Assembly: GCF_965638725.1 (NCBI RefSeq)
Contig: NC_134960.1
Span: 5,396,501-5,460,500 of the forward strand
DNA: 64,000 nucleotides
Source: Aptenodytes patagonicus
Taxonomy: Eukaryota > Chordata > Aves > Sphenisciformes > Spheniscidae
Direction of reading: 5' to 3'
A model generated the notes under the pieces. That model did not search any database. It was not told the origin of the DNA and saw only the letters and a program-made list of their open reading frames with translations. Shown here piece by piece: positions 1-64,000 of the stretch (position 1 is its first letter; each line of letters begins with the position of its first letter). Position numbers and translations under genes: made by a program.

Positions 1-2191
1 GTTTTATATCCCAGTTCTTGGCTTTCAAAAGCCTGTCTGTGCTATTTTATTCTCCACACCATCCAAGAACGCTGGCTCCAGACCTCACAGCCACAAGTCA
101 CCTTACCCTCCTGAGTCACAGATGGGAAATCCAGATTAGCATACTGGAAAACAGAGGTTTTGGGGACTGGCTTAATAAAAATTACTATCAGACCACCTGG
201 TTTCCAGCAAGATTGTATCCTGGATCCCCTGTCAGACACATTACTGGTCCCTTGCTCAGGGAGAAGAGTTTAAGTTTTCCCTCCAATAGCAATCCCGAGA
301 GCCTTTTGTAAAGGCGTATACTGAATATTCCGATCCTCCTGACCTGGTGGTTGCAGGTTTGTATGAGGCACCGTATCAGGATGTGGTTCCCCGGTTGTCT
401 GAAGTGATCTGCGCTGGGATTGCTGTGCTCCAGCCCTCCAGCCACGGGATCCCGCCTTCTCCCATGCGCCAGCCCTGATGCTTGCGGAAGCACACAGCGA
501 TCCACTTAAGAGAACTGAGACAGCCAAAAATAATTTTATCATGAAAAAGGGCTTAGTTTTTAGCTGCCTCAGCTTTCTGAAACAGTTTTTTGCATGATCC
601 CATGAGTGCTGGCGCTGGCAGGAGGGAGGAAGCAGAACTGCAACATCCCCCTGATTTAGATCAACTGCTGTGGAAATGCACCCTTGGAGACCCGCAGATA
701 GAAGCGTAACATTGACTGTGCTGGAAGGTTGGTTAACTACAGCCCCAGATGAAGTCCAGAGAGGCTGAACATTTCAGCACAAAGATTCTTCCTTATTCCT
801 CTTCAGATGATGTCAACTCCAGAGATTAACACTGCTAGTAAAATTCTGGCCTCATTTCTATCAGCGGGCCAAGTTTTCATGCTTTAGTCTTAAAGGCTAT
901 GATTATCATTAACCAGTAGGATTAATACTTGCAATATAGTAATCTGATTTTTCTTAATTTTTTTTTTCCTGTTATAGCCAAGTCTGTTAAGAGTTACTTA
1001 TTAATACGTCTGGAATATTAAATGTCCGTGTTTGACAACCACTTACAGGGAAAGACGTCGTATGTTTAGATCCATTTATCTCAATGCATGAGCAGACACA
1101 ATCATTTTATCTAGTTTTAGAAGAGAATGTGCCCATAATGTCACTGAAATATTTGTGGTTTTAAAATAAACAAACACACCCTACTCTATTTAAAAAAAAA
1201 AAAAAAAAAAAAAAAGCTTCTTCCCAGAGACCGTCTGCAAGCTCCACACAATTACAGGAAATACAAAAATATATTTTGCCTACCACTTATTGTAAAAACT
1301 GTGTGGCCCTTCCCAAAATAAATTAATATCTCTTTCATGTAGAAAATAACCCACGAGAGTTTTATAGACCCTTAATAATTTACAGCAAAAAGGAAGAAAA
1401 ATTAAGAGGAGCTAATTATGGCCTCAACAGATAACAAAGAAAACATAACAACCTATACAATAAAAATTCATTGTATGCGCAGTTTAAGTTTCTAACACTG
1501 GTAAAAGCTCCACCTCTGTCACCACCTAAAGAAAACACGTTTCTCAAACCAGAGGCACCGCCCAAATAATGCACCGTGTTAAATGTCTTCACGGGATATT
1601 TTAGTTGGTGTTAGAAGGAAGGAAAACCACATTGGTTTCATGCATAAAGAATTCCAGTTACTCCAGTAGCAAGCATACTACTGAGAGTCCACAGGAGGGC
1701 ACCGCTGCTTAAAAGATCAAAAAACAGAGGCATTTGAACAGTCCCTTTCCAGCACTAGACTTCCTGTTACCAAATATTCTGAGTAAAATCTGATACAAAA
1801 TAAGTTATTAAGGAAGTCTTTATAGCGATTTTTGTCACTAAAGAAACATAATTCTCTCATGCTGTTTAATGGGTCCAAACTTCTAAGATAGAAAAGGAAT
1901 ACTGAAGTTTTGGAAAAGAGCATCGGGGCAATAGAAGGACATTAAGGAGTCAAAAGTAGCTCTTGTAAGTCATAAATATTTTGATTATCTAAAACCCTCG
2001 TATAAACACAAAGTCATATCCTTTTAATTTGTTTCAACCTCTTTAATCTAGTTTATATCGGTGTGGTTGGCTTCCATAGTCAACAGGTATTGATTTTTTT
2101 TTTTTTTTAAACTATGAGCTGGATTTTTTTAATGAATTTAAGTACGTTTTGTTAGTATAGTGCAATCCTCTAGATTTAGGCCTGGTTTTAC
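1..2191. other. Left flank, no gene supported
   Basis: I see no exon with both splice sites and a convincing protein here. A run of 24 A lies near 1191-1214, and the stretch 1000-2100 is AT-rich. This could be intron or 3' flank of the minus-strand gene whose exon ends at 2192. Several short open frames on both strands at 1-540 look like chance or decayed repeat sequence. Confidence 0.4.
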
Positions 2192-2325
2192 CTTTCAACA
2201 GACGGAAAGCATTTTGAAACCTCCAGGATTCCTTCATGCAGACTGTTTGCTGAATTAGTTCTGCATCGACGTTATGCTCCTTGAAGACTGTAATAACATC
2301 ATCCTGGCTATAGACAGATTTCATC
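2192..2325 (-). CDS. Internal exon of an unidentified minus-strand gene
   Basis: Read on the minus strand, this block has an acceptor (AAAATCAG before base 2325) and a good donor (AAAG followed by GTAAAA). It encodes 44 residues beginning MKSVYSQDDVITVFKEHNVD and ending RFQNAFRLLK. The peptide is charged, balanced and helix-like, which suggests real coding sequence. The exon enters in phase 2 and leaves in phase 1. The exon at 6169-6292 leaves in phase 1, so at least one exon of length 1 mod 3 must lie between them if both belong to one gene. I do not recognise the family. Membership of the same gene as the exons at 6-10 kb is inferred from strand and position only. Confidence 0.5.
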
Positions 2326-5300
2326 CTGATTTTCTAAATGTGCATAGGTGGAAACAGTTGGGAATAGAAGGGATTCGACCATAATCTCCCAGATCACTCT
2401 GAGATCCGCACACGTTCAGGCAAGGATTTTTGATCTAATCCTTTCAAAGAGATATTAACAGACTTTTAGAAGCCTCGTTCCTACCCAAATCAACACCCCA
2501 GGCAGAGAGTAATTTTGCAGTTCATTGGAAGACACCACAAACTTCCCCATCCTGGCCCCTTGCTTTAGCTACGAGTGTGAAGAACTTCTTAAAAGAGATA
2601 CAACTGTCCTTGAGAGCGCTCTTGCTTTTTTTGGCAGAAGATTTATCTTCCACCCTGTTCTGCTGTTTGTACTTTAATCTGCATAAACATCAAATCTGTG
2701 ATCTTACTTTTGAGACTGTCATGAATTAGCACTGGTTGGGAGAGGGTTTTCATTGAAAAAGATTGATTAAAATGCACTGAGAGGAAACTAGACAGTCTTT
2801 TGCCTACCTAAAGTTTGAACATGACACTCTACAGGATAAAAACGTCTACCCTGTGCAAATTCAGATGAGGAGTAAAACACTACCCCTCTCTTTTATTTGC
2901 TTAACGCAAAATAAGATATTCTACAGATAAAAAGGTAACTACAGAATAACCCACAGGAACTATTTCTTCAGTAAGTAGTAGTAGTAAGTAGTATTAAAAG
3001 TTCACCTTACTGAACAAAATCTTCCCTGAGCCCTTAGTAAGAGGAGTGTGCTGAAAGACAGAAACACACCTTCGTGAAGGGTGAAGCGGAAAGTCATCAA
3101 AGAATTGAATTTGCATCCTTTTCTTTGGACTTAGATTACCATTTTTCCCTAAAACCTGCCCTCCCTCCTCTTCCCTCTGAAGCTCAATTTCTCTTTGCCT
3201 CTTTCATATTTTCACTCTTCTGTCATAATTGATGATTTCCTTTCTTCTCTTTCCTAAAAGTTTATATAAGAGCTGGTCATAATTTGAAGTGATGGGATGA
3301 AAGTAAGACAGCAAAATACAGTCTGAAAAGTCAAGGTTCTTGTCAAGGATCAAAGAATCTAGCAATCCTGCGACAGATGTGAGATGGTATATCTTTCACT
3401 TCATCTTAGTCCAAGACAGACCAGGATCACAAGTTTTGCCAAAGGAAGACCTGGAGCCAGCAGCAATCTCAGCCACGCTCTGATCTTTTTCATCTGCAAA
3501 TCTTTCTTTATGTATTTTCCAGTTAAAATTAAAATCTACTTGCTCTTTTCCCCTTAGCTCTTCCTAGGCCCCATCTATTTCTTGTTCCACTGAACCTCAG
3601 TAGGGTGTTTTTTGTGGTGCTTTTGCGTGACTGACATTTAGCTTTGTTTGAAAACAGCAGGAGGAGTTATGCTATGAAGTTCAGTATGTACCTGTCTGAA
3701 ATTAGCTGTAAGACATCCATGTTATTCAAGAAGTTTTAAAATGAGGTGGTGTATAAAAGTGAGGCTTTCTAGACACAAAATAGCAATCTAGAATTCATAA
3801 TTTTAATTCAGAAAATCAAAACTGTTATTACAGTTTGAAACACGCAGGAAAATTGAAACAGATTAACAGGAAAAACCTTCTGATTATTTCAGTATTTCTT
3901 AATTAACAACTAGGACAGTGAAAAATGTCATGGCATGAGAACAGCAGGGTTTGGTGCTCACAGTGTTGTTATAAAAAGACAGTATAATGGAAAAAAAACA
4001 GAGATACAAATGATCATATTCCCCCAAAATCTGTGAGCCATTGAAATAATTCATTCTTTGGCAGAGATCACTCTTGGAAAACATCAGCTGGAGAAGTTCT
4101 AGAAAGCTACAAAGGATTGGATCAGGGTTTAGAAAGTGGAAACTATTATAAAATATGAATTAATGCAGTCACGCTCCTATTACAATTACTCACATCTCTT
4201 ATCTCTTTTTCAGTAAGAAAAGTAACTTGGCTGACCCCAAAAATAAAGATGCTAACCTTCCAGCCAGAGAGTGTATCAGTCTCCGTCTCAATTGTATGCC
4301 AACTGAATAAAGTCCAGAAATTAGCCGAAAGTTCGTGGCATGATATAATTTTAAAAATGAATACGCTATTATAAGTAAGGCATTTAAAGTTAAAGCAGAT
4401 TTTAAAACACTTGACTTTTCATTCTAGGCATGACCTAATTGAGAGGTACAGACCAGAATGAAGCATCAAGGATATTGAAAGCTATTCTCTAGAGCTGCAC
4501 AATGTAAAGGAGTGAAACCTAAACTCCAGGTAGTGAACCTGAGTGATTTGTGTGATAATTTTTTCCAATTAAGAAAAAAAATTCTGAATCATGAAGCAGT
4601 GTTTCAACTTACACATATACATCAATCCTTCTTCATCTGCATGATCTTTGGAGAAGTATTTCCAGTGCATACTTGGTGGATTTTCAGATGTTGCTAGTTT
4701 GGTCAAATTATAACCCATTTGCTAAAGATACCTTACTAGGGTGTTGATCTCTCCACGAAACAGGAAAATGTGAAGGGACCGTGTTTTTCCTCCATCACAG
4801 CATATTATCTTACTTTTCTGACATTAACTGGCACATCTGACACTAACATAAGAGATTTCCAATTATTCTTGCTTATTTCTCTGTGCCTCTTTGAAGTGCT
4901 ATAGAGAATAATACTTATTAGGAAGAAATATTCCAGATCCTTCAGAGATGTTACAGGTCACTGAACCAGCTCTTAGCCAAACTGCTGTTAAAGAACTCTT
5001 TCACCTAGGAAGCTGAGAAGTGGTATGTATCCATCTCCACTAAATCTTGCTTTCTGAAGAAGGGGGCCGCAGCAGGTAGGAACAAGGACCGCTGCACAGC
5101 TACATGGGAGAGGCAACTAAGTAAAAGCAAGAGTTTAGAGTGGTCAGCCATCAGCAAAGATTCCTGCTGGGCAAGGAATCATGTAAATGCCAAAGCAAAA
5201 GGTGAGCTCAAAGGACTTATATGCTAGAGAACTTTTCACCAACAGGCTGTTGCCAACGCAACAGACGTTATTACAAACTTAAAGTTTGAAAACCTGTTTA

Positions 5301-6168
5301 TTATGACACCTAATCACTTACCCTGGTTTTCCACACTGCCCATGGTCTGTATGCCATAGCCTGGGAGCCAGAGTAATAGCATGCCTTCACTGTAATCAAG
5401 GTGAGACTGAACTTCATAGGCATGGACCCTGCTTAGCTATGAGCTGGCTGGTTCAGATGATAGCGCCCTGAGCTCTGCGCTTGTAATGATTACTTGCCAC
5501 CTGGTTTAAAACTGGTTTGGGAACATTTACGCAAGTTGAGGTCATGCCTCCAGCTGCTCTGTAACCAGGTGCTTAGAAAAGATGTTCCAATTGATTTCAA
5601 TATGAATATCATACCTGGAAAGCTTTTAGGATCAGGCTTTTATTGGAATGATGATCAGTATAATGATTGGCATTCAGTAGAGCGAGAATCAGTACACTGA
5701 TTGTTTTGAGGTTTTGTTCATTTGTTTGTTTTGCAAACTGAGACAGAAATCCATAATAAAACTGTTAAAAATCATATCAAGACTCCTACCATTTTCTATG
5801 ATACAGTCATCTTTGAACTGCTGAAATCCCACAAAGGCAGTTACTAAATTTACACTTGACATTGGCAAGCCAACTGCAGTCTTATCTGCAATATATTTTA
5901 ACTTTTTGTTACCAGGTTACATATAAAGTTTGCTTCTCACTACAGTTGCAGTCCTGCCTTCCAGTTAGTTATCAATGTCTACTGATAAAGGCTATTTTCC
6001 CATCACTTAATATTGAGCAATTTAGAAATAACGTGATCATTTATATAAAGTAAATACAATTCTGCTATCCATTAACCTTTTCTGCAAACAGACGCTATAG
6101 CATTTGGCTGAAAACAATATACCTTGATCCCTTCATACACAGCCACAGATTCCACTTAGTATACATAC
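2326..6168 (-). other. Presumed intron(s), with a weak exon candidate near 4.0-4.1 kb
   Basis: This is AT-rich sequence between two minus-strand exons. A candidate acceptor (CCTTTGTAG before base 4106) is followed by an open frame reading FLELLQLMFSKSDLCQRM, but I see only a weak donor downstream, so it is not called as an exon. At least one exon is required in this interval to make the phases agree. Nothing else is recognised. Confidence 0.35.
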
Positions 6169-6292
6169 CTTTGACGTCAGGCATAAACAGACCAAGAGCA
6201 GCTACACCCACAAGCCTCTGATGTCGGATATGATCTAATTCACAACAGGTTACAACAAAATTAAATCCACAGAAGGCAGCAGATTGATAGGA
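6169..6292 (-). CDS. Internal exon of an unidentified minus-strand gene
   Basis: On the minus strand the exon is bounded by a strong acceptor (CCTTGGTTTTACAG) and a strong donor (AAAG followed by GTATGT). It encodes 41 residues plus one base, starting SYQSAAFCGFNFVV and ending ALGLFMPDVK. It enters in phase 0, which matches the exit phase of the exon at 9195-9303. The peptide is rich in A, V, L, F and C, which suggests a buried helix of a repeat protein (HEAT/ARM-like) or an amphipathic membrane-associated segment; that is only an impression. I do not recognise the family. Splice sites on both sides plus an uninterrupted frame are the evidence that it is real. Confidence 0.6.
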
Positions 6293-7391
6293 CTGTAAAA
6301 CCAAGGGGATCACACGTTAAACACTTCAGTCTTTCCACGGATGGAGGACTGCATACAGTGTTATATTAGAAACAGAGGCCTCTATAAATAAGCAACCTGA
6401 CCTTTGTTTGAAATTTATAAATAGGATCAGAGCATCTTTTAATTTTACTGACTTATTTCCTTTATAAACAGATAATGCATTTTTATGGCTTGTTCTGATG
6501 CATATCTAGCACATTCCATTTTTAGGTCTTGATTCACTTCCTGGGTTACACTACAACCAGAAGCAGAAATTCTAAAGTACTTTGGAAAAGCTTTGGGTTT
6601 ATAGTATTTTTGACATAATCAAAACCAGCAAGTGCTAGAAATGTTTTAGAAAAGCATATTCACGTTGCTCGACTGTAGCATTTTGGTTAAAATTTCGGAA
6701 TTCATAGACCACACCTAGAATAAAAAGCAATGGGCTAAACTAAAGTGAAGGAAATTTTAGGGGGAGGCATTAAGGAAGTCTTCCTAACAGTAAATTAGGC
6801 ACTTGACTACCTAATCTAGGATTACCACAGATGTTTAAAAAACAGGTTAGGCAAATACATCATGAATAGACACAAATATACTAGAAGCAGGAGGTTTGCC
6901 TGGCTGATCTCAGAGGCTCCCTCCACCCCTATTTTCTACAAATACAATAGCATGACAACTAACAATATTTTCAGATAATTAGTTCTAACCTGCACCTTAG
7001 GTACAGCATCAGCCTTGCTCAACCCAAAAGTCCTACTGCTTTTCAAAATCATTCTCTCCAAAAAAACAGACACAGTAAGACAGACTCCAGTACACTCTCA
7101 AATGTTTTGTCTGCAAGTTTCTACTTCTCTAATTTAACAGGGAATTCTCATCTAGTTTTCCTGAGGCTGTTCCCACACAAACACATTCTAACTCTGGCCC
7201 ATTTTCTATTGCTTCTGCTTTTTCTAGTGCTGGAGAGCCACAGAGTGGTTCAGCGTAAGAGATTGGGATACTAGGGTTGAGTGGACCCAGGTACAAATTC
7301 AAGAGTTTAAAAAGCAGTGTACCAAATAGCACATCCTAAGAAAGACCAGTTCCTTTCCCATCCCATAAAAGTCCACTCTAAATATTTAATA

Positions 7392-7478
7392 TGCTGATTC
7401 TGCTAATATTTATTAGCTTAAAAAAATGCCAGTATGTATTACAATATAGTTCAACATGCTGCAGTAAGTACTAGTGAA
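7392..7478 (+). repeat. Direct repeat, copy 1
   Basis: This segment recurs at 8713-8798 with only about two substitutions and one single-base length difference in a run of A. It runs from TGCTGATTCTGCTA to AGTACTAGTGAA. The flanks on either side do not match, so the shared block has sharp edges. No terminal inverted repeats or poly(A) tail are evident. It is either a small non-autonomous repeat family member or a local duplication. Confidence 0.85.
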
Positions 7479-8712
7479 TGCTGATTTTTATAAACAAGCA
7501 ACAAACAACTATAAAAGGTACGGGCTTTTACTGGCAAAACAGTAATAATAATAAAGCCCCTTTTCAACATGTGCTAGTGTAATGTGCCATGCTTCGCTTT
7601 TCAGGAATATTTTTCTATCTCTGGAGTATAAGCTAAAATAGCAATTTATAATGAAAACATGATGATCTTAATTGCAATAGAGCAAGTGATACACTTAATA
7701 GGATGTGCATGCTCTTTCTAAGCAGTTTACTGTATTGTCATATCTCCCTCAGTTAAGAAAGCAATAAGCCATCTGCAGATGTTTATGTATGAAATCCATC
7801 ACAGGGAAAACATTTGCACTACAGAACAGATAAGATAATTAAAAATGAAATTGCAAGATAAGGTGTTTGACAGGGCGGAGGGAAGCCGCACAGTGGAGGA
7901 AAAACCATCCCCATGACTACTGGTCCTTTCTCCTCCCTGCTCATTGCTGTTCGCCTCTTCTTTGATTCCAGAGCTTGTTTTATTCCTCAGCAGCCTTTCT
8001 ACAGACTGGCGGATCCAGTCACAGTTGGAAATTGTGGAACTGTGGTTTGTTTCAGAAAGAGAAGAAAAGAGAGTTTAAGTATCGCCTTAGCAGCAGATGG
8101 CTTTGCTTTGGATTCTTTTATACACAAAGGAGATGTGTTTGCTGGCTTTGTAATTAACTCAAAAAGGGAAAAGAAAAATTGTTAAAGGCAGTGTGGATAT
8201 GACTTGAATTTTTCATCAGGTAAGAAGTCAGAAAATCCATAAAACTGTGGTAAAAGTTACTGAAATAATATCTTTTAAAGGATTATTGTATTCTGTACAT
8301 CATATTTAAAATTGCATGGAAAGTTTCCTCCAGATTTTATCTGCGCAATACTTTGGAACTTAATAAACAGACCATGTTTGCAACCAAAACATTTACTGGT
8401 CACTTTGAAGGGATGGGACTATGCATCTTTAACATAGGTAAGAAAATACTTAGGAAAGAAAGCCTTTTTAAAACTAATTTTATTTTAGACTATGCTTTTA
8501 ACTTTCTTTTGCTTATGCATGTTTCAGTAATGTTTCTGCACCTAGAGGAATGAAACAACTAGGCTAAGTGGATTATCATTTCTTGTAGTGTTAAACTCTC
8601 ACTATGGTAGAGAACCTCTTTCAAAATGCATGGATTAGGGATTGAAGGAATTAGTTCTCTTATTAAACACTTCAATCCAATTCTGACATCAGCTGTAGTT
8701 GTGGTTCAAGGG

Positions 8713-8798
8713 TGCTGATTCTGCTAGTATTTACTAGCTTAAAAAATGCCAGTATGTATTACAATATAGTTCAACATGCTGCAGTAAGTACTAGTGAA
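8713..8798 (+). repeat. Direct repeat, copy 2
   Basis: This is the second copy of the segment at 7392-7478, in the same orientation and about 1.3 kb away. Identity is about 97% by eye. Such similarity in presumed intron means a recent copying event, gene conversion or selection. Confidence 0.85.
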
Positions 8799-9194
8799 AC
8801 TTATTTTTCTAATGCTATGAATACTCCAGGTGTTTAAAAAAGACAGGTGTAATTGTTTTATTGCCAAGGAAATGTTTAAATTGCCTTGCAGAATGACATG
8901 TACTAAAGACTACACTTTTTAACTCACAGTACAAACCAAACAGTGAAAAGAAATTAATCTTTTTCCTGAAAAAAGGACAATGTAGAGGATCAGTGTGCTA
9001 AAAGCTAATGTAGTGAGTGAACTGATCACAAGGTCAGTACGGGGACTTTTCTTTAATGGTAGAAAGCACCAAAGAAGCCCTACCACCCACACTGAATTCT
9101 TGGGAGAGGACATTCAGCACTCACTATCAAACCGTGTTGTGCAACCATGGATAAATAAGCGAGCATAGCAAATAGCGCATAAAATATTACAAAC

Positions 9195-9303
9195 CTGGCT
9201 CAGCCTCATGTCCTTTGAGTCCCCACAGCTTCTCCTGATAACGTAAAAAGCAGAGAAGAGTAGAGCTTGTCTTTGAAGGTATCTCGCTTCCAAGCCAGAT
9301 CCC
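9195..9303 (-). CDS. Internal exon of an unidentified minus-strand gene
   Basis: The donor (CCAG followed by GTTTGT) is good. The acceptor (GGGTGTTAGCAG) has a poor pyrimidine tract. Using it completes the TG left by the upstream exon into a Trp codon, then reads 36 residues from GSGLEARYLQRQALLF to SKDMRLSQ and exits in phase 0, as the next exon needs. A second acceptor with a better pyrimidine tract lies just before base 9364. From it another frame (beginning YSPDWQRFEPCPSGKD) stays open for about 52 codons, but it does not fit the upstream phase and stops before the donor. The exact 5' edge of this exon is therefore uncertain. The function is not recognised. Confidence 0.45.
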
Positions 9304-9468
9304 CTGCTAACACCCAATCTTTTCCCGAAGGGCAGGGCTCAAATCTCTGCCAGTCAGGTGAATACTGCAGGCAGTGCAAAGAGGAAGATCACCCTTGGGA
9401 TAAAGCAGCCAGACTTTAGACCCTTACACATCTAAACTGGCAGCAAAGCTCATCAGGGCAACATTTAC

Positions 9469-9757
9469 CACTGGTTGGCCTCTTGTCCTTCCAGCACACA
9501 CATCCTTCTGTGTGATAAATCCAGCCAGGCAATTAGTGCTTCTTCAGGGGAAAAGTAGTTTACAGTGCATTCCAGGAAATATGTTGCCTGAAGGTGCTGC
9601 TGCCCAGCCACATCATCGGTTTCTGCAGGGTCTGACTGTGCTACCTTCAGGATCCCTTCCATTTCTCCTGGACGTATGAGGAGAAGAGTTTTTGCAAGCT
9701 GGTGCCCACACAGTAGGGTACATAGCTCTTGTTCCTGACCGACTGGAGTAGGGACAC
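9469..9757 (-). CDS. Internal exon of an unidentified minus-strand gene
   Basis: This is the best exon of the left-hand gene: 289 nt, open throughout for 95 codons. It has an acceptor (TAGTCCCTTGCAG) and a donor (CCAGTG followed by GTAAAT). It enters in phase 1 and leaves in phase 2. The peptide runs from VPTPVGQEQELCTLLCGHQL through LLLIRPGEMEGILKVAQ and LECTVNYFSPEEALIAWLDL to VLEGQEANQW. It is acidic and helix-rich with several cysteines, and no catalytic motif is visible. I do not recognise the family. The upstream exons and the start of the protein are not seen; they may lie at higher coordinates, before NPY6R, or be undetected. Transcription runs away from NPY6R, in divergent arrangement. 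Confidence 0.6.
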
Positions 9758-11677
9758 CTGCAAGGGACTACAAAGTCTATCTGAGCCACTAGACTTCAAT
9801 AGCTTTTGCAGCATGATTGCGCAAGTTTCTATGCCATTCCCTCCAGATAGCTGTAACCGAGCCAGCCGGGTTATTCAGGGAGACTACAGGGCTTAACGTT
9901 GGCCCCTGACCACAAATTAAGTCATATTTGGAATATCAGGGCCCCATATAGTCACATAAATCTACAGCCACTTCTCACTCCAACATGACTACACTAGCTG
10001 AAAAGTGTATTTTAATCAGAATGAGAGTGGTTATAGATCCTCCAAAGGTGATTGGGTTTTGTTTTTTTCAGAATCTTAATTTGAAGCACCCAAACTAATG
10101 TCATGCAGAAGCACCAGGATAAAGCAGTCGAGGATATAACTCTAGCTGGAATATTCTTTGGGTGCCTGGGGGCAAACAGTTACAGAATCATAGTTCCCAG
10201 TTTAACCCTGGATTTGGTGTTTAATCTCGTGCAAGCAACTAAACATTTTTTTATTCCTTCATGACTAAATAATGGCAATAGTTTCTGTAAAAAGGTTGAC
10301 AAATCTTCTACACAGAAACAAATTATTTCTAGTAATAATAAAACATCCACCTATCCCTTCTTTTTGCGCATCCTCTTTAACTTTCCACTGCTTCTTCATC
10401 CTCCTTTCTCCACAGGGCTCTCAACACTGTGGTATTTATTACTAGGGGTGAAGAATGACCTCCTTCCTGCTAGTTTTCCAATAATTCCTACTTCAAAAAG
10501 GAATTAAGGTGAGTTGAGTTAGAGCTGGGTTTTGAAAGGTTTACGTGTAGAACCTATTTATCCATCTTTCAAAGTAACCCTTACATCCTCCTTTTTTCCT
10601 TTTCCAGGTTGGAAACATAGCCTCTTTCTGGCCAGAAAGCTGGTGAGCCTTTGATTTAGGATTAACTTTAATTCAATGATAAATTCAAACCCATCAGGAT
10701 ATTAATGGGAAGAATTAAGTTCAGCAGAATATTAGTTTTATAACAACAGAATTGTACTAATATCAGATTTTTGCTTGACAACTGTTTAAGTTAGAACTGC
10801 AAGAAGAATCAACTCTCTGTCTCTTGAGTACATGTTGTATTTAACCACAGAAAATTTTGGGGGTATCATTTGTCAAACTTGTACAACAGCACACGGTGTG
10901 TAGGGAAATGAGACAACCTTTGGCAACTACCGATATGGAAATAATTGTATGTGTAACTAAGATGTGATCTTTGTTTGGTTTACATTTTTCTCAGATTAGA
11001 TTGAGGGAAAAGGGCCTGCTATCTTTAATGTATAAACAGAACAGGAAACTCCCTTAAAGATGTCCTTCATAGAGGTGTTGAATATCACTTAAGCTCAAGC
11101 ACACATAATTTTGATTAAGCAGAAGGATTTGGTGTATTAGCTCACATTGCTTTGTAGTTCTAGAGAAAATATGTGTGATGTCTAAGCTAGCAATGTGATA
11201 TCAGGACCCAATTCTTCATTCTTCTGATAATAAAAAAAGCAACAGATTATCCCCATTGGAATTCTTTAAACCTTGCTAAATCTTCGGCTGAGACAGATCT
11301 TAAAATATGTTATTTTGAAAAGCAAAGTTTATCCACAGTTGGTAAAGGAGGATTTGCATGAAAATGTTCATACAAGTTTAAACAGAGCTGTCACTGCTAT
11401 TTCTTATACATCACAATCAGTTACAGTTCTGTAACACTGTCAGTGCAGAACCTCAGAAAAGTAGCATCAACCTCTATCCATATACATATACACACCAAAA
11501 ACCACTAATACTCAACCACTGGCTTTTCCTTTCAGGATTTCTCAGTGCTATAATTAATTAGATTAGATTTGCTCAAAACTTCAAGGACACCAACTACAAA
11601 GATAGACTCGTAGTAATCATTGCCTTGGAAAGCTCCGTACAAAGTATATTCTAAATAATAGTAGGTTTTGTCCATAG
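9758..11677. other. Sequence between the minus-strand gene and NPY6R
   Basis: This is AT-rich and contains no open frame with convincing splice sites. The right part must include the 5' intron and promoter of NPY6R if, as in other Y receptors, the 5' untranslated region is split by an intron. I cannot place the first exon or a transcription start. Confidence 0.4.
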
Positions 11678-11695
11678 GTTGGCAGATGCTTCACG
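11678..11695 (+). other. NPY6R: Probable last 18 bases of the NPY6R 5' UTR, after a splice acceptor
   Basis: The sequence GTTTTGTCCATAG ends at 11677 and is followed by 18 bases before the start codon. An intron just upstream of the coding exon is known in NPY-family receptor genes, so this AG is a plausible 3' splice site. No upstream exon was identified. Confidence 0.45.
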
Positions 11696-12817
11696 ATGGA
11701 TAAAGCCATTCAGCATCCCAGTGAGATTCTGTCTAATCAAACCATCTCAAACATTAGCTATTCTCAGTTTTTAAACTTTGACACATGCCAACCTTCCTTC
11801 CTTGCAGAATTCTTGCTTATTACAGCCTACACATTAGTTACAATAGTGGGCATTTTTGGAAATCTTTGCCTGATTATTATAATAAAGAGACGGAAAGAAG
11901 CTCAAAATGTTACCAACATTTTGATTGCCAACCTCTCTTTATCAGATGTCTTGATCTGTATCATGTGTATTCCTGTCACAGTTGCATATACCTTAATGGA
12001 CTACTGGATATTTGGGGAAGCTATGTGTAAAATCAGTTCTTTCATACAAAGTGTATCTGTCACAGTCTCCATTTTCTCACTTGTACTCATTGCTATCGAG
12101 AGATACCAGTTAATTGTAAACCCACGTGGCTGGAAGCCTAGTATTTCACATGCTTACTGGGGAATTCTTTTCATCTGGGGGCTTTCCCTCATAATAGCCA
12201 TTCCTTTTTTAATATTTCACCAATTAACTGATGAACCCTTCAAACATCTATCTTTCCATAGTGATTTCTACAAGAACAAGGTTGCTTGCATCGAAGCATG
12301 GCCATCTGTTACGGAACGACTGATTTTTACCACTAGTCTGCTGGTTTTCCAGTACTGCTTCCCACTGGGGTTTATTTTTATCTGCTATCTCAGGATATTT
12401 GTGTGTCTTCGAAGGAGACATGGTAAAATAGACAGGATGAGAGAGAATGAGAGCAGACTGAGTGAAAACAAAAGGATTAATATTATGTTGATATCAATTG
12501 TTGTGACTTTTGCAGCTTGCTGGTTGCCTCTCAATATATTCAATGTTGTTTTTGACTGGAACTATGAGGCACTAATGAGCTGTAATCATAATCTAGCATT
12601 TACAATATGCCACCTTGTGGCCATGATCTCAACATGTATCAATCCCATCTTTTACGGATTTCTCAACAAGAACTTTCAGAAGGATTTGATAGTATTAGTT
12701 CACCACTGCAGATGCTCAGCATCACAAGAGGAATATGAAAATATTGCCCTTTCAAATCTGCAAACTCACCCATCCAAGGGATCTCTGAAATTAAATAATA
12801 CCCCTGTGGATATCTAA
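11696..12817 (+). CDS. NPY6R: Neuropeptide Y receptor type 6, intact
   Basis: This is a single-exon class A GPCR of 373 residues, the usual length for Y6. It is a plasma-membrane receptor for NPY, PYY and pancreatic polypeptide-type peptides; family members couple to Gi/o. Two N-glycosylation sites (NQT 14-16, NIS 19-21) precede TM1 (about 38-63). TM2 has the LANLSLSD motif with Asp84. Cys111 and Cys198 should form the extracellular disulfide. TM3 ends in ERY (135-137), TM6 holds CWLP (275-278) and TM7 holds NPIFY (316-320). A cysteine pair at 338/340 could be palmitoylated. The stretch IERYQLIVNPRGWKPS and the C-terminal EEYENIALSNL match Y6 better than Y1, Y4 or Y5. The frame has no breaks, unlike the human gene, which is a pseudogene. 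The start codon is the first in frame after the upstream acceptor. Confidence 0.95.
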   Translation: MDKAIQHPSEILSNQTISNISYSQFLNFDTCQPSFLAEFLLITAYTLVTIVGIFGNLCLIIIIKRRKEAQNVTNILIANLSLSDVLICIMCIPVTVAYTLMDYWIFGEAMCKISSFIQSVSVTVSIFSLVLIAIERYQLIVNPRGWKPSISHAYWGILFIWGLSLIIAIPFLIFHQLTDEPFKHLSFHSDFYKNKVACIEAWPSVTERLIFTTSLLVFQYCFPLGFIFICYLRIFVCLRRRHGKIDRMRENESRLSENKRINIMLISIVVTFAACWLPLNIFNVVFDWNYEALMSCNHNLAFTICHLVAMISTCINPIFYGFLNKNFQKDLIVLVHHCRCSASQEEYENIALSNLQTHPSKGSLKLNNTPVDI

Positions 12818-12989
12818 AATAATCCAACAGCAGTTTCCAAAATTTTGTATTTTGTTGTAGATGACCTCTTTCTGTAGGTCTTGATCATGTTACCGTTGAG
12901 AGGAAGTCTTTGCCATTTAGTTCAGCAAAAACAGGATTATGCTCCCATAGGCATACTCTTAACAGGTACTTTATGATGGTATTAATGCT

Positions 12990-12995
12990 AATAAA
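12990..12995 (+). promoter_or_regulatory. NPY6R: Poly(A) signal AATAAA, NPY6R proximal
   Basis: This canonical hexamer lies 173 bases after the NPY6R stop codon, in AT-rich 3' UTR sequence. It would give a short 3' UTR. Confidence 0.5.
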
Positions 12996-13104
12996 CCACT
13001 TCCAAGAGTCCTAAAGATCAATAATAATGAATTATAAACAGTATTAACATCTTTCTTTTTTAATCCACAATTTCCAAGTCACTGGCATACTACACCTTAG
13101 CACC

Positions 13105-13110
13105 AATAAA
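13105..13110 (+). promoter_or_regulatory. NPY6R: Poly(A) signal AATAAA, NPY6R distal
   Basis: This second canonical hexamer lies 288 bases after the stop codon. Either or both signals may be used; cleavage would follow within about 30 bases. Confidence 0.45.
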
Positions 13111-13130
13111 AATATTTCCATTTCAGCCAC

Positions 13131-15921
13131 TGATGTGGTTGTCCTTCCTAAACACCTGGCTTCACCCAAGTAAACCATGAATACTGTGGCATTCCTAACT
13201 TCATCAGCTTCTCACAGACTGTTTTCTGGCCTTTTAATTTTCCAACCCTACATTGTTCCCACCTCTGGTTAATCTGCACAACAGTTTATAGGCCGTTCAT
13301 GCTGTAAGGAAGGCCCCTTAAGTTATCCTAAGCCTCCACCATCTTTCTTTCAGCCCCAGCAAGCAGTTTGCTTCAGTTTAGTACCAGTTCAGCCTAGAAA
13401 TTGTATTTTAACAAGGGAAAAGGCTAGAGTTGGATTTTTTTTTTTTTTAAATGAGCACTAATACAGGCCCCATTTGATGTACTGCAATTTCCACTCAGAT
13501 TGATGCTGTTCAAGATGGAATATATATTTAGCATTTCTCCTAAAAGCATTGTATTCTACTCCAAACCACCAGTATAGATCATTGCTTTCTCTGTTACCAC
13601 CATCACCGGTCCTTAAAACAGACCTTTTAGAATCTCCATTATCAAACAAACACACTATGAATTCAAAGTAAATTTTGTTTTAGCTACTTATCCAGATTAT
13701 AGCTTTCTCTTTGAGTAGAAAATTACTTTTGTGTTTTAATTTCAGATATATCTTTCTCCACATTTCTGCACTAGCAAGAGGCCACACTTGAGGCAGACGC
13801 GGTAATTTCTGTTGGACTATGTTTGGAAATAGTTTCTTCTGTAATGCAGTGCATAGAAGCCCAAAGGCGTATTACTGAACACAGCTTCCCTCAAACTAAA
13901 ACACATTAAAAAGCACTATCCAGTTTGGTCATAAAAAAATAACCAAAGACATTCTTCATCCATGCTACGATGCCAACATAAATAATCAGTTAAAATTGGG
14001 CTGTATAAATACGATACTTAGAACACTTTAGTCTAACAACTCACCACCTTAGAAGTAAACTTGACTTCTTTCGTTCAAGTTAAATATAATTAACTACCTG
14101 TATTGCTAAAGCCCCCCCTTTTTTTTCTAGTTCCAGAAACTAGCCTTGTTTTAACACTTGTACATAAAATTCCTTGTAATTTATTCTCTGACTTTAGCAT
14201 TTAGCGATACCTCACTCAAGCACAAAGAATTAACATTCAGATTACAATTAGCTCCCTGATGATTCAGCTGTGATGAAACTTACCTTAAAGCTATACAATT
14301 CTCTTGGATAGGGACCATCATTTTCTGTAATCATACAGTTCTTAAAGGATTCTGTCAGGTCATAGTTCTCTCGTTCTGTTGCTACAGCATTAGTGCAAAC
14401 TGTCTGCGTTACTCTACTCATCAGAGGAGCTCTGCGAGAAGAGCCTCACAAGCTCTTGCAGATACGCTGGGTGATTAAGTGCTTCCTGATTCACACTGAG
14501 CAAAAAGACTCATTGAAATCTGTTAAGGCCCGATCCCATTGAAGTCATAAGGGCAGCACTAGTCACAAGAGCAAGGATGGCAGAATTAGTGACATGGTAA
14601 TCCAGTATTTGAGTGACAGCTATGGATTAGTTTTGGCATAATTTAGTATTTTTTTTCTAATCAGATCAAATATAATGCATGTAAAGTAGAGTGTGTAAAT
14701 AATCACAACTTAAACACCTGCCTTGTGCATCACAGAAGGAAAAACAGGAGACAGCTAAATACCTACTAAAGGCTAATGATCAGACAGCAGAGACTATCTT
14801 AGTGTTAATTATTTCCATTAACTCCCACCCTCAGTTACTGGCTCCCTTTATTGCTGATACACACCATCTGCTTGTCCAGTGCAACAGGTGATTAACCAAG
14901 TAGAAAGCAGTAACTTATAGTCAACGATACTGCTGACATACCGTGCATAATCAGAGTGGCTGGTATGTGCTTTCGTGAAGGGGAGGTGATGGAGCTGGTC
15001 CTCTGTTCCATCAGTGAGACTCCAGGTTAATAAAGTGATTAATTATCTCCATTTCACTTGCTTAACTGAGAGCAAATCTCATCCAGGAATTTCACTTTTC
15101 TTGGAGATTCCAGTTCCCATATAAAAAGCCATCTAATATTGTCAGAAGATCATTCACTGAACAGAGCATTTTAACCAATTATGGTGGCATACCTGCTAGA
15201 GGCTGGGTTAGCAGCTGGATTTTTCCGAGTTTGGAACAGAAATCTCTATCACCATCTTCCTCTCATTTAAGCACACTGTTTACAGCTTCAGAGCCCATGC
15301 TTAAAGCAATTTACAAGCACATGACATTCACAATATACTCTCATTTATTAATATTAGACACAATAGTTCAGATTACTCTCAGTTCTCGTGATGGCAAACG
15401 TCTCAGGCAGTATTTAGTGTTGGGATCAGGCCCAGCTGAGATTCCCATGTATGAACTTGGCCTAAGTGGCTCCCATACCAGTATTCCCATCCCATAGGCA
15501 TGCCCAAGTGTGCTTCGTTTTACAGCAGAGATGTTTTTAGTATCAGGCCCCAAGTGGTTTAAATACAGCCACGAAATGAACACTAGTCTAAATTATGTGG
15601 TCAGTGGGCCAGCAGAAACTCTTGTGACCTTATGAGAAGGCCAGGGATGCTGATGGATGGTCTCCCTTTACTGTCTCTCCCTACAAGTGCTTGGGCAGTA
15701 CGTTTCTGGGCCATTAAACAGCTGGGGGGAAAAAAAAAAAGGTTGCTATTGCTTTTTGTAACACCAATTGTCTACTCCTGACATCCTTATCAGAGTTAAG
15801 CAAACAATTTTTCCAGTCTGAATCTTGGCATAAGAGGGTTCTTCGTTACCAGGTGGAAGCTCTCTGAGCAGTGAGACTGCTTCAGAATCGAATGTGAATA
15901 ATAACACTTGTGCCTTGATTT
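13131..15921. other. Intergenic, nothing recognised
   Basis: This is AT-rich sequence downstream of NPY6R. Short open frames at 13.5 and 15.2-15.6 kb lack splice sites and recognisable protein. No repeat family was identified by eye. Confidence 0.4.
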
Positions 15922-16288
15922 AGAATCATAGAATCATAGAACAGTTTGGGTCGGAAGGGACCTCTAAAGGTCATCTAGTCCAACCCCCCTGCCATGGGCA
16001 GGGACATCTTCAACTAGAGCAGGTTGCTCAGAGCCCCGTCCAACCTGACCTGGAATGTTGCCAGGGATGGGGCATCCACCACCTCTCGGGGCAACCTGGG
16101 CCAGTGCTTCATCACCCTCAGCGTAAAAAACTTCTTCCTTATATCTAGTCTAAGTCTACCTCCTTTAGTTTAAAGCCATTCCCCCTTGTCCTGTCACAAC
16201 AGGCCCTGCTTAAAAGTTTGCCTCCATCTTTTTTATCAGCCCCCTTTAAGTACTGATAGGCTGCAATGAGGTCTCCCCGGAGGCTTGT
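15922..16288 (-). mobile_element. CR1 LINE 3' fragment
   Basis: The left edge carries the CR1 3' end in reverse orientation (AGAATCATAGAATCATAGAA), followed by the conserved segment containing GGACCTCTAAAGGTCATCTA and later GCAATGAGGTCTCCCCGGAG. The copy is 5'-truncated at about 16288, where the similarity stops. Several departures from the usual CR1 wording and no long open frame show it is an older copy than the one at 24.8 kb. Confidence 0.92.
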
Positions 16289-19200
16289 AATTTCTTCTTG
16301 TCATTTCTTCCTTACACTTTCATTTGACTCAAGTGCTGATGCTCCATTTCTGTTCTGAGCATCCAGTTACCAAGTATCTCTTTTCTTAATGCTGCACTTT
16401 CAAAAATCATTGCTAACCAAACAGAGTATCATCACTGTCTTGAAGACATCGCCCTTCACGCTGCATGTTCTCTTATTGCATCCACTGGCTTTATATGCAG
16501 TCTGATATCTAATTTCCAGACAAGTCAATAGGAGCGAATTGACTTTGATAGGAATAGGAACAAAGAGAAGTTACTTATTTTTAATACATAAGCATTACGG
16601 ACTCCAATGTGGTGTGTGATGGTGATGTATATAACTGTGCAATATGCAATATTTAAAGATTGCTCAAGTCATAACATTAAACTGACAAATGTTGCCCTGT
16701 GTTAGATAATGCTGGCAAATTCATTTTCCCTTATTTTATTGGTATAGCAAGTAGACAAAACTATAACAGCCTTGCTCACCAGACTGTTGTTACTTGATGC
16801 AACCAGATGGAGGGCTGTGAGCTTCCTCGGGGGAGCAGAAACACGGAATTGATTACAGAAAGCTAGAGGGGGAACCTGAACTCCAGGATGCTACCCAAAT
16901 GTACAAACAAAGTCTTAGCAGTGATGTTTTTTTAAAAAACCTGCATCAGAGCTTTGTTCAAGTGGTTCTGTCATGTAGACCAGACCAATAAATTTATAAA
17001 CATCCTTGTAAATGAATATATCCTTACATGCATTTGTATTTTATGGTTGATTGGTTTAACTGTAAGTACATATAACTAGAGTTAGATACTTGGAAAATGG
17101 CATTCATTGTGAAAACGATTCCGTTGAACAGAGAGCTCAATGGATTACTGACTGTAATTATGTACGTGGACAAAAGCACTGCCATTGCTGTGTGTTATTT
17201 AAATACTTTGATTCCTGCCGTCTGTTGACAAATAAATATTACCCTGTATGAAACTGCTCCGTTGCCCAGCTGGTAAATTTTACTGCCTATAATCTTGATA
17301 AGACAGTTCTTATACAAACAGTTCTGGAAACTGGTTTAGCATTTCACATGTTCACTTATTAGATAAACAGAGATCAGTGAAAAATTAGATATTTGCTGTT
17401 TCCAGAAGAGAGAAGGACCTAAAAACAGGTAGAGAATCTTCTCAGGGCTCATGGTGCTGACATACTTTTTGGTGGAGAAGGACAGAATCATAAAACAGGG
17501 AGGTTTCAAGTGAATTTATGCCTCAAGGGCAGAGCAACTTTTTACTATGGTACTTTATGATTTGTACTCAGATACAATCAATGTGTTTGGAATACTGTTT
17601 TCTTAGACATTTTGCAGATACATTGAATAATCTGTGCAATTTGTCAGAGCAGAAGTTTCCCTTCAGCAGCTCAGGAAATTTTATCTGCAGCACAAATACT
17701 GAAAGAGCTCTTCTGAGTGCTGCATTGCAGCCCAGTTGGTACATATTCATTTCCAAAGTGCATCTACTACTGTGTTTTAATTCATCAATATCTAGGTAGG
17801 AGAAAGATACTTTTGATTTTTCTTGCTTAAGCCAAGATATTCATACCACATTTGCCTGCATTATCAATATTTTATCACATATGATAAAAAACTGGGATTT
17901 AACAATGACACATATTACCGGGACAAATTCCGGCCTTGAAGATGAGCTGCTTTTATTATACCCAACCTGGATCCGCTACAAGTGGCAAATGACACCCAGG
18001 TTCTATTTCTTGCATTATATTTTTTAAAGTTACGTCACAGCTGCATCAATTGCAAGGCAAGAATATTTCACCCTGACATAACCGTAAATTAACATTGCAC
18101 TAAACTGTACTGCAACAGGTAAAATTCTAAAAAACACTAGAGCTGACTTTCAGGGAGATAAATTTTGCATCTAAGAAGTGTCTGAATCTTACCCAGATTC
18201 TAGAAAGAAATAGAAATGATGGCAAGGCAGGTAACTACATACTTATAGAAATGTGGCCATATAAGGTAATTACAATATGTTATTTTATGCCATCGTTCTT
18301 ATTTAGCAAGCTCTGCTCCATGCCTGGTGAAGCACATCTTGATTTTAGCCTGCTTTCCTATAGAAACAAAGTTTATACCATTATGCTTCTGTCCCTTTGA
18401 CCCTGATAACATTTGAGCCATTGGGCAATCTCAACCAAATTTGAAAGAATAAATGTCTCACAGGTTATTACACTCCTGCCTTTGGAAGAACGGTGGCTGG
18501 CTAGAAGACAGAAATGCAGGTTGCCACCCCCACGGAAAGGTTACACATGCAGCAGTGTGTGCTCGGTTCTGCGCTACCGGATCGGAAGGTGCACAGCTTC
18601 AGACCAGCAAGAGCACGTGCTGTCCGTTGCCCAGGAAGGGTGTCAGAGTTTCAGAGAGACGACACAGAAGTTTTGCCCCAGCATTTGGGATCCTTTGAAG
18701 TTAAAAAAAACCAAAAACACAAAACCAAAAAGAACCCGTGCACAATTTGCCACACTATGTCCCCATTACACTGTTGTAAACGCATCAAAACCTTGGCATT
18801 CATGTGGGCATGAACGGCATTTTAAAACATTTATGACACTTTTTCCAGGTTGAAATGGCCTATGGGGCAGAGTAAAAACAAAGTAAAAAGAAGACGACAA
18901 AACATCACCACTGACAGAGAGGTCTTTTAACCAAAACATTATCTTGGGACTCACAAACTATCATGGTCTAACTATGGCAAGTCCTCCAAGACCTCCACCT
19001 CCTCTCCCAACTTCCTCCTCCTGTTCCCCATGCACAGACTGTGTGGGGCAGGGGCTGTTTTACAAGACGCACAGAGTGGCCAACACAATATAGCCATCTT
19101 CTTACTTGCAGTTCTGGCTGTTATTTAATGGAAATAAAATAAGATTTGGCTTTCAGGAGAAAAATCATTCTTCACATTCACAGACTCACCTTTTTTTCTT

Positions 19201-22200
19201 TTTTTTATCTCAACTCTCCACTTTCCCCAGGCCCATCACCCCAGATGGGTGATAAACCAAGCTATTAGGTATATATGAAGTCTGCTTCATCATATAGATA
19301 TTTGTTTTTCTTCTTCATTGTTTTGAATAGTGCTCTGAGAGGAGAGCAAATCTATAGCAAAGCTTTGAGTAACCTCACAACAAAGGGTCAGATGGACTGC
19401 AGATATACTTAGTGGAACCTCATAGACTCCACAAATATAAAACAAAACTGTTCTTTCAATTCTATGCTAATAAGACACTTAAAAACGTTCCACAATAGCA
19501 ACCTTAGAATTATCTTGTCTGGTATCACTCATTTTTAAACAAGGTTCCTCTGGCATATAGCTTGGTTTCCATGCAAATGTACTGACGTCTTTTATTTCAT
19601 TTCACAGGCTTCTCTATTAGTCACAGGCTATTTACATAATGTGATGGAATTGGCACCTGTGTGGAGCTATTCTCTGTGCAGAATTCATTTCACCCTCATA
19701 CCCAGTGAGGAAAACTTGTTAATTCATGTGGATGATAGGGCTAGAACAGCTACATGAATTAGTTCTTCCAAGCAAGAATGGCTACTAGAGTCAGAAGAAG
19801 CTCTCAAAGTTTGGGGTCCCTCTAAAGACAATCATTTATACCCCCTTGCCAGCTCCATTTTTAGGTTGGAGACTTCTGCAGTGCTTATTTCCATGAAGCC
19901 AGAACTGCAGTGTCAGGGGGGGCTCGGAGAGGCACGGATTTCCCAGGCACGCACTGCTGTAGTGACGGCTGCACAGCCTCCACCGCCACAAACTCCCAGG
20001 CCACGGTTACATTTCCCTAGCACATTCAAATCTCTCTCTCGTCCTCAATACGGGCCAACAGATTTGTCTATTAACAAGCAACAAAATGACTATTTTTGAG
20101 ACTAAAATAATTTGGATGGTATAGTTGTGTCAGATGATTCCATGCTTTAATTTCTACCTGGAAGCCATCTCAGGATTTGCCATCATTACCACTACTAAAA
20201 TCCGCCCCATGACTGTAGTCTGATCATACTCCCACATTTCCTCAAGGAGTTGGCCAATGGAAGACATTTAATCCACATTAGATTGTTGGGTTTGGGGAGG
20301 GGGTGGTGGTGGTGTTTGTGTTTTGTTTGTTTTTCAAATAAATGCAACCACTGTTTTCTTACACGAGAAGTAAATCTAGGCAAGAATAAAATTCAACAAG
20401 TTTTGTGTGGATCAAAACAAGAAAGAAGATCCCAGAACAGTCCTCGTACTCTCTTTTGTCTCTCCAGAGCCAACTGTCCCATTCTCCTGGAATTTTCCTG
20501 AACAAAATTATCTAGCTGCCATCCCCTCCCCTTTAAGTTTAAGTAACTCTGCAAGAACTTAACAGCAACTGTTGCCTTGCAGTCCTTACCCATTCCCATC
20601 GCCTCTTGGACGGATTCCGCTGCTAAAGGAGCTCTCTTCGGCTGCAGAAATGAATGCCAAACAGCCTGGATTTTGGGGAAGGGGCTTGGCTCTGAAGTGG
20701 CAGGGAAGGAGCTGAGCTTCACGGAGTAGAACAGAGCCAAGCTGAACACTCACAGGAGCTCAGACCCTGGAAGAGACTCAGGAAGATTCTGCGAGAAAAT
20801 GGAGATACAGTTTACAAGCCTCAGAGTAGATTGTAACAGCATTAAAATACGCATATGCCTTTAGCTCAGTACACTGTGGCAACTATCTGGGCTTTCAGAG
20901 AAAAAATTCTATTTGAGCATCATATCTTCATAGGACGTTTTTGTAAAGATAAAAAGGCACGGGAACCATTTCATATCTAACTTGCACAGGAATGAAATCC
21001 ACATACACGCTGCAGCCGTGCCTGGAGAGGTAAGAAATACGGGCTCGCCTTGCAGGAACGCAAGGCCATCAGGTGCTGAAGGTGTTAGCAAGGGACCCCA
21101 AGCCTCCTCGTGTAAGACTTAAGTCTTACAGCAAAGAGCACGGAAGAGCCCACGACCGTGGGCTGCTCTGAGAATACAGCCAACCTGTGGCTTTGCCGCA
21201 GGATGGGCACTTCGCATCCTCACCGGGTGGTTGTAAGTTTATTCTCTTTTGAGGAAGTCCAAAGTAAAGGTCAGAGGGACCTCACTGCACCCACAGGATA
21301 AACCTTTGGGAGAATAATCAGTCAGTAAATAGTCTCTCTTAAGGTATCCAGGCCTAATATTCCACTGTTTGTAAAGAATAGCTTTATCAGTCAACCTAGC
21401 AAGGCTGTCAGCATGGCATGATATCCTATCCAGCACACGTTTACATTTTTGCATTTCAGATGGCTTTAAGTGTCTTATTGCTTCCAGCTTTTTATTCACA
21501 GACCTTCCTGACCGTGCGCGCAGGTCAGGTTCTCACTTACACCACACGCACCGTGCGCTCCTGTGCTGGTTAGAAACCAGACTTAAACCTCTCCTCCCTG
21601 GGACTGTATCATTCATTTCAACCAACGCCAAATATCTGTCTAAAACACAGCCTACGCTTTCTCCTGGAATTGGCTCTCAATAGGGCGATTCCCGCAGGCG
21701 CCGTCTGTCTCCGGCTCTTTGTCGGAGGGAAGCGCCGGGTCGCGGCGCTCCGGCCGGAGCAGGGAGGAACTGTGGAAAATGTCACACTCCAGCGGTTTTG
21801 AATGCCACTGCCCGGGTCAGCGACCGTAAACGTGATCCCAAGAGCGCATTCTCCAGGAGCATCCACAGCCTTTGAGCACTGCAGAACCTCCTGCCAACCA
21901 GTGTAAGATCCCACACTTTTTGGGCAGAAAACCCAAAACCCAGGGCATGTGAGGGTATAACCATATTCTGAAGTGCTCCTTATTAACTAAAACCAGCTAA
22001 AAGTTTTGCCTGTGTTTAGGCATGCATACAAAACCATGGACATACTGCATTTAATCGTCAGTTGAAGTAACTGAAGTCCTGTGACTGACTGGGAATGCAA
22101 GATTGCGGGCTTCTAATTAAAGATGAAGTTGAGACTCCTTTAAAAATTGGCTACAGAATTAGTATTGAGTCCAAAAGCAAAATCTGAGTTGACTGAAAGG

Positions 22201-22261
22201 TCATCGAACACGGGGAGAAAATTACTGCTTGACGTTCCAGGGAACCCACACTCTGACACTA
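16289..22261. other. Intergenic, nothing recognised
   Basis: I see no exon or known repeat here. A 146-codon open frame at 18413-18853 and overlapping frames in the same place read as low-complexity, unrelated protein and have no splice or family support. A modest GC-richer patch lies at 21.5-21.8 kb without other promoter signs. Confidence 0.4.
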
Positions 22262-22264
22262 CAT

Positions 22265-22392
22265 TAAAAAAAGAAAAAAAAAAAAAGAAAAAAAAAGGAA
22301 AAAAAAAAGAAAAAAAGAAAAAAGAAAAAAGAAAAAGAAAAAAGGAAAAAAGAAAAAAGAAAAAAAGAAAAAAAAAGAAAAGAAGGAAAAAA
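22265..22392 (+). repeat. Long purine tract, (A3-9 G)n
   Basis: This is about 128 bases made only of A and G, with A runs of 3 to 12 broken by single or double G. It gives artificial Lys/Arg-rich or Phe-rich open frames on the two strands. It is not at the end of any LINE that I can see, so it is best taken as a simple repeat grown by slippage. Confidence 0.95.
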
Positions 22393-23027
22393 GTGCACTG
22401 GAAGCCTTTGATGAATGATAACAAAAAGTTTCTTTCTTTCGCATCCCCATCATGCAAACAGACCAGGCACAGAGATCCTGAGGGCATTATGTGAGAAAAC
22501 CCCAACAATCACATGAGCCTGAGCATCCTGTTAAGCCTGCAGTCCTTATTCATTGACATACAGGACAAATCACATATTTCAAGGGAAAGTATCTTTTTTT
22601 TGTTCATTAGTATCATTTACTTTGCTGACTAATCAATTTTCAGAGTTGATCAGGTTTTGCTTACGCAGCTTTGAGTCCTTGCCTTTTTCCAAAAGGAAAA
22701 TATTCTGTGTACAAAGATTCTAGGAGTACTCAAGTTGTGTTAAAAGGCTGCGTGGGGTTAGTGTTAAGAGAAATATTTTCAGTATGTTTTTTGCATGGAG
22801 AAGATCTGCAGCAGCTGTACAAAAAGCATTTGAGAACAGCAACAGCAAGTTATGAACAAAAACAGATTATGAACAAAGAAAAATTATGAACAGTCAAATT
22901 AATATAATCAAGAGTTACAGCACATCTGCTGCTAAGAAATAATAGCTGCTTCTTGTATTCTTGGAAAAGCTCAAAAAAAAAATCAACTGCTAGTTCAATA
23001 ATTAAGAAGGCTTTAAAAACATACCGA

Positions 23028-23093
23028 ATGACAGAATCGCTGAGGATGGGAAGGGACCTCTTGAGATCGTCTAGTCTAACCCCCCGTGCTCAG
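23028..23093 (-). mobile_element. CR1 LINE, short 3' terminal fragment
   Basis: This is about 65 bases matching the CR1 3' end in reverse orientation: AATGACAGAATCGCTGAGGA, then GGGACCTCTTGAGATCGTCT and AGTCTAACCCCC. It is strongly 5'-truncated and diverged. Confidence 0.85.
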
Positions 23094-24813
23094 TAAGATA
23101 TAATGCTTTTTCTGAAAAATAATCATAAATTTACCTAATTAAAACTTCAACAGAAAACTGCTCCTGGGAGAGCTGGCCATGGAGGAGCCGTGAGTGGGTG
23201 CGTGGCCAGCAGTGCCTGCGTTTCTGCCCTGGCACATCGCTTAACCACCGCTGATCTCCATGGGAAGCTTGGTGCTTGCTCCGGTTCAGTATATCCCCAC
23301 CCTGGAGGATTATTTTTTTTTTCCCTCTGTCCCAGTTCATGTTGCTGGCAAACCGGGAGCTGAATTTTCTGAGAAAAAAAAATCAAAATCCCCCGGTGGA
23401 GGCCACTCTGGCCACCAGAGCGAAGGCGGCTGTCGGGGAGGCAACGGTGAGCAGACGTGATGTGGAGCCACTGATGAAGCAGGCAGGAGCCTGGTACGTC
23501 TGGGCAGATGTGCAAGGCAAAAAGTAATTATTTTTTTTTCTTTTTTTCACCCAACAGACCCAACCAGGGCTGAAATCAATAGAAATAAGTTTCCTGCCCA
23601 CTTCATCTGCGGAATCATGAGGGGTTTGGAAGCTAATGTTTCAGTACATGGTACAGATATAGAAAAAGAGACCAGCAGAACTGCCTTAGATGACCAGAAT
23701 CCAGAGATCCTGCAAATTACTGCCATCTACATTTTATATTAAATATATCAAATTTGCTTGTCAAATTTGATCCTCAGGAATACGTGTCAACCTTTTATAC
23801 TGACTTTATTTGTTTTACCTTTAAAGCAATCAAACTGGTCCCCGAGGCAGGTATTACTCGCATGCCACCTTTAGCACAATCAGATTAGCGCCGTGTTTAC
23901 TCTAAAAGCTGAAGCCTTGGTGCGGTGGCAAACCGAACGCTCAGCATTGAAATGAGATTGCCTGAACAGAGCACGCAGCCCGGCCCCCATTTCCAGCCCC
24001 ATCTTGGAGAGGACCGTGCTCACCATACGGTGCTCCTGCTACGCCTGTGCTATTTCTAGCTTCAAACGCTGGAATTGGAGTGGACAGATTTAAAAATAAG
24101 GCTTTGATCCTGCCAAGATGTCTGCTGACCACACCATAGACCTGTTTTGCTGGTATTTGAACCAGCATTGTGCCATTCACCCTTCACATGATCCCTGTTA
24201 GTCCCTTCATAATACAGGTTCACACACTTTGCTCTTCCTTACCGATTCCTTAGACCTACTTTTACCCGCATTGCTTTCTCTCCTGCTTTTCTCGCAAACC
24301 CATGCGCCTGGACTTGAATGTGCTTTGACTCTGACATTACTTATCCATCTGGAAAGAAAGCAAACCTATACTATAGGCAATTAAATGAGTCTTTCGCTTC
24401 TTGAAAGCCTCATTCCACCATTTACTTGACATCCACCATCAGCGCAAGGTGCCACTTCTGCAGCACAAACAGACCTCCCGAGGACTGGCCGGTCCCGCAC
24501 CCACCACCCCGTGCCCAGCCCTCTGGGCACGGCTGCCAGTCAAAGTCTGGTGGAAAACCAGGTACTGATGACTCTTTCACATTCAAAGTTGCCCACATCC
24601 CAGTGTCAGCTTTAGCTAACACTAAAAATAAAATAACAGTTTACCTAAAAACATTAATTTCTACATAAATTGCAGATTTCTAGTTAATAGACCTCTAAGG
24701 ATTTTTTGGTAGGCCAAACACTCCTTTCAAAGCAAATGATTAGGGCTGATATAAAACCCAACCTTTTTACTCTACTCTTCCGCATTTAGATTAATCCACT
24801 AACTAGTTTTAAC
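23094..24813. other. Intergenic, nothing recognised
   Basis: This is mixed-composition sequence between two CR1 copies. Open frames at 23.15-23.6 kb on both strands overlap each other and resemble no known family. Confidence 0.4.
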
Positions 24814-25748
24814 ATAGAATCATAGAATCATTAAGGTTGGAAAAGACCTCTAAGATCGTCGAGTCCAACCGCCAACCCAACACCACCACCCACTAAACCA
24901 TGTCCCTAAGCGCCTCATCTACGCGTCTTTTAAATACCTCCAGGGATGGGGACTCCACCACTTCCCTGGGCAGCCTGTTCCAATGTTTCACCACTCTTTC
25001 AGTAAAGACATCTTTCCTCACGTCCAATCTAAACCTCCCCTGGCGCAACTTGAGGCCGTTTCCTCTCGTCCTATCGCTTGTTACTTGGGAGAAGAGACCG
25101 ACCCCCACCTCGCTACAACCTCCTTTCAGGGAGTTGTAGAGAGCGATGAGGTCTCCCCTCAGCCTCCTTTTCTCCAGGCTGAACAACCCCAGTTCCCTCA
25201 GCCGCTCCTCATCAGACTTGTTCTCCAGACCCCTCACCAGCCTCATTGCCCTTCTCTGGACACGCTCCAGCACCTCGACGTCCTTCTTGTAGTGAGGGGC
25301 CCAAAACTGAACACAGTGTTCGAGGTGCGGCCTCACCAGGGCCGAGTACAGGGGCACGATCACTTCCCTACTCCTGCTGGCCACACTATTGCTGATACAG
25401 GCCAGGATGCCATTGGCCTTCTTGGCCGCCTGGGCACACTGCCGGCTCATGTTCAGCCGGCTGTCGACCAGCACCCCCAGGTCCTTTTCCGCCGGGCAGC
25501 TTTCCAGCCACTCTTCCCCAAGCCTGTAGCGCTGCATGGGGTTGTTGTGGCCCAAGTGCAGGACCCGGCACTTGGCTTTGTTGAACCTCATACAGTTGGC
25601 CTGGGCCCATCGATCCAGCCTGTCCAGGTCCCTCTGCAGAGCCTTCCTACCCTCGAGCAGATCAACACTCCCGCCCAACTTGGTGTCGTCTGCAAACTGA
25701 CTGAGGGTGCACTCGATCCCCTCGTCCAGATCATTGATAAAAATAACA
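24814..25748 (-). mobile_element. CR1 LINE, 5'-truncated, with open RT C-terminus
   Basis: This CR1 retrotransposon of about 935 bp is in reverse orientation. Its 3' end lies at the left edge (ATAGAATCATAGAATCATTA) and it is cut off within ORF2 at the right edge, near 25748. CR1 elements copy themselves by target-primed reverse transcription and are usually 5'-truncated, as here. The protein-coding part is uninterrupted and the 3' UTR is well kept, so this is the youngest CR1 copy in the window. Confidence 0.97.
24893..25747 (-). CDS. CR1 ORF2 fragment: reverse transcriptase catalytic end and C-terminal domain
   Basis: The open frame runs from the truncation point to a stop at 24893, about 284 codons. 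It begins [17 protein letters not shown] and includes FADDTKLGG, the catalytic aspartate pair of the reverse transcriptase palm. The CR1 thumb and C-terminal region follow, with recognisable pieces [27 protein letters not shown] and [20 protein letters not shown]. The endonuclease and the first half of the RT are missing, so the fragment is not autonomous and has no start codon of its own. It is dead retrotransposon coding sequence rather than a host gene. Absence of stops or frameshifts over 850 bp indicates recent insertion. Confidence 0.93.
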
Positions 25749-27870
25749 TCTCAGCAGCCATCCTCCTGCAAAAATGAACATGTAGCAGTCTTAGTCAAAA
25801 AGCCTTGAAAGGCTTCAGTATTCACAGGTGGTGACAGAGATACAAAGGATATCTCCTTTGCATGGCGACTAACCGTCTTAAATCCCCACAGCTGCAGCAA
25901 AGACAGAAATCTGGCTTGCACAGCACTCACTTCAGCGCACTGCGTACACCGTGAATGAACCACTTGGCGTGTAGGATCAAAGGTAGGAAATGTGTCATTA
26001 TCTGGGGCTGTTACGGAGAGAGGAAGGTTTTACCCAGGCTGAGTTTCCAAAATACATGGAGGAAATGGATTACTCCTGTCTCAAAGCTCATCACTCATTT
26101 CTAGCTACACCAGGACAAAGAGCCCTCCAGTGCTCAGCTTGTTCTACCTGGATTTTCAGTTTCCCTCTCCCTCCTTCTCTCTACCACTCCTTTACTTACT
26201 GGGAAAGAACAAAGATGATGTTTCCCACAGTATTTAGCAAGAACACCTACATGATGCAACTGCTTTCCAACTCCTTGGGCACCATTAAGCAAGCCATGGG
26301 CTTTTTACCAGCATAATCCCTGAGTGCTGGACTACCAAACACCAGTCTCATCTTTTTCCTTCCTGGAGATTTTGGCAGTATTATGATTTCCACAGCACAC
26401 CTGAGACAATCCAGAAATAAGGATTTGTCAAACATACAAAAGGAAGTAGTCCCAGGAACAGCAAAAGCCCAGCCGATGCACTGACCATGACCGCATCCTC
26501 CCGCAGGGGACGTAACACACTTCAGACAGTTAAACACATGCAGGGCTTGTGTTCTTATCATTCTCCTGGAGCCAAATTCAAGGCTGCTTTTCCTTGTCTG
26601 CTGTTTACTCCACACAAGTGCCAAATTACATTAACATGAAGGCTCCCTGAAATTCCATCCCACTAACATTTCAAAGTATGCTATTGATTGGCGTCCGTCT
26701 TGCGTCGGGACTTGTCAGCAAGCTGCTGTGAAGGACACGCGAATGAAGCGGGGCACTCTTCAGAGATGTTCGGCATCAGAAGGGGAAGGTTCAGAGCGCT
26801 CAGCAGCTAACTGCGGTTCCCAAAGGGATAGGTACACTTTGGTAACTGAGATGATGCCAGTTTCCCAAGCCAGATGGCTGATTGGTCTGATATTATACAG
26901 CGCATGGCCAGACTAAAGCGGTTTGTCATGCTTCATTACACAGTCTACTTCCACGTCTAGTTGAACATCTTCAGACCCTCTGGAGAAAAAAAGTAAAAAA
27001 ACAAAAATACATTACTCCCAAAACTGTCAGAAGATACAGGTACAGCAACACCCTTGTTAAAAACTGTCTTGCACCTTCTTAGGGAAATCAGTGTACTTCC
27101 AGTGCGATAGACAACTTTTCCCAGGAAGCTATCTTCAAATACTTCCAAAATGTGAAGTTGTTGGCTGTCACAAAGAAAAGACATTTGCAGGACAACTGCC
27201 TCATTTTAAGTGTAATGAAAAGTCAGGACAAACTCAGCTCTAAATCCCTGCCCAGGTCTACTTACTCTGCTTTGATTCCCACGGAGCAGCAGCACATGCT
27301 TGTTCGGGCAGCCTGGGGGGACCCGCAATCCCTTTCTGCACATTACTGGGTGCACCTGCAACGCTTCCTGCGTGAGCACTGCGTCAACTCTTCTTCCCAA
27401 GCAACCCAGACCTCTCAGTTTGCCGATTCACCACCCCTTACACTGACACTATTATAAAATAGAGTGAAAGCATTCAGACACTACGTTATCAATTAATTTA
27501 TACAGCTGCATTTAGACAAAACCCTAAGAGAATCCAAACCTGCTGAGCTTCGTGCATGAACTGCCTGAGCCGTCTGTCGAGTCGCACCGTCATGCTTGCC
27601 ATTCTGCTGGTAAATCTGCAATTTCCACATATTTTTCTCCTGGTGGCCTCCATGTAAATATGCAGAGCCTGAATTTATGAAACAATCAGTTTTTTTCTTT
27701 GCTCAGTTTTGAAAAGAAGGAAGAAAAATAACCAAAATTCTTTCCCCATCTCAGTCTTTTATTGTATTGACACTTTGTCTTTTTATCTCTGGAGATCAGG
27801 GATAAAGTTCCAACTTGGTCATAAGTCACAGGGCTTGACGGCATTGCTTCAGTCCCTAATAATTATTTGT
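25749..27870. other. Intergenic, nothing recognised
   Basis: Short open frames on both strands (about 26.0-26.6 kb) overlap each other and lack family or splice support. Confidence 0.4.
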
Positions 27871-27938
27871 CCACATCATAAAACTTGACACTTATCATCA
27901 CACATCATAAAACATGACACATCATAAACGTGACACTT
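27871..27938 (+). repeat. Small imperfect minisatellite
   Basis: About three imperfect tandem units share the core CATCATAAAACWTGACAC, the last being shortened and changed. They directly abut the upstream edge of a CR1 fragment. Confidence 0.7.
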
Positions 27939-28034
27939 AGGGACATGGTTTAGTGGTGGACTTGGCAGTGTTAGGTTTACGGTTGGGCTCGATGATCTTA
28001 AGGGCCTTTTCCAACCTAAATGATTCTATGATAA
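27939..28034 (+). mobile_element. CR1 LINE 3' terminal fragment
   Basis: About 96 bases in forward orientation: AGGGACATGGTTTAGTGGTG, then GGGCTCGATGATCTTAAGGG, and the 3' end CTAAATGATTCTATGAT. This is the only CR1 copy in the window in plus orientation. It is truncated to the terminal region. Confidence 0.93.
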
Positions 28035-31000
28035 AACTATTATCGCACAATCTGTCATTATTAGCCACTACTGTTTGGCCAAGGCAGCAGGTTGTATTGG
28101 GCGCACCTGAAGTACAGGCTGAGTTGGGCAAGTTAGATAACACAGCAACTCCCTGCACAAAGCATACCTTTAGCTAGGAGAATTGTTCACTTTTTTGAAA
28201 AAGAACCAAATCAACACAAAGTTTAAGAGGAGTGGTTATTTTATTGGCATATTTCCTGCTAGAGTTTTACGGGTACAAACTACTTTTTGTCATTGGAGAA
28301 AATCAAGGCAGTATTATGCTTAGATTGTATCTAATTAATTTTTCATACTAAAAACCTTATCGATGCCAGATGGCTGGTACGTGGCCATTTAGACAGCAGA
28401 AGGCATCAGTCAGAAAAAAAACAAAGCCCCCAACTTGGTTCACTGAGCCCCCTTTTTACCTACGGCCTTGCTAGTCAAATTGTGTTACATGCCTTTGAAC
28501 GGGGAAGTCATTTAAGAGATGCATGAATCTTTATCATTTTAATGCATCCATTTCCCTAGCCGTCAGAATTATTCTTTCCCATTCAAGCCAAGACTCTCCA
28601 GAGTAAAATACAGGAGCACAGATTATTAACCTTTGAGTTACCTTTTGCTAGGTCAAAAGATCTCTGTCATCTTCATCATCATCTAACTTGGGGCCATTGA
28701 GAAAGATGCACAGGGAAACCCAGAGTCTGGGTCTGCTGTGGCTCCCGTTGTCACCTTCAAGGTACAGTTTGCTAACTGGCAAAGGAAGAGCATCCCCAAC
28801 TGACAGGAGCTGAGCAAGGGACAGAGAGCGCTGCCGAATCCAGCACAGCCGCAAGCAGACTCCGTGTTTGTCAATGCTAGCGCAGAGAGGAGCGAAGTCC
28901 CCGTCTCCTTTCTGCACAGGTGAAGCCTGGGCTTACACAAGCACTGCAAAGGCATCTCTGTCATGTTTATGCCAGGCTACGCGCTGGCTAACATTTGCCA
29001 GAATGTCACAGGGAAAGGAAAAAAAAGGGCTCCTTAATTATAGTCCTTGTGTTGTTCGACTCGGGGGTTTTATTAAAAGGGGAAAAGCGTAGAGAGCAGC
29101 TAATCAGCTGCTCCTAACAAATGAAGTTCTAGAGATCGATTTTTCAAGTGATTAGTGGTGCAAACATTTTCACAACTCAAAATCTTTGCATTTCTATTCA
29201 ACAGCTATTTTCATTAACCAAGAAAGGATCAGAGAGGGACCGTTAACAGCCAATACTAGCCTCAAATACTAATGGCTTTATTACCACAGCACACAGATTT
29301 AAAAACCTATATTGCAGCTTTGTTTCCATAGTCCCAAGAGCTCCATAGGTTCCATACGCAGCTTTAACTAGAAGCAAAAGCTGTTGCTGTACCTTTGCAC
29401 ATATGATTCTTTCACGACAAAACTTCACTTGCTGGACAAAATGCTTCACACAAGCCATTCACCATCTCCAGCAGCATTTAGCACCGTCGCTCCCATGCTC
29501 AAGTTAGAAGCTCTAATGACAGAGCAGAGCAGCTGTCAGCAACTTATAGGCTGAAATAGGAATTGGAATAGCTTAGAGACAGATGATATACCCTGAAGGG
29601 AGCTAACAATAAGCATGGTGGCATCAGACAGCCTATATATTTGCTGTGCTTCTTTCCGTACCTGCTAGTCCCTCAAGGTATTGAGAACTTGCAGCTGACT
29701 GCACTGCTGGGATCGGGAGCGCCGGGTGCTCAGCACTCACACAATACACTTCCAGGTAAAGCCAAGCCACAAAAATCACAGTCAGAGAACCTGTTGTACA
29801 GATCACTAACTAGATTTAGTTTAAACCTCCAAAAAGGACAGCTTTGATAAAATCATCGCTTGTCTACCACTCGCCTAATTTTCTGAAGGCCAAGTCAGAC
29901 AAGTTTCACCAGTGACTTAATACCTTTATGAGCAATAGGCTAGATGGGGAAAATTTCTTTGCTCCCACAATCAATTAGCACATCTTCACCTCCCTGGCCC
30001 CACATACGTTGGTGACAGAAGATATGTTTTTTTCCCCATGTGCTCCTTTTTACCAGCCCTGTCCAAGAGAACAGGCTGGATGAGCTTTGCTGCCTACAAC
30101 TTGAAGAGAAAACGACAGGGGATTTTCCTTCTCCCAAACATGAGTTTCAATGACATTCCCAAACACCAGTCCAAAATCCCTCGGATGGCAGCAAGTCAAC
30201 ATTTGTCAGAGTGGGTGAGAAATGCACGTGTGCAGCTAAACACAGCAGTGTGCAGAGCAGCTGCGCTGGGGCGTGAGAGACTCTCAAGCCGTGCGTCGTA
30301 TTGCCCAGTGGAAATTGCAGGCAAGGAGAGATCGGTTGGGCTCTCACCCCCGGGAGGCGGCATCCTGCGTGCTCCATGGCTTCTCCTTCACACAGCACAG
30401 CCCGGCTCACCCTCCCTGCTGTGCAACGCCTCTCCACTGAAACGTCGGTCCTGACACGCCGTTAGATGTGACTTCGGACTCCGAAGACTGATGGGAAAGC
30501 CCCAGCTGGGCAGTGGGCCAGCAGGACCCCTGCCCACACCGCAGCAGAGACTTTCACAGGCTCCCAGGGGAATTAAAGCGTCCCTAACTCATATTGGAGG
30601 GAGACGTTTTCCACAATGAAGGAAATACATTTAGACTGTGAATACCTCAGTTCCCAGCAGCTGGAGGGAGAGGAGAAGGGGAGCTGATGCTTTTATTTCA
30701 TTCTCACCAAAGCAACCTTAGTCTTGCTTAACTCGGAGACAGAGTTTATGGCAGGTTTTAGATTCTATTCCTTCAACCTCTTACAGCTTCCAAGATGCAG
30801 CATTAATGCCCCGGGAAAGCAGAGGACTCTGAATTAAGGGCACAGTTGTCACACGAGTTGTTACAGCCCTCCCACTTTCACCCACTGCGCTCTCATTACA
30901 GAGCACCACGGGATATTCACTTACACCGACTGGAGCTTCACAGTGTTCCTGCAAACAGAGTGATTTTTTCCTCTAGTGAAATGCCATCATTTATAATTAG

Positions 31001-34000
31001 TGCAGTTGTGCAGGACACTGTTACCGAACCTGCAGTTAACAATTATAATTAACTGTTGGTGATAGGAGAAGCATGGATTAAAGCACTGTCTATACATCAC
31101 ACAGATCCATATAAACTATTCTTCGGCAAGACATTTCATGCTATATCTGCAAACCCAGCCTTTTCATTGCACTGCTTTTCATCCAGTCCTGCACAGTGAT
31201 TAGAGCAGGTCAGTGGGACCAGGACAGAATATGACTGTATGGGTTTGCCCCCACTCAAGATTTGGGGCTCCTAGATCATCTTCCCGGGCCTCCAGGATGA
31301 GCCGGTCTCACAGTGATCAGTGAATTATTTCCAGTCTCAATGCCAGGTTCGTTTTTCCTCTCCAAACTGCCTGCACAGGCAGCTCTTGGTCCAAAATTTC
31401 ACCCCCAAGAGAAGTTTTGCCCCAGTGCAGAGCAGCTGGAAAGCCACCTAAAGTTGCTTCCTAAGAATTGCGCTCTTGAAGAGAAATCCACCGCCTAATT
31501 TAGGGCTGTCACAAAATCCCGTGCGCCCCAACCTCCACTTTCTGGCCCACGGCACTGACGGTGGAAGCAAGCACTGGCAATAGCCATGTGATAGTTTTCT
31601 GGACCCTGAATTACACTAGACGTTGGTGCAATGCATCCAGTCAGGGATGTTTCTCCTCTCCTTTATGCAGCTTTAAAATCATGAAAGTATAACTGAATAT
31701 ATACGGGACCTGAGAATAAAAGTTGATTCCTCATGCTTACACAGGCTCAGAGGTAATCTCACTGCAGTTATTCATGCACTGTGGGTCCATAGTGTTATCA
31801 AGATATGAGAAGGAATGTGCTACATAAATATACATTTATCATAGGGAGTGGAACAGCTGAGACCAATTTTCATTTTTGCTTCTGCACTTAGATACGCTTT
31901 GTAGATATTTTTCTTCAGCAAATCATTCAATCCATCACAATTAAAGTAACACAATGTAATTTTTCCTTTGATTTAATTGTTCCCCTTCTGTCAGATATAC
32001 AAGTTCAAAATACATTCAAAGTAATATTTAAAATAGAAAGATTATTTTCAAAATTAGCACAAATCTCCTAATGGGTTCAGAATTACATGCTGGGAGCCTT
32101 GCAATGCATTGATTTTTGGTACTTAATTTTAAAAGATTTCCAAAGTATGCCAGCATGAATCTGAGTTGCTATTTCCCAGGAAACTCTAATGGACTTGGGT
32201 ATTCAAATCCCTCAGAAGATCAATCTTCTTTCCTGTGCGCTGCTGCGAACACTCTCCTTCCCCCACGTGCTCAGAGCAGAGCTGCCCCTCTCGGATCCAG
32301 GACGGTGCCCACAGCCCACGGGAGGAACAAGCCCTGCCTCCTCGCAGGGCAGCAGCCCACAGCATCCGCATCTCAGGTACTTGCACAATTCAGGAGCGAA
32401 GCCACGGGGAAGGTCACAAACACAAGGTCAGAATGAGAGATGCATGGAAAGACACCAAGCAGAAACTCAGATGGTGTCCATTTCTTTGACAAAGACACTC
32501 AGGGAGCGGCAATGACCGGCTACGAAGCCAGGCCACATGCCCCAGCAGCTTTGCGCACTGCTAGCTTGGGCAGATTTGACCTGACAACTTAAAAGTTTTT
32601 ACTAATAGTTCCATAAGCTTGCCCAAGGTAAAGCATATGTACATGCAGATCCGCTTGTTAAATAGCAAACAAGAGCTATGCACAGAGCTTCTGCACTCTC
32701 CTGTAACCAAGAGACAGGTGAAGAAGAGCAATTCAACATCACCCCAATTAATGAATGCGATTTCTGCTGTCCTTTCCTTCTCTCTTCCATCCCCTGACTT
32801 TGTTTTTGACTCCCTTCCCTTGCTGTACCTCCTGAATGTTTAATTTCATGTCCAGGCTCTGCAATGGAGAAATGCCAGCACCGATGCCTCTTAGGTGAAG
32901 AACTGAGGACTTCTTAGCATCGGGCAGCCCAACGCTCTCAGCAGGGACACCGAGTGTTGGAGTGCAACACTTGCTGTCCCTGCCAAGGTCCCCAGATTGC
33001 AGAGCCACTGGCAATAATTTTAACGGAAATGGCATGCACCATCACTGTAAGGATTTAAGTTTTCATTAGCTGTTGAAACCGGATTTTATACAAGCAGCAG
33101 CGCTGTTTTTTTTCAGGAACCCTTCCTCAGTAAGCAATTCAAAGGAAACGATTACCCAAACCAAGCTGTGAGTGTCCACATTAAGCTGAAGCACTTGCCC
33201 TTCCTCAGCACAGCCATCCCAGAGCTCTCTAACAACTTAGCAAGACAAAGGATGCTAAAATAATCAGCACATTCAAACCCTTACTGTAGCAGGTATGCAG
33301 CAGGACCTGAAAAACAGCTTCAGAAAAGAAACTGGTGTAAAAGGAGAAAAAAAATCCCAAGTTTTTTTTCCTTTTTCAAATGTCTCACTGTGTGTCTGGC
33401 AGGCAGAAAGCAGTGCGCAAGCACACGCAACGAGCTTTAGAAGCTCAGGATGGGAACCAAAATCAGTAATGTCCTACCAGCTCACTGTCCCCCCCAGCTG
33501 GGTTTGCACAGAAAGCAATGCTGGTCTGTCCCGGGTGGGCTTGGGTATTTCTATATCGCGCTGCAGCAGCCAGTACAAACCTATCCCAGAGGACACCAGC
33601 ATTGCTGCACATCACCTAGGAGCATAAGCCGGGGAGGAAAAGGTCCCTATTCTCCTGCCCACCCAGGTGGGCTGAAGCAGGGAACAGTCTTCATTCCAAA
33701 CCTCTCCCTTTCCTTCTCCTCCACACACTGAACGATGCAAGTGAGGCAGGATGGCGAGGCAGTAACGGGCACCCAGTAGGCAGAAAACCGGCTATTTGCA
33801 GCACACAGCAACAGGCAGCGACTTGCTGAGTGCAAACTGTGGCTTCTGGAGTGGTTCTCCACCCCAAACTGGTGTCAGTGGAGGAGCAAGCTGACCGGCG
33901 GTGCACTAATGGATCAAAAGGCCTGTGCCTCTCCTGCTTCACATAAGAACCGAGGACCACTCTGCACAGAACCACTGAATACGGTCTTTTACACCAGTGT

Positions 34001-37000
34001 TGCAGGATCCAGACCCTTTGTCTCCAGATGCAGGCTTACTTCATGTAGCCGCTCTATGCAAAATAAAAATTGCCTAATTCCTTACTTATATACACTCATA
34101 ATTTAATACACCAGAACTCATATTCTTATTTTTCATGTACACATACTACTATTAGTCTATCCCACCCAGACACTTGGAGCTAAATGCGATGCATGTTTAA
34201 ATCAATGAAAGATTTTTCCCTCATCTTCAACAGAATTAAGTGAGACTCTCAACACTGAGTTCCTATTGCATTGTGATACTGACCGTTAGATGCATATTAA
34301 TATGTGCGGCAAAACATAACATTATATCGAATCCTGTTAGAATAGAGCCTTATCAAAGAAATGATTGACAGGGAATATGTTCTCTGAAAATAACCACAGT
34401 ATTTGCTCGTGGCACTCACACAAAGGATATCTTTGAGACACAGCTCATATCTTTGCCAAATGAGGAACGCCTAGAAGACCCTATTTTTTTTGCTCATTTT
34501 AATTTTGCCCATTTTAATTCTACATATGAAATTTAAAAAAAATAATGGCAACGTATTTTAAAGAGGACTGCTACTTATTTGTGTATGGTTATTATTTTCT
34601 ACAACACACGGACAACATAAACAAAGAAAATTGGTGATGTTAGAGCAAACTAACAGACTCCGTGCAGCAGAGTTTGATGCTCATTTACACAGGGGAAATA
34701 AGCAGGGACGGGCATCCTCCTGAAATACAGCATGGACACAAGGAACCATCTCTGTGGTTTGAATTGCCAGAAAACTAAAGGCACACCATAGCGATTATAA
34801 CTTTGTGAGGTCTTTAACTACAATTTCTTCTGCTTGTTCATGTAATCACAGCTTACATCTTCCTAACGTCCAAAGCCTGACAAGCTTTTTCTATGCTCCT
34901 ACCACCTCCAAGCCATACAAATAATTACGAAGCAACCTCATTTACAGCAGGTTGTTGAACTCAGGGTTGTAATGATGTAAAGGTTGGGGCCACAGCCACG
35001 GTCAAAACCAAGTCACACAGAAGGACAGGCTGCTAGGCCGGGTTAAAATAGGGACTAAAATTCCTGGCCATTGCCGTCACACAGCCACACATGGTCCTGG
35101 CCAGGGGAGCTGACAAAGCAGCTCACCCCTTCCTGCGACCTCACCAAGCTGCCGCCCAGCCCGGCCCCTGAGGGTGGCTGCTCTGTGCCCACCTGGGCGA
35201 CAAGGAGCTCTGTCCCACCCGCCAGCCATGAAGCAGAAATCAGATCTTTTGTTTGTTTGTTTGTTTGGCTACAAACCACTGCAGCAAGGCACCCAAGGTG
35301 GGAAGGAGAATTACAGGAGGAATTACAGCCACCAGCTGCCTATAAAGTTGCTTATATTAAAAAAAAAAAACCAACAAACCACACCTCTGCTACAGCCTTA
35401 ATTTTACAGCTTAAATGCTCAGTAATATTTCAGCTGCTCAGTTACAAGTTGTAAGATGTCCTGCTGAAGTTATTCGTAGTTTGCCTGAACAGGCACAGGG
35501 TGCTGGTGCCATCTGCCGTTTGCTGGGTACGGGCAGGCAAGCACAGGCAAATCAAGTAATAGCATAACAAAAGAAAATGACTTGATAAATTAATATCCGG
35601 CATAAGTTAAAACCCTTCAGATGCCTGAGGGTGTCCTGTGGCAGTTTAGGGATAAACGGGGTTTTAGACAAGACTTATTTTCATGGGAAATACCACACGC
35701 AAATCCTTGCTGACAGAGTCCTTAATGCCGCATGAAATTAGACACAATGCCCTTCTAGAAGCAAAGAGCAGGATAAAAACAGAGATAGCCACTTACTTTT
35801 AGGGTTGAAGGTACTTTCAGCTTAGTCAGTTCCTTTTAGCTTCTCAGCCAGGAGCATGACTCCTGGAGCCCATAAACCCAGCAGTCCCGAGGAGAACAGC
35901 ACCAAGCGCTTTTCCTACAAACTTATTTACTATTTAGGACACACAGAACCAGCTCCATATATAAAACCCAGACAGAAACCCAGCCTCCTCTCATCCAGCT
36001 CCTCCGCCGAAGGCACCGCCAGAGGCTTATGACCCCCCACCCTTCATGCTGTTGAGAGCCACCTTCCCACACCACCTCCCCTGGAGCCTTCCTCAGCCAC
36101 CCTCCTCTTCGCATCCTCCAGCCGAGCCACCCCAGCTTTCAGGACCCCCTCAGCAGGGCAGGAGGTGACAAATCCCTGGGGAAGCAGGTCCCGGCTGCCC
36201 TGGCAGGGAAGGTGCTGCCCTGTGACAACACGGCCGGACAGCAGCAAGCCTGAGTGCTGGGGCACATCTGCCCAGCGTAGGGACAGGGGACCTGCACCCT
36301 CCCTGCCAGGGCTGAGACCACTGCAGCCAGTGACCTGGGGGACTGGAAACACAACCACTTGCCCGACTGCCTTGTCAAGATGCTCGGTTTGTGTCCAGAC
36401 GTGACACAGAGACGGCAGCTCCCAAGATATTGGTTTGGGTTTGACAAGGGAGGATATTATTTTGCTGGGGCCCAATTCAGCTGCTTTGTATGAGAATCTT
36501 TTCCACTGTCCTTCCTCTTTTCCACTGTCCTTCCAGAGAGTTATTTATACTGACAATTGTGCTCTGCCTTAAGCACTTAAGCCTGCTGTCCAGCCAGAAA
36601 ACAGGTTTCACACCAGATACCGTGCCTCTTCCTATTCGTACCAGTCACTAAACGCTGATAAAAGGTGCGGTGCCATACATAGAAGGCAGGTAGAATATTT
36701 CTGGCAGAGCACAGGCAATGTAATTTTTAAATGTCCTTGCTTATGGGCATTGAAACCTGCAAACTTGAGGGCCAGAGGTGCTTGTGTGGCCACCAAGAGA
36801 GCTGCAGCTGTTGGGATGGCATTCTGAACATGCGGAGGGAGCCTCTGCCAGAGCTAAAAACAGAAAGCCTGGGCGGCGCGAGCAAAGTGCAGGCAATCCA
36901 CATGCTGCATTTGTTCTGACCATCTCTGGCTGAGGCACGCCAAAAGGAAAAGTCTCTGCTTTTAGCCATTTTCTCTTCCTCAATAAATTGACTCTGTCTC

Positions 37001-38095
37001 CTAAGCACCAAAGGGAAAAGCCAATTGTAAGAACCACTGTCATGATGGGAAATGGAACAAGAGATCATGATAAACACAATCTTTTCTGCACTAGCAAGTA
37101 GGTTGCTTAGGGAAAGACCAGGATAAAACATCCCTCTCTGGAAATATTGCAGCTCTAGCTGGATAAAACCTAGATCCACATCCACGGCGGAAACTCACAT
37201 AAAATTTTGACATATTTTGTGGAGCTGTATCATGATGCAGCCTGCAAAGGTTTGTTAGGACCCGGCATGGGGGCACATCAGTACACTGTCGCTATAGATA
37301 TCAGGGTAAAAGTGTCCTACCCAGGACTGGCAAACATCCAACAATGTTCACCACTCCTCAAATTGCCTGTAGATAAGTCTGTATAGCCCAGACTGGCACA
37401 GGTTTAAGTTACAGTGGAAAATATATTAGATATGTCAAAATGTCTGAAGTTAAACCCAAGAGAATGCTGCCAGAAAGTATAGCTGTAAGATCATCCAATA
37501 AGCGGATGCCTCGAGGCATCATATAGTAACGTCTCTATTGCAACACTGTGAGTGAACTTTAATTTGAGGCTAGTCAGTCTCCCCATTAAAATGCTGCTCC
37601 TGGGATTCAGCATGTGGAGAGCAAGCAGGCACCTCTGCTAAATTGCTTTCAGAAGTTAATACCGACAGATGATTGAGGACATCTGCCAGCAATGCCACTT
37701 CTGTTACGTAATAACACGGTTCCAAATTACTCATGCTCCTCTGCAATCCTTTTCCACCACACTTGCTCAATCCCCTTGAAGTCTACAAATATGTGCCAGC
37801 ATAATTTAGAAGAGTATTTGCCTATCATCATCAGAGATAATCTGATTTTACACCAAGATATCCATGATAAGCATCTAGGCTAAAACTACTGATCTGTCTG
37901 GCTCAGTGAGAACATCAGATCTTCAGCGGAACAAGTAGTAACGGCAGGAGAAAGGTCAAATGTGTCCTGTTGTCCAAACACGGCCCTCACATAAACCTGC
38001 ATGGCTCCTCTGAAGCCAGAGGAACCGTACCAATCCAAATTTGGGTTTGGAGCAGTGTACTATCAAAGATGGAGGCAGCCCAATAATTGCTGGTC
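28035..38095. other. Ten kilobases without a recognised gene
   Basis: I find no exon with paired splice sites and recognisable protein, no RNA gene and no clear transposon. There is a (TTTG)5 run near 35249, an A12 run near 35360, and a 19-bp tandem duplication (core TTTTCCACTGTCCTTCC) near 36497-36534. Open frames up to 152 codons at 36.0-37.2 kb come in overlapping sets on both strands with no family resemblance. Confidence 0.4.
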
Positions 38096-38219
38096 TCAGA
38101 CAGGCTTGGTTAAGTTTAATCAGTCAGACTTGGCTGAGTCTACTGGTGAGTCCAGTTTCAGACAGGTTTGACTAAGTGTAATCAGCCAAACTTGGCTGAG
38201 TCTATCAGTGTTTACCACC
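38096..38219 (+). repeat. 62-bp tandem duplication, two copies
   Basis: The unit starts TCAGACAGGCTTGGTTAAGT at 38096 and recurs as TCAGACAGGTTTGACTAAGT at 38158. The shared block ACTTGGCTGAGTCTA is conserved in both. Identity is high in the first 50 bases and lower at the end. Confidence 0.85.
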
Positions 38220-41200
38220 CACTTGGAGACCTCGGTGGTGAGAAGATAGGTGGGAGGGCTTGGGGAGCCTCCCAGCACACACACTCGCAGCCCCTCCACT
38301 GTGTTTGGACCACAGGCAGGCTGTGACACCTTCTGGCAATGACACCTCTATGTGACTTCAACCTCCCCAAGTCTCTTCTCTTCTGCTCGCAGACGATTAC
38401 TTTTAACTTGCAATCGTGTTCGTTGCACTTTGCTGAGGATCTCTTAGAGGAAGAGTCCTATTACCAGCAATGGGCACCGCCACCTTCGAACATGTACTGC
38501 AGGCAGATGCAGAAGACTGTCCTTGCACACCTGTCTGCTCAGCGTCCTCTCTTCCAACAGCTAGCCTCAACTAGCTTCTGACTACCAGAGGTAAATCACT
38601 CTTTGGGAAAGACCAGTTGGGGCCTGCCAGGCTACCCGTAGCTCCTCTCTCTCCTGAAATTCATAGCACTGCCAAGTTCCCTCCCTATCCCAAGCTCCCT
38701 CGTGATATGAACACCAGCCTATGCTCAGCTTCTTCATGCAAGAGTGGGAAGATGTGCTGGATTTCCTCGCAGAAGTGAGAAGTTTCTGCCTGAACTCTGA
38801 ATCCAACCATAAGAATTAATTCAATTCTTACTGTCAAAACTACCCTTAGACACCAACTTGCCAGTGAAGATACCTGGTTTCTCCACAGGGCAGGTGCATT
38901 CATTTTCACACCAAGACCATTTGTTACCCACATTCCTCCATTCAGAAATCCCTTTTGGAAAAATAAAAATTAAAAAGAAAATCACTACTCATCTGTCTCA
39001 GAGTTTGACACATTGATATATTCATTCAATATAAATTGAAATGTCATTTCAGAAGCCCCTGACAAAGCACTTCAGGAAGAAAGTCCCCAGCATTTGTGGC
39101 CTTTTCGCCAGCTGCTTTTCCATTTTGGGAAGGGTTTAAGATGGCTGGAATAGCCAGTCTCTTCCCACCACCCCTGCATTCAAGCCAGCGTCAAAAGTTC
39201 ATCTGATAATTACGCCATCAAGAGGTGAATAATAGTTTAAATTCCTTGGGCTAGATTGTCCAGCTAGAGGATCCAAGTAAATCCCATTGACTTGCGGCAG
39301 AGTTGCTTGTCCACAGGAGGGGGAGAGCAGCGCTCCTGGAGTTCAGGACCCCTTCCTCAGAGGTCTTCAAGCACAGTTGAGAACCGGAGAGGCAAAAGAC
39401 AGCCAAAGGAAGCAGGTGCAAGGAGGTGCAGCTCCCAGAGCATCCCTACACCATAGTCTGTGCTGGAGGGCAGGATTCACCCGTCCTTGGGCCCAGATGG
39501 CCTTGATACGATTTGCAGTGACACAAAAAAATGATACAGCCATTAATAACAGTGCCAGGAGAGATGCTTTAGCCAAAAGTAATTTATACCTTTTCACACA
39601 GCATCTGGGACTCAGCATGAATGAAGCAGGCAGGTAAGTGGAAAAATTTAGGAGCTTGTGCTTGCAGAAAACCCAGCTGCGAGCCATATTTTCGAACTGG
39701 GAATCTGGGGAAGACCTCCAGGAGCCCACAAAAGGTAACTAATTCAGCATACCTTAGACTGCTGAGCAGGGCTTCGCAAAGCAGCTGGGTTATTTTCACA
39801 GTCACAAAACTGATGAAGGCTGACAATGCCAAGACTGAACGGTCTAACACCCCTTCGGCCTTCAGCTGTGGAAGCGCACTGCTGTGGTAGAAGAGAAGAT
39901 CCAATTTGTTTACAGACGCTTTCAGAGTGATGGGCAGCTTTGCTTGGGGGTGTCTCATCCTACCCTTTATGCATCTACACAAAGCGATTCCCCCAAACGA
40001 GCTGTTAACTGGTATTTTGGGGCACAGGAACTTCCACGTAAACTTGCTGCACTAACACTGGGCACAGACACAACCCTGCACTTCAGAAATGCCCTTGCTC
40101 CAGCTCCTCCCCTACGTGGTACCTCACTGAATAATGCACCTTGCTTGAAATTTAAGCACGTCATGGCACTGTGCTTCTGCCATCATCAGGATATTACTTC
40201 AGCTCCCACGAGTTTTACACAGCTCTTCTACCAAGTCTGGAGGATGCTAATGTGAAACTGTTCAAGTCAGCAAGACATACGCTGGCTCCACCGGACCCAA
40301 GCTATCCCCCCTGCATTCCTCAGCATTTGGGGAGGGGGGAGTAGCTCAGGTTTTCTTTATATCCCAAGCGAATAGGAAATTCCTTACATTCCAGATCTGC
40401 ATAAGACAGTCCTGCTTCTAATGAAGTTTTGCCTCACTTCTCTTTCTTGGCCCTCTTTCAGTGTGGAGAGTCACAATCGACCTGAGCTGGCATCTTTCCA
40501 GCACTCAGGACTACTAGCATGATAAATTATAAGCAACTATGGATCTGGCCACCGTTGTATCTCACAACAGTGGACCTGTTTTGTTCCAGCTAATGGTGCC
40601 GCTCTATTGCCTTTCAAACAGGCTGGAGAGAATAAATTGCTGCAGTTTATTCCCATACAGCTGACATTCCCGCCATGCCATCACTCACAAGGAGGGATCT
40701 GAACATTAGAAATGTAACCCACCACCCCAGACAGCCTTCAGTCCTCGGAGGGGAGTTGGTGGAGAGGAGACTTTCCACTTCAGGACTCAGCACTGACTCA
40801 AGCTGCTGGCAGCAAGAGCCCCAAAACCAAACTGATGGCTTAGAGAGGTGAGTAACACTTTAATTTCTAGCTTCTAATCATGTTCTCGGGTTACATGAGG
40901 GTTTGTCAGGGGGTGGGCAGGAGAGACAGGGATATGATTTTCGATTTCAGATAGCAGCGTTCCCCTTTCTGGCACGCTGAGCTCTGCTCTTACCTGTAGG
41001 ATCATCAAGGGTGGTCATCTGAGCATCCTGGCAAACCAGGAGCTCCAACCCCACAGCATGCCTGTGCATGAGCATCTCTTACCCTCGCACCAAGGAAACC
41101 CAGGAAGACTGTGGTTTCCAAAGCAAGAGAGGACTCCACTGCCAACCAGAGGGCATCTCGGCTCCGCGGCACATGTACAAGGTGAAGCCATGACGAGCTC

Positions 41201-44200
41201 TGCCCCCTTGAACATCTCACTTCATTAATGAGGTACCTTGCAAGTAGCCAATCCACCAATACTTCGTTTAGTCTCTTGGGCTGAGGGAAGAGGCAAACAG
41301 TCCACAAGACACTCAGATGAGATGCGGGCTCAGTTGTGCAGCAGAGCATCAGCGGGGCTCCACAGCCTCCTCCTAAACATGGCTCACAGGCAGGTTAAGA
41401 TGAAAAGAGAAGGGATAGAGATGCTACAGGGAAGAAAGTGGCCAGAAAGTATAATGCATCTTCTCAGTGAGAGTCTTTTCATAGCACTGGGAACTGTATG
41501 TAATGGAGGTAACCAGAACCACAGGCATGGGATTTGGGTTTAGTCTTTCACCCTGCTCCACCTTTCAGCAGCACAGACTGCTCTGATCTTCTAACAGCAC
41601 ATCATTTGCAGCCACAGAAGCTCACGCTCCAGCAAACTAACTCAAAGGCTACCACCATGTGCCGCAAAAACACGTTAGCTGGATATTCCTCTGCAGCAGC
41701 CAAGGAGGCAGGACACCCTGCTTGTGCCCCCTGCAACAGGGCAGCAGCAGAGGGTAACCTCAAGCAATGGGCAGAGCGGGGGCAGTAACCTCTTCTCCTG
41801 CCCCAGCAGTGCAGGACCCGCAGCCCGAGCTCTACGGCACAATAAACAACTTGCACATTATCTGTAGGCCTAATCCAGTGTAGTGAAAACAAGGGCCAGG
41901 TGTGGATGGGAGTTTTGGGCCTCCCAGCTCCAAATGACAAAACAGCTGAGTGTTTTCCTTGGCAGACGGGGGAGTGAGGCAAACCCAAGGGCAGGACCTG
42001 CCCCTTGAAAGGAGCTTTATCCCCTCTGTTGCCTGGATATCAACTCTTCCTTTTCATATTTTGCTTTTCAGTTGTATTAATTAGTAGCCTGGGGTATTCA
42101 AGAGCTTTGTCCATTGCACCGTGTTATCTCCTAGAGAAATTCCTCGCTGTTGTTGCAAAAGGTAGCAAGAAAATTCAGCGGTGCATCTTCACTGCCTGAG
42201 AGAGGAACTTTGTCCATTTACCACAAACACTGTTAACAAGAACTGTAACCTGTCTCTACTTCTGTTCCTTATTTATCCTATAACATTTTAAATGCATTTA
42301 CTGACGAGCTCTCTAAACAGAAGCAAACTTTTTTTTGGCAAGGGGGGCCGGCAGAGACAAAGCCCTGGCTCTCCTGTGCCTTGCACTGCACAGATGCCTT
42401 CATATTATCATTTCCTAATTTCCAAAGGCTACGGCTGTCAGGGGACAACCCCTCGCTGACTGCCAGGGCTGCTGCAGGCTCCGGTTGCAGCACTAGCTGG
42501 AGTTCACAGCCATCCGGACACTGCCGCGTTCGGCGCTGAACGCTGGCGGGTGAAGTGTTTCCAGAGCAGCTGGGTACGCACTAGGTCAGGCGTTTTTGTT
42601 TTCCTGAGACTTTCCAGTAATTAAGCAATATAGCTTGCTTACGGGACACTTGAGCTGGAGTTTAGCAGACATGCCACCTCTGTCACTCTCTAGTAGACAG
42701 AAAATTCAAGCCCTGCTGTATTTTTAGGGTTTTTCTACCTAGGAAGTTTGTGTCTCAGCTGCCAAAAAGACGGCAATCCGAGCACCCACTGAGATCACGG
42801 CCTAGATACACTCTTGAGCAATTAGCATGACATACAGTAGATCAAGAGACCACCAGTAGCTTAGGCTCAGACCACTGCTGGCTTTCATTAGATAAACTTT
42901 TCACTGTAGAAAACCTTTTCACAAGAGGGGAACAGAGAGACTATGACCAGAAAACCTTTCCACCAGTTGTAAACAGAAACAGGTATGTACCAGCATGAAA
43001 TGCAGCACGGGGAGAGAAAAATAAATGCCATGCCTCATTTTTCTAATGGAATGGCGTTAAAATCTAAGAGTTTGGGCACTGTACATCTATGGTTAGAAAG
43101 CTACAGCTCTGATTTACATTGAGTTAAGTGCAAGCTAAAATCGTGCCTGGCTTTCTAGATTGCCTTTGGGTGGAAATGAACATATTTCCTTCAGCGATGC
43201 ACTCTGGTTGCTTGACAGGCCCACAGATTTGTATGACACCAGCTGCTTCCATATCAAATGCTGTCCACGTAGTTAAAATTAGACCGATCGTATTTCCTGG
43301 AGGGGTTTCGGTTGTACAGCCCACTGTCAGCCTGCGCGTGGGCTCCCCAGCAATGAAGAGTTCACTGCTCAGCATAAACCAGGCACACGGTACTCTGTGG
43401 AAGCCCAAATGTCATTGCTACTCATTTAAACTAACCTTTTCTCCTCCTTGGACACAGCGTATGGCACGTGTCACTGTCATAAGAGGTGTTTGTGAGAACT
43501 TAAACAGTCCGATCTTGATGCTTCCTAGAGACAGAAAATAACTATTAGACCAGGTGTACATTTATTTTTCATTCAAGAAACTTCTGTGCAAGTTACTTAA
43601 TTTTATGCAACACTTTTTGCCAGCTCAATTTTCTATGAAATGGCTTGGGTTTTGTAAAATTATTTCCCTATAAAAAGCTTCCTTTGACTGTACAGTGATG
43701 GCTTAATTTAGGCAACTTGAATAATGATGTTTTTTGGGAATTGGCACTTTTAACTGCTTCACAGTCTACGCCTTAGTTCCACAAACATGCCTCTAAACTA
43801 CAGTGTTTAGCAATATTCTGATTATTTGCACTTTGCGTGCATGATTTATGCTCTGTGTAGAAGGTCTGAGGCTGCAATAGTTTTTTTACCATGTTTTACA
43901 GTGCAACAGGTAGGTCCCTGTTTTGAGCTTCGTGGTGATACCACAGCACGTGCGATGGGATGACAGTACTTTGACCGCTGCAGGTCTTCCAGACTTGGTT
44001 ATATGATGCACTTTGGGTCCCAGAAGTTTTGGGTAATTACCATGAGCCCCGCTGGTGGAACCAGAGCTGTTGGTATACACTGACTCTCTTTTAGATGCCA
44101 ACAGCTGTCCCAGCTTCTCTGGTGAAGAGATCAGAGATAGGGCCTGGCCTAGACATAGGACTGAGAGCAAGTATTTAAGAGACCCCAGCTCTGCCCCGCT

Positions 44201-47200
44201 GCACAGTAGCCCTCCAGCCTCTGCAAGAGCCACACAAGGCCAAAATGACTGAAAATCCCCTCCTCGTGTTGGCATCAGTGCCAGCTGCATCCCCCTGCTC
44301 CCTCACTGCTACCCTCGCACCACACAGCACTAACATCCTACTCTAGCTTCATTTTAAAATAAGCCACTCGAGATAACTCTGCTGCTCCGGTGGCAGCAGA
44401 GGGAAGAGCCCTGCCCCAGCATGAGCAGGAGGTGGCCAAAGACCCCGTCCTTCGGGTGCTCACCTCCCAACTCCCAGGCCTGCCCACCCCACGGCATTGC
44501 ACGCAGCAGTGCGGAGGGAGCCGGTTTCACCGATCTCTGATGGCCAGCGGCTGCCCCTGTGGTTCACGTGCCCACCGCAAACCCCTCGGCTCCTGGGGGA
44601 ACCGCACAGCACTGGCGTGCCACCTTGGGGAAGGCGCCGCTGGTCAGATCCCCACACCACCAACGCGGGGACGGCTCTCCCCAGCAGCTCAGACAGACGC
44701 TCCTCTGTCAGGAGGCTAGCGAGCTAAAAACATCTCCTGGCATGTCGGTGAAACCGGAGACGAGAGAGCTTTAAATAACACTCCCCTCAAGCAAACAGTC
44801 TCCAGGGGGATCCTGTGTTTCTTGTTTAATTGTACAAGTTCAGATCTCGCCCACGGACTTTGCTCCACTCGTGGAAGCGCTGGCACTGCCCGTCCCAGGT
44901 GCCGGTGGCTTGGCACGCCGGAGCGGGGGCAGACCGGGCGGCGGCAGAGCCTCCAGCAGCAGCTCCGTATGAACGTGTGCCCACTGCAAGCGGAGCTGGT
45001 GGAGCTGAACCAGGACGAGAATTTTAGGCCAGAGTTCACTGTGGGCACAGATGCGAGGTGATAAAGCGCAGCGATGGGTAGCCTGGAGGATTATGTGCTG
45101 CTACTCCTGTGCACAGGCTCCCCTGCCTGGGGCACAGGCTGGAAGCAGCTCTCGTGGCACTAGAGATCAGACAAGGTGCGTGAAACTCAGTCACTCACCC
45201 CCGTTTTCACTGTAGCCTTCTCCATTGCACAGCAAGAGCACAGGCAGCTCCGGGGCCTCACGTGCAGTGGGACAAGAAGGGCAGGCAGGCTCAGGAGCTT
45301 TGGTTCATCTCTGGATCCACCAGCTTTGATGACATCAGGTTTATATGGCAGAAGCATCAGACCACCAGTCAGGATATGCTGTGGGATAACCACCCAAGAG
45401 ACGCCTGTGTGACAGGAGATGACAGAAGCTACAGCAGGCACATGCTGCTTTGCGTAGCACTTCGGAGAAAAATACTATGCAGGCTCTGCAAAAGCTACTC
45501 CAGATTCCTATTTGCTTCTGAGCGCAACTTAGCTACTGCTATCAGTCTATAGACATCCCATTTGAGTGTGTTCCCACCTCAGGATATACCTTCTCTTTAT
45601 TCCTATTCAAAACAATTTAAATCAGCTAAGTAAAAGCAGGAGGCTCTGGGACAGAAAAGGCTCTTTTTTCCATTTTGGTAACTACTAGTATAGTAAAGAC
45701 ATCCCGTGCTACCCTGGATGCTATAGCAGTCACAATTCATACGGTGCTGTTCACAAAAATTCCTTCTTCACGAAGAAGGAGGGACACACGTAACGGGCCT
45801 GGTTTGGGGACAGCGGAGATCAGAACATGCTGCGTTCTGCAGAAAGTGCAAACGTAACAGTGCAGCCACCGACAGCAGAAACAGCAAGTCATCGCTGGAG
45901 CACTGGGTAGCAAAGCCATGAGTCACGCACCGTTACATGCACTGACCACACAATTCCGATCTCCTCCTAAGCCTGCTGGAATGCCATATCCACCTCCTTG
46001 GAAGGTGTGCCCACATGAAATATCAAGCTGGCTAGACTACTCTCTCTCCTCTTTGGCCCCGTTAACTTAATCCTCCTTATGACTCACAGGAGAGTCATCA
46101 TTGTATTCTAGGGTGGAGAGGTTAACTTACTTGCTGGCTGAATAGCGTACTGTGGTATTTTCTACTTTAAAAAAAAGACCGTGGGTTGTCCTATGTATTA
46201 AGGCTGAGGCTCTGCTTCATTATTCACTGCAGGTATCCATGGGGGAACGGGGAAAGCATCCTCTAGCAGTCAGCAGTGAAAGGGAGAGCTGGAATTTGAT
46301 TCATCCCCTCCTCACGCACAGCCGGGCTCGCGCAGGCAGGAGGAGCCGCTGGCTCCTGGCACTGTGCGGCTACAAGGCGGGGAACTGATCGGTCAGATGG
46401 CTATCAGATTTGTACCAGGCCAGAGCAGCTCAGCACTGCCCCAGTGCATCAGCTCTCGGTCCAAGCACTGACCACACAGAGTTCTTCAGAAGTGGTAACC
46501 TATGAGACAGTGAGCCTGCGGGTGTTTCCCCAGAGCTTTCAGGAAATAACGTTGTCTAGCTGTGTTACTATATAGCATCCCAACTGCAGAAATACAGCAG
46601 TTTCCAGGTTCTTGAAATAACGTTCTTTCTGTGGCACTGAACGCTTGTCCTTAGGGTCCACATAAAGGACCCCCAACCTCCACCAAACGCAGCCACTGGG
46701 ATGTGCCTGTGCAACGTGAATGCCAAAGGTACACACCGCACAGGCAGCAGAGAGCAGGCGGGTGCGTCAGGATGCCCAGGGACTCCACAAATACTATTGC
46801 CTTTACTCACAGCTGCATGTACTCTGCAGGTTACAGCCACGGGCACCAGAGTCTTCACGCACTACACTCCCCAGGATCTGCAGTCTTCATGTGTCAGGCA
46901 GTCTGGGCTCAAAGTCCTTCCACATTCCTGTAATGCTCTGGCATGCAAAGAAGTGGGGCAGCGTTGGGAGGGGGGTGGTTTATGGGGAAGAAAGGAAGCA
47001 AATGACCAGGATCTCTGTTTGACATGAATCTACTTACTTTAACAAGTATGGAGCCTCATGATTTCAAGTGGAAGCTTAGCATCTCTTAAAATAAGTCCTA
47101 GGCGTCTTTTAATGTCGGTGCTTAAAAGGGGATTTAGTCACTTGGTTCTAGGAACTCCAATTTGACTCAAGTGTCCAATATCTGTCGGCAGTTCAGCTGT

Positions 47201-47783
47201 TATCCAAATAAGGGGAGGGAAAGCCAGGATTTTCCAGCCCTGAGAAACAGCTGTACTCAGAAGAGGCATGTAACACGAGGGATAAAATTAATTCACTCTC
47301 AGCCCTAGTTTGTGAGCCGTTCCCAGCCGCTGGATGAACAGACGGACTCTGACAGCGGGTCCCACAGGGCTGCACGGAGCGCACCCCGCTAGGCGGCCCC
47401 AGAGCCACGCCAGGAGGGACCTCTGCTCTCGTCTAAGGGCTGGATCGGGGGACCTTCAAGGCAATCGGAAGGTGATTTGAAAGGAAAGATATCGAGGCCC
47501 CATCTCTTCACGCTGCACTTGGAGTGGGACATGCACCATGAGCAATAACACGCTGAGTACCTCCGCCCCTGCACGCTGCCCGTGGACAGCAACATCCCAC
47601 ATATTTCACTGCCACGTGAGCCATACACAGGGTGTGTTCGCAAATGCTCACCATCTCATCGGGGACACGTCTTAACTAATTCCAAGATTAAGCTCTCTAC
47701 TGTGCTTTTTCCTGTATTAAGGCTACTGTTGCCCAAATGTCATTACATTGAGACTGCTGATGTTCTTTTCCTTGCGACAGTCT
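38220..47783. other. Nine and a half kilobases without a recognised gene
   Basis: No supported gene, RNA gene or transposon. Open frames of up to 143 codons (39.3-40.3, 43.1-43.5, 44.4-45.1 kb) occur in overlapping sets on both strands; none resembles a known protein. GC content rises at 44.4-45.0 kb without CpG density sufficient to call an island. Confidence 0.4.
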
Positions 47784-47927
47784 GCTCTGTACAATGGACA
47801 AACTCACCTTAAACTTCGCAAAGACTTTCAAGCATGGAGCACAGGACACGCATTTCAGCAGCTGTGCTGTTCTCCATGCTTGAAAGTGTTTGCTAATCCC
47901 AGAGTGAGCCTGTCCTTTAAAGCCAGC
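47784..47927. repeat. Large imperfect palindrome
   Basis: Two arms of about 70 bases face each other around 47855. The core is a perfect 15-bp arm pair, CTTTCAAGCATGGAG (47825-47839) and its complement (47872-47886), separated by 32 bases. Outside the core, matching continues with interruptions, including GCAAA, CTCAC and GGACA (47796-47800 pairs with 47911-47915). A transcript would fold into a long interrupted hairpin. It could be a palindromic transposon relic, an inverted duplication or a hairpin RNA source. Confidence 0.85.
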
Positions 47928-50900
47928 GTACCTTTCTGCCTTTCCTGAACAGCATGCATGGAAATGCCCACAGGAGCTCCATACAGAATTTTTGAGATGC
48001 AAATCGAATCTCCTGCCTGCTTGATGGGAGGCATTAAAAACCTAAGACACAGAAAATGAGCCTTTGAAATAGAGCACTTCAGTGCTATATGTTCGGAAAA
48101 TACGCTACAAAAAATTGGTCTTTGAAACGTACCCGGTGTTCAGCTGCATTTCTACAATTTAGAAAGACTTTCAGCAAGCTTCAAATCCAACCAGGATTCT
48201 GCAGTTTCTGTAAATACCTTATCAATGGCTACAATAACCTCTTCCAGCTATTTGCTTATTTTCAGAATATCTTAGCCGACACAAACCTGCCCTTCTCCCC
48301 ACCCGAAGAGCAGTCATTTTCAGAAATCATTCCACAATTTGAAACTGTCACAAATTTCCCTGCAATCTAACCAGTCATCTCAGGATCCTTGGTGCGTGGG
48401 AAGAGAAACAAATAAAATCTTTTTTTTCTCACTTCCTACAGCAGTCTTGTTATTCACACCCCAGGAGCAACAGAGAAGCCCCTTTTCAAATCACATATTC
48501 ACGTCACCAAGTAACTCACAACTAGAAAGCTCGCTACTGAAGTGGTGACAATTTCCCCATTTAGCCATATGGCACAGAAGAAATACAGCTCCAGGCAGAG
48601 CTTTCTCCAGCCCACTGCCTTTGGGAAAGCCTCATTCTTTGCAGTCCTACATTCATATCACTGTTAAGCCATATAGGGTAGTGCCACAAGATATCCAAGC
48701 GTCTAGCATACGCTCCCAAAGCTTGAACACCTCTATGAAAATGAGTAACACCATCAGGTACATGCAGATGGCTTGCAAAATGCATCGCTTTCCAATTGAC
48801 TGAAGGTTGTTATCCTGCATATCTATTTGAGCCTGTTTTCTAAATAAAACACATGCTGGTACGTTAATATGATGATGCAGTCTAGGTCTGCCTCACTTCT
48901 AAGTGTAAATTTTAAAATGTACTCCTCCCCGCTACACACACTCTTTACAATGCAGTGTATTTCAGATCCAGCAGATGCTCATTTTGTTCCTAAAACAGAT
49001 TTAATGGGTTTTCCATGATCTAAACACCTGACAAAAGGGCTCCATGCAGCTTTAATACTTTCCTAACCCTGTGTTAAATTTGTCCTAGTGTTGCATATAG
49101 CATAATTCTGCAGCCATGTCAACTATTCAGGTAATGCTAGAATGTCGTCATTACAGTTTGTGTCAACAGCATGATCTGTATGTACCTTGTAATCATTCTG
49201 GTGTTGGGTTGCAAAGGTCCTTGGACTCTTCATTTGGCTGAGTCTAATTCTGTCCTCTTCACAAAGATCTAGAGTTACACTAAGTAAAGGTTGACATTTA
49301 CATGAGACACTAGGACTGCTAGAATGACTCACCAAGGTAAAACCTTGGCTATATATTCTTTCAAGGGCGTAAGCTGTACAGTGCCGACATTTCCGCTGAC
49401 CTGCTGTAGAAAGCCTCTGTGCTTAGCAAGGCAAACACGGGCAGAGGGGCACGTCACGCGTGGAGCTCGGCAGGACTCGGGAACAGGATCTCAGGAGTCT
49501 GAAAACAGATAGTTAAAGAAGCCTGGAGCATCACTCATAACTTAAAGAAAAGGAGACACATCAGAGAGAAAACAGCTACCTCAGAGTGACCTTCCGGTGT
49601 TTTCTTGGAAGCTGAATGACCTCCTCTCATTTTTACTGCTATGTTGGACAGCCACATACACAGCCTCACACACAAGACAGCTTTGCACTCGCACAGAAGC
49701 CCACTGTTTCAATCATGTGCAACCTACTAGTAGTAGCAGGGCTGGTCAGCGTTGCAGCCAGAGTCCAAACGCTCTCACTACATTTATTCTCCCAAGTTCT
49801 CTCTGCCCTTTAAAGCAGCACCAGCTACCACATTCAGCACACCTGAAAGTCTCCTGGTTTACTAAACATCCTGAGCCCCAGTGCCATTAGGTCTCAATCA
49901 AAACCAGGAAATTCAGACTAACGTAGCGGCTGTTCCGGTGATGAAGCTTATAAGCCTTTTATCTATTCCCATGAACTCTCCTTTATCCAAATCCAATATT
50001 AACAGTGAAAGCATCCAACACACTCACGAGAAGCAAACTATGAAAGGGAAGGACCCAAGAACAGGAGATGAGAATAGAGCATCTAACATAAACCATGCAT
50101 GTGAAGGATGAGGTTTTCTACAAACCAGGGTGCTGCAAGCAACGTGGATTTCAAGGATGGCTTCTGCTTTAAACAGCAGACACCTACAGTAGCCAAGCAC
50201 AAACAGACTTCCCAATGATGGGCTCTCCTCCCAATTGAACTAGTAAGATCTGCTTTGGCAAGAGATTAGCCTAGCCTTCCTCGAGCACTGGTGGCTGCAG
50301 CATCACATATATAGCTGCCTGTATTTACTGTGTGAACAGTGACTGCTTGGCGTGTTACATGGCGTCAGTCCAGTTTCACTTGCAGCTTTGACAGCCATCA
50401 TCTTTGACCACGGTCTCTGCCGTGTCAGAAGGTCTTAGCAGTAATCATCGCACTGAGTAACGTAATGTCACGCAATTGAGTAACTGTCTTGGGCACAAAT
50501 GCATAAGCTAGTGCTATTCCTGCTTAGTGCTAAAGTTCAGTGCCTGTTTTATCATGGCTGGAAACTTGTCAGAAGCGGTTCTTATTCAGTTCAGTAGACC
50601 AACCTCTCTGCAAGACCTTGCTTCTCTCTCCAGATAAGGTGTGTCCAGCCTTTCTGAGCAAGCTTCCTGGAGTACCTCACTGCTTTGATCTCAAACCACA
50701 GCCTGCCACAGTCCCCTCTGACCACTTCACTTACTCTTCCTAAGGGGCACGTCTGTGCCTTCTGTTTCTGTGCGTGTCTTGCCTGATTCCAGACTGATCA
50801 TGGACTTGGAAACAGAGTGGAACAACCAAGAGTGGTGGCATGTCTACAGGAGACTTCAGTCTTTTGTTGTACAGAAGAAAAGGGGGCATAGGTCCTCCAA

Positions 50901-53188
50901 TGCAGTTTTGTTAATGCTGTTTCAGTCGTGTGGAACGATCTTTAAAGCAGATCTGTCAGCCCAGGAACTCCTTCCACAATCTGCACGTCTGATTTTTCAC
51001 CACCCTTTTTCTTTGGAGGAAAAACAGAAAAAACAAGTCAGCCAATTTTACAGGTCCTGAAAACTGACCATACTGACCATTACCTGACAGACTGCAAGGA
51101 GGCAATGCAAACAGCATCACAGGGATCTGTGGTGGAGTACAGCCAGGACTGGTTTGCGGCGGGAACCCGGGGCAACTCAATAACATTGGCTTCCCAAGCC
51201 CTCCTCCCACATCCAAGGGTTTGGGATTATCCAGCAGTCCTTGCATCACGGCACAGCCCTGTTGATGGTCACGTGTGACATAACCTTGGACAGGAGCCAT
51301 CCTTGAACTGCTTGAGAGATACTTATAACTCAAGAGCAACAGATAGAAATATGAAGGCCATGGGTGGTCCAAGTACATGCGCAACCGCTTTGCTGGATCA
51401 GGGCCAAGGGTAACATACTGCAGGTTTGGATGAGACACAGTGACATGTTCTCATCAGAGACGTCTGACTGCCTTAGAGCAGCCCATTGTCTCACGTGGCT
51501 GCCTGCAGTCGTCACATGGCTACACCAGTCAAATCCAACTAGACTGCAAAATATCCTTCACTGTAATCAGTTATGACTGTTTTGAGAGTGACAGAAAGCA
51601 GGAGACAGAGAGAACAGATCTCAAATTATTTGTACCAAACAGCTATGCAAAGCCTCCGAAAAGTTCAGATGCATATACTGATTTTATTTGATGAGATGGG
51701 TGCTTTTGTAGCCTACTGACCTGTTCAAGGTAGTTAAATCCTAGTCTGTTGAGGTGCCTCCATATCTCTACACCATGCACCTGTCTGCATCTCTACGAAT
51801 GTGACTCCAAGACAGGGTGACAGTCAGCTAGAAGACCCCCATTTTGAAGTTACTCTACCTATGTTACAAATGCTGTAAGTACTAAACAATACCATACGGA
51901 ACGGGGAGCATCAAGTGTAGGATCCAGACCCTGAAGAAACACATACGTTTGTCTGACCTAGAGCACTGTCGGGGTGCAAAGAAACAGCTGTAACCTTAAG
52001 GAGAGACTTCTTACCTGCCAAGCCACAACCACTCACATCTGGTTCTTAGCAGGCTGCAAACACAAAGCAAAACTGCCACAAAGGCAGTGATTCAACCAGG
52101 GAGGAGCTCACAAGGGGACAGTTACAGTGGCCTTAGTAACGGATCACTAAACAACAAACAACAGCTTTGTAACCATCTGCCAATACCTTAAGGTACTGTT
52201 TGCATGACCACAGACACATACAGGCACAAACATAGGACTTGGCAGTACGTGACAACATCAGCTACCAGATAATGTAGAATAAGGCTCTGAATTTGACGCC
52301 GCGGGTGCTAAGAGTGGGACAGGGTGAACGGCTGGCTTAATGGATGGGGAACGCAAATCCCAGGGCACCCTTTAGCAAGACAGCACACCAAACAGATCGG
52401 CAGGGGACCTATATTGCTCCTACAGCCAGCAGAAAGTCAATTCAGTTATTTCCATGACTTCTCCTTGCTGACAAACCAGGTCAAATTCCTTCCCCGCAGC
52501 TGTAGCTCAAGGCAGACGTAGGAGCACTGTCTCCACGTCTCACACATGCTGCTGTCTCTCAGTCCGGAGCCACACTTTTAATGTTCACTCCAGAAGCGGA
52601 GCGTATGACAGCAGCACTGCTGCAAGTTATTTATTGAGACCGGCATTTTTACTGATGCAATGGTGCACGTGAGAAACAGCAACATGAGATCATTAGCCTG
52701 CAGTACTCCACCAAGAAAAACCTCTCTTGCTGTAGTAAAAGGGAAACAAAGATGAAACCTGTAAACCCTTTATTAATGAGCTACCAGTAACTACTTTTTT
52801 GCGTCAATCCAGTACGCTACAGTCCTTATGTGAGAAGGATCTGGTAGCTGGTTTATGAAGTACCATTTTCACTTTAGCTAAAGTAACAAGGGTTTTCTCT
52901 AGACTCTTCCATCCAAATGCAGAAAAAACCTGACTCCAGCATGGAGCCAGGTTTCACGGGTGACTTGGGTCTTTTACAAAGGTCTGTTTCAATAACCTTG
53001 GTTAAATGCCTCCATGCTCTGGAGGTGACCTGAGCCTACTCCCAAATACTAAGGATGCTTCTATTTTCTCCGGCACATACCACTTGCTCTCCCTCCAACT
53101 AGCATATGCTCAGTTCACAAAACAGCCATCACTGTTGTAAGGGAAAGGAGATAGTTCTAAACACACTGATTTCTGTTTGTCTTTCCAG
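47928..53188. other. No gene supported; may include 5' introns of the MYOT-like gene
   Basis: I searched for a palladin-type first Ig domain and found none on the plus strand. Open frames at 48.1, 49.6 and 50.8-51.4 kb lack family resemblance. A mobile element was not recognised. Confidence 0.4.
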
Positions 53189-53262
53189 GTTCATAGGGTA
53201 AATCCGAGGGCTAAGCCTCCTTGCAAGTCTCAGCATCCTGGCAGGGCCAGAGGAATGTCACA
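53189..53262 (+). other. Candidate 5' exon of the MYOT-like gene
   Basis: The 74-base block is bounded by an excellent acceptor (TTCTGTTTGTCTTTCCAG) and donor (ACA followed by GTAAGT). It lies 1.3 kb before the first clear MYOT-like coding exon. One frame is open across it, but joining that frame to the exon at 54594 does not keep phase. It is better read as a 5' UTR exon. If so, the join would place an A three bases before the ATG at 54594 and would also create an out-of-frame ATG upstream. No transcript evidence is available, so this rests on splice signals only. Confidence 0.3.
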
Positions 53263-54593
53263 GTAAGTGCAAACACTGTTGAGTCAAGTATATTCCGCCT
53301 CCTAAAGTCTCTGTCTCCATCCTGCCCTGTTTATTTTTTCCCCCCACATTAGGAAAAAGTGGAAAGCCTCCAGTATTTTGCTGACCATTGGTTCCTCAGC
53401 CAGTGAAGTCTGTAGTAGCCATTCAGTCCACCAGAGTTACACCACTTTATAGTTACACACATTTTATAATTCAGCCATTATCTATTGGCCCTCAAAGAGT
53501 AGGTGACACATTTTTAAAGTTATTGTTTATAGCATTTTAGAAATATTTTGCGAGGAACAGCTCAAGCACATCTTCAGCAAGTGACTAAGAGGCAAGGGTC
53601 ATCGTGAATATCAAGATCTGGACCCTAAGCTCTGGAAAAGGGCTTTCTGGCTTGGAACATTTCCTAGCCAGAATTGCTAAGAGAACTGATGGAGCAGGTG
53701 ACAGGGCTGGAAATGCTCGAGGGGCTGCCACGCAGCTTCGCCATTTGTCAGCCTACTTCAAAGATTCACTTCAGAACAGATAGTTGATTTAAAGCACATA
53801 CTTGGTCAAGAGCTGGGGAACTCAGACTGTCTAGAGACAGACTCACATCTTAACTCAGGCTGGAGGGAAAGAGCTGGTAACTTGAGTTATTTCAGGGAAA
53901 AGACAGATTATAAAAAAGACCAGTGCCACAGCAAAACAAACCCAAGCACTTCAGTTGCACATTTATACGCAAGACTCATGGTTCAAAAGCTAAATGAGAT
54001 GGATATGAGTGCACATCAATGCTCCACCATGGAACAAGGACATATCTTGCACTGCAAGTATTTGATCATCTTAAAACTGCCTTTCTTGCTTAATCAGAGA
54101 CCTTATTGTAACCTCTGCGTCAGCTGAGCTTTAAAGGAGGATGTCAGGACAGAGTACCAAAGTTCCTGCTCATTTCTCTACATTCAGCCTCATGGTGGTT
54201 ACCACATACAGCACACAAGCCAGGAAGAGCTAGACCTGGGATCACCTAGACCAGGTAGGGATCTCTGTAGAAGGGGACTGCTACTGGCAAGCAACACTGA
54301 TCTTTACATAGAGACTACAAGATGTGGGCAATTAATTGGCTTATAAGACCAGCAACGCTTACCGGTTATCAACTCCTCTTTCCACTAACTTGGTGTTCTC
54401 AGTCCAGGGAGGCCTTTCCTCTTGGAGCGCTTGAATGGAGACTCTCCACAGGGTATTTATTAGGCTGGCACATGAACAACAGATAAAACACTCTGACATC
54501 TTCTTCTGTTTCATAGTAAAGTGCCAGCAACACAGCTGGGTTTCTGCATATGAGGAATTCAAGCTATAAAAATCACTTTTCTTTGCTATATAG

Positions 54594-54656
54594 ATGCAGA
54601 GTCCCTCGGCGAGCCTGACCGGGTCTGCCTATGGAAGCACACCTGTGTTTACAAAG
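54594..54656 (+). CDS. MYOT: MYOT/palladin-family exon: lead-in to the Ig domain
   Basis: This 63-nt exon of 21 codons encodes MQSPSASLTGSAYGSTPVFT plus K. It lies between an acceptor (TTTGCTATATAG) and a donor (AAAG followed by GTAAAG), and it is in phase 0 at both ends. The end STPVFTK is the usual opening strand of palladin-family Ig domains (PPVFTK in palladin) and runs straight on into the next exon. The first codon is ATG, so translation may start here. An upstream coding exon is also possible because an acceptor precedes it. Confidence 0.6.
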
Positions 54657-55209
54657 GTAAAGAGCACAGGTTGTCTGAACGACATAGCTTGTTCTGCAAC
54701 TACTAGCATTAGATTTCGAGTTTTCTTGCTCCATCAGAAGGTATTTTGAGGCTGGAACATTGGTTCATTTACAATTCAAAAAAGCCAGCATGCTTCATTA
54801 GTGATGCTATCAAATTAACATCTTAATTGGTAAACGATCCAGACAGACAGAACCACTTACATGAATTCATCTCATTCATTTCCTACAAAGGAGGCTGAAG
54901 TGGAAACCTCTCATAGTAACCTCCCTTATTATGTTGTATCCACCGGAATAGATGTTTTTCCTGCATTTGTATCTTTATTTAAATGCATAAGCAAGCTGAA
55001 GCCTTTTAATGAGCACTGGTCTACAGGTGAAAAAACCTCCACTCACAACCCACTGCAAATGCATTTAGAATTAAATCAACTATTGTAAGTAAAATAAAAA
55101 TATGGGCATGAGATCATCTTCTTCACCGAAGGGTGTATCATTCCGTAATAATCGCTTCAACGGGGAAAAACTTATGTCAGCCATTTAACACCAATTTTTC
55201 CTCCTCCAG

Positions 55210-55351
55210 GGTCTACAAAACATAAAAGCTACGAAGGGTCAATTAGTGGTATTTGAATGTCGCATTCGCGCTACACCCACCTTACAGGTTCACTGGTACA
55301 GAGAATATGATCAGATAATAGATTCTGCCGATTTCCGAATACTACGAAAAA
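55210..55351 (+). CDS. MYOT: MYOT/palladin-family exon: first half of an I-set Ig domain
   Basis: 142 nt, phase 0 in and phase 1 out. The acceptor is TTTTTCCTCCTCCAG and the donor is AAAAA followed by GTAGGT. It encodes GLQNIKATKGQLVVFECRIR, then HWYREYDQIIDSADFRILRK. The first Ig cysteine (VFEC, Cys38 counted from the ATG at 54594) and the core tryptophan (HWYRE, Trp50) are present. The wording matches the second Ig domain of palladin (ELQN, QVVVLECRVR, DSPDFRILQKK). Proteins of this family bind alpha-actinin and actin in Z-discs or stress fibres. The intron before it is 553 bases and the one after is 630 bases; neither shows other features. Confidence 0.75.
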
Positions 55352-55981
55352 GTAGGTATTACTACGTCTGTTTGATGTACAGTAATTTTATTGGGACGAT
55401 GACAAGACAGGAACAGAACTGCTATAAAAATTAGGAGCTCCTACATGTTCACAGAGGCAGAGTTAAGTTTACAAGTATGAAATGACCTGAAGTCACAGGC
55501 TGCTGTGCAGAGCCTGCGGTTCCGCTGGCGACGCGTGAGCGGATCAGGCACAACGGGAGGAGATTGCCATGCTGTTAGTTGTTAATGCAAGTACTGCTGA
55601 GCCTGGAGGCATCGTCACTGTATATTACAACTACTGATGAACTCGGGGAAAAAAATTTGCAATATAAGCACATTTTAAACAATTTCTCCTACTCCCAGGC
55701 ATGAGGTCATAGCCCCAGTGGGCCAAATTCACAGCAACTAACTCCAAAGTCAGCGGAGCTCTTTCTAGATCACCTCAGTGAAGAGGTGTTTGTACCATCA
55801 GGTTCCAGCCAAACCTGAGCTTCCCCTACCCGCATGGTATTTCTCTTGATGGACAGGAAGGGAGATGGTCCCTTTTGTAACTGGGGTGACAGCTGAGGTG
55901 GGAAAGGAGGAGAGGGCTGAAGGTCTTTCTTCCATTCTGCCATTATAACCATTTAATTTTTTTCTTTCTTATTTTGAGCAG

Positions 55982-56005
55982 AGGCTTGTTCGTCAGCTGT
56001 TCCCG
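55982..56005 (+). CDS. MYOT: MYOT/palladin-family 24-nt microexon inside the Ig domain
   Basis: The 24 bases lie between a strong acceptor (TTTCTTATTTTGAGCAG) and a strong donor (CCCG followed by GTAAGT), phase 1 at both ends. Joined to its neighbours it completes K-K-A-C-S-S-A-V-P-E-E. In human palladin the same place reads KKPRSTAEPEE, so the microexon fills exactly the expected loop. Because it is a multiple of three it could be skipped without a frameshift. The intron after it is 553 bases. Confidence 0.7.
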
Positions 56006-56558
56006 GTAAGTACACTGCGCATTTTTTGTTAGACATCTTACCGGTTAATTACCCCAAGCTTAGTTTTTCCCACCTCATCCAAGATAAAACAATAATGTTC
56101 AAAGGGGAGCCAGAAGATAGCACTCAGTGTCAGGCTAAGAGCTTTCAAGTTCTTGGTTTTGACACAAGCGCCTGAAAAGCCCCAATTTATTTCACAACAC
56201 AATGAAAAAGGTATCATCCCTTTTACATTCAGCCAAGGAAGAGCACCCTATGTGTTAAGGGAAAGCATATCAACCATTCTGACCCGTGATCTTTCCTGGG
56301 TTTTAAACTTGTGCAAGAGAAGACAGAATTTAGCAAAAAATTTGTGCCTTGTTTCTTTAAAGCCACAGGAAGAAAGATTCTTCCTTCACCTTTGCTCCTT
56401 CTGAACCCCTTGACTTCCTATGCCCTTTACATCACTTTTTTGCACTTTATTGCTGGCAAGCCCCATCACTAAGTAGCAGTCCTTCTGCAAGGACCAACTC
56501 CTACAAGTTAACATTTGGTTTTCATGGTACAACAGCATGCCCGAATTTGTCATTTCAG

Positions 56559-56678
56559 AGGAAGTCTGCACCCTGGTTATTACAGAAGCTTTTCCAGAAG
56601 ACTCTGGAATATTTAAATGTGTTGCTGAAAATGAATTTGGATCTGCAGCATCCAGTGCACGTCTCTCTGTTTCTCCAG
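56559..56678 (+). CDS. MYOT: MYOT/palladin-family exon: second half of the I-set Ig domain
   Basis: 120 nt, phase 1 at both ends. The acceptor is AATTTGTCATTTCAG and the donor is CCAG followed by GTAAGC. It encodes EEVCTLVITEAFPEDSGIFK, then CVAENEFGSAASSARLSVSP. The motif DSGIFKC carries the second domain cysteine (Cys97), which pairs with Cys38. Palladin Ig2 reads EEICTLVIAETFPEDAGIFT at the same place, so family membership is secure. The domain is complete across exons 54594 to 56678. Confidence 0.8.
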
Positions 56679-57275
56679 GTAAGCACATGGGTCTCTGAGC
56701 TGAGCAACTAAGCACAAGACAATTTGCTGCTGCTCAGCATCAGGCAGCATCACAGATATTTGCCAAGAGAAGCCAGACCCAAACACTTTTGCAGGCTCAA
56801 GAGAAGAGAAATGGCCCAAAAATGCAGTCTGCTTGGGTACTTCTCAAAGCTGGATGCAAGTTGTTCCGCATTTCTGCTTTTGGCCCCTCTTCCTCCTGGG
56901 TCAAGGACGACAAGGTGAAGACGATGTTTTCTCTCACAGAGGAGTCTCATCCCTGAGCTTCACCCCTTCAGGGATCCCAGCTTAGCCCAACACATTGGCT
57001 GAATCTATACCTTGTTTATTGTAACACATGACTTGCCTGGCTTGTGCTGAAAGCCATCTCCAAACAGAGCAGCACCTTGCATGTAACCCAAAGCTCACCA
57101 GCCCCGGTGAGAAGTCAGGTTTGGCTCATGCAGCTGTGCAGGTTTTGGTCTACGCAGACCCCAGGCAGGTTGAACTCTCACTCCCCTGCACAGTCTCCCT
57201 TCCTGTTACCGCAGCGTGCGGTACTGGTGACCCACCACTGCTTTCTACCTGACTTGTGGACAATTCTACTTCCAG

Positions 57276-57534
57276 GAGCAAAAGAGCTGGAAAGCTTTGC
57301 GGGTGCTGCCCACAGGCCAGCTGTGCAAGTCACCATGAAGAAACCCACCTTCCCTAGGAACAGCCAAACAGGAGCCAAGGACCGAGATGCGGCTGGCCTG
57401 CCATCCTACAGCACAGAGACCCCAGCGCTGGGCAGTCGAGCAGAAGCCACAAACTTCGGCCAGATGAACTCCAAGAGCGAAGCTGAAGATTTTCATGGAG
57501 CTTATAAGAATTCGCCTCAGGCTTCACCTCTGCG
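57276..57534 (+). CDS. MYOT: MYOT/palladin-family exon: linker after the Ig domain
   Basis: 259 nt, entering in phase 1 and leaving in phase 2. The acceptor is GGACAATTCTACTTCCAG and the donor is TGCG followed by GTAAGA. It encodes a polar, probably disordered linker beginning GAKELESFAGAAHRPAVQVT and ending FHGAYKNSPQASPLR. This resembles the Ser/Pro-rich stretches between Ig domains of palladin and myopalladin. The later part typical of myotilin (an FNYxRPKxF start, then two Ig domains) is not found in the window, so those exons must lie beyond its right end or the product is short. The symbol MYOT rests on the neighbourhood with NPY6R known from human 5q31; PALLD or MYPN cannot be formally excluded. 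Confidence 0.65.
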
Positions 57535-60190
57535 GTAAGACAAAGAGAAAAATCACATCCCTGGGTTAGTTTTACACGATACTTAGAGGATGAACTTTCT
57601 AGAGACCCTGGCAATACAACTGCAAAGCTCCCGTGCCCCATACCCTAACAGGGAAACGTGCACATGCAGTAACCTGAGCTGTTTGCCTAAATGACAACGG
57701 GAACGTGTAACACCAGGCTCGATTTGACAAAGTATTTAACTATCTAAAGGCTCAGGAAGGTGCCTAATGGCATTTTCAGAAGTGCCTATCTATAAGTAAC
57801 TTTAAAAGCATCACCCCAAATAATTAGCCTCTAGAAGACCTTTGGCTCCACAGCAGAGCATGAGGCAAAGATCATAGTACCTGGGAAATTTCAAGGTACA
57901 ATACTGTTGCCGCCACCTTCCTCTGCAACCCTGGCCAAGTGGCATCACCTCATGTTTCTGCTTCCCATTCTGTAAGACATCAATAGAACTCGAGATCCTG
58001 TAAGCATGGTGCAGATTGCACCTGCAAAGCACTCTGTGGAGGAAAAGTAGTGAAGCAGTGACCCACTGGATAGAATGAAAACTGTCCCACGCCACGGTAG
58101 GGACACTCCTCGCCCAGGAGGTGGAGATTTTCCCCCAAGAATAAAGTGTTCCCTCCTAAAACAAGACTTGATCCAATTTCTGCCCCAAACACAGCTCTCA
58201 AGTAGCTTTGTACTTATTGCATTATTAGCTATTCTGTTTAATTGTTCCAGAGAAACAAAACAAGTTAGAACGCACATCTTAGCAATTCCATCCCAGATTT
58301 TTGTAGTGTTTCTCGGGTGTTTATAGGCATAACAAAGACCTCAAATGGTGACAGTTAAAAGGTCCAAGCCCAGCACTACAGAGAAGTTTCCTCAGTCTGG
58401 TTTGTGAAGGGGAGAGCTACGAGGCAGACGTGTGCCTCCTCTCCCAGCTGAATGCCAGCGCTGCATTGCAGCGATACTGTTACATCGTGTGTAAATGGCT
58501 GTCCGTGACAGAAAGCGTTCTCTATGTTCTAGATTATTTTTTTATGTACTCAGCCACTTTAACTAAACTGGTTATTTTAACAATTCTGAACATCCTCCTC
58601 CAAATTCACTACAGGAGAGATCATATTTCAGTATAGATTTCTCCGTGCGCAGGAATTTTTTTACTAAATCACTGAGTTAAAATGGGTTTGCTTCAGTAAC
58701 CTGCAGATTGCTAAGAGGAGGCTCTCAGCTTAGCTCCAAGCCCCTCCGTAAAATCCAGGCTTGCTCCAGGGAGATCAGCTGGGGCCCTAAGCAGACCCCA
58801 CTGCAGAATCAAAACCCTGGCTGAAGCTAACTTGCGTGCACTTTAGGAGACTGCAGCACCGCGAAGCTGCGGAGGGCTTGCCTGCAGCCTGCCATGAAGC
58901 CGTGCACGTGCTGTCGTTGTCTCCAAACATCACAAGCCAAGGGTGTGAATGCAGCACCGTATTCGAGTAAACTCATGCTTTACTACCCCAGGTCCAAACA
59001 CCTAGAGATAAGGCTGAGTTTGCTTGGAAGTATCTAACACAGACCAACATTGCATTGCTCGTAATCTTTACCTGATTGTTTTAAACAAGGGCAGACTCTT
59101 AATTGTCTTCTGAGCAAAAATGAAAGCCTTTTATAAAATCTCTAGCATAATTACCTCTTGGAAGGAATGGGGGCAGTAGGAGACATTTGCTAGCTGTCCT
59201 TTTAGAACAGGAGTAGTTTTCCAACCTCTCTCCAGATTTCTCAAAGGCAGCAGGCAGCCTGTACTCTGGCATTTCTAACAAGCAGCCTGTGGGGAAGCTC
59301 TTTTAGATGATACTTGCTGCTTAGGGTGACTACTTGTAAAGTGAGCTGTGCTTGCGTTTTTGTTTTTAAAGTTCTGGTTAGTTTGAAATGCAGTACCTAA
59401 TGTCCTGCATGAAGGGATATAACGTACCACCAAAATCAGCTATGTAATAGCTTTTAAAAAATTGGGTTATATAAAACATTAACTAGTGTCTAGAGCTGCA
59501 GAGTGCTTTTGATTAACAGCAATGCTGAACCGGATTTTGGAAGGCATTTACACGTCTCAGGAGAAAAAAACTATTAAAATTTCTACATATACCCATCTAT
59601 GAGCATCTAAACATCTTTAAAGCCCACAGTCTTATTGCCATGTGCTTTGAAACATCATTAGGAATGGGACTCAACATTGTAAATGTTGCCGTTACCTCAA
59701 ACTAAGCAATCATCTCTGATGACTAGCTGTACAATAACTGTCTTGTTAGACAGATTTAGCCATATAACTCTCACGTAGCGTATGTGGCTGCAACTGTATT
59801 ACCAAAGACAAAAAGAAATACCAACAAAGACAGCGATGACAGAACAAAGCTATTACTGGGGATAACTATAAAATGAATGAAGTCCTTGTACTCATACTTC
59901 TCCAAATTATTGCTTAGCAACAGCCACTCTACAAAAGCTAGAAAATGCAATTCTAGAAGGCTGTCACTACCAGCTACTCCTTTCTGAGCCCTTTATATCT
60001 GCAGCTTACAGTGTCCTTCTCAACAGCCTTAAAAAAGCAGAAGAAAATCTATACTGATTATTAACTTTATTAAAGGAACTTAATCCAAGCAAAAGAGGAG
60101 GCTTCAGGCACTAAGTATACCGCCAAGTCTTTTAGGTAGCTTTTAAGATTCCTTAATAAATAAGCAAAAGATTCTTAACTTTTTTTCTAG
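57535..60190 (+). other. Presumed intron of the MYOT-like gene
   Basis: I searched this for the next myotilin-type exon (FNYxRPKxF and alpha-actinin-binding region) and found none. Minus-strand open frames at 57.8-58.3 kb overlap each other and have no family resemblance. No repeat recognised. Confidence 0.4.
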
Positions 60191-60221
60191 CCATTTGTTG
60201 CTATATGACACAAGCGACTAA
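60191..60221 (+). other. Possible alternative last coding exon of the MYOT-like gene
   Basis: An acceptor with a strong pyrimidine tract (CTTTTTTTCTAG) ends at 60190. If the exon at 57534 is joined here, the split codon gives Arg and the frame reads HLLLYDTSD before a TAA at 60219-60221. An AATAAA lies at 60750-60755. This would end the protein at 212 residues counted from the ATG at 54594, giving a one-Ig isoform. An acceptor and a stop soon after can arise by chance. Confidence 0.2.
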
Positions 60222-61245
60222 GAGAACCCGATCAGACGCAACGTGTCACCATTCACAGAACGTAAACTGAAGCAGTACAGAAAAGCTGGTCTCCAACACC
60301 CCGCAGCGCTGGTCAGAGTACTATTAAGTTACCCTACCACAGGCTATGAGATTTTTTTTTTTCCCCCCCTACCTTCTGGATCTCACGTTTTTCCGTTCCT
60401 TCTCTTTCACACAAGTCGTCCTAGTTGCGGCCAGCCTTTCAAGTGCCTAAAGCTGTCCTTAAATTGATGCCTTGCAGCCAACTTCAGTTCTGAAACAAGC
60501 GTGCTGCACCCTCACTGCAGCCGATGGGAAGGCAGGGAGCCTGCCCGAGCACAGAGCCTGACCCTTAACACGCTCACAGCTTCCTACAGGGCAAACGACC
60601 TTTCTACAGTTACCTTTTTTAAGTACTCAACTCTCTCTGTGGAAACTACAGATTATTTTTTTTTTTTTTTTAAACTTAAAAAGCAAATCACCTCTCCAAC
60701 AACCAGGGGCACACTTCCTCCCTTAACCACTTTCATCGCGAGAAATTTAAATAAATTAGCTCTCAATTAACACCTGCTATTGTAGATTTAGTTCACAAAC
60801 GGTGGGCTGATGTTTAAATACAAACACTAAATGTGGATTAACTCTCGAAGATCGCTGTGCTGAAAGGCTCACCGGTACAGTGAAGGGAGAGAAGAGGCAA
60901 CTGAAAGATCAGGCGCAGCCCGAGCTGCGGTACTTATCGGGCTGGGGGTTTTTTTTCAACAATGGCGTGTACGTTAGGCAAGAGTTGCCAAGGTATCATT
61001 AAGATACTTAAGACACTAAAACGTTAATTTAAGATGTAATTAAGCATTGAAGCCTTTGATTAAAGGGATACAAATCACCTAATCTGCCAGCAGGATCTGT
61101 CGGTGTTCTGGTGAAAACACCACAGTTGCATCTTTTAATCCAAGTAAATACCTGTAATAACACACACGAACAGCAAAACATCAAATCATATTTTACCACC
61201 AAGCATATTTTATTTGTGTTATCCAGTTTATGACTCTTCAGACAC
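60222..61245. other. No gene supported; leads into the CpG island
   Basis: This holds an AATAAA at 60750-60755, T runs near 60353 and 60656, and no supported exon. Confidence 0.4.
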
Positions 61246-62262
61246 GTCCCCGAGCAATGCCGCTGCTCCCCATGAAGCTCCGCACTAGCGCGAAGGTGCG
61301 GGTAGCGCCGGGGGACGAGGGCACGGCGGCCGCGGCCGCGGGCGGAGGGCTCGGCCGGCTGCGCTGCTGGGTGCTTATTTGAACAACGTCGACGTCTGGC
61401 TTTCAAGTATCCGCTGCCTTTAAGTGCACAGCCTTAAAAGCAGTAACAGAGTGTTACCACGACGGAGGCAATTAGCTACAGCCAATTAGTAAATGAATCA
61501 AAAAAGGAATTTCGTTGAGATAACGAAGTGGGATGTGGGGACGTTTAAGCATGTTGCAGCAGTCCTTCCTCGCTGCTCCCTGGCGGCTGTTGTGGGCAAA
61601 AACCCCCTGCTTTTCTGTTCAACAGCTGTCGACTCCTTCAATTCTTCCCCTGCTCCCGCCGAACGCAGGCACGTACCCGGGAGCGGGGGAGGCGAGGGAC
61701 AGCGCCGAGCCTCAGCCGCTTGAAGCTCGGGGTGGGGAGAGCCGGGGCCGGCAGCTCCCTGCCCGCCGCTACCCTCCGCAGCCTGGCCGGAGGCGGGCAG
61801 CGCTCTGCCCGGGGCCGGGGCCGGGGCCGGGGCCGGCTGGAGCAGCGGCTTCGGGAAACCGCGGAGCCCCGGCCGCCCGCAGGCAGCAGCGGCCGGGCCC
61901 GGCTGCCGGCGGGGTCAGCTCCTCCCGAGGGCCGGCCCGGCGGCGGGGCCGGGCGGCGGCGCAGGCAGGCTTCAGCGCCGCCCGCGGGGGTGATTCGCTG
62001 CCCGCGGGCACCTGCCCAAAACCCGGGCTCCGGGCCTTAAATGAAGCGTCCCCGCGGGGCCGGGGCTGGTGGGGACTCTTATTCTGACAGCGGTGCGGGC
62101 AGGAGGACAGGCAGGTCCCGCCGTGTCATCTGCTGGCAGCACGTTAGAGCCTCCGGTCTTATAACGCTACGCGGAGGGGCTACTATGACAGTCCGGGTCA
62201 GTGAATGACGGTCCCTTCCCAAAATACCGGTTAAAGCCCAGGTGACAACTTCTAGGCTGTAG
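61246..62262. promoter_or_regulatory. CpG island, probable promoter of an unassigned transcript
   Basis: Very high GC and CpG density in two blocks (about 61246-61370 and 61640-62060) with a less GC-rich gap between. It includes overlapping GCGGCCGC sites near 61327 and a (GGGGCC)4 run. A consensus donor (CTGTAG followed by GTAAGG) at 62262/62263 would suit a first non-coding exon on the plus strand. The direction is not certain. It might be the promoter for a short downstream myotilin form, the next gene (PKD2L2 follows MYOT in human) or a divergent RNA. Long open frames inside it are a by-product of GC richness. Confidence 0.75.
61811..61834 (+). repeat. (GGGGCC)4 hexanucleotide repeat
   Basis: Four perfect GGGGCC units stand in a row in the CpG island. 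Four GGGG runs spaced by CC can form a G-quadruplex on the plus strand. The same unit is the one expanded in human C9orf72, but the locus is unrelated. Confidence 0.95.
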
Positions 62263-64000
62263 GTAAGGTGCCGTGTTTGGTGTTTTTTTTTTTTTCCACG
62301 TCACTTTTTACTTCGAAGCCGGTTAGGGAGCTGGCGTGAGAAACCGCAGCGTGCTGGGTAACGCTGAGGTGGAAGCGCGCCTTGCAGGTGCGGTGGTGTC
62401 AAAGGCAACGTGGGAGGCATCGAAGGAAACAAAAATCGTTATTTTAAAAAGCAAAGTGTCTCTATTATTACTTACTCTTTTCGTCTTGTAAGGTCAAAAG
62501 TCTTTTCGGATTTATTTTATTTTTTTCACCCAAATCGAGGTGGAACGATTTGAGGAAAACAGAACTTATCCATTGCTGTGACAAGTGAACCTGTGCATAC
62601 TTAAGAAGTGCAGTATTCTAGAAAACAAAGTAAATCTATTTCTCTACATAGCCTGTAGGTAAAATGAATGAATCTGTACACAGGCAATGATAGCAAAATG
62701 GTATAAAAACAAGTTTCAACGAGTTTTCTCCACCAGTAAATGAGAACATAGTGTGGACGTGCTCCAAAAATTTGAGCCAGCTTCAAATTCCAAGAGCATG
62801 CAAGGGGAAGGTTAGGGAATTTTTTACTAGAAAACCTCTGTTTACGTACAGTTAATTTACAACTGATATTGATAATTACCTTTAGGAAATGAAAGCTTTG
62901 AATCTTTAAAACAACAGCGATGTCTTCAGTTGATCTTCCCCCCACGGGAATTTATGACCTCGTGGAGCCCTTCTTCGGGCTCTCCGATGAGAGGAATACA
63001 ATATACTGCGTATATATAGCAGCGAAACAGCTGATCTCGGTGCGGCAAGATTACAATTTTTTCCAGCACATGTAACTGTGTGGATTTATATTCTCATTTT
63101 TTATTAGTAGCTTTATGTTTATTTTGGGGGGTTATTTATTTATCCTGGAGCTGAAGTTGTTTGTCAGTTTTAACAAACTTGCTCAGTTTGCTCTAATTAA
63201 ACTTTCCTCTTTTGTAAGTTGATGGAAAGCCCACGTTTAGACATCAAGGACCTGCAAAATAAATGCAGGGCCTTTGAGCAGCTCGGCTTGCCCTACTTTA
63301 TCCTGCAGCTATGTCATTCGGCCAATTGTTAGCCCTAACAGCAAATCTCGGGAAATCACTTCAAACGGAGCAGCACAGTCCTTGGCATTCCAGTCCTAAA
63401 TCTCAATTGGATATAAAGAGCTCTGAATTCAAAAAACATTAGAGAAGAAATCAGGATACTTGGTTTCAAAGGTTTAGTTTTAGGCTTAAAGAAAGTGGAA
63501 CCTGTCTCATGCTTCCCTATGGTGTAAGGAATTTCTCGGCACAAATAGCCAATTCTCCGAGAAATAGTACATTTAGTATTTTGACTGGACCCAGAGGTCT
63601 TTCGTTAAGATGATATGTGGCAAACTACTTTGCTTAGCAGTAGTATCGACAGTATAGGCTTAAGGCAGGTGGTGGGTTGTCTCAATATTGTCTCAATAGC
63701 CGTGGTGAGCACTGCACCTGAGTCAGAGTGCGTGACTTGTTATTGGAATCCGAAGTGTTCATACAGTTCCAGAATAGTTCTCCTCAATCCTAAATCTCTT
63801 TATTTTAAGCTCAAGCTTTAACTGTCAGTTGCCTGAACTTCATACTCTTTGGATTGCTAATGACTGCTCACGACACAGCATTTTTGTGATTCAAATGGTG
63901 ATGTACGATTTATTTTATCTGTATTGTCTTCCTTAAGGGAAAATCCACACCAAGAAAGCCTCTATTCTGCAAGGCAAGGGTTCCATTCTATCCAGGAGCC
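62263..64000. other. Right flank, no gene supported; one 51-codon open frame
   Basis: Downstream of the CpG island the sequence becomes AT-rich. The only object of note is a plus-strand frame from ATG at 62920 to TAA at 63075. It encodes MSSVDLPPTGIYDLVEPFFG and continues for 31 more residues with natural-looking composition. It lacks splice sites and I know no such family. Within it GAGCCC and GGGCTC form a tight hairpin. Coding or not cannot be decided from this sequence alone. No myotilin-type exon is present up to 64000. Confidence 0.4.

Follow-up and report, generated by a model that had tools for sequence, protein, structure and literature searches.

Myotilin is a human muscle-disease gene product and is described as the small, two-Ig member of the palladin family. 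In a comparison of 85 vertebrate sequences, birds included, it is described as a two-Ig protein, and the C-terminal motif of the human protein is given as ESEEL; in the accessible text of that paper, an insertion of 11 residues is the only difference mentioned for birds and no third Ig appears (PMC5479843), which counts against the reading proposed here. Searches of the open-licence literature for three-Ig or chicken myotilins brought up no report of a three-Ig myotilin. According to the accessible text of a second paper, the long form of palladin has five Ig domains and its N-terminal Ig1-Ig2 region binds CARP/ANKRD1 and FHOD1, while the corresponding region of myopalladin binds CARP (PMC10069870). 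Binding of CARP by myopalladin is also described in the accessible part of a further source (PMC8547954).

The DNA analysed here, referred to as the window, is a stretch of 64,000 nucleotides from the penguin Aptenodytes patagonicus, which a protein search of its own assembly (1.352 Gb, 618 contigs) placed at C12:5396501-5460500. The first-pass annotation had described, near the right end of the window, five phase-consistent exons for an I-set Ig domain. These exons are as follows:

54594..54656, + strand: extra exon 1 of MYOT, 63 nt, phase 0 at both ends, MQSPSASLTGSAYGSTPVFTK; the extra Ig begins here
55210..55351, + strand: extra exon 2 of MYOT, 142 nt; first half of the Ig domain
55982..56005, + strand: extra exon 3 of MYOT, a 24-nt microexon, KACSSAVP, phase 1-1
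56559..56678, + strand: extra exon 4 of MYOT, 120 nt; second half of the Ig domain
57276..57534, + strand: extra exon 5 of MYOT, 259 nt, phase 1 in and 2 out; low-complexity linker

Canonical AG/GT sites are present at all boundaries, with incoming phases of 0, 0, 1, 1 and 1 and an outgoing phase of 2. Joined, the exons amount to 608 nt and are translated into 202 residues without a stop. An I-set domain was detected in this translation at residues 17-114 (Pfam, E=3.1e-19), so that the domain is encoded by exons 1-4 and a linker by exon 5; the description of the five exons was thus borne out. We propose that they are the 5′ coding part of MYOT: a third I-set domain at the N-terminus, which shares its descent with Ig2 of palladin (PALLD) and myopalladin (MYPN), and after it a linker that runs in frame into canonical myotilin (probability about 0.87). 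Scans of the window for Rfam families, tRNAs and tandem repeats yielded nothing of relevance. An A-rich tandem repeat of the AAAAAAG type lies at 22266-22392, and at 24893-25750 on the minus strand there is an open frame of 285 residues that gave no Pfam match; it may be the C-terminal end of a reverse transcriptase from a CR1-type LINE, which it resembles.

The relation of the extra Ig to the other domains of the family was studied within the same genome. Outside the window, among the 150 of 159 candidates that were scored, the best matches in this protein search lay on contigs C4 and C5 and in a dense array on C6, which looks titin-like from the many adjoining matches. Flanking DNA was examined over 60 kb to the right and 50 kb to the left of the window, 50 kb on C5 and 40 kb on C4, together with a further 10 kb of C4 and 6 kb of C12. 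Separate genes, which we take to be PALLD and MYPN by their similarity to human sequences, were found on C4 and C5 respectively, each with its own Ig2; for MYPN, pieces of Ig1 to Ig5 were found. The extra Ig is 60% identical to the penguin's own MYPN Ig2 and 59% identical to its own PALLD Ig2, against 24-35% to other Ig domains of the family; for two titin-like exons of the same genome the values are 47% and 38%. For comparison, Ig2 of MYPN and Ig2 of PALLD are 70% identical to each other, canonical MYOT Ig1 is 51% and 53% identical to Ig4 of the paralogues, and canonical Ig2 is 47% and 58% identical to Ig5. In a tree of 13 rows, the extra Ig grouped with both Ig2 domains with a support of 90/95, just under the tool's own mark, and PALLD Ig2 was nearest to it (84/77).

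The exon structure agrees with the sequence comparison. The Ig2 exons measure 63, 142, 24 and 120 nt in MYOT, 72, 142, 24 and 117 nt in MYPN and 75, 142, 24 and 120 nt in PALLD, with identical phases. The 24-nt microexon encodes KACSSAVP in MYOT, KPRSMAEP in MYPN and KPRSATEP in PALLD and is of phase 1-1 in each. The acceptor before exon 1 lies at the same residue in all three genes (A|QSP, V|QSP and M|QSP, phase 0), and the two introns that come next are of phase 2 and 2 in MYOT and MYPN alike. Since these sizes and phases recur in two paralogues, the five-exon structure is more than chance. The domain is therefore of the palladin Ig2 type by its sequence, its microexon insert and its intron phases, and the earlier assignment to this type holds. 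A PDB sequence search with the extra Ig gave titin chains as the best matches, with the palladin chains 2lqr and 2dm2 far lower; this counts against our reading. The extra Ig shares the I-set fold with Ig domains of the titin I-band and Z-disc; the latter, however, are without the 8-residue insert that the microexon encodes. A recent copying of Ig2 exons from PALLD or MYPN into the MYOT locus would fit the equal exon sizes, but an identity of 60% and 59%, lower than the 70% between MYPN and PALLD Ig2, and a divergence of the same order as that of the canonical domains make such an event hardly credible.

It had been suggested that an FNYxRPKxF exon and two further Ig domains should be sought to the right. 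No FNY exon was found by a search of the 64-kb window alone, because the diagnostic residues sit 152 nt past its end. In the right flank, a whole myotilin follows on the + strand, from MFNYERPKHFIQ at C12:5460652 to an ESDEL end at 5472862; it contains FNYERPKHF and both Ig domains, and its frame and phase agree with those of exon 5. The exon that carries MFNYERPKHF begins within the window:

63938..64000 in the window, continuing to window-equivalent 64537, + strand: exon 6 of MYOT, 600 nt, of which the first 63 nt are inside the window; phase-2 acceptor

The start of exon 6 at 63938 is an addition to the five exons of the first-pass annotation. From this acceptor, the frame is open into MFNYERPKHF at window-equivalent 64152, and the phase-2 donor of exon 5 at 57534 fits the phase-2 acceptor. 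The resulting 14-exon model has a coding length of 2328 nt with a single, terminal stop and encodes 775 residues with three I-set stretches (Pfam, E=7.9e-62). MFNY is residue 275, and the canonical part has 501 residues. Exon 6 carries both the MFNYERPKHF segment and the Ser-rich region of myotilin, and the frame closes with ESDEL as the C-terminal PDZ motif. The N-terminal portion of the canonical part is presumed to be myotilin by comparison with the human sequence, relative to which the penguin protein is a net 12 residues longer in the stretch from MFNY to QPDY, a difference in keeping with a bird, as are the gene order and the size of the genome. Against the PDB, the canonical part matched the human myotilin chains 2kkq (E=1.2e-45) and 2kdg (E=1.9e-41), the best single-domain chains, with only one multi-domain titin construct above 2kkq; the last two Ig domains are therefore of the human myotilin Ig1 and Ig2 type. 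The presence of three Ig domains instead of only two is a property of the gene model, and it makes the locus a variant of myotilin, not a non-member.

The intron between exons 5 and 6 is 6.4 kb long and contains a CpG island, which counts against the continuity of the gene. Such a gap with an island would suit a separate fourth gene of the palladin family ending before MYOT; exon 5, however, ends in a good phase-2 donor, exon 6 begins with a phase-2 acceptor and an open frame, and at the matching position MYPN also has a phase-2 intron. A fourth gene is thus very improbable.

The exons had been said to lie downstream of NPY6R, and a receptor frame was indeed found upstream of them on the same strand:

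11696..12817, + strand: intact open frame of a neuropeptide Y receptor, 373 aa, Y1 subfamily; 7tm_1, E=7.5e-58

The best PDB chains for this frame were NPY1R and then NPY4R, and it is by its position that it is called NPY6R. About 2.2 kb to the left of the window, a frame with two RRM stretches lies on the minus strand; we take it to be HNRNPA0 from an identity of 92.5% over 187 residues to the human sequence. To the right of MYOT, on the + strand, there is a polycystin-channel exon, classed by its PKD_channel domain, at which level PKD2L2 itself is not resolved by sequence. The order at the window locus is therefore HNRNPA0 - NPY6R - MYOT - PKD2L2, with the last member taken at the level of PKD_channel. 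The human order, in the accessible text of the source, is HNRPA0, NPY6R, MYOT and PKD2L2; human NPY6R is among the genes of 5q31.2 and its reference sequence is non-coding (PMC2642994).

The identification of the locus as MYOT, and not PALLD or MYPN, was accordingly upheld: the latter two genes lie elsewhere with their own Ig2, and the window gene has HNRNPA0 and a polycystin channel as neighbours of the 5q31 type. The gene is like myotilin in these neighbours and the receptor, in its MFNYERPKHF start, in its 501-residue canonical part with two C-terminal Ig domains and in its ESDEL end, and it differs in having a third I-set within an in-frame N-terminal extension of at least 274 residues. 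To palladin it is alike in the identity of the Ig2 domain, in the exon sizes of 142, 24 and 120 nt and in the phases, and to myopalladin in the identity of Ig2 and in the intron phases, which agree throughout Ig2 and in the next two introns; both paralogues differ in contig, PALLD having its own Ig2 and a five-Ig long form and MYPN its Ig1-Ig5 pieces. No Ig1 was found in 104.6 kb upstream of the five exons, and the gene is not one of the five-Ig palladins or myopalladins.

The DNA upstream of exon 1 was searched over 104.6 kb. The Ig1 exons of MYPN and PALLD, the latter without its first half among the queries, gave no significant match there (best E 0.32), while in a control these queries recovered the paralogue at E of about 6e-26. 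The linkers of MYPN and PALLD, including the short linker, also gave no significant match over the 104.6 kb, nor did an N-terminal motif of MYPN/PALLD, which had no working positive control. Only Ig2 therefore seems to have been kept in MYOT. Because exon 1 begins where an exon of MYPN and PALLD begins, the transcript probably starts further upstream, and the common acceptor implies one or more additional 5′ exons, whether coding or non-coding. Immediately before the ATG of exon 1 stands an in-frame TAG that spans the putative acceptor. This too counts against our reading; it means that translation begins at that ATG or enters through the splice. E-boxes (CAGCTG/CATATG) are seen at 54533 and 54547 and a TATAAA at 54565, just 5′ of exon 1. 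These may be coincidental, and by homology exon 1 looks probably internal despite them.

The extra Ig exons could also be relics, intact but no longer joined to the MYOT mRNA, so that birds make a two-Ig protein only. The published two-Ig description (accessible text of PMC5479843) and the stop before the first ATG would agree with this. Codon changes on the MYOT branch and a simulation of neutral decay bear on the same question. At codon positions 1+2, 24 changes were counted in 84 codons of the extra Ig, 25 in 68 of canonical Ig1 and 14 in 43 of canonical Ig2, the canonical sets being parts of the domains only; the extra Ig is thus no higher than the canonical domains. All three MYOT Ig domains change faster than their MYPN and PALLD counterparts, and the speed of the extra Ig is counted against the main reading. 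In the codon comparison, partial canonical Ig2 was 63% identical to PALLD against 60% for the extra Ig, for which reason the extra Ig is described as about as conserved and not as more conserved.

Neutral decay was simulated with a simple model for the frame of the 822 extra coding nt and 22 splice-site bases (2000 runs per rate). With substitutions only, 38%, 8.8%, 0.25% (5/2000) and 0.05% of the runs stayed intact at 0.02, 0.05, 0.1 and 0.2 changes per site; with indels, the values were 12%, 0.55%, 0% and 0%. Neutral decay would therefore break the frame soon, and intact exons are more than chance. A very recent loss of function may still be compatible with them. We consider relic exons unlikely in view of this survival at 0.05 and 0.1 changes per site, of the branch changes, and of an intact, correctly bounded frame that is continued in matching phase by the open frame of exon 6.

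Exons that are translated as part of MYOT, as we prefer, could still be accompanied by a shorter product. The CpG-rich island in intron 5 is a possible promoter of such a short form:

61100..62499, no strand: CpG-rich island within intron 5, about 1.4-2.8 kb upstream of exon 6; GC 0.51-0.80 and CpG o/e 0.82-1.07 in 400-nt windows

With nested promoters, a long three-Ig form would start upstream and a short two-Ig form near the island, with exon 6 as its first coding exon. The palladin forms of 200, 140 and 90 kDa are the model for such an arrangement. Four alternative promoters are described for palladin in the accessible text of PMC10069870. The island, at about 61.1-62.5 kb, precedes exon 6, and donor-like sites are found at it on the + strand (62263, 62336 and 62488). 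On the other hand, exon 6 has two in-frame ATGs upstream of MFNY, so that under the first-ATG rule a short form spliced to 63938 would begin ahead of MFNY, and a donor-like site on the minus strand (62475) means that the island could serve another transcript. Nested promoters are therefore a tentative proposal, which extends the main reading and does not oppose it.

Taken at its full length, the long MYOT would consist of the N-terminal Ig and about 160 linker residues that run into MFNYERPKHF...ESDEL. The common ancestor of MYOT, PALLD and MYPN would have had an Ig2 with the exon structure described above; the penguin lineage would have retained this domain in MYOT, with no Ig1 seen in the DNA searched, and mammalian MYOT has probably lost the domain or its use. 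The loss of the extra Ig in mammals is probable by parsimony, from the shared exon structure and the published two-Ig description. We infer that a long three-Ig mRNA is made, and its product would presumably be a Z-disc scaffold that carries an additional module for protein binding. Our least certain suggestion is that this module may bind the partners of palladin and myopalladin Ig1-Ig2 (CARP/ANKRD1, and FHOD1 for palladin), which is a guess by analogy.

These results suggest that ancestral myotilin was probably more palladin-like. A wider proposal, to which we give even odds, is that the ancestral vertebrate myotilin was palladin-like with an N-terminal Ig2, that sauropsids and perhaps most non-mammalian vertebrates still make it, as a long three-Ig form beside a short form from nested promoters, and that mammalian myotilin is secondarily truncated and has lost an N-terminal binding module common to palladin and myopalladin. 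Knowledge of human myotilin is not overturned by this, and automatic annotation of bird genes may already carry the long form without comment. The same microexon and phases fix how MYOT, PALLD and MYPN relate. If bird MYOT encodes a third Ig of the palladin type, the form with two Ig domains is the derived one. Any comparison of myotilin function in chicken and mammal models must then take an additional N-terminal module into account, and it becomes possible to test directly in what order domains were lost within the palladin family.
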